NCBI RefSeq assembly: GCF_040361275.1
Contig: NZ_APNH01000007.1
Span: 1 to 61,285 of the forward strand
Source: Salinisphaera sp. T31B1
Lineage (GTDB): Bacteria; Pseudomonadota; Gammaproteobacteria; Nevskiales; Salinisphaeraceae
Direction: 5' to 3'
Length of the DNA stretch: 61,285 bases
The translations under genes and the position numbers were made by a program. This document shows, in pieces, positions 1-61,285 of the stretch (within the stretch, counting starts at the first letter, position 1; the number at the start of each line of letters is the position of its first letter). A model generated the notes under the pieces. The model did not search any database, was not told where the DNA came from, and was given only the letters and a program-made list of their open reading frames with translations.

Positions 1-56
1 GCCGCGCGAAAAGTTCTAGATGGTTTGAGGCTGTCGCCCAACACCAACTAGACGAC

Positions 57-100
57 ATTTGTAGGTATAGGACGCTGACAAGCGCGGATTGCCTACAAAT
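57..100. promoter_or_regulatory. Inverted repeat upstream of the late promoter
   Basis: A perfect 9-bp inverted repeat ATTTGTAGG (57-65) and CCTACAAAT (92-100) flanks 26 bases. No gene is visible here, and the repeat lies about 100 bases before the candidate late promoter. It could be an operator, or a hairpin at the end of an upstream gene. It has no T-run, so a terminator is less likely. Role unknown. Confidence 0.35.
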
Positions 101-198
101 ATGAATGCGTCGTTCATGTCGCCCTCAGGATCGATAGCCGCTTTGACCGGTCGCGATCACAATAGGTTGTAGGCCTGCGGCCGGACACACACAACATG

Positions 199-227
199 TT
201 GACAATGCTCCGGAGCGGGCGCATATT
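199..227 (+). promoter_or_regulatory. Candidate phage late promoter (pR'-like)
   Basis: A perfect -35 TTGACA (199-204), a 17-base spacer and CATATT (222-227, 4 of 6 matches) form a good sigma-70 promoter. It sits upstream of a leader terminator (321-344) and of the lysis-to-tail operon. This is the layout of lambda pR' and tR', where a Q-type antiterminator lets polymerase read through. The promoter is seen in sequence; its use as the late promoter is inferred from position. Confidence 0.6.
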
Positions 228-320
228 CATATGGCACGCTGTGAAAATTGTCACTCGATAACCCGGAAGCGGTGATCGCCACGCTCTACCGATAGCCCAT
301 CCCGCACCCAAGACACCCTA

Positions 321-344
321 AGCCCGCCACGAGCGGGCTTTTTT
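321..344 (+). terminator. Leader terminator (tR'-like)
   Basis: A 7-bp stem AGCCCGC/GCGGGCT (321-327, 333-339) with loop CACGA runs into six T residues. It lies about 90 bases after the expected start of the late promoter transcript. It belongs to a family of hairpins with CACGA or CGCGA loops repeated along the phage late operon. Confidence 0.7.
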
Positions 345-491
345 ATGCTCGCTATCTGGCCGGCATACAAAAGCCTGTTTCGATTTGCCCAATACCCAAT
401 CGCGGACACGCAACGCGATAGAACCTTCGGCACAGCCGCGACGGTGAGGGCGCTTATCTCCTCCGATGCCCTGAATGGGGTATCTCGCATT

Positions 492-519
492 GGCCTCGGC
501 AAACCCGGGGCCTGTTTTA
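492..519 (+). terminator. Terminator-like hairpin before the endolysin
   Basis: GGCCTCGG (492-499) pairs with CCGGGGCC (505-512), with one G-T pair, around loop CAAAC, followed by TGTTTTATT. The endolysin ribosome binding site AGGAG follows at once. A hairpin, T-run, Shine-Dalgarno and ATG in one short block recurs ahead of other late genes. Confidence 0.45.
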
Positions 520-533
520 TTTCAGGAGTCGCC

Positions 534-1043
534 ATGGCACGCATCAACGAATCGGTGGCCGGCGGCGCGAACGTGCTGGCGTTTCTGGACATGATCGCCC
601 GGGCCGAGATTGGCCCGGCGATGATGGCGGACCCGTTGGCCGACGACGGATATCGCGTGCTGGTCGGCTCGCTGCCGGGCAACGTGTGGGTGTTCACCGA
701 TTACGACGATCACCCGTTCGAGAAGCGCAAGGCGATCCAGTACTCGGACGGCGTGTATTCGTCGGCGGCGGGGCGGTATCAGATCCTGGTGCGGTATTGG
801 CCGCACTATCGCGACCTGCTGGGCCTGCCGGATTTCGGGCCGGTGTCGCAGGACCGGTATGCGATCCACCAGTTCAAAGAGCGGCGGGCGCTGGACGACA
901 TCATAGCCGGCCGCGTTGAGTCGGCGATTCGCCGTTGCTCGAACATATGGGCGTCGATGCCCGGCGCTGGCTACAAGCAGCGCGAGCATAAGCTGGCGAC
1001 GCTGCTGGGCGCGTTCGAGCAGGCGGGCGGGCGCATCGCATGA
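534..1043 (+). CDS. Endolysin, lambda R-like lytic transglycosylase
   Basis: This 169-residue protein resembles lambda gpR, a soluble transglycosylase (GH104-like) that cleaves peptidoglycan glycan strands after the holin opens the inner membrane. Shared features include FLDM with Glu25 where gpR has catalytic Glu19, the FTDY.DHP block near residue 62, AGRYQ.L and the CSNIWAS.PGAGY block near 135-150. The ATG at 534 has an AGGAG at 524-528; an in-frame start at 345 has no such support. It has no signal peptide, as in lambda. The next two lysis genes overlap or abut it. Confidence 0.92.
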   Translation: MARINESVAGGANVLAFLDMIARAEIGPAMMADPLADDGYRVLVGSLPGNVWVFTDYDDHPFEKRKAIQYSDGVYSSAAGRYQILVRYWPHYRDLLGLPDFGPVSQDRYAIHQFKERRALDDIIAGRVESAIRRCSNIWASMPGAGYKQREHKLATLLGAFEQAGGRIA

Positions 1044-1126
1044 TGATCGCGATCGCCGCTCTCGACGTTCTACTGACGCTGCTGCGGCCGCTTGTTCGCC
1101 TGGTCGAGTCGGTGGCCGTTGGATGA
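1040..1126 (+). CDS. Possible 28-residue hydrophobic peptide in lysis cassette
   Basis: A tiny frame starts with ATGATG overlapping the endolysin stop and ends in a TGA that overlaps the ATG of the holin-like gene. It encodes MMIAIAALDVLLTLLRPLVR followed by eight more residues, an amphipathic or hydrophobic segment long enough to span or lie on a membrane. ATGA overlaps on both sides suggest translational coupling. It could be a small lysis regulator, or simply a coupling frame for the next gene. No homologue is recognised; the call rests on geometry. Confidence 0.35.
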   Translation: MMIAIAALDVLLTLLRPLVRLVESVAVG

Positions 1127-1365
1127 GCGACTCGACAACGTTCGAGCAAGTCGATGCGCCGCGGCGTTGGCTATGGCGGCGCCTGATGGCGTTTGCCTGC
1201 CTGGCCGTGATCCTGGTTGTTGCTGTGTTCGCTCTGCTGCATCCCATTCCAGAGGGCAACACCGGCGTGGTCACGACGATCATCTGGGTGTGCGCCGGGG
1301 TGATCGGGATGTACTACGGCAATAACACATGGACTGAGCACGTGGCGCTGCGGAGCCAGAAGTGA
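1123..1365 (+). CDS. Putative holin, two membrane segments
   Basis: This 80-residue protein has hydrophobic stretches at about 21-39 and 49-66, a basic N-terminal region (RRWLWRR) before the first and a charged C-terminal tail. Size, topology and position between endolysin and Rz fit a class II-type holin, the pore former that times lysis. No specific holin family is recognised, so the function is inferred from context. The ATG overlaps the stop of the 28-codon frame, and its own stop overlaps the GTG start of Rz. Confidence 0.6.
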   Translation: MSDSTTFEQVDAPRRWLWRRLMAFACLAVILVVAVFALLHPIPEGNTGVVTTIIWVCAGVIGMYYGNNTWTEHVALRSQK

Positions 1366-1751
1366 TCGCCGCGCTCAGAGGCCTGCCGCTTTACATCATT
1401 CTGGGCCTGCTCGCCGCGCTGGCCACGACCGGATTTCTGCTACGCGGCGCATGGCAGGGCGAGGCTCGGGCCGAGGCGATCAACGATCAATGGCAGACGG
1501 CATTCGAGGCCCAGCAGCAGGCGGTGGCTGCATTGCGGTCCGAGCGCGCGGCGGCCGAACAACTTGTGCGCGAGACGCAGGCGGCGCGCGAGGCCGAGCA
1601 GGCGCGCGCGAATGAACTGCGGGGCGATCTGCAGGAGGCATTGAGCCATGACGACGAGTATCAAGCCTGTCATGACGTGCGTTTGCCTGCTGACGCTCTC
1701 GGTGCTATCGACCGCATGCGCGACCCGTCCGCCAGCGCCGGTAACGATTGA
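1362..1751 (+). CDS. Rz-like inner-membrane spanin subunit
   Basis: A 129-residue protein with one N-terminal membrane segment (about 8-27) and a long Ala/Glu/Gln-rich helix (about 35-100) that should form a periplasmic coiled coil. This is the architecture of Rz (i-spanin), which joins Rz1 to fuse inner and outer membranes in the last step of lysis. The start is GTG in a four-base GTGA overlap with the holin-like gene. The Rz1-like gene begins inside it in the +1 frame, a hallmark of Rz/Rz1 pairs. Confidence 0.8.
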   Translation: MIAALRGLPLYIILGLLAALATTGFLLRGAWQGEARAEAINDQWQTAFEAQQQAVAALRSERAAAEQLVRETQAAREAEQARANELRGDLQEALSHDDEYQACHDVRLPADALGAIDRMRDPSASAGND

Positions 1752-1938
1752 GCGTGTCAGCCCGCCTGCGGCCCTGTATGCAGGCGGCTGCCCGGGTCCT
1801 GCGCGAGCCGGCGACACGATCGGCTATCTGATCGAGGACTATGTGCCGGCATTGCTGGCGTCTATTTCGGACTGTGATGCTCGTATGGGAGCGATCGAGG
1901 CCTGGTCTACAGGCGGGGCGGACAGCGATGCGGACTAG
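1648..1938 (+). CDS. Rz1-like outer-membrane spanin lipoprotein
   Basis: This frame starts inside Rz with a strong AGGAGG at 1633-1638 and runs 187 bases past its end. The 96-residue product has a lipoprotein-type signal ending LSTAC (Cys24), then a Pro-rich start to the mature protein (TRPPAPV, SPPAA). These are the usual marks of Rz1, the o-spanin. The lipobox is not ideal (Ser at -3), and at 96 residues it is longer than lambda Rz1 (60). Position and overlap make the assignment fairly secure. Confidence 0.75.
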   Translation: MTTSIKPVMTCVCLLTLSVLSTACATRPPAPVTIERVSPPAALYAGGCPGPARAGDTIGYLIEDYVPALLASISDCDARMGAIEAWSTGGADSDAD

Positions 1939-2329
1939 CGCGCTACTTTTGATCATGGCGGCTGCGGCACTGCTGGCCGGGTGTGCGATGCGTGAGGCGG
2001 CGGTATCGGCGCCTGAGGCGCCGCGTGCGGACTACGCCGACGCGTTCAATGAGGGGCGCAATGACGCCTGGGCAGAGGCGTATGCCGCCGGCGGCCGCGA
2101 TACGCTGGCGCGTATACGCAATAGCCAGCCGTTCAATCGGCCCGTGCCGTCGGATAATCATCGGCCAGACGAAGTGTCCTGGCTGCCTCGCACGCCAAAA
2201 ATCGATGACGACCACTGGTGGGATAGCCGCAAGCGCAACTTTGAGCTGATCGAGGCCTGTCGCGACGCGGGGAAACTGAAAGACAAGCTGATTGAAGATA
2301 TGCGAGCGACGGTGAGTCAGGCCCGATGA
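1928..2329 (+). CDS. Phage lipoprotein of unknown function
   Basis: The ATG at 1928 overlaps the end of the Rz1-like gene and gives a 133-residue protein with a clean lipoprotein signal (LLAGC, Cys19). The mature part is polar and has aromatic and charged clusters (DDDHWWDSRKRNFELIE near 90-105). It is a second lipoprotein in the lysis cassette. It might assist the spanins or be an exclusion lipoprotein displayed by the lysogen; nothing in the sequence decides. The upstream in-frame codons overlap Rz1 and lack a signal sequence. Confidence 0.6.
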   Translation: MRTSALLLIMAAAALLAGCAMREAAVSAPEAPRADYADAFNEGRNDAWAEAYAAGGRDTLARIRNSQPFNRPVPSDNHRPDEVSWLPRTPKIDDDHWWDSRKRNFELIEACRDAGKLKDKLIEDMRATVSQAR

Positions 2330-2754
2330 GCGATCGTACATGGCAAGTTATGTACGGCGTTGCGATCCTCATAGTCGGGATTGTGATCGGCAACGCGAAC
2401 GATTCCTACCGAATCCTCGGCGAGAAAGCGGACAAAGCGGCCACGAAAGGCGATTTCACATCTCTGCGTAAAGACGTTCAAGCCGCCCTGGCGCTTAAGG
2501 GACAGGTTGATCGCAACACGCGCGACATCGGCGGGCTCGACAGCCGGCAGCGCTCGATCACGCAGACCCAGCAGATGCTGTGCGGGCTGCACGGCAAGCT
2601 GTGCCCGGTTCAGAATGCGCTGTGGTATCCACCCAGGCCATGGCCGCTGCTGCCCGCCGACTACGTCATCCGGGCTGCCATTGTGAAAGAACCCGTCCGC
2701 GTTGCCACGCTGACCATGAGCGGGCCTCGCGGCCTTGGCGCCGGCGGCGGCTGA
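2326..2754 (+). CDS. Membrane-anchored coiled-coil protein, unknown
   Basis: A 142-residue protein with an N-terminal membrane segment (about 6-22) followed by a charged helical region (30-85) and a Pro/Trp-rich tail with two Cys residues (CGLHGKLC). It starts in an ATGA overlap with the upstream lipoprotein gene, so it belongs to the lysis transcript. No family is recognised. By topology it could be another i-spanin-like partner of the upstream lipoprotein. That is speculation. It is the last gene before the cos-like region. Confidence 0.55.
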   Translation: MSDRTWQVMYGVAILIVGIVIGNANDSYRILGEKADKAATKGDFTSLRKDVQAALALKGQVDRNTRDIGGLDSRQRSITQTQQMLCGLHGKLCPVQNALWYPPRPWPLLPADYVIRAAIVKEPVRVATLTMSGPRGLGAGGG

Positions 2755-2817
2755 ATAGATGCGCCATGCAGCATATTAGGGCGAGGGGCCCCTGGGTTCT
2801 GGCGCCTTGTTTACGAA

Positions 2818-2851
2818 TCGGCCGACTCGCGATTTTCGCCTAATTTTCGAG
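2818..2851. other. Candidate cos site
   Basis: The stretch around GACTCGCGATTTTCGC (2824-2839) resembles GACCTCGCGGGTTTTCGC at the left end of lambda and HK97-type genomes, where terminase cuts 12-base cohesive ends. The following TAATTTTCGAG recalls the AT-rich cosB side. It lies between the lysis genes and the terminase small subunit, exactly where cos lies in lambda. The cut positions cannot be fixed by eye. Confidence 0.5.
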
Positions 2852-2939
2852 CCCATAGGGCAGCAGCAGCAGTCTAATCAATCACTTGGCACGCAACGGA
2901 AAAGAGGTGCACGCACTGCACATCGGCTGAGGTATTCCA

Positions 2940-3419
2940 GTGGGCGATACAGCGGACATCCGGAACGCCTACAACTGGAACGCTTCGAAGCTCGCGAAAG
3001 CGTTCGGTTTGCACCGCAACACGGTCATGAACCGCCTCAACGAGGCCGATATTCGACCGGTAGCGAAGCAGGGCAACGCGCCGTTGTACGCGTTGAAGGA
3101 CGCCGGGCCGGCTTTGTTCGCGCATCACTTCGCGACCGGTAACGCGCTCGACCCCGACACGCTCGACCCGCAGTCGCGCAAGGCGTGGTATCAGTCGGAG
3201 AACGAACGGCTCGAGTTCGAGAAGGCGCAGCGGCATCTGGTGCCGGATGCCGACGTCGCCGCCGAACAGGCGTTGCTGGTCAAGGCGATCGTTAACGGCC
3301 TCGATAGCTTGCCGGATGTGCTCGAGCGCGAATGCGGGCTGAATGCCGAGCAGCTGGAAGCGGTGGTGGCCGAGATCGACGCCATGCGTGACCGCGTCTA
3401 TATCGAGGCGTCGGAATGA
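2940..3419 (+). CDS. Terminase small subunit (Nu1-like)
   Basis: The 159-residue protein has an N-terminal helix-turn-helix (about 10-40, SKLAKAFGLHRNTVMNRL) as in DNA-binding small terminase subunits of the Nu1/DUF1441 kind, which recognise cos. A charged helical C-terminal part would bind the large subunit. It starts at GTG 2940 with GAGG at 2929-2932, just downstream of the cos-like site. It overlaps the large subunit gene by four bases (ATGA). Function is well supported by domain and position, although sequence similarity to Nu1 itself is loose. Confidence 0.85.
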   Translation: MGDTADIRNAYNWNASKLAKAFGLHRNTVMNRLNEADIRPVAKQGNAPLYALKDAGPALFAHHFATGNALDPDTLDPQSRKAWYQSENERLEFEKAQRHLVPDADVAAEQALLVKAIVNGLDSLPDVLERECGLNAEQLEAVVAEIDAMRDRVYIEASE

Positions 3420-5485
3420 CCACGGCCAGCGCGGCAGCGATCCGGCGCGACGTGGCCGAATTGCTACGCCCGCCGCGGCGCATGCGCGTATCGGAAGCGG
3501 CGGCGCAGTACCTGCACGTGGTAGACGGCAGCGGCAACGTGCGGCTGTGGTCGCCGAGCATGACGCCGTACATGATCGAGCCGATGGACTGCCTGGCGTC
3601 CCGGCGTTACGACGCCGTGATATTTGTCGGCCCGTCGCGGTCGGGTAAATCGATGGCGCTGGTCGACGGGTGGCAGTGCTACTGCCGGACCTGCGACCCG
3701 GGCGACATGATGATCGTCCACATCAGCGAGACGAAGGCGAACGAATACAGCAAGATCCGCCTGGACCGCCAGCTGCGCAACAGCCCGGAAATGGCGAAGC
3801 AGATATCGCCCCGGGCGCATGACGACAACGTCTACAACAAGATTTTTCGCGACGGCAGCCTACTGGCCGTACGCTGGCCCACGAAAAACCTGTTCGCCGC
3901 CAGCGAATATCGGTTCGTCGCGTTCACGGATCTGGATCGGCTGGCCGCAAGCATCGACGGTGAGGGCGACGCCTTCACCATGGGCAGCAAGCGCACGCAG
4001 ACGTTTTTGAGCCGAGGCATGGCCCTGGGCGAAAGCTCCCCCGGCGTCATCGTCCCGAACGAGCATCTGGACTGGCAACCGCCGCACGACACGCCGCACA
4101 TGTTCCCGCCGCTGCGCGGGATCGTGAACCTGTTCAACGAGGGCGACCGTCGCCGCCTCTACTGGCAGTGCGACGGCTGCCGAGAGTGGTATCGCCCCGA
4201 GCACGAAAACTGGAACCTGGAAACCGGCCGGCCGGCGTGCCCGCATTGCGATCACGAGCCGGACGAAAGCGACAAGAAGCGGCTGAACAAAAACGCACGA
4301 TGGGTGCCCGAAGGCTGCGCCCTGGATGCAGACGGCGAAATGCACGGCACGCCGCGCAAGACGCGCATCGCCTCATTCGCCATGGAAGGCCCAGCCGCTG
4401 GCTACCAGACATGGGAAAGCCTGGCCACCAAGCTGCTCAGCGCAGAACAGACATACGAACGTACCGGCTCTCAGGAAACGCTGCAGACCGTCGTGAATAC
4501 GGACTGGGGCCGGCCGTTCTTTCCGAAGCGCCGTGTCGCGGCCCACAGCGGCAGCGCCATGGCCGCCCGGGCCACGGTCGAACGGCTCAAGGTCGTGCCG
4601 CCCGGCGTGCGGTTTCTCACCTGCACGATCGACGTGCAGGGCGGCAAGGACTCACGGTTCGTCGTTCAGGTGCATGGCCACGGCGCGCATCGCGAGCGAT
4701 GGGTCATTGACAGGTTCAACATCAAGGAAGACCGCGGCCCGAAAGGCGAAGACGAGCCGACCCGGATCCGTCCCGCCACGCAGCCGGAAGACTGGGACGT
4801 GCTCACGCGCGACGTGCTGCCGCGCACCTACGCGCTGGCCGGCGAGCGCACGCTACGCATGCCCATCATGATGATCGGCGTGGACTCCGGCGGCGAATCC
4901 GGCGGCGCGGGTAGCGACAGCAGCGTGACGCGCCAGGCGTACGATTGGTATCGCCGCCTCGTGCGGGATGGCCAGAGCAAACGCGTGATGCTGCTCAAGG
5001 GCGCCACGCACAAACAGCAACAGCGCGTGCGGCTCACCGCCCCGGAAAGCCGCGGCAAGGCCGGCGCGAAAGGCGACATCCCGCTGTGGATCGTCGACAA
5101 GGACCAGCTGATCGAGGAAACGTACGGCCAGCTCCAGCGCGAAGAGCCGGGCCCAAACTATCTGCACACACCCGCGCAGAAAGCCGACAAGGACGATCAC
5201 GGCATCGGCGGCTGGTGGTACGACGAACTCGTGTCGATGGTGCGCAACGACAAAGGCCGCTACGAGCGCCGCACGTCGCACGCCGCCAACGAAGCGATGA
5301 TATTGCTCGCCTACGACCTGGCCGTGCTCACGCACCTGGGCGGCGACACGATCGATTGGGACAACCCGCCCGACTGGGCGAAGCCCTGGGACAGCAACCC
5401 TCTGCTCAAGAATCACGCGCTGCTGATGGCCCCGGTCCGTCGCCGACGGCCGCGGCGGCGGCAGAGCCGATATCTGAACAGGTGA
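3416..5485 (+). CDS. Terminase large subunit (gpA family)
   Basis: The 689-residue packaging motor has Walker A GPSRSGKS at 72-79, a Walker B-like stretch ending FTDLD near 170, and a Cys4 zinc-like cluster (CDGC ... CPHC) near 250-280, as in lambda gpA (641 residues). The C-terminal nuclease domain shows DVQGGKDSRF near 405 and GVDSGG near 490, acidic residues expected of the RNase H-like cos-cutting enzyme. It follows the small subunit with a four-base overlap. Length and motifs indicate an intact gene. Confidence 0.95.
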   Translation: MTTASAAAIRRDVAELLRPPRRMRVSEAAAQYLHVVDGSGNVRLWSPSMTPYMIEPMDCLASRRYDAVIFVGPSRSGKSMALVDGWQCYCRTCDPGDMMIVHISETKANEYSKIRLDRQLRNSPEMAKQISPRAHDDNVYNKIFRDGSLLAVRWPTKNLFAASEYRFVAFTDLDRLAASIDGEGDAFTMGSKRTQTFLSRGMALGESSPGVIVPNEHLDWQPPHDTPHMFPPLRGIVNLFNEGDRRRLYWQCDGCREWYRPEHENWNLETGRPACPHCDHEPDESDKKRLNKNARWVPEGCALDADGEMHGTPRKTRIASFAMEGPAAGYQTWESLATKLLSAEQTYERTGSQETLQTVVNTDWGRPFFPKRRVAAHSGSAMAARATVERLKVVPPGVRFLTCTIDVQGGKDSRFVVQVHGHGAHRERWVIDRFNIKEDRGPKGEDEPTRIRPATQPEDWDVLTRDVLPRTYALAGERTLRMPIMMIGVDSGGESGGAGSDSSVTRQAYDWYRRLVRDGQSKRVMLLKGATHKQQQRVRLTAPESRGKAGAKGDIPLWIVDKDQLIEETYGQLQREEPGPNYLHTPAQKADKDDHGIGGWWYDELVSMVRNDKGRYERRTSHAANEAMILLAYDLAVLTHLGGDTIDWDNPPDWAKPWDSNPLLKNHALLMAPVRRRRPRRRQSRYLNR

Positions 5486-5488
5486 GCC

Positions 5489-5584
5489 ATGAGCGTAAAG
5501 CGGCGCCGACGTCTATGGCGCCGCTGGGCAAACGCCTGGCAGAAAATCGTAGGCAGCAAACCGACCAACGCGACCCCGGCATAG
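5489..5584 (+). CDS. Possible 31-residue basic peptide
   Basis: A short frame between terminase and the next head gene encodes a very basic, Trp-rich peptide (MSVKRRRRLWRRWANAWQKI then 11 more residues). Its ATG lies four bases after the terminase stop, and a GGTGAG sits just upstream. Small basic genes in this place occur in other phages, but no family is recognised and chance is not excluded. Confidence 0.35.
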   Translation: MSVKRRRRLWRRWANAWQKIVGSKPTNATPA

Positions 5585-5594
5585 GACGCAAGCC

Positions 5595-5915
5595 ATGACT
5601 CGAATCAACATCGTCGCGCCGGCCATGTCGGACGACGCAGCGCTCGACCTGATCCGCGATCTGGCGTCCATGGACTACAACGTCGATGCGCGCGGGCCGC
5701 TGTTCGGTGAGGCCGACGAGCCCGTGGTATTCGATACCGCGCCGCCCAATCCAGACGCCATGACGCCGAACGATCGCAAGGCCCACTACCAGGCCGAGGT
5801 GCTGCGCGAACAGCTGGCACTCATGCGCGATGAACATGCCGAGCGTATCGACGAGAGCGTGATCGCCGAAACCGGCTGGCACATCGTCGCCATGCGCGGC
5901 GAGCGGAGCGAATAG
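5595..5915 (+). CDS. Hypothetical phage protein
   Basis: A 106-residue acidic protein between the terminase and gpW genes. It has no membrane segment and no motif I recognise; the C-terminal half (AHYQAEVLREQLALMRDEH) is probably helical. Two bases separate its stop from the gpW start, so it is co-translated with head genes. It may be a packaging or head-assembly accessory. Confidence 0.65.
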   Translation: MTRINIVAPAMSDDAALDLIRDLASMDYNVDARGPLFGEADEPVVFDTAPPNPDAMTPNDRKAHYQAEVLREQLALMRDEHAERIDESVIAETGWHIVAMRGERSE

Positions 5916-5917
5916 CT

Positions 5918-6148
5918 ATGGCGTTGACCGAAGCCGAGAAGGTCCAGCGCCAGGAATGGCTGAACGAGCTCGAAGAGGCCCGCGCCTCGGGCGCGACGCG
6001 GATCCGTTACCGCGACCGCGACGTGACGTTCCGCTCGCTTGACGAGCTTGATCGACTGATCGGCGAAGCCCGCCGCGAACTGGCGTGCCAGACGCGCCGC
6101 CGCCGCCCGCGCACGTTCGCCGTCTATAGCCGCAAGGGCGTGTACTGA
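5918..6148 (+). CDS. Head-tail joining protein gpW
   Basis: This 76-residue protein matches the gpW family: an N-terminal helix, a short beta hairpin (TRIRYRDRDVTF), a second helix (LDELDRLIGEARREL) and a basic C-terminal tail (RRRRPRTF), as in lambda gpW (68 residues). gpW binds the portal vertex after packaging and retains DNA before tail joining. It lies directly before the portal gene, its place in lambda. Seen features and position agree. Confidence 0.88.
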   Translation: MALTEAEKVQRQEWLNELEEARASGATRIRYRDRDVTFRSLDELDRLIGEARRELACQTRRRRPRTFAVYSRKGVY

Positions 6149-6149
6149 T

Positions 6150-7709
6150 ATGTCCGCAATCGTCGACCACAACGGCAATGCGTTCCGCCGTGTGGGCGGC
6201 GCCATGCCCACGCCGTACGAAGCCGGCGGCCAGGGCCGGCGCCTGCGTGGGTGGCTGGCCTCCGGCAGCGGGCCCAACGACGCGGCCACGGGCAATGCCC
6301 AGACGCTGCGCAACCGCTCGCGCCAGCAGTACCGCAACAACGGGTACGCGCAGAGCGGCATCAACAAGCTGGTGAGCAACATCATCGGCACAGGCATCAA
6401 GCCGCGCTCGACGGCGGACGACAAGGCGTTCCAGCGCGAGGCGCAGCTCGCGTTCGAAGAATGGGGCCAGGAGTGCGACCCGGAAGGCGTGCTCGGTATC
6501 TACGGCCTGCAAGCCCAGGCCTGCAACGCATGGCTGCAGGGCGGCGAGTGCTTCATCCGTCGCCGGCCGCGCCGCGAGAGCGACGGCCTGTCTGTGCCGC
6601 TGCAGTTGCAGGTGATGGAAGCCGAGATGTGCCCCGTCCACTACAGCATGCAGGGCAACAACGGCAACCGCATCCGCCACGGCATCCAGTACAACAAGCT
6701 CGGCCAACGCGTCGCGTACTGGTTCTACAAGTCGCACCCGGGCGATATCACCGCCGGTCTGAGCGTCGACGGCTCCATGCTCACGCGTGTCCCCGCCCGC
6801 GACGTCATTCACCTGTTCGACCCGGTACGGCCGGGCCAAAGCCGCGGCATCATCAAGATGGCGCCCGTTCTGCTGCCCATGTACGACGTCGACAAGTCCG
6901 ACGACGCCGCCGTATTGAAACAGCAGGTGCAAAACCTGTTCACCGGTTTCGCGTACGAAGACTTGGCGGGTAGTGACACGTTCCCGCACCGCCTCGCGCA
7001 AGACCAGGGCGAGCTGCCCGGCCCAGGCGAGGCATATGACGAGGGTGAGCAATCCGGCCCGGTCGATATCAGCATGGAGCCGGGCTCAATCGTGGGCTTG
7101 GCGCCAGGCGAAAAAATCAGCTTTAGCTCGCCGCCCGATGCCGGCAGTACATACGGCGAATTTCTGAAATGGCAGTTCCATCGGCATGCGGCCGGCATGG
7201 AAGTGCCTTACGAAGTGCTGACCGGCGATTTCTCGAAGATCAACGACCGCTTGGCGCGCGTGATACTCAACGACTTTCACCGGCGCGTGCAACAGCAACA
7301 GCAGCATATCGTCGTGCATCAGGCCTGCCGGGTGATCTGGGCCCACTGGTTTATGCCGGCCGGCATTCAGGTTGGCCGTTTGTCCGCGCCCGGCTTCGCC
7401 GCCAACCCGCGCGCATTTACGCGCGCAAACCATGTCCCGCAGGCGTGGCGCTACATCAACCCCGTGCAGGACGTGCAGGCCGATCGCGAAGCGGTGCGGT
7501 CCGGGTTCCGCACACAGGGCGACATTATCAACGAGCGCACGGGCGAAGACATCGACGACGTGCACAAGCGTTGGGCCGATGAGGCCGAGCAGTCCGACGA
7601 ACTCGGCCTGCGCTTCGACAGCGATCCGCGCTGGACCGATAACAGCGGCAAGCGGCTGGACGGGGCGAAGTTGCAGGAAGCCGAACGCGAAGAGGACGCC
7701 AACGCATGA
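6150..7709 (+). CDS. Portal protein (lambda gpB family)
   Basis: A 519-residue portal, the dodecameric ring through which DNA enters and leaves the head. Family signs are the N-terminal RNRSRQQYRNNGYA region, the HLFDPVRPGQSRGI block near 225, the SGPVDISMEPGSIVGL...PGE stretch near 300-325 and the VPYEVLTGDFSKINDRLAR motif near 350-370. Length matches lambda gpB (533). The gene follows gpW by one base and overlaps the next frame with ATGA. No damage is seen. Confidence 0.95.
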   Translation: MSAIVDHNGNAFRRVGGAMPTPYEAGGQGRRLRGWLASGSGPNDAATGNAQTLRNRSRQQYRNNGYAQSGINKLVSNIIGTGIKPRSTADDKAFQREAQLAFEEWGQECDPEGVLGIYGLQAQACNAWLQGGECFIRRRPRRESDGLSVPLQLQVMEAEMCPVHYSMQGNNGNRIRHGIQYNKLGQRVAYWFYKSHPGDITAGLSVDGSMLTRVPARDVIHLFDPVRPGQSRGIIKMAPVLLPMYDVDKSDDAAVLKQQVQNLFTGFAYEDLAGSDTFPHRLAQDQGELPGPGEAYDEGEQSGPVDISMEPGSIVGLAPGEKISFSSPPDAGSTYGEFLKWQFHRHAAGMEVPYEVLTGDFSKINDRLARVILNDFHRRVQQQQQHIVVHQACRVIWAHWFMPAGIQVGRLSAPGFAANPRAFTRANHVPQAWRYINPVQDVQADREAVRSGFRTQGDIINERTGEDIDDVHKRWADEAEQSDELGLRFDSDPRWTDNSGKRLDGAKLQEAEREEDANA

Positions 7710-8158
7710 GCAGACAGACGTATCGAATCGAGCCCGATCTCTATGTCGGCCCATCGTGGCGCCTGCAACAGTGGCGCGATCGCGGCACCGCACTGGTAAT
7801 TGTCGCCGACCGCGTACCCGGCCTGCCGGACTGCAATGTGGCAGTAAAGCCCGCCGGCAAGAACCGCATACCTGGCGAAGCTATTCCGCGCGGCTTTCTC
7901 CAACTCATATCGGATCAAGGAAACACCATGGCCGACCACGTAGACAGCACCAGCAACGACCGCACCACGAACAATGCGGTGCGCCACAAGTACCGCGTCC
8001 TGACGGACGAAGAGAAGGCGCAGATGCAGAAGATCAAGGATGACGGGCTCGCCATGCTCGAGTACTTCGACAGCATCGGCCAGAGCCGCGAGCTGTCGCT
8101 GGCGAAAACCAAGATCGAAGAGGCTGTCATGTGGTCGTGCAAGCACGTCACCAGCTGA
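7706..8158 (+). CDS. Long form: unknown domain fused to Acb2/Tad1-like domain
   Basis: An uninterrupted 150-codon frame starts in an ATGA overlap with the portal stop. Its first 74 residues (YRIEPDLYVGPSWRLQQW, then a hydrophobic VIVADRVPGLPDC stretch) match no family I recognise. The last 77 residues form the Acb2/Tad1-like domain described separately, which has its own strong start at 7928. Either the gene yields a long and a short product, or the upstream frame is a separate coding segment joined by loss of a stop codon. Confidence 0.55.
   Translation: MSRQTYRIEPDLYVGPSWRLQQWRDRGTALVIVADRVPGLPDCNVAVKPAGKNRIPGEAIPRGFLQLISDQGNTMADHVDSTSNDRTTNNAVRHKYRVLTDEEKAQMQKIKDDGLAMLEYFDSIGQSRELSLAKTKIEEAVMWSCKHVTS
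7928..8158 (+). CDS. Acb2/Tad1-like cyclic-nucleotide sponge candidate
   Basis: The 77-residue product ends in a two-helix domain: HKYRVLTDEEKAQMQKIKDD, a short linker, then SRELSLAKTKIEEAVMW and SCKHVTS. This pattern (Y-R-x-L-T/S near the first helix, S-R-E-x-S-L-A-x-T-K-x-E-E-A-x-x-W in the second) resembles what I remember of the Acb2/Tad1 hairpin family. Those phage proteins sequester CBASS or Thoeris signal nucleotides. The start at 7928 has AAGGA seven bases upstream. It lies between portal and protease and before a terminator hairpin. The family assignment is from memory and unverified. Confidence 0.55.
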   Translation: MADHVDSTSNDRTTNNAVRHKYRVLTDEEKAQMQKIKDDGLAMLEYFDSIGQSRELSLAKTKIEEAVMWSCKHVTS

Positions 8159-8181
8159 ACCATTAGACATAGCCAAATAGT

Positions 8182-8205
8182 TGCCGCCCACGAGGCGGCA
8201 TTTTT
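8182..8205 (+). terminator. Terminator hairpin, member of the late-operon hairpin family
   Basis: TGCCGCC (8182-8188) pairs with GGCGGCA (8194-8200) around loop CACGA, followed by five T. The block TGTGCCCG and the protease start follow within 25 bases. Confidence 0.75.
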
Positions 8206-8222
8206 GTGCCCGGAGTAAGCGC

Positions 8223-9947
8223 ATGACCCGCTACAACCACGCCCATATCGCGGCGCAGCTGTTCAACACGCCGCACATGGTCGAGCCGTCGTACGGGCAG
8301 GTGTTTGTGTCAGCGCTGGCGCCGCGGCTCAACATCCAGTCGCTCACGCTGGGTGACGGCACAGAACTGCATCAGCCGGACATGATCGCCACGGCTGAGT
8401 CGTACATGCGGGGTCAGCGAAAGCTGTACCACGAGATGGACGGCATCGCGATCATCCCGGTCGACGGCACGTTGGTGCACGACAAGTTCGGCGGGCTCAA
8501 CCCCGAATCCGGCATGACCAACTATAGCTCGATCCAGATGAAGGCCGAAGCTGCCGCCGCGGATCCGGACGTGCTCGGCATCGTACTGGACATCAATTCG
8601 CCCGGGGGGTCGGCGGCCGGCGTATTCAACTTGTCTCAGCAGCTCGCCGAGATCGCCCAGACGAAACCGATCTGGGCCGTTGTGGACGAACTGGCATGCT
8701 CGGCGGCTTACGCCCTGGCCAGCGCCTGCACCAAGATCGTGGCGCCCGAGAACGCCATGCTCGGCTCGATTGGCGTCGTGATGATGCACGTCGACCAGAG
8801 CGAGATGATCAAGGGCATGGGGCTCAACGTCACATACATCTTCTCGGGTGACCACAAGATCGACGGCAACAGCTTCGAGCCCATCCCATCCGCTGTGCAA
8901 GCCGGCTTCCAAAAGGGCGTGGACGACGCCCGCGACCGGTTCGTGCAGCTGGTGGCCACCAACCGAGGCATGGACCCGCAAGCCGTCTACGACACACAGG
9001 CCCAAGTCTACGACGCCCGCGACGCGCTCGATGTCGGCCTGCTCGACGAAATCATGCGCACCGACAAGGTGCTCGAAGCGTTCAGCGCCTCGCTGCGCGC
9101 ATCTACCCCGGCGCGGTTCGGCGCCACTCTCAAGAACGGAGCGAAAGCTATGGCACTACCGCTATGGGGCCGAAACAAGGCCAGCAACAAGGCCGCTGCG
9201 GCGGAACGCAAAGAACCGACGCTGGATGCGGGCGCTGAAGGGCAGCACAAACTGCACGTAGACGCGAACGGCGTGATCGGCGGATTCAGCGTGGCCAGCG
9301 GCGGCGAGCCGGTTTTGGCATGGAACTGCGCCAGCTGGCCCGCCGAGCGTGTTGAAGCGCTGGAAGCGGCCGGCTTTACCATCAATCGCGACACAGACGG
9401 CAACGCCGAAAGCGTGGTGCTGCCGCAGGGCGAGGCCAGTGCAACGCTGCGGCCTGCCGACGATGCCGAGAAGCAAGCGGCCGGCACCGGCGAGCAGATG
9501 ACGGAAATCAACGCCGGCGAAGCCGAAACCGTCGAGACACTTTCGATAAAAGGAGGCCGCCCGGCGCCGGCCAGCCTCGACGCCCTGGTCTCGCTCTGCA
9601 GCGAACACCAGTGCGACACGCTGGCCAAGCCGCTGCGCGATCGCGGCGTCACCGCCGAACAGGCCGAAGCCATCATGGCCGACGTGGACGCCATCCGCGA
9701 CAAGATGGCCGTGACCTTCCCGGACGACCCGAAAGCCGCCGCCGACATGGCCAACCGTTTCGCGGTCGCTGCCCACGGCAGCGCCACCGCCCAGTTCGCC
9801 GAGCCTCTCTCGGCGCTCATGGTCGAAGCCCAGGCCCGCATGGCGGGCGAGGAAATCGACCAACACCCGCCCGAAACCAGCCAGGCGGCCGGCCAGGGGC
9901 GTATCAGCGCGCGCGCGGTCCACAAACGGCACAACACGCGCAAGTAA
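8223..9947 (+). CDS. Head maturation protease, S49 family, with C-terminal scaffold (gpC-like)
   Basis: The 574-residue protein has an S49/SppA-type protease domain at about 60-280: the DINSPGGSA block near 123-131 and ELACSAAY with the expected nucleophile Ser160. It resembles lambda gpC, which trims head proteins. The C-terminal third is Ala/Glu-rich and helical and is also made alone as scaffold from an internal start (9150). ATG 8223 is chosen because the longer frame back to 8181 runs through the terminator hairpin. The Shine-Dalgarno GGAG lies at 8212-8215. Confidence 0.9.
   Translation: MTRYNHAHIAAQLFNTPHMVEPSYGQVFVSALAPRLNIQSLTLGDGTELHQPDMIATAESYMRGQRKLYHEMDGIAIIPVDGTLVHDKFGGLNPESGMTNYSSIQMKAEAAAADPDVLGIVLDINSPGGSAAGVFNLSQQLAEIAQTKPIWAVVDELACSAAYALASACTKIVAPENAMLGSIGVVMMHVDQSEMIKGMGLNVTYIFSGDHKIDGNSFEPIPSAVQAGFQKGVDDARDRFVQLVATNRGMDPQAVYDTQAQVYDARDALDVGLLDEIMRTDKVLEAFSASLRASTPARFGATLKNGAKAMALPLWGRNKASNKAAAAERKEPTLDAGAEGQHKLHVDANGVIGGFSVASGGEPVLAWNCASWPAERVEALEAAGFTINRDTDGNAESVVLPQGEASATLRPADDAEKQAAGTGEQMTEINAGEAETVETLSIKGGRPAPASLDALVSLCSEHQCDTLAKPLRDRGVTAEQAEAIMADVDAIRDKMAVTFPDDPKAAADMANRFAVAAHGSATAQFAEPLSALMVEAQARMAGEEIDQHPPETSQAAGQGRISARAVHKRHNTRK
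9150..9947 (+). CDS. Nested scaffolding protein (Nu3-like internal start)
   Basis: In the protease frame an ATG at 9150 is preceded by GGAG at 9138-9141 with an eight-base gap. Translation from here gives 265 residues without the protease domain: a linker, a small folded region and an Ala/Glu-rich helical C-terminus. This is how lambda makes scaffold Nu3 from within gene C. The scaffold would direct capsid assembly and then be degraded by the protease. The internal start is seen; its use is inferred from the lambda precedent. Confidence 0.65.
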   Translation: MALPLWGRNKASNKAAAAERKEPTLDAGAEGQHKLHVDANGVIGGFSVASGGEPVLAWNCASWPAERVEALEAAGFTINRDTDGNAESVVLPQGEASATLRPADDAEKQAAGTGEQMTEINAGEAETVETLSIKGGRPAPASLDALVSLCSEHQCDTLAKPLRDRGVTAEQAEAIMADVDAIRDKMAVTFPDDPKAAADMANRFAVAAHGSATAQFAEPLSALMVEAQARMAGEEIDQHPPETSQAAGQGRISARAVHKRHNTRK

Positions 9948-9977
9948 GCACCACTCCCAACACTCAAGGAGTTCGAT

Positions 9978-10343
9978 ATGACGGTACTCACCGAAGGCCG
10001 CCACACGGCGGAATTTCTGGCCAGCGAGGCCAATGGTTTTCGATCGCGCGAAACCATCACGCTCGCCAGCGGCGAAACGCTCGAAGCCGGCACCGTGCTC
10101 GGCGTATCTACGACCACCGGGAAGTACGCCGGCCTCAATCCGGATTCGACCGCGGGATATGAAGACGCGACGGCCGTGCTGTACGACAACTGCGATGCCA
10201 CGGCCGGCGACATCAAGGCCGTGATCGTCGCGCGCGATGCGGAAGTGAAGCGCGACGCGCTGGTCTGGCCGGACGGCATCGAGGAGGCGGACAAGACCGC
10301 CGCACTGGAAGCACTCGCCGCCAAAGGCATCGTCGCCCGGTAA
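9978..10343 (+). CDS. Head decoration protein (gpD family)
   Basis: A 121-residue protein of the lambda gpD family, trimers of which cement the expanded capsid. It shows the usual start TEGRHTAEFLASEANGFRSR and the GTVLGVSTTTGKY beta region. Length is close to lambda gpD (110). An AAGGAG lies at 9966-9971, six bases before the ATG. The gene sits between protease/scaffold and capsid, as in lambda. Confidence 0.92.
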   Translation: MTVLTEGRHTAEFLASEANGFRSRETITLASGETLEAGTVLGVSTTTGKYAGLNPDSTAGYEDATAVLYDNCDATAGDIKAVIVARDAEVKRDALVWPDGIEEADKTAALEALAAKGIVAR

Positions 10344-10379
10344 CCGCCGGCCCACCCATACCCACTGGAATCACAATCG

Positions 10380-10401
10380 CCGGCCATGAGCCGGTTTTTT
10401 T
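10380..10401 (+). terminator. Terminator hairpin before the capsid gene
   Basis: CCGGC (10380-10384) pairs with GCCGG (10390-10394) around CATGA, followed by seven T. TGTACCC and AGGAG lead into the capsid ATG. It may tune the decoration-to-capsid ratio or be a member of the repeated boundary block. Confidence 0.7.
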
Positions 10402-10425
10402 GTACCCAACGCAGGAGAACTACTC

Positions 10426-11436
10426 ATGCCCGGCATGAACATTTTCGATAACGACGCATTCAGCCTCACCACGCTGACCGCCGCCATCAACGAGCGCGAT
10501 TTCGTGCCGTCGATGATCCGCAACATGAACCTGTTTCGTTCGCGCGGCGTGACCACCACCACCATCGCCATCGAGCGCAAGGGCACCGAGCTCAAGCTGA
10601 TCCCGACGAGCCCGCGCGGCGCGCCCCCGGGCGAGCTGGTGACCAACAAGGCCAATCTGCGCGACCTTCGCATCCCGCATCTGGCCAAGAACGCCACCGT
10701 TGTGGCCGACGAAGTGCAGAACGTGCGCGCGTTCGGCACGGACGACGAGCTGCAGACCGTGCAGGATCTGGTGATCGATCGCACCGAACTGCTTGCACAG
10801 GAGTTCGATCTCACCGAAGAGCACCTGATGCTTGGCGCACTGCAGGGCAAAATCTACGACGCCGACGGCACCACGCTGATCTACGACCTGTTCAGTGAAT
10901 TCGGCGTTTCGCAGCCCGCTGCCATCGACTTCGCCCTGGATACGGACGCCACCAAGGTGCGCACCAAGTGCACCGAAGTGATCCGCACCATGGGCAAGAA
11001 CATGAAGGCGGGCGGCATGCAGTTCGGTGTGGGGGCCATCGCCGAAGATTCGTTCTTCGACGCGCTCATCAACCACCCGGACGTCGAGCGCGCCTACGAG
11101 CGGTTCCAGGAAGGCGCAGCCCTTCGCAACGACTACACCTGGCAGTCGTTCCAGTTCGCCGGTATCAACTTCATCAACTACCGCGGTAGCGATGACGGCA
11201 AGGTCGGCCTGGCCGAAGGCGAATGCCGATTCTTCCCGATGGGCGTGCCCGGCGTGTTCGAGATCGTCTACGCCCCGGCGGACTATGCCGACACGGTCAA
11301 CACCGTGGGCCTGCCGCGCTACGTGGTGCCCAACCTCGAAGACACCGGCAACAACCGGTATCGCAAGTTCGAGGTCCAGGCCAACCCGCTGCCGTACTGC
11401 ACGCGTCCGCAGACGCTGCTGCGGGGCACGGCGTAA
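10426..11436 (+). CDS. Major capsid protein (gpE family)
   Basis: The 336-residue protein matches the lambda gpE family (341 residues). Signs include DAFSLTTLTAAIN at the N-terminus, PRGAPPGEL near 65, the EHLMLGALQGKIYDADGT region near 130-145, and the C-terminal YVVPNLEDTGNNRYRKFEVQ and TRPQTLL blocks. It forms the capsid shell with an HK97 fold. An AGGAG at 10412-10416 is a strong ribosome site, in keeping with high expression. A terminator with a 10-bp stem follows. Confidence 0.95.
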   Translation: MPGMNIFDNDAFSLTTLTAAINERDFVPSMIRNMNLFRSRGVTTTTIAIERKGTELKLIPTSPRGAPPGELVTNKANLRDLRIPHLAKNATVVADEVQNVRAFGTDDELQTVQDLVIDRTELLAQEFDLTEEHLMLGALQGKIYDADGTTLIYDLFSEFGVSQPAAIDFALDTDATKVRTKCTEVIRTMGKNMKAGGMQFGVGAIAEDSFFDALINHPDVERAYERFQEGAALRNDYTWQSFQFAGINFINYRGSDDGKVGLAEGECRFFPMGVPGVFEIVYAPADYADTVNTVGLPRYVVPNLEDTGNNRYRKFEVQANPLPYCTRPQTLLRGTA

Positions 11437-11460
11437 TCGCTCACCCGAGCGATGACTCAA

Positions 11461-11491
11461 AAGCCCGGCCGGGCCGTCTGGCCGGGCTTTT
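11461..11491 (+). terminator. Terminator after the capsid gene
   Basis: AAGCCCGGCC (11461-11470) pairs perfectly with GGCCGGGCTT (11480-11489) around nine bases, ending in a T-run. With a 10-bp GC-rich stem it is the strongest-looking internal terminator of the late operon. Confidence 0.8.
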
Positions 11492-11523
11492 CTGTGATCG
11501 CCCATCACTTCATTGGAGCCGAT

Positions 11524-11667
11524 ATGTCAGGTGCAATCCCCCGTTTGCCGTTCCCATATCTGTCGCGCTTCGGCTGGTATCGAAAGCGAACTGAGCGCGA
11601 ACTGATCGGCATCGCGTGCGCGATTGGCATGGCGGCCGGCGTCGCTATTTGCGCGGTGGCTTGGTAG
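11524..11667 (+). CDS. Small membrane protein
   Basis: A 47-residue peptide with a basic N-terminal half (FGWYRKRTERE) and one C-terminal hydrophobic segment (IGIACAIGMAAGVAICAVAW). GGAG lies at 11515-11518 upstream of ATG 11524. It follows the capsid terminator and precedes the head-tail connector, where a membrane protein is unexpected in a virion operon. It may act on the host membrane during late infection. No family is recognised. Confidence 0.55.
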   Translation: MSGAIPRLPFPYLSRFGWYRKRTERELIGIACAIGMAAGVAICAVAW

Positions 11668-11671
11668 CCCC

Positions 11672-11971
11672 ATGAACATCGAACGCCTCACCACCCGCGC
11701 CGGCGCCCGGGCATTCAGCCAGGGGCGGGCGGTCTATCGGGGCGCGCGCGTGCCCGGCGGCGTGGTGCACGACATCACGGCCGTGCTCGATCGCAGCTAC
11801 GAAGTGTTCGATGAAGACGGCGTGGCCCGTCGCGTGACGGTCATGGCCGTGCAGGTCAGCCAGGTGCCGAGCTCGGAGCGGGGCGACACCATCGAACGCG
11901 ATGGCCGGTCGTGGCAGGTCATCCACACGCTGGAAGACGACGGCCACGATCGCGTGCTCGAGGTGACGTGA
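11672..11971 (+). CDS. Head-tail joining protein (FII-like)
   Basis: The 99-residue beta-rich protein lies directly after the capsid cluster and before the Z-like gene, the place of lambda gpFII, which forms part of the neck. Alternating hydrophobic strands (GGVVHDITAVL, VTVMAVQVSQV, WQVIHTLEDDG) and length fit the family, but identity is weak. ATG 11672 lies four bases after the small membrane protein's stop. The end overlaps the next ATG by one base. Confidence 0.55.
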   Translation: MNIERLTTRAGARAFSQGRAVYRGARVPGGVVHDITAVLDRSYEVFDEDGVARRVTVMAVQVSQVPSSERGDTIERDGRSWQVIHTLEDDGHDRVLEVT

Positions 11972-12552
11972 TGACCACGTTCTACCGGATACAGGATTCG
12001 GAGCGCCTCAAGTCAGAACTGGGCGCCGCAGCGCGGCACGTCGAAACCGCGAAGCGTCGGGCCATCAGCGCCGTGACGGCCAAGGCCGCGACATTCATAT
12101 CGCGAGACATACGCGACGTGTTCGCCATCCGGGCGAAAGACATCAAGTCTGCATTGTCCGTTCGGAAATACGAAAAGGACGCCAAGGCGCTGTTGTACAC
12201 CGGCGGAAAGATCCCGCTCGAAAAATTCGGCGGCAAGGACAAGCGCGTCTCGATCACCGCGACGAGCCGCCGCGGAAAGAAATTCAAGACCAGTCGCCGC
12301 GCGGCCACCGCGCGGGTCCGGAAAGATAAAGGCCGCCAGGTCGTCCGCCCCGGCGGCTTCCTCGCCAAGGGCCGGATCTACCGCCGGCGTGAGCAAGACA
12401 AGAACGACAGCACGCTGGTGCCCATGTTCGGCCCGTCCATCCCCGGCCTCGTCGCCCACCCGGAAACGATCCGCGGCGCACAAGACCTCGTACGCGACGA
12501 ACTGCCGAAAGAATTCGACCGCAACCTGCGCCATCTGCTGGGTGACGACTGA
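11971..12552 (+). CDS. Minor tail protein Z
   Basis: A 193-residue basic protein of the lambda gpZ family (192 residues), needed to complete the tail for joining to heads. The N-terminal helix (LGAAARHVETAKRRAISAVTAKAATFISRDIRDVF) and the C-terminal half with LAKGRIYRR and VPMFGPSIP are typical. The ATG shares a base with the upstream stop (TGATG), and its stop overlaps the next ATG likewise. The sequence looks intact. Confidence 0.85.
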   Translation: MTTFYRIQDSERLKSELGAAARHVETAKRRAISAVTAKAATFISRDIRDVFAIRAKDIKSALSVRKYEKDAKALLYTGGKIPLEKFGGKDKRVSITATSRRGKKFKTSRRAATARVRKDKGRQVVRPGGFLAKGRIYRRREQDKNDSTLVPMFGPSIPGLVAHPETIRGAQDLVRDELPKEFDRNLRHLLGDD

Positions 12553-12989
12553 TGCAGAACCCCGACATCCAGCCGGCGCTGATCGAACGCCTCAAAGACC
12601 GGTGCAGCGACGTGTTCGCCGTGATCGACGACGCATGGAACGCGCCGGCTATCGAGCAGCTGTATGAAACGACGCCGGCGGCCTACGTGTTTCTGCAAGC
12701 CGAAGGCCCCGACCGCAACGCCGACCCGGAGACGAACTGCCCGCGCCAGCGCGTGACGTTTGTCTACGCCGTGCATCTCGTCGTCAACGGCGAGCAGTTC
12801 CGCGACGTGGCCCACCGCGTGCGCGAAGCGTTATTCGGCTGGGGGCCCACCGAGCAGCACCTACCCATGGCCAACCGCGGCGGCGAGCGGATGGCCGGCG
12901 GCCGCTCGCCGCTGGGCGGCCTGTATATCGAATACCAGCAGCGCTGGTCCGTCGACACCTGGCTACGCAATAACAACCCGAGTGCATAA
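12552..12989 (+). CDS. Tail terminator protein (gpU-like)
   Basis: The 145-residue protein follows Z, the position of lambda gpU, which caps the growing tail tube and fixes its length. It has an N-terminal helix, a central beta sheet (TFVYAVHLVVNGEQFRDVAHRVREALFGW) and a C-terminal strand (GGLYIEYQQRWSVDTWLR) as in gpU-like terminators. No sequence signature is decisive, so the call is mainly position plus predicted fold. One-base overlap with Z. Confidence 0.65.
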   Translation: MQNPDIQPALIERLKDRCSDVFAVIDDAWNAPAIEQLYETTPAAYVFLQAEGPDRNADPETNCPRQRVTFVYAVHLVVNGEQFRDVAHRVREALFGWGPTEQHLPMANRGGERMAGGRSPLGGLYIEYQQRWSVDTWLRNNNPSA

Positions 12990-12991
12990 CC

Positions 12992-13387
12992 ATGAAAGCG
13001 CCGCGCGAGTTCCCAACGCCGCTTTATATAGAAGCGATCGCTCGATACATGGATTTGAGTCGCGAACGTCGCGACGAGATGGCCCGCTTGCGAGACCTTC
13101 TAGGTCCAGCGGCCTACGCTGGCCTATGTCACGGCCGCATGGATCTAGGGCCGCGAACAGGCAAGACGTACGCGGCGGCCAATGCGGCGGATGCCGAAGA
13201 CGTTTGCGCAGTCGTCGCGACGCGTGACCTTGCGTTCCGAACGCATCGTCTTAACGGCAGCCGTGCCGCGAGCGATCTATGCGCGCCATTTGACGACGAC
13301 ATTATCTACGTGTTCGACAGTGCGCGCCTTCCGCCCGGCTATTTCGATCATCACTGCCCACTGATCGCTTTTCACCTCGGCGAATAA
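12992..13387 (+). CDS. Unknown protein with P-loop-like motif, inserted in tail module
   Basis: A 131-residue protein between tail terminator and tube, where lambda has no gene. It has an N-terminal helical part, then GPRTGKT (53-59) followed by a helix and a hydrophobic strand (VCAVVATRDLAF). This looks like a minimal P-loop but has one residue fewer than GxxxxGKT, and no Walker B is clear. The C-terminal part is acidic and Phe/Tyr-rich. It could be a moron or an assembly factor. Function unknown. Confidence 0.6.
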   Translation: MKAPREFPTPLYIEAIARYMDLSRERRDEMARLRDLLGPAAYAGLCHGRMDLGPRTGKTYAAANAADAEDVCAVVATRDLAFRTHRLNGSRAASDLCAPFDDDIIYVFDSARLPPGYFDHHCPLIAFHLGE

Positions 13388-13401
13388 CCCAGGAGCAATC
13401 C

Positions 13402-13578
13402 ATGCCCATCCGATCCGGCGGTCGCTATCGCGTCCGCAACGGCAAGCCTGTGCTCGAAGAGCGCACTGGCTATCGCCCCGAAGCCGAGGCCGTGCCCGCG
13501 AAGAAGGACACGGCCACCGAGAAACCCGCGCCGAAGAAGGGCGCCGCCAAGAAGGAGACGCCCGATGCTGACGCGTAA
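13402..13578 (+). CDS. Small basic phage protein, Lys/Ala-rich tail
   Basis: A 58-residue frame with AGGAG at 13391-13395 and ATG at 13402. The N-terminus (MPIRSGGRYRVRNGKPVLEE) has the look of a small beta hairpin; the rest is Lys/Ala/Pro-rich and disordered. Its stop overlaps the tube gene start by 14 bases, so it is probably co-translated with it. No function is known to me. A good ribosome site and coupling support a real gene. Confidence 0.65.
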   Translation: MPIRSGGRYRVRNGKPVLEERTGYRPEAEAVPAKKDTATEKPAPKKGAAKKETPDADA

Positions 13579-14494
13579 ACGAATCGTCCTGCCGAAGATC
13601 GAAACCACCTACGGCGAAGACGCCTCGCCGGACGGCGCCAGCCGCGTGATCACGACCAGCGATTTCTCCTGGACGCCGTACCAGGGCGACACGCAGACCC
13701 GCGACCGGCTCACCGATACGTTCGGCGCCCGAGCCGAAGTGAACGTCGGCCCGAACACGTCGCTGCAGTTCTCTGTGCCGCTGGCCGGCTCCGGCGAAGC
13801 CGGCACGCCGCCCGTGTTCGGCCCGTTGCTGCGCGCCTGCGGCATGTCCGAAACCATCGCCGACGGCGAGTCGGTTACCTATCAGCCGGTTACCGACGCC
13901 ACCGAGTCGGTGACGCTGTACTACAACATGGACGGCGTACTGCAGGCGATGGTCGGCACACGCGGCACGTTCGTGCTCAACGCCAACGGCGGCGCATTCC
14001 CTACGCTGCAATTCACCCTGACGTCGTTCTACAAGCGGCCAGTGACGCAAGCGGCGCCGACCCTGTCGGACATCGAGCAGGCGGACGAAATCCCGGTGAA
14101 CAAGCAGAACACCGTGGGCAGTGTGCACGGCCACGCCGCGTGCATGTCGGGCATGACGGTCACACAGGGCAATTCGGTGAACTACTTCAACCGGATCAAC
14201 TGCGAAAGCATCGAGATCACCGACCGCGAAACCACCGGTTCGGTCACCATCGATGCCGTGCGACCGGACGTGCAGGACTATTTCGCGGCCATGGAATCGC
14301 ATGAAGGCGTGATTCTGGCCCCGGTCTCGATGACCCACGGCAAGACCGCCGGCAACATCGTCGAAGTGTCCGGTTCGAAAGTGCAGCTGTCGGGCCTGTC
14401 CATGGGCGACGACAACGGCCGCGCCCAGTACGAGATGACCACCCGCTACATCCGCGACCAGGGCGACGACGAGTTCACCCTGGTGTTCAAGTAG
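13565..14494 (+). CDS. Major tail tube protein (gpV-like)
   Basis: A 309-residue protein of the siphovirus tail tube family. It stacks as hexamers around the tape measure to form the non-contractile tube. Beta-rich throughout; family-like blocks include YGEDASPDG near 18-26, the SVPLAGSGEAGTPP region near 72-85 and the EFTLVFK end. Unlike lambda gpV there is no clear Ig-like C-terminal domain. It sits directly upstream of the tail chaperone pair, as expected. Confidence 0.85.
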   Translation: MLTRKRIVLPKIETTYGEDASPDGASRVITTSDFSWTPYQGDTQTRDRLTDTFGARAEVNVGPNTSLQFSVPLAGSGEAGTPPVFGPLLRACGMSETIADGESVTYQPVTDATESVTLYYNMDGVLQAMVGTRGTFVLNANGGAFPTLQFTLTSFYKRPVTQAAPTLSDIEQADEIPVNKQNTVGSVHGHAACMSGMTVTQGNSVNYFNRINCESIEITDRETTGSVTIDAVRPDVQDYFAAMESHEGVILAPVSMTHGKTAGNIVEVSGSKVQLSGLSMGDDNGRAQYEMTTRYIRDQGDDEFTLVFK

Positions 14495-14503
14495 GAGCCG
14501 CCC

Positions 14504-14872
14504 GTGTCTGGAATCAAACTCAAACCCGTCGCCCAGGTCGAGCAGGAAGTGAGCGTGCCCGTGCCGCGTGGCAAGGGGTCGTTCTCGAACAAGAAAATGC
14601 TCGTCACGTACCGGCTGCGCTCGGCCACGGCCATGCGCGAGTTCTGGGAAACGCCGGCCGATGAGCGGCCCACCGACGACGAGCTGATGCGGGCCGACAT
14701 CATCGCCGTCAAGAACGTGGACCGCGTGGTCGACGTCGAGGGCGATCTGTCGACGGTCGAAACGGCCGATCTGGTCGACCTGCTCATGGACGTGCCGTAT
14801 ATCCGCGGCCCGCTCATCCAGGGCTGGGGCGACACGCAGAGCAACCGGGACACCCACGCCACAAAAAACTGA
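14504..14872 (+). CDS. Tail assembly chaperone gpG
   Basis: The 122-residue product of the zero frame. It starts at GTG 14504 after AGGAG (14494-14498) and stops at the TGA just after a slippery AAAAAAC. Position between tube and tape measure and the frameshift arrangement identify it as the gpG counterpart, a chaperone that coats the tape measure during tail assembly. A helical, acidic C-terminal half fits. Sequence similarity to lambda gpG is not obvious. Confidence 0.85.
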   Translation: MSGIKLKPVAQVEQEVSVPVPRGKGSFSNKKMLVTYRLRSATAMREFWETPADERPTDDELMRADIIAVKNVDRVVDVEGDLSTVETADLVDLLMDVPYIRGPLIQGWGDTQSNRDTHATKN

Positions 14873-15201
14873 CAGACCTCGGCCGCTACTGGGCCGGCGG
14901 CGGCCGGGGTCAATCACTCGACGACGACGCCACGGCGTTCGGGCTGACGATCGACGACCATCAGCGCGACGCCGGCAGCGTAGACCTATGGCCCGAACAC
15001 CTCGCGGCCTGGAACGTGTTCGCCGCCTGCGGCACGCAGTGGCGCGTCATCGCCGGCCCGGGCGCCGTGATTCACCAGGGGCTGGAATACACGGCCGTCG
15101 AGTCTGTCATGCGGATGCGTGGCGTCGAGGACCAGGCCCAGTGTCTCGACCATATACAGCACATCGAACGCGGCGCGCTGGACGAACTCAATAAGGACTA
15201 G
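14504..15201 (+). CDS. Tail assembly chaperone gpGT, -1 frameshift product
   Basis: A -1 slip on AAAAAAC (14863-14869) lets ribosomes bypass the TGA at 14870 and continue at CTG 14869, adding 110 codons up to TAG 15199-15201. The fused product has 232 residues. The added T part contains DLWPEHLAAWNVFAACGTQW, then a GLEYTAV motif, matching the DUF1799-type T domain of siphoviruses. The T frame has no good start of its own for its first 49 codons. In lambda the G:GT ratio is essential for tails. Confidence 0.88.
14863..14911 (+). promoter_or_regulatory. Programmed -1 ribosomal frameshift signal
   Basis: The heptamer A AAA AAC (14863-14869) is in the correct phase. After a five-base spacer comes a 12-bp stem: GACCTCGGCCGC (14875-14886) with GCGGCCGGGGTC (14900-14911), one G-T pair, 13-base loop. 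Slippery site, spacer and stem all match known bacterial signals. Lambda uses GGGAAAG without such a strong stem. Confidence 0.88.
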
Positions 15202-15204
15202 ATC

Positions 15205-15405
15205 ATGGCCAAATCATCCACCGTCGACGACTTGCGAGCGGCCCGCGACAAACTCGCCACCGACATCGCGCAGCGTATCGCCCAGTTCGAAACCGACCAG
15301 GGCGTGCTGGTGCAGAGTGTCACCGCCAACCCGAAGCGAGTGCCGTCGGCCAGTGGCGACACAAACGACTGGTCAGAAACCGTACGCGTGCGGCTGACGC
15401 TGTAG
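15205..15405 (+). CDS. Small hypothetical phage protein
   Basis: A 66-residue soluble protein after the T frame, with AAGGA upstream of ATG 15205. The N-terminal half is helical and charged (VDDLRAARDKLATDIAQRIAQF); the C-terminal half is beta-like. It is the last plus-strand gene before the immI-like island. Function unknown. Confidence 0.6.
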   Translation: MAKSSTVDDLRAARDKLATDIAQRIAQFETDQGVLVQSVTANPKRVPSASGDTNDWSETVRVRLTL

Positions 15406-15411
15406 TACAGG

Positions 15412-16359
15412 TCAACGCATAAGGCGGTGCTCAGCAATCCGGGAGAGCCGATCAGCGGCCGCCGATATGATCGAGGGCAGCATCTTATAAGGGATGTATT
15501 CATCCACGATCGTTCGCACCTCTGCCTCGGAGTCTGGCCGAATAATGGCGACGAACGGCGAAAGAGGATTCACCTGTATTCGATGGTCGCTTTCGAGCGA
15601 TACGAGCCAACGTTGCCGGCCCTCGGAATGGTCGACACGAAGCCCGGCGATAGATGGGCCTAGGGCCGACCTGAGAAATTCGGTTGGATCGTGGGGCGCG
15701 GGCTGCTTGTTCGGCGCCGGGATGAATTCGCCATCGAGGGTGCACGAGGCAATGAAATTGCAGGCGTCTTCAAGACTGTCGGCCGGGATCTGGTCGGCCC
15801 GGCGCACATTGAAGCGCGCATGGACCATGCTCCAGAGGTAAGACTTCGCGCAGCGGGTGCTAGGCCCGGCAATTTTCTTGGTCCGCTGGGCTACCAGGTT
15901 ATGAAGTACGTTGAATCCATCCGTGCCGATCGTGGAATCGGTCACGCGCGGGTTGATGGCGACGCCGACGTTCCAGTAGTTCGCGAGAACATCGAAGCAT
16001 TCCGATTGATATTCGATAAGGCGGTCGCGAACCTCTGGCCGTACGCGACTGGCATCGACGCCGAACAGCCAGCCGTTGAGTTTGGAGAGAGGCAGTGTGA
16101 CGAGCTTTCGCGATTGAGCACCCACCTGCGTCGTCATGACGACGACGCAGGGTGATAGAACGGCGTGACGCTTGATGCGGTTGTATTGCGCGCGCCAGTT
16201 CAAGCCGATGCCTTCACACACTGGCTTCATGGCCACACGGATGACGCCATTATCGTTGAAGGTCGAAATCGCCTGTCCGTGGAAGGCCACGTCGCTAGGC
16301 ATGGCGCCTGTACGCGAACGGACATTGTCGGTTGCAACTGAAGTGGTAACATCACTCAT
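15412..16359 (-). CDS. Phage antirepressor, P22 Ant-like
   Basis: The 315-residue protein has the P22_AR_N-type domain at about 20-130: FHGQAISTF, VAMKPVCEGIGLNW, then LPLSKLNGWLFGVDASRVRPEVRDRL and YQSECFDVL. A C-terminal region (about 155-220) resembles other Ant C-terminal domains. Ant proteins bind the prophage repressor and trigger induction. ATG 16359 has AAAGGA nine bases upstream; GTG 16365 is too close to it. It is transcribed against the late operon and divergent from the Arc-like gene, the immI arrangement of P22. Only six bases separate its stop from the tail gene facing it. Confidence 0.85.
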   Translation of the reverse strand: MSDVTTSVATDNVRSRTGAMPSDVAFHGQAISTFNDNGVIRVAMKPVCEGIGLNWRAQYNRIKRHAVLSPCVVVMTTQVGAQSRKLVTLPLSKLNGWLFGVDASRVRPEVRDRLIEYQSECFDVLANYWNVGVAINPRVTDSTIGTDGFNVLHNLVAQRTKKIAGPSTRCAKSYLWSMVHARFNVRRADQIPADSLEDACNFIASCTLDGEFIPAPNKQPAPHDPTEFLRSALGPSIAGLRVDHSEGRQRWLVSLESDHRIQVNPLSPFVAIIRPDSEAEVRTIVDEYIPYKMLPSIISAAADRLSRIAEHRLMR

Positions 16360-16511
16360 GTTCACGATTCCTTTGCCGGGAGTGGACGTTTGGGGCCTTC
16401 GGCGTTGCAGCGCCGGAGGCTTCGTTAGCGGTATTACGGTGGTATGAAGCTGGAATGTATCCGCCGCCTCGCGATCGTGTCAATACCACGGTGCTACGTA
16501 GAAGCGATTCA
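16360..16511. promoter_or_regulatory. ant/arc divergent control region
   Basis: On the minus strand, TTGACA (plus coordinates 16483-16478) with a 16-base spacer and GATACA (16461-16456) forms a likely ant promoter. GTGGTAT (16439-16445) and its inverse ATACCAC (16483-16489) bracket it, a possible operator pair. The palindrome CTACGTAG just before the Arc-like gene could be another site. A 9-bp inverted repeat with one mismatch (16396-16419) lies in the ant leader. Operator roles are inferred. Confidence 0.45.
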
Positions 16512-16733
16512 ATGAGCCGAGACGACCCTCAGTACAACCTGCGCTTGCCGGAAGCGCTTCGTTCGGAAATCAAGGAGGCGGCTAGGCATAATCGCCGCTC
16601 AATGAATGCCGAAATTGTTTCGCGGCTGCAGGAATCGCTGGCGGATCCTGTTCGGCCCACAGACTTCTCGCAAGAAATTAATGCGCGGCTCGCTCGTATT
16701 GAGAAAGCCCTGGCGCTATCGACCAATAGTTAA
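16512..16733 (+). CDS. Arc-like ribbon-helix-helix repressor
   Basis: The 73-residue protein matches the Arc/Mnt family. QYNLRLPEALRSEIKEAARH gives the DNA-contacting strand (residues Gln-Tyr-Asn-Leu-Arg, as Gln-Phe-Asn-Leu-Arg in Arc) and helix A, and RSMNAEIVSRLQESL gives helix B. Arc represses ant in P22, and here the gene is divergent from ant with a shared control region. A longer start at 16455 is possible but would run through the ant promoter. The helical tail beyond residue 50 is longer than in Arc (53 residues). Confidence 0.85.
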   Translation: MSRDDPQYNLRLPEALRSEIKEAARHNRRSMNAEIVSRLQESLADPVRPTDFSQEINARLARIEKALALSTNS

Positions 16734-16748
16734 AAGTTCGGCGCGGGC

Positions 16749-17222
16749 ATGAACAATAACAACGAGAATTCATCCAGTGACCCGGCTTATCTGACAGCCG
16801 ACGACATTAATCAAGCCCATAGCGGCGGCGCTAAGGAGGCCATCAATTGGCCCGCATTGTCGGCAATGGTGCTGGTAATAGCAGCGCTTATGGCCGGCGG
16901 CGTCGCGCTCCTAGGCAATTTGGATCAGGCGCCAGATGATTCGATACCTGAACAGGTGTCTGATGCGCGACTGAAAGCTAGAGCGTATCTGGCTATCAAA
17001 GATGCGGTTTTGAATCGCCTAAAAGCGCCAGCTACCGCAAATTTTGGCCCTTACTCCGACGCTTCTTTAGCCAGGGTGGCCGACGGCAGATATGTCGTGG
17101 CGTCGTACGTAGACTCGCAAAACACGTTCGGCGCCAATATCAGGACTCGATTCGTGGGCACGGCCCGCGATATAGGAGGCGGCGAATTCGTGGTAGACGA
17201 TATCGCGTTCGAACAAAGGTGA
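16749..17222 (+). CDS. Single-span membrane protein with periplasmic domain
   Basis: A 157-residue protein with an Asn/Ser-rich cytoplasmic start, one membrane segment (about 36-56, LSAMVLVIAALMAGGVALL) and a folded outer part (VLNRLKAPATANFGPYSD, RYVVASYVDSQNTFGANIR). The outer part resembles a domain seen in many uncharacterised phage and bacterial membrane proteins. In P22 the superinfection exclusion gene sieA lies beside mnt-arc-ant. By position this protein could have that role, but it is not homologous to SieA as far as I can see. AT-richer than the tail genes. Confidence 0.55.
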   Translation: MNNNNENSSSDPAYLTADDINQAHSGGAKEAINWPALSAMVLVIAALMAGGVALLGNLDQAPDDSIPEQVSDARLKARAYLAIKDAVLNRLKAPATANFGPYSDASLARVADGRYVVASYVDSQNTFGANIRTRFVGTARDIGGGEFVVDDIAFEQR

Positions 17223-17230
17223 TCTGCAAT

Positions 17231-17587
17231 TTACTGCGTTACGGTCCACACATCTATCGGTAGATCGTAATTATCGATCGTGCTGTTGAGCCGATAGAGA
17301 TACCGGTTTTTATCGGCCGGGTCGATAATCAATAGAATCCCGGCGCGCTTGTTCGTTTGGAAGCTGTACCAAAGCGATTGCCCAATCGCCTCATAGAATT
17401 TACGCGAGAAATCGACCTCAATTGCGTGTGTATCGGTAACGCAATCCGGCCGGGTTCGATCCGCCAGGACCACCTTTGTTTCTCCACCGCGCGCCGTGCA
17501 CCATCGATCTGTATAGGACTGCTCGCTGGGCTTGGCCGCCACAGCGATCGGCGCCGCCAATGCGAGCACGATAAATAAGTTTTTCAT
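17231..17587 (-). CDS. Secreted protein of unknown function
   Basis: A 118-residue protein with a signal peptide (about 1-18, MKNLFIVLALAAPIAVAAKP). The mature part contains WCTARGGETKVVL, DRTRPDCVTDTHAIEVDF, AIGQSLWYSFQTNKRAGILL and a C-terminal Leu/Asp-rich stretch. The TDTHAIEVDF...K pattern followed by a helix faintly recalls PD-(D/E)XK nuclease-like folds. That is a guess. It converges on the preceding membrane protein gene with an eight-base gap. In a lysogen it may be expressed as a moron. ATG 17587 is preferred over GTG 17590. Confidence 0.55.
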   Translation of the reverse strand: MKNLFIVLALAAPIAVAAKPSEQSYTDRWCTARGGETKVVLADRTRPDCVTDTHAIEVDFSRKFYEAIGQSLWYSFQTNKRAGILLIIDPADKNRYLYRLNSTIDNYDLPIDVWTVTQ

Positions 17588-17601
17588 CACGGAATCATAG
17601 C

Positions 17602-17625
17602 AGCCGCCCGCGAGGCGGCTTTTTT
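17602..17625 (+). terminator. Hairpin of the late-operon family before the KilA-N gene
   Basis: AGCCGCC (17602-17608) pairs with GGCGGCT (17614-17620), loop CGCGA, then TTTTT, followed by GTGGGCGCG. The stem matches that at 29607-29623. Lying just upstream of the minus-strand secreted protein, it is in an unusual place for a plus-strand terminator. Confidence 0.65.
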
Positions 17626-17733
17626 GTGGGCGCGATATCTGTTTTGTGCGATCTAGGGTAGCTCCTGAAAAGGGCGGGTACGCCTCCGCCCCTGATCGCG
17701 CATCTATCCCAAGGCGTGAACATGGAGTGCGAT

Positions 17734-18495
17734 ATGAGCAATATCATTCAGTACGATTTTCAGGGCGACCTGTACAGCTTTCGCGAAGACGGATGGTTCA
17801 ACGCGACCGAAGCGGCAACGCGGTTTGGGAAGCGAGTGCGCAGCTGGTTGGGCAACGTGGATACACTCGAATATGTTCGAGCCCTAGAAGAACTGAACAG
17901 CGGGCAACCCTCGCCGATTTTACATAGCAAGGATTCTTGCTATGTAAAAACCAGTCGCGCACGTCAAGATCGTGGCGGCGGCACGTGGCTTCATCCGAAA
18001 CTGGCGGTACGGTTTGCACAGTGGCTCGATGTTCGATTCTCGGTTTGGTGCGACGAGCAAATCGACGCTATTGTCCGCAACGGGATTAGGGCAGCGGGCA
18101 ACGCGGACCTGATAGCGCTGCTTTTGCGCCCCGACGCCAGCGAATGGGAGCTGCGATTCGAGCCCTCGTATTACCAGTCGCTGGCTCGCGTGACGAACAC
18201 CAGATACCTCGGCCATGCCGGTGGCACGCCAGGCATTTACGGACGCATCACCGATCGATGGGTGTACGGCTGCATTCTGCCGGAAGACGTGTACGCCGAG
18301 CTCAAAGAGCGACGCAACAAATCACAGAAGATGCATCAATGGCTGACCGATGGCGGCCGCGGCGCTCTGGATAGGCAGATCGCGCTCGTAACCAGTATTG
18401 CGTTCACATCGACCGACATGGCTGATTTTGAAGCGCGAATGATGATGGTCAGCGCCAAGGGCGGACAACTCGGTTTTATATACGCGGCCGCGTAA
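17734..18495 (+). CDS. KilA-N domain protein (antirepressor-like)
   Basis: The 253-residue protein has a KilA-N DNA-binding domain at about 5-115 (YSFREDGWFNATEAATRFGK near the start; GGGTWLHPKLAVRFAQWLD near 85-105). The C-terminal part (IYGRITDRWVYGCILPEDVYAELK, then KMHQWLTDGGRGALDRQ) resembles the P63C-type domain often fused to KilA-N. Such proteins act as antirepressors or phage regulators. ATG 17734 has GGAG six bases upstream. A perfect 14-bp inverted repeat lies inside the coding sequence. It is separated from the tape measure gene by a terminator. Confidence 0.8.
   Translation: MSNIIQYDFQGDLYSFREDGWFNATEAATRFGKRVRSWLGNVDTLEYVRALEELNSGQPSPILHSKDSCYVKTSRARQDRGGGTWLHPKLAVRFAQWLDVRFSVWCDEQIDAIVRNGIRAAGNADLIALLLRPDASEWELRFEPSYYQSLARVTNTRYLGHAGGTPGIYGRITDRWVYGCILPEDVYAELKERRNKSQKMHQWLTDGGRGALDRQIALVTSIAFTSTDMADFEARMMMVSAKGGQLGFIYAAA
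17918..17949. repeat. Perfect 14-bp inverted repeat inside the KilA-N gene
   Basis: TTTTACATAGCAAG (17918-17931), loop GATT, then CTTGCTATGTAAAA (17936-17949). The AT-rich hairpin contrasts with its GC-rich surroundings and falls between the two halves of the KilA-N domain. Confidence 0.85.
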
Positions 18496-18525
18496 GTAAA
18501 AGCCGACAAAACGACTAGACCCGAG

Positions 18526-18547
18526 CCAGCCGCGAGCTGGTTTTTTT
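18526..18547 (+). terminator. Terminator hairpin before the tape measure gene
   Basis: CCAGC (18526-18530) pairs with GCTGG (18536-18540), loop CGCGA, then seven T. TGTGCCCGAAATGAGGA and the tape measure ATG follow, the same block as at 8201 and 29624. Confidence 0.7.
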
Positions 18548-18569
18548 GTGCCCGAAATGAGGATCCACC

Positions 18570-21500
18570 ATGGCCCGCGAATACCGCACAACGCTGATTG
18601 TTGACGGTAACGCCCAGGGGGGCATCCGTGCCGTCCACGCCACGCGCGACGAGCTACGCCAGCTCGACACCGCCAACGAGCGCAGCGCGCGCAACAGCCG
18701 CACCGCCGCGCTCACGATGGCGCAGGGCTACGAGCGCGTGCGATCGAGCGTCATCAACACGCGCACGGCGGCCGTCGGCCTGGCCGGCGCGGTAGTGCTG
18801 CGAAAGACGATTAGCGAGTTCGCAGACTTCGAGAAAGGCCTGATCGGCGTCGGTAAGACGACGAACATCGCCGGCGACGACCTGCGGGCTATGGGCGACG
18901 ACATTCAGGAAATGTCGCTCCGCGTGCCGGTGGCGACTACGCAACTGCTCGAGATCGCCCAGAGCGCCGGCCAGCTCGGTGTGAAAGGCAGCCAGAACAT
19001 TCTGCGGTTCACCGAGACTGTCGCGAAGCTGGGCAGCGCCACCGACCTGGCGGGCGAAGAGGGCGCCACGGCGTTCGCACGTCTGCTGACCGTCACCGGT
19101 GAGCCGATAGAGAACGTCGATCGGCTGGGCGCCGCAGTGGTTCAGCTGGGCAACAACTACGCCGCCACGGAGAGCCAAATCACCGGCGTAGCTCAGCGCG
19201 TGGCGCAATCCACGGCGCAGTACGAGGTCGGCGCCGCCAACGTATTGGGTATATCGACTGCGCTGCAGGCGGTCGGCGTGGAAGCTGAATCTGGCGGCAC
19301 GCAGGTCGGTCTGGCATTCCAGACGATCAACTCGGCGCTGCGGAACGGCGGTGAAGAAATGGCCCGGTTGGAGCGCATCACCGGCCAGACCGGCGAATCG
19401 CTGCGCGAGGCTTTCTTCAACGGTAAATCGGCCCAAGTGTTCCAACAGTTCGTCGAAGGGCTCGGCCGCATTCAGGCCAGCGGCGGCGACGTCAATGGCG
19501 TGTTGGAAGATATGGGCCTGACCGGCACCCGGGCCGGCCAGGTGCTGGGCACGCTCGCCACACGATCCGATCTGCTCGGCAAGGCCATCAGCGACGCGAA
19601 CTTGGGCTGGGCCGAAAACGTCGCCTTGAACAAAGAGGCGGCAGTAGCCGCGACGTCGTTCAGCGCACAGATGCAGCTGACCGCAAATTCTGCTGATCAA
19701 GCGGCCGCAGAGTTGGGGCGGGTGATCGCGCCCAAGCTGCTCGACGGAATGACAGTGGCCCGGTCGGGATTCGCCAGCATCGCGGATAACATCGACCTGG
19801 TGGTTGCCAGTGGCGGGGCCGCCGCGTCGCTATTTGCGGGCCGCTTCCTCGGGTCCATAGCCACCAGCACCCAAGCCGTCATCGGCGCGCGCTCTGCTGT
19901 CATAGAGAAAGCTCGGGCCGACGATATGGCTGCCGCCTCCGCGGTGCGCTACGCGGAAGTCCAAGCCGTGACTGCAGAGCGATCGCTAATCAACGCCCGC
20001 CTGCAGGCATCGCTAGCGCGCGGCACGTCGAGTCACACGGCAGCCCTGAAAGCGGTGAATGCGGCTCAGATCGAGGCTACCCGGTCCCGTCTCGCACTCA
20101 ACGAGGCGACAGCGGGCGCGGCGGCGGCCAATGCCAACTACACACGTACGGCAAGCCTGGCCGCGCGAGCGGGGCGGGGCCTGAGTAGTGTTGTTGGTCT
20201 GCTGGGTGGCCCGGTCGGTGTCTTTATCTTGGCGGCTGGCGCGGCGTATTCCTTTCGCGATGAACTGCGCCAGATGTTGAGCCCGATAAACGCGGCAGCT
20301 GATGCCGTAGATGGCTACACGCAGAAATTACGCGACCTCAACAGAGAGCAGCTGAATACGGAAATCATCACCCAGCAGATGAATCTCGACTCGGCGCGAG
20401 AGGCAGCGAATGCAGCTGCAAAACAGCTTGATGCGGCGCGTAATACGATGACAGAGTCGGCCGCAAGTGACGCTTATGCCGCCGGCCAGACGTTCCGCCA
20501 GGCCCAAGAAGACATACAGCGGTACTCAAAGAACCTGGAAGACGCTCAGAAGCGAAAGAAAAACCTTGAAGCCGAGCTCCGCGGCGACAAAACGGCCGCC
20601 GGCGCGGCAGGCGGGGGCGCGGGCGGCAGCGATCAGGCGATCGCATCGCTGTTGAATCAGTACGACAGCGCGACCGTCAAGCTCAAAGAGCTGCAGGCTG
20701 CGCGGCAGAAGCTCGTTACCGCGATGGGCACCGCCGACCCGGAAAACTTGGATCGCTATAAACGAGCCATTGCCGATATCGATTCACAGATCAAGGGGCT
20801 GGGCGAGAGCAGTAAGCGCGCGGCAGCGACTAGCGTCGATTCCGTCAAGCGCATGAACCAGGCCTACGAACAGACGGCCGTCAGCCTGCGACAGCAGATC
20901 GCGTTGTTCGGCGAGAGCAGCCAGGTCGCACAAACCCGTTACGACATCGAACAGGGCGGGCTGCGTGGCATCAGCGATGCCCGTAAACAGAACCTGCTGC
21001 AGATGTCCGCCGAGATCGACCGGCTCAACGCGCAGAAGGCCGCCGTGCAGTCGCTGTTCCCCGAATGGGAGAAACTGCAACAGGCCAGCCAGCTCCGCCA
21101 GTCGGTCGCCGACTTGCCCGAGGATCAGCAGGCGTTCGGCCGGCGCCGGGCCGCGCAGATGGCCGCCGAGTCGGCCACGGCCGGCCTACCGAGCATGCAG
21201 GGCTTGGACCCGGAATATAACGGCCCGTTCGGCGAGGCCGATCGACTGGATAAAGAGCGCGCCCAGTACGAAGAGAAATACCAGCAGCGGCTGGCCGCGT
21301 TCCAGGAATACGCCCGCACGCATCAAGACCAGAAGTCCGAGGCCGACGCGGCCATCGAAGCGCTCGAGGCCGACCACCAGCGCCGCATGGTCGCCTACGA
21401 CGAGCAGACGGCGCGGGCCCGCCAGTCCGGCTACGAAGACCTGTACGGCAGCCTGACCGATATCGTCGGCGCGTTCGCCGGCCGACAGTCCGGCATCTAT

Positions 21501-22001
21501 AACACGCTGTTCGCCGCCGAGAAGGCCTACCACCTGGCCAGCGTCATCATGTCGTCGTCGGACGCCATCGCGAAAGCCTGGGCGTCGGCGCCGTTCCCCG
21601 CGAACCTGCCGGCCGTGGCCACGACCGCAGCACAGACCGGCGTGCTGTCGGCGGCGGTGTCCAGCGTGAGCATGGCCGGCCAGGCGCATGACGGCATCGA
21701 CAACGTGCCGCGCGAAGGCACGTGGCTGCTCGACCGTGGTGAGCGCGTGATCGACCGGCGCACGAACGTCGACCTCAAGCAGTACCTGCAGCGGGAGAAT
21801 TCCGGCGGGCAACAGCAGTCCAGCGGCAGCGTCACAATCCCGGTCACGATCAAGGTTCAAGCCAGCCCGGGCATGAGTGACGAAGAGGCTCGCCGACAGG
21901 GTGATCAGATGGGGCGTGCGTTCAAGGACGCGGTGAAGAGCGTAATGGTCGATGAGATGCGTCCCGGCGGAATGCTCTCGAACGTCAAGAGAACGGGATA
22001 A
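18570..22001 (+). CDS. Tail tape measure protein
   Basis: The 1143-residue protein sets tail length and is coated by gpG/gpGT. The N-terminal part (about 80-330) matches the TP901-type tape measure domain, with FEKGLIGVGKTTNIAG, AQSAGQLGVKGSQNILRFTE and [15 protein letters not shown] blocks. Ala-rich coiled coils follow, a hydrophobic segment near 540-560 (LGGPVGVFILAAGAAYSF), and a C-terminal region with ASAPFPANLPAV and DGIDNVPREGTWLLDRGERVID typical of lambda H-type proteins. By length (about 1.5 angstrom per residue) the tail would be roughly 170 nm. Confidence 0.93.
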   Translation: MAREYRTTLIVDGNAQGGIRAVHATRDELRQLDTANERSARNSRTAALTMAQGYERVRSSVINTRTAAVGLAGAVVLRKTISEFADFEKGLIGVGKTTNIAGDDLRAMGDDIQEMSLRVPVATTQLLEIAQSAGQLGVKGSQNILRFTETVAKLGSATDLAGEEGATAFARLLTVTGEPIENVDRLGAAVVQLGNNYAATESQITGVAQRVAQSTAQYEVGAANVLGISTALQAVGVEAESGGTQVGLAFQTINSALRNGGEEMARLERITGQTGESLREAFFNGKSAQVFQQFVEGLGRIQASGGDVNGVLEDMGLTGTRAGQVLGTLATRSDLLGKAISDANLGWAENVALNKEAAVAATSFSAQMQLTANSADQAAAELGRVIAPKLLDGMTVARSGFASIADNIDLVVASGGAAASLFAGRFLGSIATSTQAVIGARSAVIEKARADDMAAASAVRYAEVQAVTAERSLINARLQASLARGTSSHTAALKAVNAAQIEATRSRLALNEATAGAAAANANYTRTASLAARAGRGLSSVVGLLGGPVGVFILAAGAAYSFRDELRQMLSPINAAADAVDGYTQKLRDLNREQLNTEIITQQMNLDSAREAANAAAKQLDAARNTMTESAASDAYAAGQTFRQAQEDIQRYSKNLEDAQKRKKNLEAELRGDKTAAGAAGGGAGGSDQAIASLLNQYDSATVKLKELQAARQKLVTAMGTADPENLDRYKRAIADIDSQIKGLGESSKRAAATSVDSVKRMNQAYEQTAVSLRQQIALFGESSQVAQTRYDIEQGGLRGISDARKQNLLQMSAEIDRLNAQKAAVQSLFPEWEKLQQASQLRQSVADLPEDQQAFGRRRAAQMAAESATAGLPSMQGLDPEYNGPFGEADRLDKERAQYEEKYQQRLAAFQEYARTHQDQKSEADAAIEALEADHQRRMVAYDEQTARARQSGYEDLYGSLTDIVGAFAGRQSGIYNTLFAAEKAYHLASVIMSSSDAIAKAWASAPFPANLPAVATTAAQTGVLSAAVSSVSMAGQAHDGIDNVPREGTWLLDRGERVIDRRTNVDLKQYLQRENSGGQQQSSGSVTIPVTIKVQASPGMSDEEARRQGDQMGRAFKDAVKSVMVDEMRPGGMLSNVKRTG

Positions 22002-22004
22002 TCG

Positions 22005-22385
22005 ATGCCGTACTACCGCCTGCCCGATATCCCGATCGACTTCGGCCCGGGATACCAGCCCAGCGCGAACGTCGACGAAGCCCAGTTCGGCGACGGCTAC
22101 GAGCAGACTCGCCCGGCGGGCATCAACTGGCTGCGTGACAACTACACGATCAACTACAGCCTGCTGACGCGCGCCGAGTTCGAGCGGCTCGACGCCTTCA
22201 TTCGCGAACACCTGAGCGGCAAGCCGTTTTTCTGGCAGCCGCCGTGGGATTCAGTGGAGCGGCAGTGGCGTTGCCGAAGCTGGTCGGGCCAGCGGCCGAC
22301 GTCGGCCCGGTTCGCCAGCGCGAGCGCCACGCTGACCGAAAATTTCACCCCGCTCGGCGAAGCGCCGACCGACTGGCCGGAGTAA
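22005..22385 (+). CDS. Minor tail protein M
   Basis: A 126-residue protein of the lambda gpM family (109 residues), part of the tail tip complex below the tube. The marks are FGPGYQPS, EAQFGDGYEQTRPAGIN and the GKPFFWQPP block near 73-81. It lies three bases after the tape measure stop and before gpL, as in lambda. Confidence 0.9.
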   Translation: MPYYRLPDIPIDFGPGYQPSANVDEAQFGDGYEQTRPAGINWLRDNYTINYSLLTRAEFERLDAFIREHLSGKPFFWQPPWDSVERQWRCRSWSGQRPTSARFASASATLTENFTPLGEAPTDWPE

Positions 22386-22388
22386 CGC

Positions 22389-23093
22389 ATGCCTCAGTCG
22401 GAAGACGTGCAGTCGCTGCACCAAGACGCCATCGTCACGCTGTTTGTCATCGACGCCCGGCGCGAGAACGCCGGCATCCTGCGATTCGTGCCGGAAGCGG
22501 TCGACGGCGGCCCGGCGTTGCTGGACGAGTACGAATACCAACCGTTCCCGATCGCCGCCGAGGGGTTCGAATGGTCGGGCAAAGGCCCGCTGCCCCAGCC
22601 AACGCTGAGCGTATCGGCGTTGTCCGTATCGTTCCTGTCGCTGGTGATCGAAGCCGACAACCTCGTCGGGTTGCCGATTCAGCGCCACCGCATCTATCGA
22701 AAGCACCTCGACGATGGCAGCGACCCGGATCCGGAATCGCAGTTCCCGGTCGACTATTACGTGTTCGAGCAGAAAACCACGCACACCCGCACGCAGCTGC
22801 AGTTCAGCCTGGCCGTGGAGATGGACCAGCAGGGCCGACAGATCCCGGCGCGGCAGGTGCTGCGGGATGCCTGTACCCATATCTACCGCCGCTGGAACGC
22901 TGAGGCCGGCGCGTTCGACTACACGAGCGCGACCTGCCCGTACAGCGGGAGCGCGTGCTTCAACCGCGCCGGCGACAGCGTGCCGCCGGCCGAGGACGCC
23001 TGCGGCAAGCGGCTGAGTGATTGCCGCCTGCGCTTCGGCCAGCACGGCAACCTGCCCACGCGCGCATTCCCCGGCGTCGGCCGCTACCGATAG
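22389..23093 (+). CDS. Minor tail protein L, iron-sulfur
   Basis: A 234-residue protein of the lambda gpL family (232 residues), a tail tip component whose C-terminal domain binds a [4Fe-4S] cluster. Four cysteines in the expected spacing are visible: Cys183 and Cys190 in TCPYSGSAC, Cys205 and Cys212 in ACGKRLSDC, with Cys162 in the conserved RDACTHIYRRWN stretch. The N-terminus has the VTLFVIDA strand typical of the family. Intact by length and motifs. Confidence 0.93.
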   Translation: MPQSEDVQSLHQDAIVTLFVIDARRENAGILRFVPEAVDGGPALLDEYEYQPFPIAAEGFEWSGKGPLPQPTLSVSALSVSFLSLVIEADNLVGLPIQRHRIYRKHLDDGSDPDPESQFPVDYYVFEQKTTHTRTQLQFSLAVEMDQQGRQIPARQVLRDACTHIYRRWNAEAGAFDYTSATCPYSGSACFNRAGDSVPPAEDACGKRLSDCRLRFGQHGNLPTRAFPGVGRYR

Positions 23094-23101
23094 GAGCCCA
23101 C

Positions 23102-23626
23102 ATGCATACGCTCAGCGGCACGCTGTATCGCCCGTATACCGACCAGGTGATGGCCGATACGGAAATCCGGTTCACCGCCGCGGCCACCGCCGGCGACGTG
23201 GCCGAGGGCATCGGCGCCAGCACGCTCACGGACGAACTGGGCCGCTACGACATCACGCTGCGGCCCGGCGTCTACAACATCGCCATCCGGCTGAACGGCA
23301 GCCGCCACACGCTGGCCCGACACGTCGTCATCGACGAATACACCGCGGCGCCCGATCTGGTCGGTCTGATTACCGAAAGCGCCACGGCCGAACGGGCCGA
23401 GGCCGATGTGCTCGACGCGTTCCGCGCGCTGGTCAAAGCAGCTCAGGAAGCCGCCGACCGGGCGGTGGCCGGCGCGATTCCGGGCGCGCCCGGCCCGCAG
23501 GGCCCGGCCGGTGACCCCGGGCAAATCCGCTTCACGGGCCGCGGCGCGCCCGGGACTATCCAGGGCGCATCGCCGAACGACACCTATCTCGACCTCGACA
23601 GCGGCACGATCTACAAACTCGAATGA
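23102..23626 (+). CDS. Tail fibre protein with Stf-like N-terminus and collagen-like segment
   Basis: The first 120 of 174 residues resemble the N-terminal domain of lambda side tail fibre (beta sandwich with GRYDITLRPGVYNIAI, then an Ala-rich helix AEADVLDAFRALVKAAQEAA). A short Gly-X-Y collagen-like run (GAPGPQGPAGDPG) and a terminal module GAPGTIQGASPNDTYLDLDS follow. The terminal module recurs in the next gene. The protein probably joins a fibre to the tail. It begins the six-gene cassette between L and K. Confidence 0.7.
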   Translation: MHTLSGTLYRPYTDQVMADTEIRFTAAATAGDVAEGIGASTLTDELGRYDITLRPGVYNIAIRLNGSRHTLARHVVIDEYTAAPDLVGLITESATAERAEADVLDAFRALVKAAQEAADRAVAGAIPGAPGPQGPAGDPGQIRFTGRGAPGTIQGASPNDTYLDLDSGTIYKLE

Positions 23627-23636
23627 GGACCACGAC

Positions 23637-24245
23637 ATGGCATGGGCAGTAACAGGCAACATCAAAGGCCCGAAGGGCGACCAGGGCGAGCAGGGGCCGA
23701 AAGGGGCGCCGGGTGAAGACGGCGCCGGCATTCAGATCGCCGGCAGCGTGGCCGATTACGCCAGCCTGCCCACTGGCCTGGGGGCGGAAGACTCCGGCCA
23801 GGGCTATCTGGTGGAATCGGACGGCCTTCTCTACATCTGGACGGGGTCGAACTTCCCGGCCGATGGCAACGGCGTGTCGTTCCGCGGGCCGATGGGCGAG
23901 CAGGGCGAGCAGGGACCGAAGGGAGACAAAGGCGATACCGGCGCAACAGGCCCGAAAGGTGACACTGGCAACGCAGGCGCCGATGGAACGGCGGCGACCA
24001 TCAACGTCGGCAACACCAGCACGCTGGCCGCCGGCTCCAGCGCGACCGTCAGCAATACCGGCAACAGCACCGCGGCCGTGTTCGATTTCGGCATTCCAGC
24101 CGGCCCGCAGGGAACGCCCGGAGCCGATGGCGCGAACGGGGCGAAATGGTTCGATGGATCCGGCGCCCCGGGCACTGTTTCAGGCGCGTCGGCCGGGGAC
24201 TACTACCTCGACACCGACAGCGGCGACGTCTTCAAACTGAGCTGA
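23637..24245 (+). CDS. Collagen-like tail fibre protein
   Basis: The 202-residue protein begins MAWAVTGNIKGPKGDQGEQG and carries three Gly-X-Y stretches (about 10-30, 84-118, 156-170) separated by small beta domains. Collagen-like runs form triple helices in phage fibres. The C-terminal module GAPGTVSGASAGDYYLDTDS is a near copy of the end of the preceding gene, and the start is shared with the next gene. ATG 23637 fits the repeated N-terminal module and follows TGAGGA. Confidence 0.7.
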   Translation: MAWAVTGNIKGPKGDQGEQGPKGAPGEDGAGIQIAGSVADYASLPTGLGAEDSGQGYLVESDGLLYIWTGSNFPADGNGVSFRGPMGEQGEQGPKGDKGDTGATGPKGDTGNAGADGTAATINVGNTSTLAAGSSATVSNTGNSTAAVFDFGIPAGPQGTPGADGANGAKWFDGSGAPGTVSGASAGDYYLDTDSGDVFKLS

Positions 24246-24249
24246 TGCC

Positions 24250-24618
24250 ATGGCGTGGAACCAGGTAGGCAACATCAAGGGGCCGAAAGGCGACAATGGC
24301 GAGGCGCCACCACGCGTTGTCTTCGCCGAGGCCGATACCAGCGCAGGCACCGCCACCCTCAATGCGGCCACGGCCGACACCTGGCGCGTCACCGCCGGCC
24401 AAGACATCACCGTAAGCGTCGTCAACTGGCCAGACCACGGCCAGCTCGAGATCGTCGCCGTGGATTGGGGCGCTTATACCGTCACGTTGCCCAGCGCCTG
24501 GGACTGGGGCGTCGCCGGTGTGCCCGAGTTCCCAGCATCCGGCCGGGCCCGTATCGTGCTGCGCACTGACGACGCCGGTACGACTGTCGACGCCATGCTG
24601 GCGTGGCGGGCCGCGTAA
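24250..24618 (+). CDS. Fibre-module protein sharing the MAW..GNIKGPKGD start
   Basis: A 122-residue protein starting MAWNQVGNIKGPKGDNGEAP, a one-repeat version of the preceding collagen-like gene. The remaining 100 residues look like a single beta domain (VVFAEADTSAGTATLNA, DITVSVVNWPDHGQLEIVAVDWG). It is probably the receptor-facing or trimerising end of a modular fibre. The TAATG overlap with the next gene suggests coupled translation. Confidence 0.6.
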   Translation: MAWNQVGNIKGPKGDNGEAPPRVVFAEADTSAGTATLNAATADTWRVTAGQDITVSVVNWPDHGQLEIVAVDWGAYTVTLPSAWDWGVAGVPEFPASGRARIVLRTDDAGTTVDAMLAWRAA

Positions 24619-25238
24619 TGCAGTACGCGCGTGTGCAGAACGGCGAGATCGTCGACGGCCCGCGCGAGCTGCCGGCCAGCTGGCGCAATATTATCGGTGT
24701 GCCGAACCTGCCGGCTGCCCGACTCGCCGGGCTTGGCTGGCTGCCGGTAGAGCATGAGCCGGTTGGGGCGTATCAGCGGCCGGCGGCGCCGGTAGTCACC
24801 GCGGATCGGGTGCATATCTCGGCCGAGCCTATCCCGCTGTCCGAGCTCGAGCAGCGAAAGCGCTATGAAATCGACGACGCCTGCACCGCCGCGCTGAACG
24901 CCGCCACGGCCGGCACACCGGCTGCAGAAATAGACACATGGTCCACTCAAGTCGCCGAAGCCGCCGCGTGGCGAAGCTGGAAAAGCAAGGGCGGGCTGTC
25001 GATCAACAAGCCGTCCACGCCATTGCTGACGCGGCTCGCCGCCGCTCGCGGCCTGCCTATCGCCGACCTGGTGGCACGTGTCGAAGCGCGCGCCGCCGTA
25101 TTCACGACACAAGCCGGCGACCTGATCGGCCGTCGCCAAGCCAAAGCGGACCAGATCAACGCTGTGCGCGCGTCGCTCGATAGCGGCGCCATCGACCCAT
25201 CCACTGCCCGGGCCCGTTTTGAGGCCATCACTTGGTGA
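24618..25238 (+). CDS. Tail fibre assembly or chaperone-like protein (DUF4376-like)
   Basis: The 206-residue protein has a small N-terminal beta domain (MQYARVQNGEIVDGPRELPA) and a helical C-terminal domain (about 75-206) with LARVEARAAVFTTQAGDLIGRRQAKADQINA. That pattern is typical of DUF4376-like domains in tail-fibre-associated proteins. It starts in a TAATG overlap with the preceding gene and overlaps the spike gene by seven bases. Its role in fibre assembly is inferred. Confidence 0.6.
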   Translation: MQYARVQNGEIVDGPRELPASWRNIIGVPNLPAARLAGLGWLPVEHEPVGAYQRPAAPVVTADRVHISAEPIPLSELEQRKRYEIDDACTAALNAATAGTPAAEIDTWSTQVAEAAAWRSWKSKGGLSINKPSTPLLTRLAAARGLPIADLVARVEARAAVFTTQAGDLIGRRQAKADQINAVRASLDSGAIDPSTARARFEAITW

Positions 25239-27478
25239 TTACCATGCAAAGCATCGATTTTGTTTCGCGCGCATCCGGTTATTGGGTCGTCATCATCGAC
25301 GGCGTCGAGTCCGAACAGACCCACCGCGACCAGCACAAAGCCGCCGCGCGTGTAGCGACGGCTGTGCTGCAGGGGCACGCTGCGCACTACGAGCCCCGGG
25401 GTATCGAGATCCACGGACAACTGTCGGGCGCGCCGGACGAAGGCGAGGGCAGCGAAAGCGAAACCCCATTCCAAGACCCGGCGCCGGATGACGAGACCGA
25501 CAACAGCACCGACAACGACAGCCCGCAAATGCTGCCCGCGAACCTGACCGTGGAGGTCGGTGATCGCGTGTCATTCTCCGGGCCGACAACCGGGCAGTAC
25601 TACAACTGGGCCGGCGATGCGCTCGTATCGGTATATGGCACAAACTTGGGCGTGTTCGATGCCGTCGCGCCGGGGAAGGGCTCGGTCTTTCAGTACAAGC
25701 CGGGCGGCGGGCGTTACGCCGCAGCGATCAAGATCGTGGAGAGTAGCGGCCGCGATCCGCTGCTCCACACCCGATATGGCGTGACGCCGCTCGATGCCGA
25801 GACGCCACCGGCCGATGCGGGGCCAGAAAAGCCCGACACCGCCCCGCCCGCAGTCGGCGACCGCGAACCGCTGACGCGTCGCGTCGTCACGCCCGATTGC
25901 GAGGGCGATCCTGTGCATGTCCACGCGGTCATCAATCAGCCGGATGGCTCGACGCGCGAGTACGAGGCTGACGTGCCGCCGGGCGTTATGCATCGCTTGA
26001 ACAACGGCCGCGACGATCTATCGTGGCTGCTGATTCACCACGGGCCGGAAGGTGCGATCGCGCCCGAAGCCACGATCATGAACACGCCGGCCGATATCGA
26101 CTGCGCAGACCTGACGATCATTGCCCCGGACGGCTCGACGCTGTGCGAAGGCCCGCGCACCATCTACGCCGGCGGCGGCAATCACGTGCTGCGCTACAAG
26201 CCCGTCGAACTCGACCCCGACGCACCGCTGCACCTGCTGCCTGCGCTGGACGTCGACCGGCTCGGGCAGATCACGATCAGCCCGAAAGAGTACGCTTCGC
26301 ACATGGGGCCCAACGGCACGGGCGGATTCAAGCAGGGCATGGGGGATACCGGCCCGCACCCCGGCATCGGCGCGGTTACGCGATTCGATGGTCCCTTGCT
26401 GTGTGATCTACAGGCCGGGCGTGAGCCGACTGCACAGAATATTCAAGTCTGTCTCGATCACGCGAACGCGGCTTGTGTTTATCCGTTTGGCCGTCGTGAC
26501 CCGTACACGCTCAAGCCGCTGTCGATTGTCGAATACCCGGACGCTAGCACCCTGTGGCAGCACATCGGCAAGCCGGGTAACCCGATCAAGACGCTGGGCA
26601 AGTCCAGCAACCCTGTCGATACATCACAGCACGCAGCGCACGGTCCGTTATTTTTCGGCGTCGCGACTACCGTGTTCAAGGACACGATCTATCGCGAACG
26701 GCTCGCTCTGTGGGCGAACGCTCAAGTGCTGGGCCAGAACGAGAATTTCCGCGGCTACGAAAAAGGTTTGACGGTCAACACGCATCAGCAGGCCCGGGCG
26801 CTCGCGTGGTCAACTCGTACTGTGGCGTTTGCTTCGCTCGTATGTCCCGAGTACGCGGATTATTTCCGATCGATGATCGACAATTCGCTAGTCGAGTTTC
26901 GTCGCCGCACGGCCGATCGTGCCGGCCGCATCGCGATCTGGAATCATGATCTCGGCGACAACAAGGGCAATAAATGGTCGTACAGCAATTTCATGGGCTG
27001 GTTCGTTGCCTACACGACGGCGCAACTCGCGGAATGGGGGTTTGAAGGCTGGGCAGACGAAGCCCGCTGGCTCACCGAATGTACCTGTCAGCAGATCAAC
27101 GGCAAATGGTGGCCGGCCGCGACGTACTACCACCCGAAGGTTCTGCGTGATGACGGCAATCTTGTTGCTGACTGGGACGAAGCGCTTCAAGAAACCCGGA
27201 AGGTTGACAAGAGCTTGGACGCCGCTTTCGCCTTTGAGCCCGGCTCTCTGGAATTCATTCGAACGATAGTTGGCGGCTACGACCGTTACATTTCGACTGA
27301 TTACATGGGTTACCCGTGGCAGAGCGACGGTTTCTGCGCGAACATCCGGCTCGCGGTGTGGGCGGCTGACAAATACACGCCGGAAGGCATGGCCAGCCCG
27401 GTCGCGAACTATCTGGCGCATGAGCGCGTCGAGTACGGCAATAGCGCGCAGTTCTGCCTGAGCCTGAAAACGTCATGA
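25232..27478 (+). CDS. Large tail spike or receptor-binding protein
   Basis: A 748-residue protein. The N-terminal region (1-60) is a small domain, then a Glu/Asp-rich linker, then a beta domain (about 100-165). The C-terminal half (about 340-748) is rich in Trp/Tyr/His (LWANAQVLGQNENFRGYEKG, WSYSNFMGWFVAYTTAQL, TYYHPKVLRDDG) and looks like a helical glycan-acting or binding enzyme domain, possibly a depolymerase. I recognise no specific family. GTG 25232 overlaps the upstream gene; ATG 25244 is an alternative start. Confidence 0.6.
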   Translation: MVITMQSIDFVSRASGYWVVIIDGVESEQTHRDQHKAAARVATAVLQGHAAHYEPRGIEIHGQLSGAPDEGEGSESETPFQDPAPDDETDNSTDNDSPQMLPANLTVEVGDRVSFSGPTTGQYYNWAGDALVSVYGTNLGVFDAVAPGKGSVFQYKPGGGRYAAAIKIVESSGRDPLLHTRYGVTPLDAETPPADAGPEKPDTAPPAVGDREPLTRRVVTPDCEGDPVHVHAVINQPDGSTREYEADVPPGVMHRLNNGRDDLSWLLIHHGPEGAIAPEATIMNTPADIDCADLTIIAPDGSTLCEGPRTIYAGGGNHVLRYKPVELDPDAPLHLLPALDVDRLGQITISPKEYASHMGPNGTGGFKQGMGDTGPHPGIGAVTRFDGPLLCDLQAGREPTAQNIQVCLDHANAACVYPFGRRDPYTLKPLSIVEYPDASTLWQHIGKPGNPIKTLGKSSNPVDTSQHAAHGPLFFGVATTVFKDTIYRERLALWANAQVLGQNENFRGYEKGLTVNTHQQARALAWSTRTVAFASLVCPEYADYFRSMIDNSLVEFRRRTADRAGRIAIWNHDLGDNKGNKWSYSNFMGWFVAYTTAQLAEWGFEGWADEARWLTECTCQQINGKWWPAATYYHPKVLRDDGNLVADWDEALQETRKVDKSLDAAFAFEPGSLEFIRTIVGGYDRYISTDYMGYPWQSDGFCANIRLAVWAADKYTPEGMASPVANYLAHERVEYGNSAQFCLSLKTS

Positions 27479-28242
27479 GTGCTCGCCTCGCAGCGCTGTC
27501 TCGGTACACCGTCACGGGCAGCCTCGCCAAAGGCCTGCTGCTGGACCCGGCCGACATGTCGACGATGTGGCAAGATTCAGCGAAGACGGTTCCGGTGACC
27601 GCGCCTGGAGATCCTGTGCGCGTCATCAAGGATCTGTCGGGCAACGGTTATCAGGCTGTGGCGCTTGCCGATAACCGGCGACCCTTGCTGCAGACCGATG
27701 GGTATCGCTACTGGCTGGAGTTCGACGGCGCCGACGATTACATGACGTTCCCGAACGTCGTGGACCGTGACTTCGTTGTGAGCATAGGTTACCGCCAGCG
27801 GCCGGGCGATTCCGGGTTTCGCGGCATCATCTTAAGCGACTATCGCGAGCGCGCGTACCTGCCAAGCGGGTCGGCGCAGGCCTTCTTTTGCGCCGGAGGC
27901 TCGGTTTCGCTCGGCGGGCTGGCGGTCGATACCGATTACACGCTCAGCGGCTACCGGCGAAACTCGAACGGCATCGGCGCGTACAAGAACGGCGCGTTGG
28001 CCGGCACGGCCAATTCCGATAACGGTGTGCACTACGGCGCGGGCGCAATCGCTGCGTACGTGAACAATCAGGCCGGCGACGGCGTCAACCAGATTTCGAA
28101 GATCCGCTTCTACGGCATGGGCGTCATATCGCGATCGGACCAGCTTGATGACGATCGGCTGGCCATGGAAGCGTTTGTCAACGAGCGAATGGCCGAGCGG
28201 CCGCCGCTATCCGCCGGCGCCGCCATGCTCATGGCCCGCTGA
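27475..28242 (+). CDS. LamG/concanavalin-like phage surface protein
   Basis: A 255-residue protein with a jelly-roll-like pattern: LLLDPADMSTMWQDSAKT near 22-40, WLEFDGADDYMTFP near 79-92 and YKNGALAGTA near 168-177, as in LamG or concanavalin-type carbohydrate-binding domains. It follows the spike gene with an ATGA overlap and probably contributes a sugar-binding module to the tail tip. Function inferred from fold pattern and position. Confidence 0.6.
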   Translation: MSARLAALSRYTVTGSLAKGLLLDPADMSTMWQDSAKTVPVTAPGDPVRVIKDLSGNGYQAVALADNRRPLLQTDGYRYWLEFDGADDYMTFPNVVDRDFVVSIGYRQRPGDSGFRGIILSDYRERAYLPSGSAQAFFCAGGSVSLGGLAVDTDYTLSGYRRNSNGIGAYKNGALAGTANSDNGVHYGAGAIAAYVNNQAGDGVNQISKIRFYGMGVISRSDQLDDDRLAMEAFVNERMAERPPLSAGAAMLMAR

Positions 28243-28985
28243 TGTTCGACGAGCACGCCGACGCGATCCGCGCCGCGGCGGTCGCCGCATACCCGAACGA
28301 GGCTGTATTCGTCATCACAGACGAAACCGGCTGTTACGAGGTGCGCAACGTGCACCCATCGCCGCGCGAGTCGTTCGCGATAGGCAAGAAAGACATGGCC
28401 GCCGCCCGGGCCGCAGGGCTGCGGGCGATCGTGCACAGCCACCCGGACTATCCGGCCTGCCCGAGCGAGCAGGACATGCGCGGCCAGCTGTCGACGGCCG
28501 TGCCGTGGGGCATCGTTGCCACCAATGGCGAGGCGGCTACGCCGATCACATGGTGGGGCGCCGGAACCGAGCGTCCCTCGCTGGAAGGCCGGCCGTTCGT
28601 GCACGGGGTGACGGACTGCTATTCGCTGATCCGCGACTACTACGCGGCGGAACGCGACATCGATCTGATGGAGATTCCGCGCGCCTGGCTCTGGTGGCAG
28701 CAGGGCGGCGACCTGTACCGCGAATGGTTCGGCCCCGCTGGGTTCGTGCAGATCGCCCATGCCGAGGCGAAGCCGGGCGACGTCTGGCTGACGCAGATCC
28801 GCTCACCGGTGCCCAATCATGGCGGGATACTGCTCGAACGCGGCGAATGCCTGCATCACCCGATGACGCGGGAGGGCGGTCCGGTTCAGCCGAAAGCCTT
28901 GTCACGGCGCGAGCCGATCAACCGCTGGCTGCCGCATATCGCCCAAGACCGCGGCGGCATGATCCTGAGATACGAAGGGAGCTGA
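28242..28985 (+). CDS. Tail tip assembly protein K (JAMM + NlpC/P60)
   Basis: The 247-residue protein has the two domains of lambda gpK. An N-terminal JAMM/MPN metalloprotease-like domain has Glu20, His65-Ser-His67-Pro and Asp78 (HSHPDYPACPSEQD). A C-terminal NlpC/P60 domain has GVTDCYSLIRDYY (Cys near 126) and NHGGILL (His near 194). gpK acts in tail tip assembly and may cut peptidoglycan. It lies directly before gpI but is separated from gpL by six fibre genes, unlike lambda. Confidence 0.9.
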   Translation: MFDEHADAIRAAAVAAYPNEAVFVITDETGCYEVRNVHPSPRESFAIGKKDMAAARAAGLRAIVHSHPDYPACPSEQDMRGQLSTAVPWGIVATNGEAATPITWWGAGTERPSLEGRPFVHGVTDCYSLIRDYYAAERDIDLMEIPRAWLWWQQGGDLYREWFGPAGFVQIAHAEAKPGDVWLTQIRSPVPNHGGILLERGECLHHPMTREGGPVQPKALSRREPINRWLPHIAQDRGGMILRYEGS

Positions 28986-28986
28986 C

Positions 28987-29583
28987 ATGCTACGCACCAT
29001 CTACCTACACGGCGCCCTGGCCCAGTTCGGCGAGTCGTTCGCTCTGGACGTGCGCGACCCGGCCGAAGCGTGCCGCGCGCTGGCCGCCCAGATCCCCGGC
29101 TTTCGCAAGGCGGTGGAAGACGGCCGCTGGCATGTGTTCCGCGGCCCGCTGCTGGCCCGGAACGACCTCGATGAGGACGGTGTGCACGTCGGCCTCGGGC
29201 GGGCAAAAGAGGTGCACATCATGCCCGTGGCCGAGGGCGCGGGTGATGTGTTCAATATCGTGGCCGGTGTCGCGCTGATAGCCGCGGCGCCTTTTACCGG
29301 TGGCGCCAGCCTTTACGCGGGCGGCGCTCTGGTTCTTACTGGCATCACCGGCATGCTCACGACACAGCCCAAGGTCGACAGCTACAGCGATCGCGAGCGC
29401 CCGGATCAGCGCCCGTCATTCATATTCGACGGGCCGACGAATACCAGCACCCAGGGCCTGCCTGTGCCGCTCGTCTACGGCCGTATGCGCGTCGGCTCGA
29501 TCGTCGTCAGCGCCAGCTTGTCCGCCGAAGACATCCCGCTCGACGGTGACGGCGACGACGGAACGCCGGTCGCCAACCCGTAA
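28987..29583 (+). CDS. Tail assembly protein I
   Basis: The 198-residue protein matches the lambda gpI family. The N-terminal part is ubiquitin-like (LRTIYLHGALAQFGESFALDV). A Gly/Ala-rich hydrophobic middle (VFNIVAGVALIAAAPFTGGASLY, near 80-105) follows, then a C-terminal GLPVPLVYGRMRVGS block. gpI is needed for tip assembly but is not in the finished tail. It follows K by one base and precedes a terminator and J. Confidence 0.88.
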   Translation: MLRTIYLHGALAQFGESFALDVRDPAEACRALAAQIPGFRKAVEDGRWHVFRGPLLARNDLDEDGVHVGLGRAKEVHIMPVAEGAGDVFNIVAGVALIAAAPFTGGASLYAGGALVLTGITGMLTTQPKVDSYSDRERPDQRPSFIFDGPTNTSTQGLPVPLVYGRMRVGSIVVSASLSAEDIPLDGDGDDGTPVANP

Positions 29584-29606
29584 GTCTACCACCTGACCGC
29601 CCACGG

Positions 29607-29629
29607 GCCGCCCGCGAGGCGGCTTTTTT
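29607..29629 (+). terminator. Terminator hairpin before J
   Basis: GCCGCC (29607-29612) pairs with GGCGGC (29618-29623), loop CGCGA, then six T, followed by GTGCCCGACATAAGGA and the J start. It is almost identical to the hairpin at 17602. Confidence 0.72.
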
Positions 29630-29652
29630 GTGCCCGACATAAGGACGTTCGC

Positions 29653-32600
29653 ATGAGCGCAGTGGCCGACGAAATCGACCTGCTGATCGGCGCCAAGGGC
29701 GGCGGCAAATCCGGCGGCGGGGGCGGGCGCGTCGCCCAGGAAGACCCGAACACGCTGCGCTCGAACTCGACCGCGCGCATCGTGGACGTGATCAGCGAAG
29801 GCCCGATCGTCGGCCTCGTCGACGGTTTCCGCTCCGTGTTTCTCGACGACACGCCGGTGCAGAACGAGGATGATTCGTTCAACTTCGCAGGCCTGATCCG
29901 CACGGATCGCTACGGCTACCCGGATCAAGACCCGTTCCCACGCCAGCCCAACGTCGGTAATCCGCAGGATGTGAGCACGCAGGTCCGCGCGGATACGCCG
30001 GCCGTGCGGACGATCAACGACACGGAAGTCGACGCGGTCATCGTCACCATCCAGATCCCGGCGCTGACATATCAAGACCCGAAAACGGGCGACCTGCGCG
30101 GCACGAGCGTCGAGTGGGCCGTAGACGTACGACCGGCCGGCGGCAGCTGGACCGAAAAGCTGCAGGACAAGATCGAGGGCAAGACGACATCTCCGTACCA
30201 GCGCTCCAAGCGTATCCCGCTCGACGGCGACGGCCCGTGGGACGTGCGCGTACGCCGCATCACCGAAGACAGCGACCAGTCCAACGTCCGCAACGACACG
30301 TACTGGGCTTCCTACACCGAGCTCATCGACGCCAAGCTGATCTACCCGGACACCGCCGCGTTCGGCCTTGAAGTGGACGCCCGCCAGTTCGGCGACACGA
30401 TCCCCGCGCGCAAGTACGACGTCTACGGGCTGATCATCTCGGTGCCGTCGAACTACAACCCGGAAACCCGCGAATACAGCGGCCTGTGGGACGGCACATT
30501 CAAACAGGCATGGACGGATAACCCCGCCTGGGTCTACTACGACCTCGCCACGAACACGCGCTATGGCGCCGGCTTGCCGTATGTCGACAAATGGGCGCTG
30601 TACCAGATCGCCCAGTACTGCGACGCCCTGGTCGACGACGGCTACGGCGGCGAAGAGCCAAGGTTCACCTTCAACACGGTGATTGCCGACCAGACGAGCG
30701 TCTACGACGCGCTGTCCCAGCTGGCGAGCGTGTTCCGTGGCATGACGTACTGGGGCACGAACACGGTGATGGCCACGGCCGATATGCCGGGTGATCCGGT
30801 GCAGCTCGTCACCCCGGCGAACGTCATCGAAGGCCCGAACGGCTGCTTCGAATACAGCGGCGCGTCGCGCTCGAGCCAGCACAGCGCCTGGCTCGTCAGC
30901 TTCAACGACCCGGACAGCAACGACCGCCTGACGCCCGAGATCGTCGAAGACGAAGGCCGCATACAGCGCCTCGGCTGGAAGCCCGCGAACCTGAACGCGA
31001 TCGGCTGCAACAGCCGCGGCCAGGCCCGCCGCGTCGGCCTGTGGGCGCGCGAGACCGAACTCAACGAAGGCGAGACGCTCACGTACACCGCGGCGATCGA
31101 CCACGCCAAGGCCCGCCCGGGCGACATCATCGAGCAGCAAGATCCGGATCGCGCCAATGCGCGCCTGAGCGGACGTCTGAAATCCACAGGCACGAGCACG
31201 CTCACGCTGGACAAGGTGCCGGACACGATCGACCAGAACGAGACGTGGTATCTCGACGCCGTGCTGCCCACCGGCGGCATCGAACGCCGCGAAATCACGC
31301 AGTTCGACGGCGACACCGTGCAGCTTGCGCAGCCGTTCTCGAAAGCCCCGGTGCAGGCGGGGCTGTGGGTGCTGTCCAGCGCGCTCATTGCGCCGCGCCT
31401 CTGGCGTGTCGTCGCCAACCGCGAGAGCGGCGCCGTCAACGGCAAGCTGCGCTATCAGATCACCGCCGTTGAGCACGATCCGGCGAAGTACGCCCGCGTG
31501 GAGCAGGGTATCTACCTGCCGGCCCCGCCCGACACGCTCATCCCCACCGGCCCGATCACACCGCCCACGAACCTGACGGCCGAGAGCTACACCTATATCG
31601 CCGGCGGCACGCAGCACCAAGGGCTGACCGTCAGCCTCACGCCGAGTACCGATGCGCGCGTGCAGGCACACGTCATAGAAGCCCGCGGGCCGACGGACAG
31701 CAACTGGCGGACGATCAGCAACGGACCCGGCACATCCGCCGATATCCTAGACGCCGTCGCGGGTGTGTGGATGCTGCGGGGCCGGGCCGTCGACGGCCTC
31801 GGCCGGCTGTCCGCCTGGGTGTACGACAACGTCAACGTCAACGGCCTGCTGCTGCCCGGGCCGCCCACGGCCGTGAACATCATCACCGGCGCGTTCTCGA
31901 TCCAGCTGCTGCCCGCCGGTTTGGCCCCCGGCGCAGTCTGGGAGTTCTGGCGCTCGAACGTCGCCCTCGACGCCGCCGACATCGAAAGCAACGCCGTGCA
32001 GGTGGGCGAGGGCAGCAGCCTGGCCGACGTCAAGCTATCGCACAACACGACGTACTACTACTACATCCGAGCGCGGAACGTATACGGCGTCAGCGCCTGG
32101 TATCCCGTCCAGGCCACCACGGACAACAACCCGGAAGAAGTGATCGCCGCCCTGAACGAACGCATCACGAAATCCGAGCTCTCGCAAGAGCTGCAACAAA
32201 CCATCGCCGGGTTCGACCCGGGCGCGCTCGACGAGCGGTTTAAGGAAATCCGCGATCAGTTCGCCAGCGGGCTGCAGACGCTGGAACTGGGGTTCGACAC
32301 GAACGAGCCGGGCGATGCCGTGTTGCCCGTCGGCTGGCGTGGCGGCAATGAGCTAACAGGGTATCTAGCCCCGATCGGTACAGGTGATGCGGCCTATGGC
32401 GCGCTCGATGTCGATGCCGGGAACTGGTATCTGGCGAAGTGCTGGCGGCTGATCCGCCCGGTTCAGAACGTCACTGGCTCCGTGCGCGCCACGGTCGACA
32501 CCGGCCAGGCGCAGATGATGGCCCGCTTCTACACCGCCGAGGCCCTGTTCATCGGCGACGCTCGCAGCGACCCGCTCACGGCCAGCGGCACGATCGACTA

Positions 32601-32778
32601 CGACCTGCCCGTGCCCGCCGCCGCCGACTACATCGAACTGGTGCTCATCGCCGCCGACACCCCGACCTACGCGGACACCGTGCCGCTATGGTTCGACAAC
32701 TACGACCGCCGTATCACCATCGCCCGTCCGATGGACGAAACACCGATTGAGCATGCACCGCTAGAGGTCAATAGCTAA
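29653..32778 (+). CDS. Tail tip / host specificity protein J
   Basis: The 1041-residue protein matches lambda gpJ over its length. The N-terminal part has a Gly-rich stretch (GAKGGGKSGGGGG) and ARIVDVISEGPIVGLVDG. Tip domains follow (about 100-620), with YGLIISVPSNYNPETREYSG and GLWDGTFK, then fibronectin-like domains (about 640-860) and a helical linker. Unlike lambda J it lacks the central straight fibre (DUF1983) region, which is encoded two genes downstream. A terminator block precedes it. TAATG overlap with the next gene. Confidence 0.92.
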   Translation: MSAVADEIDLLIGAKGGGKSGGGGGRVAQEDPNTLRSNSTARIVDVISEGPIVGLVDGFRSVFLDDTPVQNEDDSFNFAGLIRTDRYGYPDQDPFPRQPNVGNPQDVSTQVRADTPAVRTINDTEVDAVIVTIQIPALTYQDPKTGDLRGTSVEWAVDVRPAGGSWTEKLQDKIEGKTTSPYQRSKRIPLDGDGPWDVRVRRITEDSDQSNVRNDTYWASYTELIDAKLIYPDTAAFGLEVDARQFGDTIPARKYDVYGLIISVPSNYNPETREYSGLWDGTFKQAWTDNPAWVYYDLATNTRYGAGLPYVDKWALYQIAQYCDALVDDGYGGEEPRFTFNTVIADQTSVYDALSQLASVFRGMTYWGTNTVMATADMPGDPVQLVTPANVIEGPNGCFEYSGASRSSQHSAWLVSFNDPDSNDRLTPEIVEDEGRIQRLGWKPANLNAIGCNSRGQARRVGLWARETELNEGETLTYTAAIDHAKARPGDIIEQQDPDRANARLSGRLKSTGTSTLTLDKVPDTIDQNETWYLDAVLPTGGIERREITQFDGDTVQLAQPFSKAPVQAGLWVLSSALIAPRLWRVVANRESGAVNGKLRYQITAVEHDPAKYARVEQGIYLPAPPDTLIPTGPITPPTNLTAESYTYIAGGTQHQGLTVSLTPSTDARVQAHVIEARGPTDSNWRTISNGPGTSADILDAVAGVWMLRGRAVDGLGRLSAWVYDNVNVNGLLLPGPPTAVNIITGAFSIQLLPAGLAPGAVWEFWRSNVALDAADIESNAVQVGEGSSLADVKLSHNTTYYYYIRARNVYGVSAWYPVQATTDNNPEEVIAALNERITKSELSQELQQTIAGFDPGALDERFKEIRDQFASGLQTLELGFDTNEPGDAVLPVGWRGGNELTGYLAPIGTGDAAYGALDVDAGNWYLAKCWRLIRPVQNVTGSVRATVDTGQAQMMARFYTAEALFIGDARSDPLTASGTIDYDLPVPAAADYIELVLIAADTPTYADTVPLWFDNYDRRITIARPMDETPIEHAPLEVNS

Positions 32779-33701
32779 TGGCTGTTTATAACGACGCAAG
32801 CCCGAACAAAGTAGCCGATCAAGCCCTTGGCGGGCACAAATACGTTCCTGCGGCTGATTCGGCGCAAGGCGTCTCATCGCAACTGGATATCAACTTCGAG
32901 GAGTGGAAGCGCCGCGCGCTGTTGCGTATTGCCGTCGAGGCGGGTATGGACCCGGCGTCGGATAGTGACATGTTGTTGTCTGACTCAATTTATCGAATGA
33001 TCGACGGTACTCCATCACGTTTAACCGGCATTAAATTGCTGGCGGATCAGGACGACCTATTACAGCAATCGCCCGGCTGGTACGGATGGACAAACCCAGC
33101 TCCAATCAATGGTCCGCCGTCAAACACGCCAACGTATCAAATCGCGCATATTGCTAATGCGGGGAATCGAAATTATAAAATTACTGCATGGTCTACCGGC
33201 GACCAAGAGACGTGGACAAATTATAAGGTTTTTGCCGGTTGGACCGGCTGGGATAAATCTTATACAACACGCAACACAACGGTCGACGGTAACGGGAATT
33301 TGAGTCCCGCATCTCCTATATTTCGAGTTGCTACCAAACCGTATAATGCCACTGGAGGCGGCTATGCCGTGGCCGGGGCCGGAACAGCGAATAGTTACGC
33401 AGCAGGCGTCACGTGCGAACACCCTGCAACAGGAATTTATATCGTCCGCGGATCGCTAGGGTTGCGCCGCGAGGGCTGGTATATAAAGACGCCGCTTGAC
33501 ACAAACTACAATCCGAAATGTTACGTTGAATACGATCAGCACGACGATGGCACGATCGAGATTCGAACGTATGAGCCGGTCGCGAATGGTCCGTTCGTAG
33601 CCGGCGGCGAGCCAATGGATATTCCAGCGGGTCGTTGGATAGACCTGCGCCTGGAAATGCCTGAACCTGAACAGCCCGCGGCCGAGAGCGAGACCGAGTA
33701 A
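32778..33701 (+). CDS. AT-rich tail fibre protein inserted between J and its fibre domain
   Basis: The 307-residue protein has a GC-rich start and end but an AT-rich middle (about 32,960-33,500) with many codons ending in A or T. The N-terminal part (VADQALGGHKYVPAADSAQG) resembles a fibre attachment segment; the end (PMDIPAGRWIDLRLEMP) is a terminal motif seen in other tail fibres. The middle is Gly/Tyr/Asn-rich, as expected of a receptor-binding beta domain. The composition suggests recent exchange of the receptor-binding part. Confidence 0.65.
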   Translation: MAVYNDASPNKVADQALGGHKYVPAADSAQGVSSQLDINFEEWKRRALLRIAVEAGMDPASDSDMLLSDSIYRMIDGTPSRLTGIKLLADQDDLLQQSPGWYGWTNPAPINGPPSNTPTYQIAHIANAGNRNYKITAWSTGDQETWTNYKVFAGWTGWDKSYTTRNTTVDGNGNLSPASPIFRVATKPYNATGGGYAVAGAGTANSYAAGVTCEHPATGIYIVRGSLGLRREGWYIKTPLDTNYNPKCYVEYDQHDDGTIEIRTYEPVANGPFVAGGEPMDIPAGRWIDLRLEMPEPEQPAAESETE

Positions 33702-35131
33702 TGGCCCGCGTCGCATTCGACAACGTACAGATCGACGCGTTGCCGTCGCTGTTCGAGATCGGGCAGACGGAATCCGCCGATGCCGTACGCCGGCAGTACG
33801 CGGTACAGCGTGCCGAAGTCGCGAACGACAACGTCGATATCGTCAGCACCCAGGTCGATATCCTGCGATCCCGATTCAACGACCCCGAAAACGGCGTTGC
33901 GGCCTTGGCCGAGCGCGTTGAGACCAATTTCACCTCGATTCAGGGCGCGCGTGATGATCTGAGCGTGCAATCCGGCCAGCTAGTCGAGATCACGGCGGAC
34001 ATCACGGATCTAAACAGCGAGATCAACAGCCGCGCAACGATCGTCCAGCTGCAGGACGCCCAAGCGGACAACGCATCGGCGCGTGCCCAGCTGAGCACAA
34101 CGCTACGCTCGGAGTTCGACGGCGATATCGCCGCGCTCGATCAGTCCCTATCGACGGAAATCGACAGCGTCACGGGCAAGATCGAGTCGATGTACGCCGT
34201 ACGGCTCCAAGTCGACAACGACGGCACGCGCTACATCGGCGGCTACGGCCTCAGCAACGACGGCACGACAGTGCAAGCCGCGTTCGATGTGGACCTTTTC
34301 AGCATCGGTCGCCTCGGCGCCGGCAAGGTGCAGCCGTTTATCGTCGATACGTCGGACGGCAATGTCTATATCGACCGGGCGATGATTGCCGTGCTCAACG
34401 CCGGCGAGCTGAGCGCGATCACAACTAAAACAGGGACTTTACAGGTCGATAGGCTGACGACTGCGGCGCCCAACAGCACCGCCGGCCGTGTTGAATTGTC
34501 GGGTCAAGGCAGTTACGCCCTGTGGGGCGGCAGCGGGTCGAAGACATCCGGCAATGCGAAGTGGTACGTCGACCAGGCCGGCAACTTCGTCGGCCGCGAT
34601 ATCACGGCGCGCGGTGATGTCGAGGCTACAAGCGTTAAAGCGGGCACGGTCAACATCATCGATGAGCTGATGATTCAGGGCAACGCCGTAGTCGTGCCCA
34701 TCGGTTACAAATCGGATGCGAAAACGAACCAGGCTGGCGATGTCTGGGCGGAAGTTGCGAGGATCAATGTGCCTGCGGGCAAATTGCGATCGGCGACGCC
34801 GGCGTTCGTATCGTTCGGATTTAACTACGAGTTTGAGGTGTGGGGGACTGGCAATGCGTCAGTTGGCGTGCGCCTGCTCATCAACGGCTCGATCGAGTAC
34901 GAGTACATCATCGAAAAAATCCTGGTGACAAACAGCAACAGCAGCTCGCTCGTGCCGATCAATCGCAGCGGCGCATACAATTTCGGCCGACAAATTACGT
35001 TGGGCACATCGGCGGCCACCGTGGCCCTGGAGGCCGAGTTCTACACGACGAACAACGTCGACAACGGTGAGCGAGCGACGTTTAACCGCTACATGTTCAT
35101 GCAAGCGCTCAAAAATTCGGCGGGGATGTAA
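33701..35131 (+). CDS. Central straight fibre protein (J C-terminal, DUF1983-like)
   Basis: A 476-residue protein. The N-terminal helical region (about 25-155) is rich in Asp/Gln/Ser/Ala heptads. A DUF1983-type domain follows, with MYAVRLQVDNDGTRYIGGYG, FIVDTSDGNVYIDRAMI and ALWGGSG motifs, as found near the end of lambda-type J. The C-terminal part (about 335-476) is a beta domain that may bind the receptor. It looks like the distal part of J carried on a separate gene. It starts in a TAATG overlap. Confidence 0.8.
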   Translation: MARVAFDNVQIDALPSLFEIGQTESADAVRRQYAVQRAEVANDNVDIVSTQVDILRSRFNDPENGVAALAERVETNFTSIQGARDDLSVQSGQLVEITADITDLNSEINSRATIVQLQDAQADNASARAQLSTTLRSEFDGDIAALDQSLSTEIDSVTGKIESMYAVRLQVDNDGTRYIGGYGLSNDGTTVQAAFDVDLFSIGRLGAGKVQPFIVDTSDGNVYIDRAMIAVLNAGELSAITTKTGTLQVDRLTTAAPNSTAGRVELSGQGSYALWGGSGSKTSGNAKWYVDQAGNFVGRDITARGDVEATSVKAGTVNIIDELMIQGNAVVVPIGYKSDAKTNQAGDVWAEVARINVPAGKLRSATPAFVSFGFNYEFEVWGTGNASVGVRLLINGSIEYEYIIEKILVTNSNSSSLVPINRSGAYNFGRQITLGTSAATVALEAEFYTTNNVDNGERATFNRYMFMQALKNSAGM

Positions 35132-35929
35132 ATGCCGCATTATGCGATTCACGACCCGCAGGGATGGATTCGAACGGTAATAGATTGCCCAACGGACTGG
35201 GCCGTTGGATTTGCCCTCGACGACGAATCTGCCGCCCCCGTGCCCGCGGATACGTCGAATGCCGTTCATTGGATCAAACCCGAGACGGGCCGACGAAATA
35301 CACGCTCGGCGACGCCCTGCACGCCGAGCCGCTCGACGGTGCCCGCAGACGGCACAACCCCGGTCACGTTGTCCCAGATGCGGGACGACACGCAAATCGA
35401 CGTCGCCGGGCCAGAGCCGCAGCAGATGACGGCCACGGGCTCGGCGCAGCTGACGTTCAGCGCGCCCGGCAGATACCGCATCACCGCCACGGCCCCGTTC
35501 CCGGCACTGCCGAAGACGATCACGATACAGGCCCTGCCGCCGGCCGAAGCACGGCGTCAGACCATGCTAGACCGGATCGATGTCGCCGCCGGCGAAGCCC
35601 GCCGCCGGTTCGTCAGCCCGGGCGATCTGGTCGCCGAAGAATACCGCCAGGCCGCCGAGGCCGTCGCCCGCTGGCGCGCCGCCGGCAGCCCGCCCGACGA
35701 CGTCCCGCCCGAGGTGCAGGCGGGCGCCGACTACAGCGAGATCACCCCCGAACAAGCCGCCGCCGAGATCGAAACGACCGCCACCGGCTACGCCCAAGCC
35801 ATGGCCGCCATCCGCGACATCCGCCTCGCCGGCAAGCGCAGCGTGCGCCAAGCCGCCGAGGCGGATATCGAAACGACGGGTGAGCGCGTGATTGGTCAGC
35901 TGGCCGGCGTTGCGCCACCGCAGCCATAG
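35132..35929 (+). CDS. Phage tail protein with possible local frame displacement
   Basis: A 265-residue protein, the last late gene. It has a small N-terminal domain (MPHYAIHDPQGWIRTVI), a beta-sandwich segment (about 68-130, with TTPVTLSQM and APGRYRITATAPF) and a helical C-terminal half (AEARRQTMLDRIDVAAGEARRRF onward) resembling tail assembly chaperones. Residues about 52-68 are Arg/Ser/Thr-rich (RRNTRSATPCTPSRSTV), while another frame of the same DNA reads GPTKYTLGDALHAEPLD. That suggests two compensating indels. Confidence 0.6.
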   Translation: MPHYAIHDPQGWIRTVIDCPTDWAVGFALDDESAAPVPADTSNAVHWIKPETGRRNTRSATPCTPSRSTVPADGTTPVTLSQMRDDTQIDVAGPEPQQMTATGSAQLTFSAPGRYRITATAPFPALPKTITIQALPPAEARRQTMLDRIDVAAGEARRRFVSPGDLVAEEYRQAAEAVARWRAAGSPPDDVPPEVQAGADYSEITPEQAAAEIETTATGYAQAMAAIRDIRLAGKRSVRQAAEADIETTGERVIGQLAGVAPPQP

Positions 35930-36412
35930 TCAGCCGATCTTATAGCGCAGCCCGAGGCCCCACTCGCACACATGCCGATCGCCGAACCGATCGCGTAGCG
36001 TCACGTGCTGCATGTCGATTTCGACGACCCGCATCGGCTCGTCCCGCAGATCCGTGACCAGCCGCGACCTGCCGCTGATGACGCGCTCCCGATCGGCCGT
36101 GTCTTCCAGATCTGTCCGGACAAGCACCGAGATCTGATCGCCGACCCTCACGCCCGCCTGAAGCGCTTCTGTGCGCTGTGCATCCGCCGACGACTCGAAC
36201 CACGCCCAGGGCCTGGACGCGCGCTCATGCGCCGGCGTGTCATCAAAAACGGCGCGCCGGCCGTAAGTGTCGGCCTCGGCGGGGCATGGAAGTGGTGCAT
36301 TGAGATAAGGGGCTTTGAGTATCGCTCGGGAAGCACGCCCGCGCCAAGCCGCGAAGCGGTGACGGGGAGATGTGGGTGATACGGATAAGCGCCGATACGC
36401 ACCAATGGGCAT
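35930..36412 (-). CDS. Hypothetical protein next to attR
   Basis: The minus-strand frame encodes up to 160 residues. The last 75 (VGDQISVLVRTDLEDTADRE and VVEIDMQHVTLRDRFGDRHV) have the balanced composition and strand pattern of a real protein. The N-terminal part from ATG 36412 looks less convincing, so the start is uncertain. It abuts the last tail gene convergently and lies between it and attR, a usual place for a lysogenic conversion gene. No family is recognised. Confidence 0.4.
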   Translation of the reverse strand: MPIGAYRRLSVSPTSPRHRFAAWRGRASRAILKAPYLNAPLPCPAEADTYGRRAVFDDTPAHERASRPWAWFESSADAQRTEALQAGVRVGDQISVLVRTDLEDTADRERVISGRSRLVTDLRDEPMRVVEIDMQHVTLRDRFGDRHVCEWGLGLRYKIG

Positions 36413-36470
36413 GGCGTGCAACGGACGCCCAAGCGGTTTAGTTTGTATTCAGATACTTACGTTTCGGCTG

Positions 36471-36520
36471 TCGCATTCATAATGCGAGAGTCGGTGGTTC
36501 AAATCCACCCATAGCCACCA
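36471..36520 (+). other. attR: 3' part of tRNA-Met(CAT)
   Basis: Anticodon stem TCGCA/TGCGA with loop TTCATAA (36471-36487, anticodon CAT), T arm GGTGG-TTCAAAT-CCACC (36493-36509), acceptor strand CATAGCC, then A and CCA (36518-36520). The required 5' half (beginning GGCTATG) is missing; upstream is phage DNA. The phage therefore integrated into a tRNA-Met gene, and this is the right junction. The intact gene would lie at attL outside the window. Confidence 0.85.
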
Positions 36521-36553
36521 GTCGACGTGCACCTTCGACCTTGTCGAAGGGTC

Positions 36554-36588
36554 AAGGGATCCGGTGTAGGCCGGATCCCTTTTTTTTG
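36554..36588 (+). terminator. Terminator of the original tRNA-Met gene
   Basis: AAGGGATCCGG (36554-36564) pairs with CCGGATCCCTT (36571-36581) around six bases and runs into a T-run. A second hairpin CCTTCGAC/GTCGAAGG (36532-36550) sits between it and the CCA end. It is host DNA now separated from the tRNA promoter by the prophage. Confidence 0.85.
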
Positions 36589-36697
36589 CTCGGCGCGCGT
36601 GCGTCGGGCCGGCGACCCGGGTAGCTGCACGGATCCATCCCGGGCCGGCAAGCCTGATAGACTCGGCCCATTCCGGGTTGACGCTAACCTCGACGCT

Positions 36698-38128
36698 ATG
36701 GCCAAAGATCACGATCTCGGCAAGAAGAAGCCGCTCAAGCTCAAGACGGGCTCGTTCGACCGCAATGCGGCGATGGCGCGCATGGGCGTGATGGCGGGCG
36801 CATCCTTTGCCGGCCACACGCTGGGCAACTTGTTCCGGAGCAAGGAAGACAAGGAACGCCGCAACCGCGAGTTCTATATCCGCCAGGCCCAGTTCCTGGC
36901 CGACGAGCTCGGTCAGCTCAAGGGCAGCGTGATGAAGGTCGGCCAGATGCTGTCTGTCTATGGACAGTACTTCATGCCGCCGGAAGCCATCGAGGTGTTG
37001 CGCAGTCTTCAGGACGACAGCCCGCCGGTCGCCTGGGAGGAGCTCGAGCCGGTGGTCCGGGCGCGCCTCGGCCGGGAGCGGTTGGCCGAGATCGATATAG
37101 ATCCGGAGCCGCTCGCCGCAGCGTCGCTTGGCCAGGTCCATCGGGCGACGCGCCGTTCGGATGGGCGCCAGCTTTGCGTGAAGATTCAATACCCGCAGCT
37201 GGCCGACGCCATCGACAGCGATATCCGAACCCTGACCCAGATCGTGCGGCTGGCGCGCCTCGTTCCCAAAGGCGTCGAGCTCAACGCGATCATGGAAGAA
37301 GTCCGCGAGATGATCTATCGCGAGGTCGACTACGACCGCGAGCTGCGCATGACGCGTGAGTTCTCGCAGCGGCTGGCGCATGACCCGCGTTTCGTGGTGC
37401 CCGAAGTCTTTCCCGAATACTCCACCGAGACGGTGCTGGTCACCTCCTACGAGAGCGCCCACCACGTTCAGAGCGACGCCGTTCAGCAACTCGAACAGTC
37501 GCGACGCAACGCGCTCGGTCGCCAAGCCCTCGAGCTGTTCTGTCGCGAGTTCTTCATCTGGGGCATCGTTCAGACCGACCCGCACTTTGGCAACTACAAG
37601 GTGCGGATCAACGACGATGGCCAGGATCAGATGGTGCTGCTGGATTTCGGCGCCACGCGCGAGTTTGCGCCCCGCTTTCTCGGCTCTTATTACGACGTCG
37701 TCATCGGTGCGTATGAAGGCGATGCGCAGCGCTTGATCGACGGCGCGATCGGTATCAATCTGCTGCGCCGGGATTCGCCGCAACATGTCTTCGATGCCTT
37801 CGCCAAGGTCGGCATGCTGATGATCGAGCCGTTCTCGGCGCATCCTCCGGCCGAATTGACGACCGACGACGGCGCTTATCGCTGGGGCGAGTCGGATCTG
37901 CCGTTCCGGGTGTCCCGCGCGGTGTCGGATGCCGCGATTTCGCGCTGGTTCCGTATTCCGCCGCGCGAGATCGTATTCCTGCACAGGCGGCTGGGCGGCG
38001 TGTTCGTGCTGCTGGCCGTGCTGGATGCGGAAATCGATGCGCACGCGCTGCTCGGCGAATATCTCTATCACGACGCCGACAACCGGACCGAGACCAAAAC
38101 TGAAACGGGCACATCGACGGCGGGTTAG
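36698..38128 (+). CDS. ABC1/AarF/UbiB-family atypical kinase
   Basis: The 476-residue protein belongs to the UbiB (ADCK/ABC1) protein-kinase-like family, ATPases linked to ubiquinone and lipid metabolism. Signature features are the KxGQ motif (KVGQ, 80-83), an Ala-rich nucleotide loop (AAASLGQVHRA near 140), TDPHFGNY near 300 and LLDFGATR near 320. It lacks the C-terminal membrane helices of classical UbiB, so it is more likely the soluble cousin often seen beside DUF2505 genes. ATG 36698 is preferred; longer frames run through the tRNA terminator. Confidence 0.85.
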   Translation: MAKDHDLGKKKPLKLKTGSFDRNAAMARMGVMAGASFAGHTLGNLFRSKEDKERRNREFYIRQAQFLADELGQLKGSVMKVGQMLSVYGQYFMPPEAIEVLRSLQDDSPPVAWEELEPVVRARLGRERLAEIDIDPEPLAAASLGQVHRATRRSDGRQLCVKIQYPQLADAIDSDIRTLTQIVRLARLVPKGVELNAIMEEVREMIYREVDYDRELRMTREFSQRLAHDPRFVVPEVFPEYSTETVLVTSYESAHHVQSDAVQQLEQSRRNALGRQALELFCREFFIWGIVQTDPHFGNYKVRINDDGQDQMVLLDFGATREFAPRFLGSYYDVVIGAYEGDAQRLIDGAIGINLLRRDSPQHVFDAFAKVGMLMIEPFSAHPPAELTTDDGAYRWGESDLPFRVSRAVSDAAISRWFRIPPREIVFLHRRLGGVFVLLAVLDAEIDAHALLGEYLYHDADNRTETKTETGTSTAG

Positions 38129-38189
38129 CCGTTGAGCCCGTCTGCGGCGGCCTTGCAACAGCCGCCGGTCACCCGTTCAAGGAAACCCT

Positions 38190-38690
38190 ATGAAGTTTGA
38201 GGAAACCTTCGATTTCACGCATGACGCGGGCACTATTCTGCGCATGTTCACCGACGAATCCTATTATCTCGACAAGTACGAGCGGCTGGGCGGACGTGCG
38301 CCCAAGCTGCTCGATAGCCGCCAGGGCGACGGCGAATTCGAGATCAGCGTGCGGCATGCGCTTGACGCGACCAAGTTGTCGTTTCCCGATATTCTGAAGA
38401 AGCGGATCGGCGATCGAATCCTGCTGACCCAGACCGATCACTGGACGCTTGAGGATCGCACTGGCCGGATCGATATCGATATCGAGAAAGCGCCGGTGGA
38501 CATCGCCATCGATATGCGCCTGCAGGAGCGCGGCGAGAACGCCTCGCGCCTGACGCTGGTTTTCGATATCGATGCGCAGGTACCGCTGCTCGGCGGCAAG
38601 ATCGAAAAAGCGATCGCCGGCCCAATCACCGAGCGTACGCGCAAGGATCTGAAGCTGAGTAACGAAATGGCCTCGAACTACACCGCCTAG
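38190..38690 (+). CDS. DUF2505 family protein
   Basis: A 166-residue protein with the START/SRPBCC-like pattern of DUF2505: FDFTHDAGTILRMFTDESYY at the start, alternating strands, and a C-terminal helix (IEKAIAGPITERTRKDLKLSN). The fold would give a hydrophobic cavity for a lipid-like ligand. It lies 61 bases after the AarF-like kinase and probably in the same operon, which suggests a link to quinone or lipid handling. Its exact role is unknown. Confidence 0.8.
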   Translation: MKFEETFDFTHDAGTILRMFTDESYYLDKYERLGGRAPKLLDSRQGDGEFEISVRHALDATKLSFPDILKKRIGDRILLTQTDHWTLEDRTGRIDIDIEKAPVDIAIDMRLQERGENASRLTLVFDIDAQVPLLGGKIEKAIAGPITERTRKDLKLSNEMASNYTA

Positions 38691-38697
38691 ACTGCCC

Positions 38698-38946
38698 ATG
38701 CACGACGAACGTAACGAACACGGCCGCTCGCACTGCGACGAGCCGGCACCGCCCACGCTCTGGCAGTCCTGGATGAGCGTGCTGGCGGCTTTTTTCGGGG
38801 TCCAGTCCAGTGCCAACCGGGAGCGCGATTTTACGCGTGGCAAGGCGAGTCATTTCATCCTGCTCGGCCTGCTGGCCACGGTGCTACTGATCGGCCTGTT
38901 GATCGGCGTGGTGGTGCTGATCCAGCATTTCGCCGCGCCGACCTAG
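38698..38946 (+). CDS. DUF2970 small membrane protein
   Basis: An 82-residue protein with the family signature WQSWMSVLAAFFGVQSS, NRERDFTRGK and one C-terminal membrane segment (about 52-76). DUF2970 proteins are short inner-membrane proteins of unknown function found in proteobacteria. It follows the DUF2505 gene by seven bases and converges on mutS, the two stops lying nine bases apart. Confidence 0.85.
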   Translation: MHDERNEHGRSHCDEPAPPTLWQSWMSVLAAFFGVQSSANRERDFTRGKASHFILLGLLATVLLIGLLIGVVVLIQHFAAPT

Positions 38947-38954
38947 ACTGGCTT

Positions 38955-41567
38955 TCACCCCTCCGCGGCTACCCGTTTGAGCCGATAGAGCGCTTCCAGG
39001 GCCTGTCGGGGCGTGAGATCGTCACAGTCCAGTTCGGCCAGTGCGTCGCGCAGCGCATCCTCGACCGGCACGGCCGGATCGGGCGCGGCGGCTTCGAATA
39101 GACCCATCTGCGGCCCGGCTTCGGCGCGCGACTGGGCTTCGAGTTCGTCCAGGTGTTTCTTGGCCTGGCGAATCACGCCGCGAGGCACGCCGGCGAGCGA
39201 GGCGACCTGCAGGCCGAAGCTGCGTGATGCCGGGCCGGGCCGGATGGCGTGCAGGAACACCAGACGCTCTTCGCCGCCACTGCGATAGTCGGCGACCTCG
39301 AAATGGGCGTTCTGGCTGGCCGGCCACTGGTCGGCGATCTGGGTCAGTTCGAAGTAGTGGGTGGCGAACAGCGTATATGCACGGTTGTGTCGTGCCAGCC
39401 GCTCGGCGACCGCGCGTGCCAGCGCCAGCCCGTCGTAGGTCGACGTGCCCCGGCCGATTTCGTCGAGCAGCACCAGCGATGCCTCGGTTGCATGATGCAG
39501 GATCTGTGCGGTCTCGCTCATCTCGACCATGAAGGTCGATTGCCCGGCCGACAGATCATCGCCTGCACCGATCCGCGTGAAGATACGATCCAGTGGGCCG
39601 ATTGTCGCGGCATCGGCCGGCACGAAGCTGCCGATATGGGCCAGCAGAACGATCAGCGCTGTCTGGCGCATGTAGGTCGATTTGCCGCCCATGTTGGGTC
39701 CGGTGATGAGCAGCAGGCGGCATTCGTCGTCGAGCACCGTATCGTTGGCCACGAACGGATGGTCGGCGAACTGTTCTACCACCGGGTGGCGTCCACCCTT
39801 GATTCGGATGCCGGGCGCATCGACAAGTGTCGGCGCGACCCAGCGATAGTCCAGCGCGCAGCGGGTCAGCCCGCAGAGGACGTCCAGATGGGCCAGCCCG
39901 GCCGCGATCGCCTGCAGCCGCGGTAGGTGGCCGGCCAGCGACTCGACCAATTCGGCGTAGAGCGCTTTTTCCCGAGCCAGGGCGCGTTCGCGGGCCGAGA
40001 GTACCTTGTCCTCGAAGCCCTTGAGTTCAGGCGTGATATACCGCTCCACGGCCTTGAGCGTCTGGCGACGCTGGTAGTCGATCGGCGCTTTGTCCGCGTG
40101 TGTCCGCCCCATCTCGATGTAGTAGCCGTGCACGCGGTTATAGCCGACCTTGAGCGTCTCGACGCCGGTACGTTGGCGTTCGCGTGTTTCCAGCTCGGCC
40201 AGATAACCGTCGGCGTTGGCCGACAGCGCGCGCAGCTCGTCCAGCTCGGTGTCGTAGCCGCGGGCGATAACGCCACCGTCGCGTACGACCACCGGCGGTG
40301 TCTCGACCAGCGCCCGCACGAGCAGCTCGCGGACATCGGGCACGGTGTCCAGTTGTTCGTTGAGCGCAGCGATCAGAGGCGCATCGAGTCCGGCCAGACG
40401 TTGCTTGAGATCGGGCAGCGCCTGCAGAGCGCGGCTCAGCCCGGACAGATCGCGCGGGCGTGCCGAACCCAGCGCGATACGGGTCGCGATGCGTTCAACA
40501 TCCGGGATCTCGCGTAGCCGCTCGTGAAGATCGGCGTGTGCGCCCTGAGCCAGTGTGTCGATGGCCTGATGACGGTGGCGCAGGATATCGAACTGTCTCT
40601 GCGGCTCGGCCAGCCAGCGGCGCAAGGCGCGTGCGCCCATCGGCGTGGCACAGCGATCCAGCAGGCCGACGAGACTGTGGCGACTGTCGCCGGTCGAGCT
40701 GAACTCGATTTCCAGATTGCGCCGCGTGGTGCCGTCGAGTATGAGCGTGTCGGTGATCGCATACGTACGCAGGCTGCTGATATGGGGCAGGGCAGCCTGC
40801 TGCGTGGTCTCGACATAGTCGATCAGCGCACCGGCCGCAGCGATCGCGCGCGGCAGATCGGCGCAACCATAGGCATCGAGCTGGGCCACATCGAAAAACG
40901 CTTCGAGTTTGCGGCGCGCGCTCACTGCGTCGAACAGCCAGGCGGGACGTTCGGTAATGGCAGTCTCCACGCCGGCCAGATCGAGAGAGGTGCCTTCGGC
41001 TACCACGATTTCTCTTGGGGCCAGACGCGCAAGTTCGGCGGCCAGGGCGGTCTCGTCGGCGACTTCGGTGACGGCGAAGTCGCCGCGAGCAAGCTCCAGC
41101 ACTGCGATGCCGATCGCCCGTCTGGCGGGGGCGAGCGCCACGATCAGATTCGCGCGCCGCGCGTCCAGCAGGGCATCGTCGGTGACCGTGCCGGGCGTGA
41201 CCACGCGTACGACTTCGCGGCGAACCGGACCTTTCTGCGTGCCCGGCGCTTCCATCTGTTCGCAGATCGCTACTGACTCGCCCAGCGCGATCAGCCGGGC
41301 GAGATAGGACTCGGCGGCGTGATAGGGCACGCCCGCCATGGCGATCGAGCGGCCGCCGGATTCGCCGCGGGCGGTGAGCGTGATATCGAGCAGTTCGGCC
41401 GCACGCACCGCGTCGTCGAGGAACAGCTCGTAGAAATCGCCCATGCGGTAGAACACCAGCATGTGCGGATAGTCGTCCTTGATCGCCAGATACTGTCGCA
41501 TCATCGGTGTGTGATGCGACCGGTCGTCCGCCGGATCGGGGGCGCCGTGGTTCACGGATCGGGACAT
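38955..41567 (-). CDS. mutS: DNA mismatch repair protein MutS
   Basis: The 870-residue protein is full-length MutS (E. coli 853). The N-terminal mismatch-binding domain contains the Phe-x-Glu motif ([11 protein letters not shown]). Connector, lever and clamp domains follow. The ABC-type ATPase domain has [13 protein letters not shown] (Walker A), the ST.MVEM signature region, [16 protein letters not shown] (Walker B) and [14 protein letters not shown] 41567 is chosen because codons back to 41642 do not resemble MutS. It is transcribed towards DUF2970 and divergently from pncC. Confidence 0.95.
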
Positions 41568-41747
41568 ATCGCTCTGGTACTCATGGGTTGAAATCTTAGC
41601 GTCTGTTTCTGGCAACAGCCGGCCGGCGCCGCGTCGATGCAACGCGCGCCACGCGATTGTAGAGATCGACGGCGGATGACGCAGGGCACGGCCATCCTAA
41701 CCTCGCGACCGCACTGCGCAGACCGCTGTGCCGTGCATAATAGACTG

Positions 41748-42260
41748 ATGATTGCAGCATACGATCCGAGTCAGTCGATCGCCGCGCTTGTCGAGCAGTT
41801 GGCGACCCTGTTGCCCGCGCGCGGTCAGCGCGTGGCGAGCGCCGAATCCTGCACTGGCGGTCTGATAGCAGCGGCCTGTACCGAGCGCTCCGGCAGCTCG
41901 GACTGGTTCGAGCGCGGCTTTGTAACGTATTCCAACGCGGCCAAGGCCGAGACGCTGGGCGTGGACGCCGGGTTGATCGGCACCCACGGCGCAGTCAGCG
42001 CTCCGGTGGTCGAGGCCATGCTGTCGGGCACGCTCGCTCATAGTCCGGCCGACTGGGCGGTGGCCGTGTCCGGCGTGGCCGGTCCGGGCGGCGGGAGCGC
42101 GGACAAACCGGTGGGCACGGTCTATATCGGCTGGATGGCACGCGACGGCATGGCCGAGGTGGTGCGCTACCAGTTCGACGGTGACCGCGGCCAGGTCCGG
42201 CAGGCCAGCGTCCTCGCCGCGCTGGTCGGGCTGCGCGAGCGTGTCGATCCCTGTCGCTAG
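41748..42260 (+). CDS. pncC: Nicotinamide-nucleotide amidase (CinA C-terminal type)
   Basis: The 170-residue protein is a stand-alone CinA C-terminal domain, which deamidates nicotinamide mononucleotide in NAD recycling. Motifs are SAESCTGGLI (31-40), the nucleophile-containing region, and VSGVAGPGGGS plus KPVGTVYIG near 107-126. Length is that of E. coli PncC. pncC commonly lies between mutS and recA in gammaproteobacteria, as here. Confidence 0.93.
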   Translation: MIAAYDPSQSIAALVEQLATLLPARGQRVASAESCTGGLIAAACTERSGSSDWFERGFVTYSNAAKAETLGVDAGLIGTHGAVSAPVVEAMLSGTLAHSPADWAVAVSGVAGPGGGSADKPVGTVYIGWMARDGMAEVVRYQFDGDRGQVRQASVLAALVGLRERVDPCR

Positions 42261-42329
42261 CCCGAGCGCCGGCCGGTGGGCCGCCTGTTCTGTCGCGAAT
42301 GGGTCCATCGCGCATGTTGCGACCGCACC

Positions 42330-42866
42330 ATGACCGATGCCGGCGACATGCGGCTGTTCTTCGCGCTCTGGCCACCACCTGCACTCGCGCGACGGCTGGC
42401 CCGGCGGGCGGCCGGTTTATCGGTGACCGGCCGGCCCGTGGCCTGGCCCCGGCTGCACCTCACGCTGGCGTTCATCGGCCGTTGCGGCGGCGACGAGTTG
42501 GCCGATCTGACTGCGCGGGCCGGCGCCGTGAATGTGCCCCGCTTCGATCTGACGCTCGATCGCGTCGGCCATTTCGCCGGCCCACGCATCACCTGGATCG
42601 GCTGTGCCGATCCGCCCCCCGCACTGTTGCGTCTGGCCGCGGCGCTGCGCCCACCGAACGCGCTTGATTCGGCGCGTTTTCGCCCGCATATCAGCGTGAT
42701 CCGGTCGAATTCGGCGACGGTCTCTCTGCCCATGGAGCCGGTTTGGTGGGCGGTCACACGGTTCTGTCTCGTGGCCAGTGGCCACAACGGACATCCCGGG
42801 GCGTATCGCACGCTTTCTCACTGGTCGCTCGCGCGCGCTGAAAGCCACGTCGCGGGTATGGAATAA
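42330..42866 (+). CDS. thpR: RNA 2',3'-cyclic phosphodiesterase (2H family)
   Basis: The 178-residue protein has the two His-x-Thr/Ser motifs of the 2H phosphoesterase (LigT/ThpR) family: HLTLAFIG (His43) and FRPHISVIR (near 128). It starts with the usual short hydrophobic strand (MRLFFALWPP). The enzyme hydrolyses 2',3'-cyclic phosphates on RNA. ATG 42330 or 42348 may be the start. It lies between pncC and recA, a known neighbourhood in this group. Confidence 0.88.
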   Translation: MTDAGDMRLFFALWPPPALARRLARRAAGLSVTGRPVAWPRLHLTLAFIGRCGGDELADLTARAGAVNVPRFDLTLDRVGHFAGPRITWIGCADPPPALLRLAAALRPPNALDSARFRPHISVIRSNSATVSLPMEPVWWAVTRFCLVASGHNGHPGAYRTLSHWSLARAESHVAGME

Positions 42867-42967
42867 TGACTTTCAACCGGGCGCTAAGGCGCTGGCGGCA
42901 CCGCAGGGCAGGGCCGCAGTACGGATCGAATTCACGGGCCTGACTCGATCGAGCGCCCGCACAGCAC

Positions 42968-44065
42968 GTGACCAAAACTATGGACGAAGATCGCAAAAAA
43001 GCATTGGCGGCGGCACTGAGCCAGATCGAACGCCAGTTCGGCAAGGGATCGGTAATGCGCATGGGCGATGCCGAACCCGTGAACGTGGCCGCGATATCCA
43101 GCGGCTCGCTCACACTTGACGTGGCGCTGGGCATTGGCGGCTATCCCCGTGGCCGGGTGGTGGAAATCTATGGTCCGGAATCCTCGGGCAAGACCACCTT
43201 GACGCTCCAGGCGATCGCTGAGGCCCAGAAAGCCGGCGGTACGGCAGCATTCATCGATGCCGAGCATGCGCTCGATCCCACCTACGCCGAAGCGTTGGGC
43301 GTGGATATTGAGAACCTTTTGATCAGCCAGCCCGACACCGGCGAGCAGGCGCTTGAAATCGCTGACATGCTCGTGCGCTCGGCTGCAGTCGATATCGTGG
43401 TCATCGACTCGGTCGCCGCCCTGACGCCCAAGGCCGAGATTGAAGGCGAGATGGGCGATTCGCATGTCGGCCTGCAGGCGCGGTTGATGAGTCAGGCGCT
43501 GCGAAAGCTCACGGCCAACATCAAGCGCACCGGGACGTTGGTGATGTTCATCAACCAGATCCGGATGAAGATCGGCGTGATGTTCGGCAGTCCCGAGACC
43601 ACGACCGGCGGCAACGCGCTCAAGTTCTATGCCTCGGTTCGTCTGGATATTCGCCGGATCGGCGCAATCAAGAAGGGCGACGAAGTCATCGGTAACGAAA
43701 CCCGGGTCAAGATCGTCAAGAACAAGATGGCGCCGCCGTTCCGCAAGGCCGAGTTCGAAATACTCTATGGTCAGGGCAGTTCTCGTGAAGGCGAGATCAT
43801 CGATCTGGGTGTCGCCAACAATCTGGTCGAGAAAGCCGGTTCCTGGTACTCGTACAACGGCGACCGTGTCGGCCAGGGTAAGGACAACGCCCGTCAGTTT
43901 CTCAAGGACAACCCAGAGATCGCCGCCGAGATCGAAACCGCACTGCGCGAGAAGCTGATGCCGGCGAAAAAGAAGAAAGGCGACGACGACGTCGAAGCCG
44001 CACCGGCCGACACGGGCGCCGACGCCGATCTGCTTGGCTCCGCCCAGGCTGGCGGGCGCAAATAA
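42968..44065 (+). CDS. recA: Recombinase RecA
   Basis: The RecA core is complete: [20 protein letters not shown] at the N-terminus, Walker A GPESSGKT (69-76), the EHALDP region, [20 protein letters not shown] (Walker B and loop L1), [20 protein letters not shown] (loop L2) and an acidic C-terminal tail. It mediates strand exchange and LexA cleavage. The frame begins at GTG 42968; ATG 42980 is an alternative and matches other RecA N-termini as well. No canonical gammaproteobacterial LexA box is visible upstream. Confidence 0.97.
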
Positions 44066-44095
44066 CGGCGCGGTCGTGAAGCGCACCGCCATACA

Positions 44096-44127
44096 GAAGT
44101 CCGCGCTGTCATAGCGCGGGCTTCTTT
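44096..44127 (+). terminator. Hairpin between recA and recX
   Basis: GAAGTCCGCGCT (44096-44107) pairs with AGCGCGGGCTTC (44113-44124), one G-T pair, loop GTCAT, then TTT. The short T-run suggests partial termination, as in E. coli, where recX is made by read-through from recA. Confidence 0.75.
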
Positions 44128-44142
44128 GATCCGACCCGTTTC

Positions 44143-44664
44143 GTGACCGCCGACCCGCACGGCGCCGATCGCAACAGCGGCCCGGACGCCGGGGTCGCCG
44201 CGCTGGATCCCGCCGAAGCCGCGGCCGCCGAGCGACTGGCGATCCGCAAGCGGGCGATGGATTTTCTTGCCCGGCGCGAACATGCCTATGCCGAGCTCGT
44301 CGTCAAACTCAGAAAGCGCGAGCACGCGGCGGACGAAATTGGGCCGGTCCTGGATGAGCTGGTCGACGACGGGCTGCTCTCGGATGCCCGCTATGCCGAG
44401 GCGGTGGTGCGCTCGAAGAGCGAGCGCGGTATCGGGCCGCAGCGCATTCGGGCAGAACTGACGGCGGTCGGCGTCGGCGACGGCGTCATCGATATGGCAT
44501 TCGAGAACGTGCCGGTGGACTGGTTCGCACTCGCGAATGCTGTCCGGCGCAAGCGCTTCGGGAACGATGTGCCGACTGACTTTCCAACGCGCGCCAAGCA
44601 GATGCGGTTTCTCCAGCGCCGCGGCTTCGACACGGACCAACTGCGTGCTGCCTTCGACGACTGA
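44143..44664 (+). CDS. recX: Regulatory protein RecX
   Basis: The 173-residue protein has the three-helix repeats of RecX: AMDFLARREHAYAELVVKLRKRE, VLDELVDDGLLSDARYAEAVVRSK and KQMRFLQRRGFDTDQLRAAF. RecX blocks RecA filament growth. It starts at GTG 44143, 77 bases after recA and beyond a hairpin, so it should be expressed at a lower level than recA. The Ala/Asp-rich N-terminal 30 residues are an extension compared with E. coli RecX. Confidence 0.93.
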   Translation: MTADPHGADRNSGPDAGVAALDPAEAAAAERLAIRKRAMDFLARREHAYAELVVKLRKREHAADEIGPVLDELVDDGLLSDARYAEAVVRSKSERGIGPQRIRAELTAVGVGDGVIDMAFENVPVDWFALANAVRRKRFGNDVPTDFPTRAKQMRFLQRRGFDTDQLRAAFDD

Positions 44665-44743
44665 CTTCGGCAGCGCGGCTTGCATGGCGCCATAGCACGG
44701 GTGTCATGATGGGCGATCGTCACCCTCAGCGCCGGGCATCGTC

Positions 44744-45043
44744 ATGAAGATCACTGCCGAACTGTGTGTCATTCCCATGGGCGTCGGGGTCTCCGTCTCC
44801 CGGTACGTAGCAGCCTGTGAGCCGATTCTGCGACAGGCGGGACTCAATCCCCAGTTGCATGCTTACGGCACCAACGTCGAGGGCGAATGGGATGACGTAT
44901 TCGCCGCGTTCAAGCGCTGTCACCAGGCGATCCACGATATGGGGGCCGTGCGCGTATTCACGACCGTCAAGCTCGGCAGCCGTAACGATCGTGCGCAGAG
45001 CAACGACGACAAGATCGCCAGCGCGCGGTCGTATTTCGATTGA
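44744..45043 (+). CDS. Thiamine-binding protein, MTH1187/YkoF family
   Basis: A 99-residue protein with the MTH1187-type ferredoxin-like fold pattern: ITAELCVIPMGVGVSVSRYV, LNPQLHAYGTNVEGEWDDVF and VRVFTTVKLGSRND. Members bind thiamine or related molecules; the cellular role is unclear. It sits alone between recX and alaS. Confidence 0.85.
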   Translation: MKITAELCVIPMGVGVSVSRYVAACEPILRQAGLNPQLHAYGTNVEGEWDDVFAAFKRCHQAIHDMGAVRVFTTVKLGSRNDRAQSNDDKIASARSYFD

Positions 45044-45192
45044 TTGGCAGGGTCCGGGCGGCGCGCGCTGAGCGGCGTTCGGTCTGCAACAACCCGGCGT
45101 GGCGTGGCGCCCACGCGCCGGTACAGTCCGGGCCGTGGGCTCTGCTAGACTATCGCGCTGTTTGAGCCTGTTTTGCGGAGACGTGGCTAACC

Positions 45193-47805
45193 ATGATGTC
45201 CACCAACGCGCTGCGGTCGCGCTTCATCGAATTTTTCGAGCGTGAGCAGCATCGCTTCGTCCAGTCGGCGTCGCTGGTGCCCGCCTCCGATCCGACGCTG
45301 CTGTTCACCAATGCCGGCATGGTGCCGTTCAAGGACGTCTTCCTTGGCAACGACCGCCGTGATTACAGCCGCGCGGTCTCGTCGCAGCGCTGCGTGCGCG
45401 CCGGCGGCAAGCACAATGACCTCGAGAACGTCGGCTATACCGCCCGGCACCATACGTTCTTCGAGATGCTCGGCAACTTCAGCTTCGGCGACTATTTCAA
45501 GCGCGAGGCGATCAACTTCGCGTGGACCTTTCTCACCGTGGAGCTGGGGCTACCGGCCGACCGGCTGTGGGTGACGGTGTTTGAAGAGGACGCCGAGGCG
45601 GAGCAGATCTGGCTCGAGGAAATCGGTGTGCCCGAAAGCCAGTTTTCGCGCATCGGGGCCAAGGACAACTTCTGGTCGATGGGCGATACCGGCCCGTGCG
45701 GACCCTGTTCGGAGATCTTCTACGATCACGGGCCGCATATACAGGGGGGCCCGCCCGGTACGCCGGAAGAGGACGGCGACCGGTATGTTGAGATATGGAA
45801 CCTGGTGTTCATGCAGTACGACCGTCAACCCGACGGCGAATTGCGCGACCTGCCCAGTCCGTCCATCGACACCGGCATGGGCCTGGAGCGTATTGCTGCA
45901 GTGATGCAGGGCACGCACGACAACTACGGGATCGACACCTTCCAGACATTGATCGCCGCCGCGGCCGAGGCGGTGGGTATCCAGGGGCAGGCGCCCGAAG
46001 CCCAGCAGGCATCGCTCAAGGTCGTCGCCGATCATATCCGGGCGACGGCCTTTCTGATAACCGACGGCGTGATGCCGGCCAACGAAGGGCGAGGCTATGT
46101 ACTGCGGCGGATCATGCGCCGTGCCATTCGCCACGGCCATAAGCTGGGTGCCACCGACAGTTTCTTCTATCGGCTCGTTGCCCCGCTGGTTTCGCTGATG
46201 GGTGAGGCCTTCCCCGAGTTGGCCGAGTCGCAGGCCCAGATCGAGCGCGTGATCGAACAGGAGGAGCAGCGTTTTGCCCTGACCCTCGCGCAGGGCATGC
46301 GCATTCTCGAGGATGCCATCCAGGCCATGGCCGGCACCGAAATACCCGGCGAGACGGTCTTCAAGCTTTACGACACCTATGGTTTTCCGGTCGATTTGAC
46401 CAATGACGTGGCCCGAGAACGCGGTCTGACCCTGGATACTGCCGGCTTCGACGCCCAAATGAGCGAGCAGCGCGAACGTGCGCGCGCGGCCAGTCAGTTC
46501 GGTGCCGATTATCAGGCGCGGGTCGAAGTCAGTCAGGCCACCGAGTTTCTCGGCTATGAACACACCGAGGCCGACGCGTCGGTCGTGGCTCTGGTGCGCG
46601 ACGAAGCGCCGGTCGACACGCTGGCCGACGGCGACGAAGGGGTGGTGGTGCTCGATCGCACACCGTTCTACGGCGAATCGGGCGGTCAGCTCGGCGATAC
46701 CGGGGTGATCGAGGGTGACCACTTTCGCTTTGTCGTGACCGATACACAGAAGCAGCGGGGTGTCTTTTTACACTTCGGCCATGTCGAGGCCGGCCAGGTG
46801 CAGGCCGGGGCGACGGTGCACGCCCGGATCGAGCGCGCTCGCCGCCAGGCGATCGAACTCAACCATACTGCGACTCATTTGCTGCATGCGGCGCTGCGCG
46901 AGACGCTCGGTACGCATGTCCGGCAAAAGGGCTCAATGGTCGCCCCGGAACGGCTGCGTTTCGATTTCGCCCATTACGAATCGGTCGCCCCGGGCGTGTT
47001 GGCGGACATCGAGTCGCAGGTCAACGAACGCGTACGCCAGAACATTGCCGGCCAGTTCTATACGCGCAGCTACGACGAGGCGATCGCCGAAGGTGCGCTG
47101 GCGTTTTTCGGAGAGAAATACGGCGACGAAGTGCGCGTGGTGCGCTTTGGCGATTATTCGGTCGAGCTGTGCGGCGGCACGCATGCCCGTGCCAGTGGTG
47201 AGATCGGGCTGGTCAAGATAACGGAGGAACGCGGCGTGGCGGCCGGCGTCCGGCGGCTGGAAGCGGTGACCGGCGCACACGCGCTGGCGTGGGTTCAGGA
47301 TGCCAGCGAACGCGAGCATCGCGTCGCGACCCGTCTCAAGGCGTCGCCGAGCGAGCTCGAGGACAAGCTGGATCGCATGCTCGAACGCGTCGCCGGGCTT
47401 GAAAAACAGCTCGAGGCCGCCAATCAGAAGCTCGCATCCAGCCAGGGCCAGGACCTGGCGGCCGGCGCCCGTGAGATCGGTACCGCCCGGGTCGTGGTCC
47501 AGCGGATGGACGGCGCCGATCGGAAGGTGCTTCGCGAAACCGTGGATGCGCTCAAGAGCCAGCTCGACAATGCAGTGGTCGTGCTCGGCGCGGCCGCAGA
47601 CGGCAAGGTGGCCCTGATTGCGGGCGTCGCCAAGACCCAGAGCCAGCGCGTGCCCGCCGGCGACCTGGTGAATTTCGTGGCCGAGCAGGTCGGCGGCAAG
47701 GGCGGCGGGCGCCCGGACATGGCGCAGGCCGGGGGCACGGACGCCACGCGACTGGACGACGCGCTCGCAAGCGTTTATGAATGGGTCGGGCAGCGCATCG
47801 GCTGA
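45193..47805 (+). CDS. alaS: Alanine--tRNA ligase
   Basis: The 870-residue enzyme charges tRNA-Ala. Class II motifs are seen in the N-terminal half ([41 protein letters not shown]). The editing domain has the zinc ligands in [12 protein letters not shown] and [13 protein letters not shown]. The C-terminal oligomerisation and DHHA1-like domain ends [14 protein letters not shown]. Length matches E. coli AlaS (876). A hairpin follows. The start is ATG 45193 or the adjacent ATG 45196. Confidence 0.97.
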
Positions 47806-48089
47806 TCGGATCCGCGACCACGGGCGCATCTGTGCGCCCGACCAGCATCAAGCGGCTGACGCGTCGTATGGCCGACGCGGCGCATGGCAGGGGACAGGGA
47901 GACAACGGTGCCGATCGCAGACCAAGGATCATTGACGTCGCAGCGTCCGCAACGGCTGGCGGTGTGCTTTCGAGCACGCGCTGATCGGCCCGGTTCCCAA
48001 CCCAATACCCTACTCATCGCAACGCCTGGACGCGTGGCCTGCAGGGCAGGTGAGCGCGATCCGTTCATGACCAAATCAGAGGTTTCTCC
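47806..48089 (+). other. alaS-lysC spacer with hairpin, no gene seen
   Basis: A perfect 8-bp stem CGGGCGCA/TGCGCCCG (47821-47840) follows alaS but has no T-run. The rest shows no convincing frame. I found no lysine-riboswitch consensus, such as an AGAGGTGC-like box, before lysC. Confidence 0.6.
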
Positions 48090-49364
48090 ATGGCATTGAT
48101 TGTTCAGAAATACGGTGGCTCGTCGGTCGGGTCGGTCGACAAGATCAAGCGTATTGCCCAGAAGATCAAAGGCTATCGGGACAATGGCGATCAGGTCGTC
48201 GTCGTGGTATCGGCCATGGGCGGCGAGACCGATCGCCTGCAGGGGCTGGCCGAGGAGCTGGACGGCCGTCCGATCCCGCGCGAAATGGATGTGCTTTTGT
48301 CGACCGGCGAACAGGTGACCATTGCGCTGTTGTCGATGGCGCTGCGTCATGCCGGCGTGGATGCGCAGTCGTTCACCGGTTGGCAGGTGCCGATCGTCTC
48401 CGATGATTCGCATTCCAAGGCGCGTATCGAAAAGATCGAGCCGGACAATCTGCGCGCCGTGCTGGATGACGGCAAGGTGGCAGTGGTCGCCGGCTTCCAG
48501 GGCATCACCGAACACGGCCAGATCTCCACCCTCGGTCGCGGCGGTTCGGATACCACGGCTGTGGCCCTGGCCGCCGCGCTGGGCGGCGACGAGTGCCAGA
48601 TCTACACGGACGTCGACGGCGTCTATACCACCGACCCGCGGGTCGTTTCGAGTGCCCGGCGGCTGGATACCATCACCTTCGAAGAGATGCTGGAGATGGC
48701 CAGTCTCGGCTCCAAGGTGCTACAGATTCGCGCGGTCGAGTTTGCCGGTAAGTACGGCGTACCGCTGCGGGTTCTGTCCACCTTCGACGACGGCCCCGGC
48801 ACGCTCATCACATTGGAGACTCAAGTGGAAGAACCGATCATTTCCGGTATCGCCTTCACCCAGGATGAAGCGCAGCTGACCGTGTTGGGCGTGCCCGATC
48901 GTCCCGGGATTGCGTATGCGCTGCTCGGGCCCATCGGCGAGCACAACATCGAAGTCGACATGATTCTTCAGAACGTGTCCGGCGACTCGTCGAGCGATTA
49001 CACGCTGACCGATTTCACCTTCACCGTGCATACCCGCGATTTCGATGCGGCCAAGGAGCTGCTCGAAAAAGCGGCGAAGGACCTGGGCGCGCGCGAGGTC
49101 TCGGGCCAGTCCGGTATCGCCAAGGTATCGCTGGTGGGCGTCGGCATGCGCTCGCATGCCAACGTCGCGGCTCGGATGTTCAAGGCGCTGTCCGACGAAA
49201 GCATCAATATCCGAATGATCTCGACCACCGAGATCAAGATCTCGATCGTCATCGAGACCAAGTATCTCGAACTGGCCGTACGCGCGCTGCATGACGAGTT
49301 CGATCTGGACGAGGATCCCAAGAAAGTCGAGTCGGAGCTCACGCCGACGGCGGAACAGGATTGA
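48090..49364 (+). CDS. lysC: Aspartate kinase
   Basis: The 424-residue monofunctional aspartokinase makes aspartyl phosphate for Lys, Met, Thr and ectoine synthesis. It starts [20 protein letters not shown], has [17 protein letters not shown] and [13 protein letters not shown], and two C-terminal ACT domains (about 265-415) with [17 protein letters not shown] and [18 protein letters not shown]. These ACT domains give feedback control by lysine and threonine in relatives. The alaS-lysC-csrA order is standard. Confidence 0.95.
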
Positions 49365-49373
49365 TGCGCCCGC

Positions 49374-49589
49374 ATGCCGATCATCGAACGCCGCGTGGGC
49401 CAGGCGATACGTATCGGCGATGAGATCGTTGTCGAAGTGGTCGCCGCCCGCGACGGTCAGGTCCGGCTGGAAGTGGTAGCGCCGCGCGACATCGCGGTCG
49501 AAGCGGTCGATGCCGGTGCGCAAAACGGCGCTACCGCCGACGGTAAGCCGCCCGGGCTGCTCGCGCCGAGCGGTTCCCGACAGGCTTGA
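49374..49589 (+). CDS. Atypical CsrA/RsmA-like RNA-binding protein
   Basis: The 71-residue protein aligns without gaps to E. coli CsrA over residues 1-47: RRVGQAIRIGDEIVVEVV and QVRLEVVAPRDIAVEA, keeping Arg6, Arg7, Gly15-Asp16 and Arg31. It lacks Arg44, the main GGA-contacting residue, which is Ala here; Leu4 is Ile, and the C-terminal helix is replaced by a Gly/Ala/Pro-rich tail. It sits in the normal csrA place between lysC and tRNA-Ser. It may be a diverged paralogue with altered binding. The start ATG 49374 lies nine bases after lysC. Confidence 0.85.
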   Translation: MPIIERRVGQAIRIGDEIVVEVVAARDGQVRLEVVAPRDIAVEAVDAGAQNGATADGKPPGLLAPSGSRQA

Positions 49590-49681
49590 AGCCTGCCGGG
49601 GCTTTACCCGGCCGGGTCGACTCGGTAGTATTCGCGGCCTCGATCGGTCGCGGGTGCTACCCGTGCCGGTTCGGAGATTCA

Positions 49682-49776
<95 letters not shown>

Positions 49777-49826
49777 ATCGAATTGCTCCGGGGCCGGATT
49801 CGGACCCGGAGCATGTCGGTCAGGCG

Positions 49827-50081
49827 CTAGTATTTCATGCCTGGGTCGCGAGACTGGCTGGTCTGGTCGCCGACCGACGGTTCGTTGTCGTCGTCCTGTG
49901 TCGACGAGGCGTCGGAGCTGTCGGCGTCGTCGCCTTCTCGCACGGCGCCCGGTTGGCTGGGTTGTTCTTCGCTGACCTGTGTACACTCGACCTGACCGTC
50001 GGCATCTTTCTCGCACTGTTTGTCGGCGAGAGCGATGGAAGGCAGCAACAGGAGTGCGGCAATAACGAGATAGTGCTTCAT
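49827..50081 (-). CDS. Small secreted acidic protein
   Basis: An 84-residue protein with a signal peptide (about 1-18, MKHYLVIAALLLLPSIALAD), two cysteines (KQCEKDADGQVECTQ) that could form a disulfide, and a disordered Asp/Ser/Gln-rich tail. AAGG precedes ATG 50081. It lies between two tRNAs on the opposite strand. The low-complexity acidic tail fits a periplasmic protein of a salt-adapted bacterium. Function unknown. Confidence 0.65.
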   Translation of the reverse strand: MKHYLVIAALLLLPSIALADKQCEKDADGQVECTQVSEEQPSQPGAVREGDDADSSDASSTQDDDNEPSVGDQTSQSRDPGMKY

Positions 50082-50278
50082 GAATGGCCTTGAGATGAGT
50101 TCGGCCGCTATTGTTAGCACTGTCGAAGACGACGCACAAATCGTGACTGGACCCGGTTGGGAGCGTCGCGTACAATACGCGCTATTCCAAGGCGAGGGAT
50201 AGAGAAAAGCCTCAAATATTATTGTCATTCAATAAGTTGAGGCGAATAGAAGCTTTCGAGCTTCGTATTGAGATCAAA

Positions 50279-50355
50279 GCGCCCGTAGCTCAGTTGGATA
50301 GAGCGTGCGGCTACGAACCGCAAGGTCGAGAGTTCGAATCTTTCCGGGCGCGCCA
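50279..50355 (+). tRNA. tRNA-Arg(ACG)
   Basis: A 77-base tRNA: acceptor GCGCCCG/CGGGCGC, discriminator G and encoded CCA, D loop CAGTTGGATA, anticodon stem TGCGG/CCGCA with loop CTACGAA (anticodon ACG), T arm with TTCGAAT. A possible -10 TACAAT lies at 50171-50176. Confidence 0.97.
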
Positions 50356-50360
50356 TTACG

Positions 50361-50393
50361 AAAAGCCCTCCAAGCATGGAGGGCTTTTTTTTT
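50361..50393 (+). terminator. Terminator after tRNA-Arg
   Basis: AAAAGCCCTCC (50361-50371) pairs with GGAGGGCTTTT (50378-50388) around AAGCAT and continues in a run of nine or more T. A strong intrinsic terminator. Confidence 0.93.
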
Positions 50394-51035
50394 GGCTTGC
50401 GTACGCACCGGATTGCGGGAATCCCTGCCTATCGTGCAACGCGCTGCATGGGTGACGCTAAATTCTCTTATCAGTCGGGTGGTCGGGCCGGACGAGCGGT
50501 CGTCTGCCAGCGGTAGCGCAGCGTACCCCGCTCACATGAACTGGCCCATCGTGGTTGGTCGAACGCGATCCCGGCCGGCGTATCGCCCCATCGAGTATCG
50601 AACCTAGAACCCATCTACCGGCCGAGCGGCTTTCTCTGATCCCGCAAGTATCGGCTGGCCGCTGACTCGTTGCGGATATCGCCCTGATCGTCTGCCCTGC
50701 GTCCAGACCTGGCCGGGCCCCTGCGTCACCGGCATCCGGTAATCAGAGGCGGGACTCGCATCTCATGGCATGCGCGTAGGTCGAACTCGCCGGGAGTAAC
50801 CATCGTATGGGGCTCGACGGTAGCCGAGCCGGCCGGCCAACGGTCGGGAAGGTTGCCGTCCGACGTCCTGAGTCCGCCGCGAGCGGGTCGATGCGAACCG
50901 ATAACGGATTCTTGCGAAGTCGGCTTATATCCCGTGTCGCGGTCACTACGCGCAGACCTGAGCGTGAACGGCGCACGTCGATAGGCGGCCGGTCGCACCA
51001 GCAGCGCATTTGAGCGGCTACGACCAAAGGCTGGT
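50394..51035. other. 640-base stretch without recognisable gene
   Basis: Only short frames occur here, with Arg/Ser/Pro-rich translations typical of non-coding high-GC DNA, and none has a good ribosome site. No tRNA, repeat or integrase remnant is visible. Its place between tRNA-Arg and an accessory catabolic operon could mark an old insertion boundary. Confidence 0.5.
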
Positions 51036-51077
51036 TTGACAGCGATTGAGGTATGCATTCTAATTTGTCCGGACAAA
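51036..51077 (+). promoter_or_regulatory. Operon promoter with palindromic operator
   Basis: TTGACA (51036-51041), a 17-base spacer and TCTAAT (51059-51064, 5 of 6) form a near-consensus promoter. A perfect 14-bp palindrome TTTGTCCGGACAAA (51064-51077) covers the end of the -10 and the start site. CGGACA repeats directly after it (51078-51083). The position predicts repression by steric block, probably by the GntR-family protein encoded in the operon. Confidence 0.8.
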
Positions 51078-51161
51078 CGGACATTCAGTTCGACAACCGG
51101 TTCGGCCGTCTCGATTTTCCGGCCTGCCGCGCTTTATGGAATGCATGGAGAACAGGACGTT

Positions 51162-51653
51162 ATGAGCGAGACACAAAACCGCGTACGCCAGCAGATCGGT
51201 CGCTACTTCGACGAGCTGACGGTCGGCGATATCTACGAACATCGGCCGGGCCGCACGATCACAGAGGCGGACAACATCCAGTTCTCGCTGTTGACCCTGA
51301 ACAATCATCCGATGCACTGCGATGCGTCCTACGGCCGTGCCAGCGAGTTCGGTAACAACCTGGTCAACAGCGGCCTGACGCTGGCGATCGTTCTCGGCAT
51401 GACCGTCGGCGATATCAGCGGGAAGGCGATCGCCAACCTGGGCTGGAACGAGATCAAGCTGACTGCACCGATCTTCCCCGGCGACACGATCTATGCTGAA
51501 ACCGAGGTGCTGAGCAAGCGCGAGTCGAAATCGCGTCCGGGTCAGGGAATCGTGGTCACGCGCACCACGGGGCTCAAAGAGGACGGCACCGTATTTCTGA
51601 CGTTCGAGCGTTCCTCGCTCATTCCGGCCCGCGGCCACGCCGTAGACGACTGA
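51162..51653 (+). CDS. MaoC-family hydratase, probable itaconyl-CoA hydratase
   Basis: A 163-residue hot-dog hydratase with the MaoC active site pattern (LTLNNHPMHCDASYG near 43-57, Asn/His/Asp) and NSGLTLAIVLGMTVGD near 68-83. In Pseudomonas aeruginosa the Ich enzyme of this family hydrates itaconyl-CoA to citramalyl-CoA, and its operon has the same set of other genes as here. Mesaconyl-CoA hydration is the alternative. The start ATG 51162 has AGGA upstream; the frame back to 51036 covers promoter and operator. First gene of the operon. Confidence 0.8.
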   Translation: MSETQNRVRQQIGRYFDELTVGDIYEHRPGRTITEADNIQFSLLTLNNHPMHCDASYGRASEFGNNLVNSGLTLAIVLGMTVGDISGKAIANLGWNEIKLTAPIFPGDTIYAETEVLSKRESKSRPGQGIVVTRTTGLKEDGTVFLTFERSSLIPARGHAVDD

Positions 51654-51718
51654 TAAGCGGCGAACTGCGGTTCGTTCGACCAACGACAATCCACGATCCA
51701 ATCGGGAGGAGATCCACG

Positions 51719-52705
51719 ATGCGTCCACTTAAGACGAAGTCCTTGCTGTTTGCGCTTGCCTGCGCGTTCTCGGCTACTGCACCGGCGGCCGACATGGTCA
51801 TGACCAATGAAGTCGCCACCACGCACTGGAAGACCCAGTACATGGAAGAGGTCGGCGAGTCGATCAAGAAAAAGACCGACGGCGAGATCAATCCGATCGT
51901 GTTCCCGTCGGGCCAGATCTACAACGACCAGGACGCGCTCGCGGCCCTGGGAACCGGCGCGGTACAGATGGTCTGGCCGGTGGCAGTACGGCTCGAGACG
52001 ATCGACCCGCGCACCGGCGTGTTGAGCCTGCCGTTCACGCTCAAGACCGAAGATATGCAGAAGGCGTGCTATCGCCAGCAGGTCTCCGACATGCTTACCT
52101 CGTTCGTCGACAAGCGCAATTTGAAGGTCCTGACTCTGCTGCGTGCGGCCGATCTGATCTTCCTGTTCGGCGATAAGGACATCAAGAGCCTGAAGGGTAT
52201 GCAGGGTGCCAAGGTGCGCGTCATCGGCGGCAAGGTCTATCTGGCCACCATGAAGGCTACCGGTGCCAACCCGATTTCCATGCCGGCCTCCGAAATGAGC
52301 ACGGCGCTGGCGCAGGGCACCATCGACGGCGTCCTGAGTTCGGCTGCGGGCTGGGCCGACATGCTGGGCACGTCCGCCCAGTACGGCTATTTCGTACCGG
52401 GCTTCGAACTGGCCACCTATGCGGTCGTCGTCGACAAGTCCTGGTACGACAACCTGAGCGATAAGGACGCGGAGATCGTGCGTGACAGCGTCGAGGATAT
52501 CGCCGACGACCAGTGGACCAGCACGGTCGAAAAGGATCAGAAGCTCATCGAGAAGATGGAATCCGAAGGCGGGACCTACACCGTGGCCGACGATGCCGAG
52601 ATCCAGCGCTGGCGCGACAAGATGCAGCCGGTGGTCGATCAGTTCGCCCAGGAATACCCCGGCGCCGTGGACAAGCTCAAGGCGCTCAATTCGTCCTGCC
52701 AGTAA
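51719..52705 (+). CDS. TRAP transporter substrate-binding protein DctP
   Basis: The 328-residue periplasmic protein has a signal peptide (about 1-24) and DctP-family features: an N-terminal SIKKKTDGEINPIVFPSGQI region, GAVQMVWPVAV, the LKGMQGAKVRVIGG block with the carboxylate-binding Arg near 164, and GTIDGVLSS near 200. GGAGGAG precedes ATG 51719. It delivers a carboxylic acid, here probably itaconate or a related C5-dicarboxylate, to the DctQM permease encoded next. Confidence 0.9.
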   Translation: MRPLKTKSLLFALACAFSATAPAADMVMTNEVATTHWKTQYMEEVGESIKKKTDGEINPIVFPSGQIYNDQDALAALGTGAVQMVWPVAVRLETIDPRTGVLSLPFTLKTEDMQKACYRQQVSDMLTSFVDKRNLKVLTLLRAADLIFLFGDKDIKSLKGMQGAKVRVIGGKVYLATMKATGANPISMPASEMSTALAQGTIDGVLSSAAGWADMLGTSAQYGYFVPGFELATYAVVVDKSWYDNLSDKDAEIVRDSVEDIADDQWTSTVEKDQKLIEKMESEGGTYTVADDAEIQRWRDKMQPVVDQFAQEYPGAVDKLKALNSSCQ

Positions 52706-52753
52706 GCGCAGGGCGGTTTCGAGTCGCGTTCAGTCTTCAACCACGGGATCGGT

Positions 52754-53347
52754 ATGTCCAAAGAACGCAATAGAGTTCTGAAACTGTTCGAGTCGTACGT
52801 GCGATTCGAAAAGAGATACGTGCTCACGGTCGCCACGATCATGTTGATCGGGGCGACCACCATCATGCTCATGGAAGGCATCGGTCGAACGTTTTTCGAC
52901 ACCAGTTTTTTCTGGGCCGAAGAATCGGTGCGCTATCTGGTGCTGTGGGCGTTCTTTCTCACCCTGGGATGTGCTGGCCATGCCGGCCAGCACATCCGCA
53001 CCGATCTGGTCGTCGAGCATTGTCCACGTCCGGTTCGTCAGTTCGCCAGCGCTGTGGCTTGCCTTCTAGGTCTGGTGTTCTGCGGTCTGCTGGTCTATGC
53101 CGCCATTCCCCAGGTCGAGCGTTACCACTCGCTGGGCATGCTCACCGATTCGTCGCTGAATCTGCCGCTCTGGGTGTTGTTCCTGGTGCTGCCGGTCGGG
53201 GCGGTGATGTGGGGCGTGTTCTATCTGCATGGTCTGGTCCGCGTGCTGTCGGGCCACGACGCATTCGTGGACTCTCACCACGATGACGTACCTCTGGAAA
53301 TGAGCGACGACCTGTCGTCCAATCCGCGCAAATCGGAGCAGGCATGA
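52754..53347 (+). CDS. TRAP transporter small permease DctQ
   Basis: A 197-residue membrane protein with four hydrophobic segments (about 22-42, 62-80, 100-122, 138-160) and the DctQ pattern (RFFDTSFFWAEES-like TFFDTSFFWAEESVRYLVLW near 46-65, GHAGQHIRTDL near 75-85). It pairs with DctM to form the sodium-driven permease. The charged C-terminal tail is longer than usual. It overlaps dctM in ATGA. Confidence 0.88.
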   Translation: MSKERNRVLKLFESYVRFEKRYVLTVATIMLIGATTIMLMEGIGRTFFDTSFFWAEESVRYLVLWAFFLTLGCAGHAGQHIRTDLVVEHCPRPVRQFASAVACLLGLVFCGLLVYAAIPQVERYHSLGMLTDSSLNLPLWVLFLVLPVGAVMWGVFYLHGLVRVLSGHDAFVDSHHDDVPLEMSDDLSSNPRKSEQA

Positions 53348-54612
53348 CTATTCTTATTGCGCTTTGCCTGATGCTGCTGCTGCTGGCGATCGGCACCCAC
53401 GTCGCGGTGGTGCTGGGCCTGGTGACCGGTGGCCTGGTGCTCACCGTGGCGGGCGTGCCGGCCACGGTGGTCGCCCAGACGGCTTTCAAGTCGGTCAACA
53501 GCTATCCCATGCTGGCTATCCCGATGTTCGTGCTGGCCGGCAACCTGATGATGAAGGGGAATCTGGCCAGTCTTATGATCGAGCTCATCGGCAGCCTCGT
53601 CCGCGCGGTACGCGGTGGGCTGGCGATCACGGTCATGTTGTCGAGCGTGTTCTTTGCCGCGGTGTCGGGCAGCTCCGTGGGCTCTGCGGCGGCGATCGGC
53701 GTGGCGACGATCGACGGGCTCAAGAAGGAGCGCTATCCGACCCACTTTGCTGCCGGCATCGTGGCCGTCGGCGGCACGCTGGGAATCATGATTCCGCCGT
53801 CGCTGAGCTTCATTCTGATCGGCTCGATCGTCGGCCTGCCGGTCGACAAGCTCTTCGTGGCCGGCATCCTGCCGGCGCTGCTTGAGGCCACGTTCCTGTT
53901 GATCACGGTGGCCTACCTGTCCTGGAAGAATCAGTACGGGGATATCGCACAAGCGCCGGACTTCAAGGGTTTCGGTCGCCGACTGCCGGGCGCCACGGCT
54001 GCTCTGCTGATGCCGGTGCTGATCATCGGCAGTATCTATGGCGGCTATCTCACGCCCACCGAAGTCTCGGCATTCGCCGCAGCCTATGCCGCGTTCCTGT
54101 GCGTGTTCGTGTATCGCAGCGTGCGTATTCGCGACGTCTGGGATGCCGCGCGTAACTCGCTGTTGCAGACGACGATGATCTTCGCAGTCGTGATGGGCGG
54201 CAGCCTGGTCGCGTTCATCCTGGCCCGCATGGGCGTGTCGGCGAACCTGATCAGTCTGATCACCGGGCTGGATCTGGCGGCCTGGCAGTTCTTGCTGCTG
54301 GTGAACGTGCTCCTGCTCATCCTGGGCATGTTCCTCGACGGGGTGGCCCTGGTCGTTTTGACCGCACCGCTGTTGTTCCCGTTGGCCCAGGCGGTCGGTG
54401 TCGACCCGGTCCATTTCGCCGTGATCATGGTGGCCAATTCCGAGATCGCCACAATCACGCCGCCGGTGGGATTGAACCTGTTCGTGATGAGCGGCATCGC
54501 CAAGACGCCGGTCCATGAAGTGGCCCGCGGCGTGCTGCCTTTCTACGGCATCCGTTTGGTGGCCTTGCTGATCATCACCTATGTGCCAGCGCTATCGCTG
54601 GCGCTTCTGTAG
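53344..54612 (+). CDS. TRAP transporter large permease DctM
   Basis: The 422-residue protein has about 12 membrane segments and the DctM signatures: LAIPMFVLAGNLMMKGNLA near 58-76, SSVFFAAVSGSSVGSAAAIG near 100-119, GGTLGIMIPPSLSFILIG and, near the end, NSEIATITPPVGLNLFVMSGIA. Length is the usual 420-430. Translationally coupled to DctQ. With DctP it imports a dicarboxylate using the sodium gradient, in keeping with a marine or halophilic host. Confidence 0.93.
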   Translation: MTILIALCLMLLLLAIGTHVAVVLGLVTGGLVLTVAGVPATVVAQTAFKSVNSYPMLAIPMFVLAGNLMMKGNLASLMIELIGSLVRAVRGGLAITVMLSSVFFAAVSGSSVGSAAAIGVATIDGLKKERYPTHFAAGIVAVGGTLGIMIPPSLSFILIGSIVGLPVDKLFVAGILPALLEATFLLITVAYLSWKNQYGDIAQAPDFKGFGRRLPGATAALLMPVLIIGSIYGGYLTPTEVSAFAAAYAAFLCVFVYRSVRIRDVWDAARNSLLQTTMIFAVVMGGSLVAFILARMGVSANLISLITGLDLAAWQFLLLVNVLLLILGMFLDGVALVVLTAPLLFPLAQAVGVDPVHFAVIMVANSEIATITPPVGLNLFVMSGIAKTPVHEVARGVLPFYGIRLVALLIITYVPALSLALL

Positions 54613-54630
54613 AGCGAAGGAGGAGAGCGC

Positions 54631-56016
54631 ATGATTTCTCAACAGATGGCCGAGTTCGCCCAGAACCTCAAACTGGAGAATGTGCCGGCCGGAGTGGTCG
54701 AGCGTGCCAAGTATCTGATGCTCGATGCCATCGGCATCGGTTATGCGTCCGGGCGACATGCATTCGCCGACAAGGCGATCGCCAGTCTGGCCGATCTGGG
54801 CCCGGGCGAGCACCGCCTGATCGGCCAGGCGGCGACCGGTAGCCTGCGCGATGCGATGCTGGTCAACGGCGTGCTCGTGCACGGCCTGGACTTCGACGAT
54901 ACCCATACGGCGGGCGTCATCCATGCCACGGCCAGTGCGCTGCCCTGTGTGCTGGGCCTGGGCGAGAAATGCGGCAGCTCCACCCGCGACATGCTCGAAG
55001 CCTACGTGCTGGCCATGGAGGTTTCGACCCGGCTGGGCAGCGTCGCACGGGGGGCCTTCCATGCGGCCGGTTTTCACCCGACCGGGGTCATCGGTTTGTT
55101 CGGCTGCACGCTGGCAGCCGGTCGACTGCTGGGTCTATCGGTCGAGGCGATGCAGATGGCCCAGGGCATCGCCTTGAGCATGGCCTCCGGCAGCCTCGAA
55201 TTTCTGGAGGATGGCGCCTGGACCAAACGGCTGCATCCCGGCTGGGCGGCCGGCGCGGCGACGACCGCAGCCATACTGGCCAAGAACGGCTTCGTCGGCC
55301 CCAAGGCGGCGTACGAGGGCCGCTATGGCTTGTTCAACATCTACCTGGGCGGGGAACGCGACAAGGCCGAGCTCGGCCTGGCGACCGATGGATTGGGCGC
55401 CGAATGGGAGATCGAAGGTGTGGCGGTCAAGCCGCTGCCGGCCTGTCATTTCACCCATGCGGCCGCCGATGCCGCGGCGATCATCCATCGCGAGCATGCG
55501 CCCGATATCGACGCCATCGAACGCGTGCAGGTCAAGGTGCCGGCCGGGGTGGTCAATGTCGTATGCGAGCCCGTTGCCAACAAGCAGCATCCGCAGAACA
55601 GCTACGACGCTCAGTTCAGCATTCCCTACACCGTGGCCAGCGGCCTGATCACCGGCGACTTCCAGCTGCGCGATCTCGAGGACGATGCATTGGCCGATAG
55701 CGCGCGCCTGGCGCTTGCCGAGCGGGTCGAATACGAGATCGACCCGGATGCCGATTTCCCGCGTTTCTATTCCGGAGAGGTCATCGTGCACATGGCCGAC
55801 GGGTCCACCTTGACCCACCGGGAGGAGATCAATCGCGGCAACCGCGAGCGCCCGCTGACCAACGACGAGATCACCGCCAAATATCGCAAGAACATGGCTG
55901 AAGTGACGGATTCCGCCACCGCCGACGCCGTGCTCGCCGATGTGATCGCGATGGATCAAACAGATCGAGACGTTCGCGCGCTGGCCGCCACGCTCGCCAA
56001 CGCGCGCAAGGCTTAG
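54631..56016 (+). CDS. MmgE/PrpD family protein
   Basis: A 461-residue protein of the MmgE/PrpD family (2-methylcitrate or cis-aconitate dehydratase-like). Helical N-terminal domain signatures are VERAKYLMLDAIGIGYASGR, the LVHGLDFDDTH motif near 86-96 and AAGFHPTGVIG near 145. The lid domain has LPACHFTHAAADAA near 271 and KQHPQNSYDAQFSIPYTVA near 310-328. PA0881 in the P. aeruginosa itaconate cluster is of this family. Its exact reaction there is uncertain to me. Confidence 0.85.
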   Translation: MISQQMAEFAQNLKLENVPAGVVERAKYLMLDAIGIGYASGRHAFADKAIASLADLGPGEHRLIGQAATGSLRDAMLVNGVLVHGLDFDDTHTAGVIHATASALPCVLGLGEKCGSSTRDMLEAYVLAMEVSTRLGSVARGAFHAAGFHPTGVIGLFGCTLAAGRLLGLSVEAMQMAQGIALSMASGSLEFLEDGAWTKRLHPGWAAGAATTAAILAKNGFVGPKAAYEGRYGLFNIYLGGERDKAELGLATDGLGAEWEIEGVAVKPLPACHFTHAAADAAAIIHREHAPDIDAIERVQVKVPAGVVNVVCEPVANKQHPQNSYDAQFSIPYTVASGLITGDFQLRDLEDDALADSARLALAERVEYEIDPDADFPRFYSGEVIVHMADGSTLTHREEINRGNRERPLTNDEITAKYRKNMAEVTDSATADAVLADVIAMDQTDRDVRALAATLANARKA

Positions 56017-56032
56017 TTCCAAGGAGACACTC

Positions 56033-57181
56033 ATGACAGACGCAATGGACCAGCAGGCAATCATCGATGCGGTCGATCGCTTCCTCGAGAGCGAGGTTCG
56101 GCCCTACGCCCACGATCTGGAAGCGGCCGACGAATACCCCACCGAAATCGTCGAAAAGATGAAGGAGATGGGGCTGTTCGGCTGCCTGATCGATACCGAA
56201 TACGGCGGTCTGGGGCTGGATACGGCCACCTATGCCAAGATCATGGAGCACATGTCCGAGGTCTGGATGTCGCTGTCCGGAGTGATCAACTCGCACACGA
56301 TCATGGCCAACACCGTCCAGCGCCATGGCACCGATGAGCAGAAATCATACTATCTGCCCAAGTTCGCCACCGGCGAAGTGCGCGGCGGCATTGGCCTGAC
56401 CGAGCCGGACTGCGGCACTGACTTGCAGGCCATCCGCACAACGGCCGTACGCGACGGCGACGACTATGTCGTCAACGGGTCCAAGACCTGGATCACCAAC
56501 AGCGGTACGGGCAACTGCATCGCGCTGCTGGTCAAGACCGACAAGAACGCCGATCCGCGACACAAGGGCATGAGCCTGCTGATCGCCGAGAAGGGCGAGG
56601 GCTTCGAGGTCACGCGCAAGCTCGAAAAGCTCGGCTACAGAGGTATCGATACCTGCGAATTGCTTTTCACCGAGTATCGCGTACCGGTGGATCGTCTGAT
56701 CGGTGGCGTCGAGGGGCGCGGGCTGCAGCAGATCCTGTCGGGCCTGGAACTCGGGCGTATCAATATCGCCGCCCGCGGCGTCGGCGTGGCCCAGGCCGCA
56801 CTCAACGAATCGGTGTCCTATTCCCAGGAGCGCAAGACCTTCGGCAAGCCGATCTGCGAGCACCAGGCGATCCAGCTCAAGCTCGGCGAGATGGCCACCC
56901 GCGTCGCGGCGGCACGGCTGCTGACCGAATCCGCGGCCAACGCGTACGACCGGGGCGAGCGCTGCGATATGGAAGCCGGCATGGCCAAGTACTACGCCAG
57001 TGAAGCCGCGATCGAAAACTCGCTCGAGGCGATGCGTATCCATGGCGGCTTCGGCTATTCGCGCGAGTTCAATATCGAGCGGTTGTATCGCGATGCGCCG
57101 CTGCTTGCGATCGGCGAGGGTACCAATGAGATGCAGCGCATCATCATCGCCAAGCAACTGATCGCGAGGAACCCGAAATGA
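56033..57181 (+). CDS. Acyl-CoA dehydrogenase
   Basis: The 382-residue flavoenzyme shows the standard family blocks: GIGLTEPDCGTDLQAIRTTA near 118-137, TWITNSGTGN near 148, the C-terminal ERKTFGKPICEHQAIQLKLG and RIHGGFGYSREFNIERLYRD near 340-360, and GTNEMQRIIIAKQL at the end. Substrate is unknown; in this operon a C5 dicarboxyl-CoA such as methylsuccinyl-CoA is plausible. Its electrons would go to ETF, and an etfB-like gene starts at the window end. ATGA overlap with the CoA-transferase gene. Confidence 0.9.
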   Translation: MTDAMDQQAIIDAVDRFLESEVRPYAHDLEAADEYPTEIVEKMKEMGLFGCLIDTEYGGLGLDTATYAKIMEHMSEVWMSLSGVINSHTIMANTVQRHGTDEQKSYYLPKFATGEVRGGIGLTEPDCGTDLQAIRTTAVRDGDDYVVNGSKTWITNSGTGNCIALLVKTDKNADPRHKGMSLLIAEKGEGFEVTRKLEKLGYRGIDTCELLFTEYRVPVDRLIGGVEGRGLQQILSGLELGRINIAARGVGVAQAALNESVSYSQERKTFGKPICEHQAIQLKLGEMATRVAAARLLTESAANAYDRGERCDMEAGMAKYYASEAAIENSLEAMRIHGGFGYSREFNIERLYRDAPLLAIGEGTNEMQRIIIAKQLIARNPK

Positions 57182-58368
57182 GCCGTCCGCTCGACGACAT
57201 TCGTATCATCACGGTCGAGCAGTATGGCGCGGGGCCGTTCGCGACCCAGTATCTCGCCGATCTGGGCGCGGATATCGTCAAGATCGAAAATCCGGCCAGC
57301 GGCGGCGATGTTGGCCGCCATGTCGGCCCGTACTTCTTTGGCGAGAACGACAGCCAGTTCTTCCAGTCATTCAATCGCAATAAGAAGAGCGTCACGCTCA
57401 ACCTGAAGGATCCGGAAGGCTATGCCATCTTTCGCGACATGGCCAAGGACGCCGATGCAGTGTTCAACAATCTGCGCGGCGATATTCCGGAAAAGCTCGG
57501 GCTGACCTACGACGCGCTCAAGGACATCAATCCGGCGATCGTCAGCGGCCATTTGTCGGCCTATGGTCGTACCGGTTCGCGCAAGGCCTGGCCGGGCTAC
57601 GATTACCTCATGCAGGCCGAGGCCGGCTATCTGTCGCTCACCGGCGAGCCGGGACAACCGCCCGCACGTTTCGGTCTGTCGATCGTGGATTTCATGACCG
57701 GCACCACGGCGGCCCTCGGGTTGATGGCGGGCATCACGCGCGCCCGCGCCAGCGGCGTCGGGGGGGACATCGACGTCTCGCTGTTCGATGTGGCGATCGG
57801 CAACCTGACCTATCTGGCCACCTGGTATCTGCGCGAGAACGTGATCACCGGGCGCGATCCGCGATCGGCGCATCCGTCGCTCACGCCCAGCCAGCTTTAC
57901 AAGACCCGGGACGGCTGGATTCTGATCATGTGCAACAAGGAGAAGTTCTGGAACGTGCTGGCGGAGCGTATCGGCAAACCGGAATGGGCCGACGACGAAC
58001 GTTTCTGCAACTTCTCCCAGCGTCTGGCCAACCGCGATCTGCTCACCGAGATGCTCGACGAGGTGCTGCTCGAGCACGACACCGAGTACTGGCTCGAGCA
58101 GTTCGGTGGCCAGGTGCCGGCAGCACCGGTGAATAACGTGGGTGAGGCCTTGGACAGCCCGTTCGCTCAAGAGCGCGGCGTCGTTGTGGACACCGAGCAT
58201 TCAAAACTCGGCTCGATCAAGACGCTGGCCAGTCCCATTCGTTACCAGGGATCGCCCGTGCCGCTCGAGGCCGGTCACGGAATGGGTGACGATACCGAAG
58301 ACGAACTGCGAAAAATCCGCGACGATGACGGGTGGATTCAAAGTCTTCGGGACAAACAGGTTATATGA
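57178..58368 (+). CDS. CaiB/BaiF CoA-transferase, probable itaconate CoA-transferase
   Basis: The 396-residue family III CoA-transferase has GAGPFATQYLADLGADIVKIENP near 17-39, NRNKKSVTLNLKDPEG near 65-80, SIVDFMTGTTAALG near 163-176 with the expected catalytic Asp, and HPSLTPSQLYKTRDGWILI near 230-248. In P. aeruginosa Ict of this family activates itaconate with succinyl-CoA. Gene content of the operon supports that function, though mesaconate or another dicarboxylate is possible. Overlaps both neighbours by four bases. Confidence 0.85.
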   Translation: MSRPLDDIRIITVEQYGAGPFATQYLADLGADIVKIENPASGGDVGRHVGPYFFGENDSQFFQSFNRNKKSVTLNLKDPEGYAIFRDMAKDADAVFNNLRGDIPEKLGLTYDALKDINPAIVSGHLSAYGRTGSRKAWPGYDYLMQAEAGYLSLTGEPGQPPARFGLSIVDFMTGTTAALGLMAGITRARASGVGGDIDVSLFDVAIGNLTYLATWYLRENVITGRDPRSAHPSLTPSQLYKTRDGWILIMCNKEKFWNVLAERIGKPEWADDERFCNFSQRLANRDLLTEMLDEVLLEHDTEYWLEQFGGQVPAAPVNNVGEALDSPFAQERGVVVDTEHSKLGSIKTLASPIRYQGSPVPLEAGHGMGDDTEDELRKIRDDDGWIQSLRDKQVI

Positions 58369-59135
58369 GCGACGACTTCGAGCATCTGTTCTCGGGCCAG
58401 CCGCGCTATCGCGCGGTTGCCCAGACGCTGGTACGCGAGATTCAGAACGGGCATTTTCCCCAAGGCAGCATGCTGCCCACCGAAAGCGAACTGTGCGAGC
58501 GCTTTTCGGTGAGCCGGCACACGGTTCGGGAGGCGGTACGGCGTCTGCACGATGTCGGTCTGATCTCGCGCAAGGCCGGCGTCGGCACGCGCGTGGTGGC
58601 GACCGAGATCGGGTCTCGTTATATCCATACCAGCGACAGCATTACCGATCTGATGCAGTACGCACGCGATGTGCGCCTGGAGATCGAGCAGTGCCGGGAA
58701 ATCGAGATCGACGAGGTGCTCGCCGAACTGCTGGAAAGCAGTGAGGGCAGTCGGTGGACACATGTCAGCGGTCTGCGCTATCTCAACGGTGAAAGCGTGC
58801 CGCTGGCAACCACCGATGTGTATCTGCCGCCGGAATACCGGCTGTCCGAGACCGAACTGGTCGAGGCGGCCCAGCCGATCTATCGTCTGCTGGAAAACCG
58901 CTATCGTCTCAAGGTCGTCCGAATCGACCAGCAGATCAGCGCGGTGCCGATCCCGGCGCAGGCTGGCGAGCGTCTTCAAGTCGATGCCGACTCGGCCGGG
59001 CTGAAAGTGGTGCGCAAATATTTTGCCGACGACGATGCGCTGCTGGAAGTCGCGGTCAGTCTGCATCACGGTGAGCGCTTTACCTATTCGGTATCTCAGC
59101 AGCTCGAGATCCAGACCATCGGACAGAGCCGGTGA
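58365..59135 (+). CDS. GntR/UTRA-family transcriptional regulator
   Basis: The 256-residue protein has an N-terminal winged helix (about 12-75: YRAVAQTLVREIQNGHFPQG, LPTESELCERFSVSRHTVRE) and a C-terminal UTRA effector domain (about 95-245), so it is of the HutC subgroup. It lies inside the operon, overlapping both neighbours, and probably binds the palindrome at 51064-51077 to repress until an acyl-CoA or acid is present. P. aeruginosa uses a LysR-type protein at this locus, so the control differs. Confidence 0.88.
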   Translation: MSDDFEHLFSGQPRYRAVAQTLVREIQNGHFPQGSMLPTESELCERFSVSRHTVREAVRRLHDVGLISRKAGVGTRVVATEIGSRYIHTSDSITDLMQYARDVRLEIEQCREIEIDEVLAELLESSEGSRWTHVSGLRYLNGESVPLATTDVYLPPEYRLSETELVEAAQPIYRLLENRYRLKVVRIDQQISAVPIPAQAGERLQVDADSAGLKVVRKYFADDDALLEVAVSLHHGERFTYSVSQQLEIQTIGQSR

Positions 59136-60319
59136 GGGTCTCGGGCCGGCTGGCGGTCACGCTCGGCGCACAGTCCCTGGCGGCGCTTGCCGCCTTTGCA
59201 CCCCCCGTGCTCGCGCCCGTCGCGCTCAAGGATCTGTCGCTGGAAAGCGATGCCTGGCTGGGGCTTTATATCGCGCTGCTGTACCTCTCGGGAATGGCCT
59301 CGACGCTGTCCAGCGGCGATCTGATTGCACGCCACGGCCCGATTCGGGTCACCCAGGCCAGCCTGCTGCTATGTGCGACAGGGATCGGACTGATCGCCTT
59401 CGGCCAGCCCTGGCTTTTGCCGTTCGCACCCCTGATGATCGGCCTCGGCTATGGGCCGGTCACGCCGGCCGGTTCGAAGATTCTGATGATTGGCGGCGCG
59501 CCGAAGGCGATGGGGCTGGTGTTTTCCATCAAGCAGACCGGTGTACCGCTGGGGGCGATGACCGGCGGCCTGGCATTGCCCTGGCTGATCGCGCTGGGCG
59601 GCTGGCGTTTTGCCGTGTGCGTGGTCGCAGTGCTGTGTATCGGTGCGGCCGGCATTCTGCAGCGCTGGCACGGTGATTTCGATACCGACCTGGATCGCCA
59701 GCGGCGGGTCACCTGGCAGCGTACCGCCAAATCGTTGGGCGCGCTGAAGGCCAATCGTGCGGCTTCGCAACTTGCCTGGTGTTCATTGTTCTTCGGCTGT
59801 ATGCAGCTGTGCGTGATGACGTTCCTGGTCGCTTATCTGTCGCGCGTGTTCGAGATGAGCCTGCTTGCGGCCGGGCTGTTCATGTCGATCGCCCAGGCCG
59901 GCGGCATCGTCGGCCGCATCGGATGGGGGTGGCTGGTGGATACCGGTATCGGTGCCCGCGCCGTACTGATCGCCCTGGCGTTGACCATGGGCGGCACGGC
60001 CGTCGGATTGGGTCTGCTCCCGGCGACGACGCCGTGGTGGATCATCGCTGCGGTCGTTGCGGTGCTGGGCGCGAGTTCGATCGGCTGGAACGGCGTCTAT
60101 CTGTCGGAGCTGGCACGCGTATCGGGTTTCGAGCAGGTCAGCACCATTACCGGCGCGGCGCTGTTTTTCACCTATCTCGGCGTCGTGCTGGGCCCGCCGG
60201 TCTTCGGCGGCGTTCTGGCCTTGACCGGCGCCTATACCGCCAGCTTCGCGATCATTTCTGCCGCGGTCGTGCTGGGCAGCCTGTTCCTGCTGTCGCGCAT
60301 GCCCGCGCGGTATTCCTGA
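59132..60319 (+). CDS. MFS transporter
   Basis: A 395-residue major facilitator protein with about 12 membrane segments, an MFS-type loop (SGDLIARHGPIRVTQ near 53-67) and GGRIG-like GGIVGRIGWGWLVDTG in the second half. It starts at GTG in a GTGA overlap with the regulator gene. Being in an operon that already has a TRAP importer, it may export an intermediate or import a second acid. Substrate unknown. Confidence 0.85.
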   Translation: MRVSGRLAVTLGAQSLAALAAFAPPVLAPVALKDLSLESDAWLGLYIALLYLSGMASTLSSGDLIARHGPIRVTQASLLLCATGIGLIAFGQPWLLPFAPLMIGLGYGPVTPAGSKILMIGGAPKAMGLVFSIKQTGVPLGAMTGGLALPWLIALGGWRFAVCVVAVLCIGAAGILQRWHGDFDTDLDRQRRVTWQRTAKSLGALKANRAASQLAWCSLFFGCMQLCVMTFLVAYLSRVFEMSLLAAGLFMSIAQAGGIVGRIGWGWLVDTGIGARAVLIALALTMGGTAVGLGLLPATTPWWIIAAVVAVLGASSIGWNGVYLSELARVSGFEQVSTITGAALFFTYLGVVLGPPVFGGVLALTGAYTASFAIISAAVVLGSLFLLSRMPARYS

Positions 60320-60349
60320 AAGTTTCACTTCTCCGAATCGAAAGACATC

Positions 60350-61150
60350 ATGATCAATCGTTCCTATCTGTTCGTTCCCGGCAACCGGCCGGAGCGGTTC
60401 GACAAGGCCTGTGCATCAGGTGCCCATGTGGTGGTTCTCGATCTCGAGGATGCGGTCACGCCCGAGTCGAAAGACGAAGCCCGTGCAAAGATCCAGGCCT
60501 GGCTGGCCGAGGGCGGTCAGGCCTATGTGCGCATCAATGGTCTGGATAGCGACTGGTTCGAGGCCGACTGCGCCTTGTTGTCCGGACAGGGCGTTCGCGG
60601 CGTGATGCTGCCCAAGGCCGACGATCGTGCTCAGGTCGAAGCGCTCGCCGAGCGCTGCCCGGCCGGTATGGCCCTGGTGCCTCTGATCGAGTCGGCGATC
60701 GGCCTGCGCAATGCCTTCGACATCGGCCGGGTCGAAGCGGTGACGCGGCTGGCTTTCGGCTCGGTCGACTTCCAGGTGGACGCCGGCATCGAGTGCGATG
60801 ACGAGGGTTTGCTGTATGCGCGTTCGAAGCTGGTCATCGACAGCCGTGCCGCCGGTATCGAGGCGCCGATCGACGGTGTCACGCTGGCGGTCAAGGATGC
60901 CGAAGCGGTAGGCCGGGACGTCGCCCGGGCTCGCGATATCGGGCTCGGGGCCAAGCTGTGTATTCACCCGGCCCAGGTAGCATCCGTCAACCAGGGGTTT
61001 CTGCCGTCGGCCGAAGAGCTCGAGTGGGCAGGCGAGGTCATCGAGGCGCTCGATGCCGCCGACGGCGTGGCCACTCACAAGGGCAAGATCATCGACAAGC
61101 CCGTGATCGACCGCGCACACCGCATCATGGCCGGCCGCGCCAGCGCCTGA
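60350..61150 (+). CDS. HpcH/HpaI (CitE-like) lyase, probable citramalyl-CoA lyase
   Basis: The 266-residue protein is of the CitE family: SYLFVPGNRPERFDKACASG, VVVLDLEDAVTPESKDEAR with the metal-binding acidic residues, VMLPKADD, LVPLIESAIGL and FGSVDFQVDAG. These enzymes cleave malyl- or citramalyl-CoA. In the itaconate pathway Ccl splits citramalyl-CoA into acetyl-CoA and pyruvate. As the last gene of the operon it would finish the pathway begun by the transferase and the hydratase. Confidence 0.85.
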   Translation: MINRSYLFVPGNRPERFDKACASGAHVVVLDLEDAVTPESKDEARAKIQAWLAEGGQAYVRINGLDSDWFEADCALLSGQGVRGVMLPKADDRAQVEALAERCPAGMALVPLIESAIGLRNAFDIGRVEAVTRLAFGSVDFQVDAGIECDDEGLLYARSKLVIDSRAAGIEAPIDGVTLAVKDAEAVGRDVARARDIGLGAKLCIHPAQVASVNQGFLPSAEELEWAGEVIEALDAADGVATHKGKIIDKPVIDRAHRIMAGRASA

Positions 61151-61240
61151 ATCCTCGTGCCCGGTCCGCTGCGAGCTTAGGCCCGCGGCGCGGCCCGGCA
61201 ACGCATTCCACTATTTTTCGTCCTCAATGAATTGAATGTC

Positions 61241-61285
61241 ATGAAAGTACTTGTGAGCATCAAGCGCGCGATCGACTACAACGTG
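61241..61285 (+). CDS. Electron transfer flavoprotein beta subunit, start only
   Basis: The last 45 bases encode MKVLVSIKRAIDYNV, which matches the N-terminus of EtfB (typically MKVLV.VKRV.DYNV). The gene runs off the window. ETF takes electrons from acyl-CoA dehydrogenases, which fits the operon upstream, although etf genes are often housekeeping. With only 15 residues the call is tentative. Confidence 0.65.
   Translation, partial: MKVLVSIKRAIDYNV

Follow-up and report, generated by a model that had tools for sequence, protein, structure and literature searches.

According to the accounts in PMC12043709 and PMC10097602, the Acb2 proteins studied so far are hexamers in which cyclic dinucleotides occupy pockets between subunits, cyclic trinucleotides occupy either end of a central channel, and neither ligand is degraded. 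Tad1, which belongs to the same hairpin family, is described as carrying an N-terminal beta sheet (PMC12043709), and homologues of the phage T4 protein Vs.4 have been placed in PHROG 717 (Jenson et al. 2023, PMC10097602). Carrying such a sponge has its risk, since the Panoptes defence, as described in PMC12657218 and PMC12657230, detects it. Homology is already used to name phage acb2 genes, for example in phage Statler (PMC13348362). Among the papers listed by our search of the open-access literature, none dealt with the acb2 subfamily treated here.

We analyzed a stretch of 61,285 nucleotides from Salinisphaera sp. T31B1 (hereafter the window). The initial annotation had noted a 150-residue ORF on the forward strand, had assigned its C-terminal part to the Acb2/Tad1 family, and had proposed a profile comparison with that family as the check, the lack of a match counting as refutation. 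The assignment was correct, and the profile match was found. Residues 95-149 of the ORF match the Pfam family PF24729 (Acb2_Tad1_hairpin) with an E-value of 9.9e-19 and 67.7 bits, the curated cut-off being 27, and the shorter 76-residue form that we consider the more probable protein matches it with 2.3e-19 and 69.8 bits. When a set of 44 relatives was scanned, each one matched PF24729 too, so the family match is far beyond chance. The PHROGs matches were phrog_717 (1.1e-5), phrog_1454 (5.1e-6), and phrog_15810 (9e-4), all labelled as of unknown function, and the PADLOC and NCBIfam profiles gave zero matches for the protein. Matches of the long ORF to LPD39 (Pfam, 0.0046) and eIF-5a (0.18) fell under their own cut-offs and were taken as chance. 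The profiles show the predicted product of 7928-8158 to be a member of the Acb2/Tad1 hairpin family, and the structural model described below supports this. By analogy with the studied proteins, we read it as a 76-residue family member, carried as cargo at a gene junction in a prophage, that most likely serves as a sponge for CBASS-type cyclic oligonucleotides by the Acb2 mechanism, and we give this reading a probability of roughly 0.83.

A comparison with Acb2 and Tad1 structures had also been suggested. Our AlphaFold2 model of the 76-residue protein, built on 40 sequences, has a mean pLDDT of 86.5 and helices at residues 11-14, 27-50, and 54-75. The second and third are long and antiparallel, with block pLDDT values of 88-98; the N-terminus contains the short helix at 11-14 and no strand, and is of low confidence (block means of 63 and 58 over the first 20 residues). 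In a Foldseek search of the PDB with this model, the top six rows were Vs.4 and Acb2, with probabilities of 0.84-1.00, and Tad1 appeared further down. The E-values were weak, from 0.085 to 1.7 for these six rows and at or below 0.001 for none of the 74, as expected for a short helical protein, and we do not regard the fold match as decisive. A profile of 44 relatives searched against PDB sequences ranked the family first, with Vs.4 at 1.7e-4, Acb2 p26 at 6e-4, Acb2 homolog 43 at 0.0041, and Tad1 at 0.008. The nine rows with E-values up to 0.0094 all belong to these four proteins, and the next row lies at 0.15.

Each of the four shares some features with the window protein and lacks others. Vs.4, the Acb2 of phage T4 (PDB 7uq2), is the top row of both the profile and the Foldseek search, but it has a long inter-helix loop that is absent from the window protein, which in turn has a longer N-terminus with the pattern R..NN..RH and replacements at Vs.4 F82, H11, and S74. 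Acb2 (p26) of Pseudomonas phages (PDB 8h2j, 8ixz) aligns at the start of helix 1 through Y-R-x-L-S-x-E-E ... K and matches in fold, with an rmsd of 2.0 for 8h2j_A; its loop, however, is about 24 residues longer, and the identity in the structural alignment is 20%. Acb2 homolog 43 (PDB 9ptq) is a compact hairpin with GRE.S..KTK.EEA, and its alignment begins at profile position 33, leaving the N-terminal motif outside; none of the papers listed by our literature searches could be recognised as dealing with it. Tad1 (PDB 7uav, 8kbg) resembles the window protein in the second helix, SRE..A.T..EEA.MW, whereas its beta sheet is missing from the 76-residue model and searches with residues 1-74 of the long ORF gave no match to Tad1.

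Relatives were collected with the 76-residue query, which yielded 218 confirmed relatives among 236 viral stretches with pattern matches in one viral scan, 32 among 91 genome stretches, and four phage records, two of which are the same virus. Eighty of the 218 viral relatives, the 32 from genomes, three from phage records, and the window protein gave 116 sequences, and the removal of 12 repeats and 5 sequences of unusual length left 99 (98 relatives and the window). Judging from record titles, Alphaproteobacteria account for 26 of the 32 genome loci. Four relatives (L098, L099, L103, and L108) have about nine extra residues in the loop joining the two helices.

We then considered 13 positions of Vs.4 for which a part in binding or assembly has been published, as described in PMC10097602 (and, for T68, in PMC12657230), with the published numbering placed on the PDB chain, at an offset of one, through alignments. 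Vs.4 L60 was left out, its change not having abolished inhibition according to PMC10097602. Seven of the 13 are identical in the window protein (Y8, T12, K23, F33, A66, T68, and A73), three are conservatively changed (L29 to M, A77 to S, and R79 to K), and three are different (H11 to L, S74 to V, and F82 to T). At the cGAMP site, defined by Y8, H11, K23, R79, and F82, the tyrosine and lysine are thus kept, the arginine is a lysine, and H11 and F82 are replaced; at the hexamer interface, A66 and A73 are kept and the changes at L29 and A77 are both conservative. Across the 99 sequences, Y8 is conserved in 96, K23 in 98, A66 in 99, T68 in 96, and A73 in 98, while the T12 position is serine in 57 and most relatives have Val, Leu, Ile, or Cys at F33.

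The ligand preference may differ from 3'3'-cGAMP, because the position of Vs.4 F82 is threonine here and because an extra N-terminal motif is almost invariant. The F82A change in Vs.4 lowered cGAMP binding more than 25-fold, according to PMC10097602. The hairpin might therefore be a sponge of the same fold for some signal other than the dinucleotides that Vs.4 favours, such as the cyclic oligoadenylates of type III CRISPR systems, the cADPR isomers of Thoeris, or an undescribed CBASS product. The replacements of F82, H11, and S74 by Thr, Leu, and Val run through the whole subfamily (each in 98 of 99 sequences), the R, NN, and RH ahead of the tyrosine are kept in 95-98 of the 99, with part of the stretch missing from the short members L109 and L112, and the likeness of the second helix to Tad1 points the same way. 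Against this stand the retained tyrosine and lysine of the dinucleotide site, the lack of the Tad1 sheet in the model, and the lack of a ThsB_TIR match in the host, and we consider such a change of ligand unlikely, if worth keeping in mind. A broader form of the idea, to be offered only tentatively, is that a large and compact Acb2-like subfamily, mostly from phages of alphaproteobacterial hosts and marked by R-x2-N-N-x2-R-H-x-Y-R-x-L and by Thr in place of the Vs.4 Phe, sequesters a signal that the known Acb2 proteins do not favour, with some members (L032, L054) fused to a membrane, holin-like tail. With the key stacking position unlike that of T4 Vs.4 and the N-terminal motif conserved, the ligand of the subfamily is worth measuring; were it new, this would hint at an immune signal that the hosts of these phages use.

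For the CBASS sponge that we prefer, homology predicts a hexamer of helical hairpins that would bind the cyclic oligonucleotides with which CBASS-type cyclases signal an infection. Kept from their effectors, these signals would not cause the infected cell to be killed before phage release. We counted against this role the changes at H11, S74, and F82, the variability of F33 among relatives, the best Foldseek E-value of 0.085, and the distribution of the defences themselves. The host genome has no match to the SMODS cyclase family and none to ThsB_TIR, whereas the SAVED profile matched neither the host nor any control genome. SMODS is uncommon in related genomes, being found in 9 of 146 (5 over the cut-off), with PF24729 in 5 of the 146, the host included. 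Among the 14 genomes listed from the same genus, SMODS occurs in three (one of them weakly, below the cut-off), and the host is the one genome with PF24729. The lysogen itself need not have CBASS, since the sponge would serve on infection of another cell. In two genomes of the genus (G007 and G010), the gene for a SLATT 2TM effector comes after that for an SMODS-AGS_C cyclase (matched by PADLOC Cyclase at E <1e-188). The genus thus contains CBASS with this arrangement, which could be the target of the sponge. In two same-genus loci (L130 and L131), a CBASS operon of SMODS-AGS_C and the 2TM protein SLATT_6 lies directly after a ribonucleotide reductase small-chain gene, an assignment that was tested with Pfam in L130 only.

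The initial annotation placed the gene at 7706-8158. The reading frame exists on the forward strand and contains the residues quoted from it, but the left boundary is probably wrong: the gene is most likely 7928-8158 (+), encoding 76 residues with a GC3 of 0.91, and the start at 7706 is probably not real. We prefer the start at 7928 because residues 1-74 are without relatives, because the GC3 of that part is lower, because the relatives start near M75, and because an AAGGAA resembling a ribosome binding site (7917-7922, +) lies five bases ahead of the ATG at 7928. The best E-value for residues 1-74 in a search of phages was 0.7, none of 12 candidate stretches in viral_contigs was confirmed as a relative, the window itself was the only match among 61 genomes, and nothing in Pfam was matched when they were searched alone. 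The first 74 codons have a GC3 of 0.65, as compared with 0.84 for the portal gene and 0.83 for the protease gene on either side. A start codon is found at the aligned start (about M75) or at most 8 codons before it in 92 of the 98 distinct relatives, and a Shine-Dalgarno-like motif, by a loose pattern, at the start codon of 83. Upstream, 83 of the 98 have an open frame shorter than 74 codons, and in 15 it extends over at least 74 (4 of the 98 run off the contig). We thus regard the in-frame open run at 7706-7927 (+) as probably lying outside the protein.

Translation of the whole ORF as a two-domain, Tad1-like protein of 150 residues is a reading that we rejected as very improbable. It has in its favour that the frame is open from an ATG overlapping the portal stop, a frequent arrangement for coupled phage genes. 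Besides the missing relatives and the weak codon bias of the first part, it has against it that an open run of 74 codons occurs at 12% of positions in shuffled window DNA and that the best PDB sequence match of residues 1-74 is not Tad1 but a UbiD-like decarboxylase (E 0.057). The family signature noted by eye in the initial annotation is confirmed and the likely gene start corrected.

The position that had been given between portal and protease also held. The left neighbour is the portal gene (6150-7709, +; phrog_21, E 6.8e-97) and the right neighbour the head maturation protease gene (8223-9947, +; phrog_53, E 1.7e-107), with head decoration and major head protein genes nearby. The prophage is lambda-like: its terminase is of the lambda type, and it has a tail tip J. 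To its right lie mutS, recA, an alanyl-type tRNA synthetase, and an amino acid kinase. We obtained the spacing between portal and protease for 26 of 87 related-portal locus entries, representing 21 distinct contigs, from script estimates of the start codons that were checked by ORF listing in L117, L118, and L119. The two genes overlap in 20 of the 21 contigs, 12 of these by 4 bases. In L118 and L119, with portals 68-69% identical to that of the window, the portal gene stops and the protease gene starts within a single ATGA. At the window junction the same ATGA occurs at 7706-7709 (+), overlapping the portal stop, followed by 513 bases containing acb2 and then by the protease ATG at 8223. The ATGA would be a relic of the overlap seen in the relatives: an insertion at the junction could have left it behind, giving rise to the misleading 150-residue ORF. 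The sole gapped contig is L117, with 41 or 56 bases between portal and protease depending on the start chosen; it has no match to our acb2 profile, and its gap shares 28 bases, with one mismatch, with window positions 8188-8215 (+).

The acb2 profile matched none of the 87 related-portal entries (80 distinct contigs) in the DNA examined, and as a control it found 7 of 8 loci, missing L128. This comparison shows the putative acb2 to be cargo at a normally gapless portal/protease junction, and we infer an insertion at this site and not a loss from the others. A counter-defence gene would thus occupy a normally closed slot of a lambda-like head operon. The site between portal and protease could also suggest a capsid assembly factor of the head operon whose sponge fold is incidental. 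The absence of acb2 from the related loci makes this hardly credible, as does the variety of ORFs found near the relatives elsewhere, which span portal, terminase, DNA polymerase, exonuclease, ParB-like, and endolysin genes. That variety comes from a crude scan by a simple script, which took the longest forward-strand ORF of at least 60 residues among up to three per side (not always the adjacent gene) and gave 89 upstream and 89 downstream ORFs for the 98 distinct relatives. The commonest PHROG families upstream were portal, terminase, minor head, RNA ligase, exonuclease, and endolysin, and those downstream were terminase, DNA polymerase, ParB-like, and head protease; among the 25 commonest families, each occurred in at most 6 of the 89 ORFs scanned. 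Lying beside so many unrelated phage genes, acb2 occurs at many unrelated positions, as expected for counter-defence cargo. The gene might also be in decay, left over in a defective prophage and without a working protein. That the window begins inside or near the left part of the prophage could be taken to favour this, but it is scarcely plausible given a full-length frame that, by eye, keeps the consensus residue in 10 of 11 invariant or nearly invariant columns of the pocket-bearing second helix.

A moron is an autonomous phage cargo gene that brings its own promoter and terminator and separates two genes that are adjacent in relatives. We observed a junction that is gapless in 20 of 21 distinct related contigs and a terminator-like hairpin with a T run after acb2 (8182-8205, +); a sigma-70 consensus promoter was found neither in 7500-8500 nor in 2900-16000, where about two would be expected by chance, and other promoter types are possible. 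Five such terminator-like sites occur in the region, as compared with 1.0 expected (sd 1.3). The hairpin overlaps the stretch common to the window and L117, and the acb2-protease spacer as a whole has a folding z-score of only -1.3. We rejected a terminator as a general feature of acb2, one following 3 of 99 acb2 copies as compared with 7 of 267 neighbouring ORFs; the terminator-like element is local to this phage. It is possible, as initially suggested, that acb2 is made late with the virion proteins. A second, similar terminator-like element lies at 29607-29637 of the window, between two tail-region genes.

Two individual relatives deserve mention. Dunaliella viridis virus SI2 (L002, HQ332136.1), for which the record gives a green alga as host, has an acb2 product 62% identical to that of the window; it also carries an ERF family gene and an ORF with matches to phage endolysins, and the host label looks doubtful. 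In the other case, a fusion seen at L032:3992-4681 and L054:3992-4717, the acb2 hairpin continues in frame, uninterrupted by a stop, for about 150 further residues. This tail gave no Pfam match and, by eye, contains hydrophobic, holin-like segments. The fusion looks real, as two diverged contigs show it.
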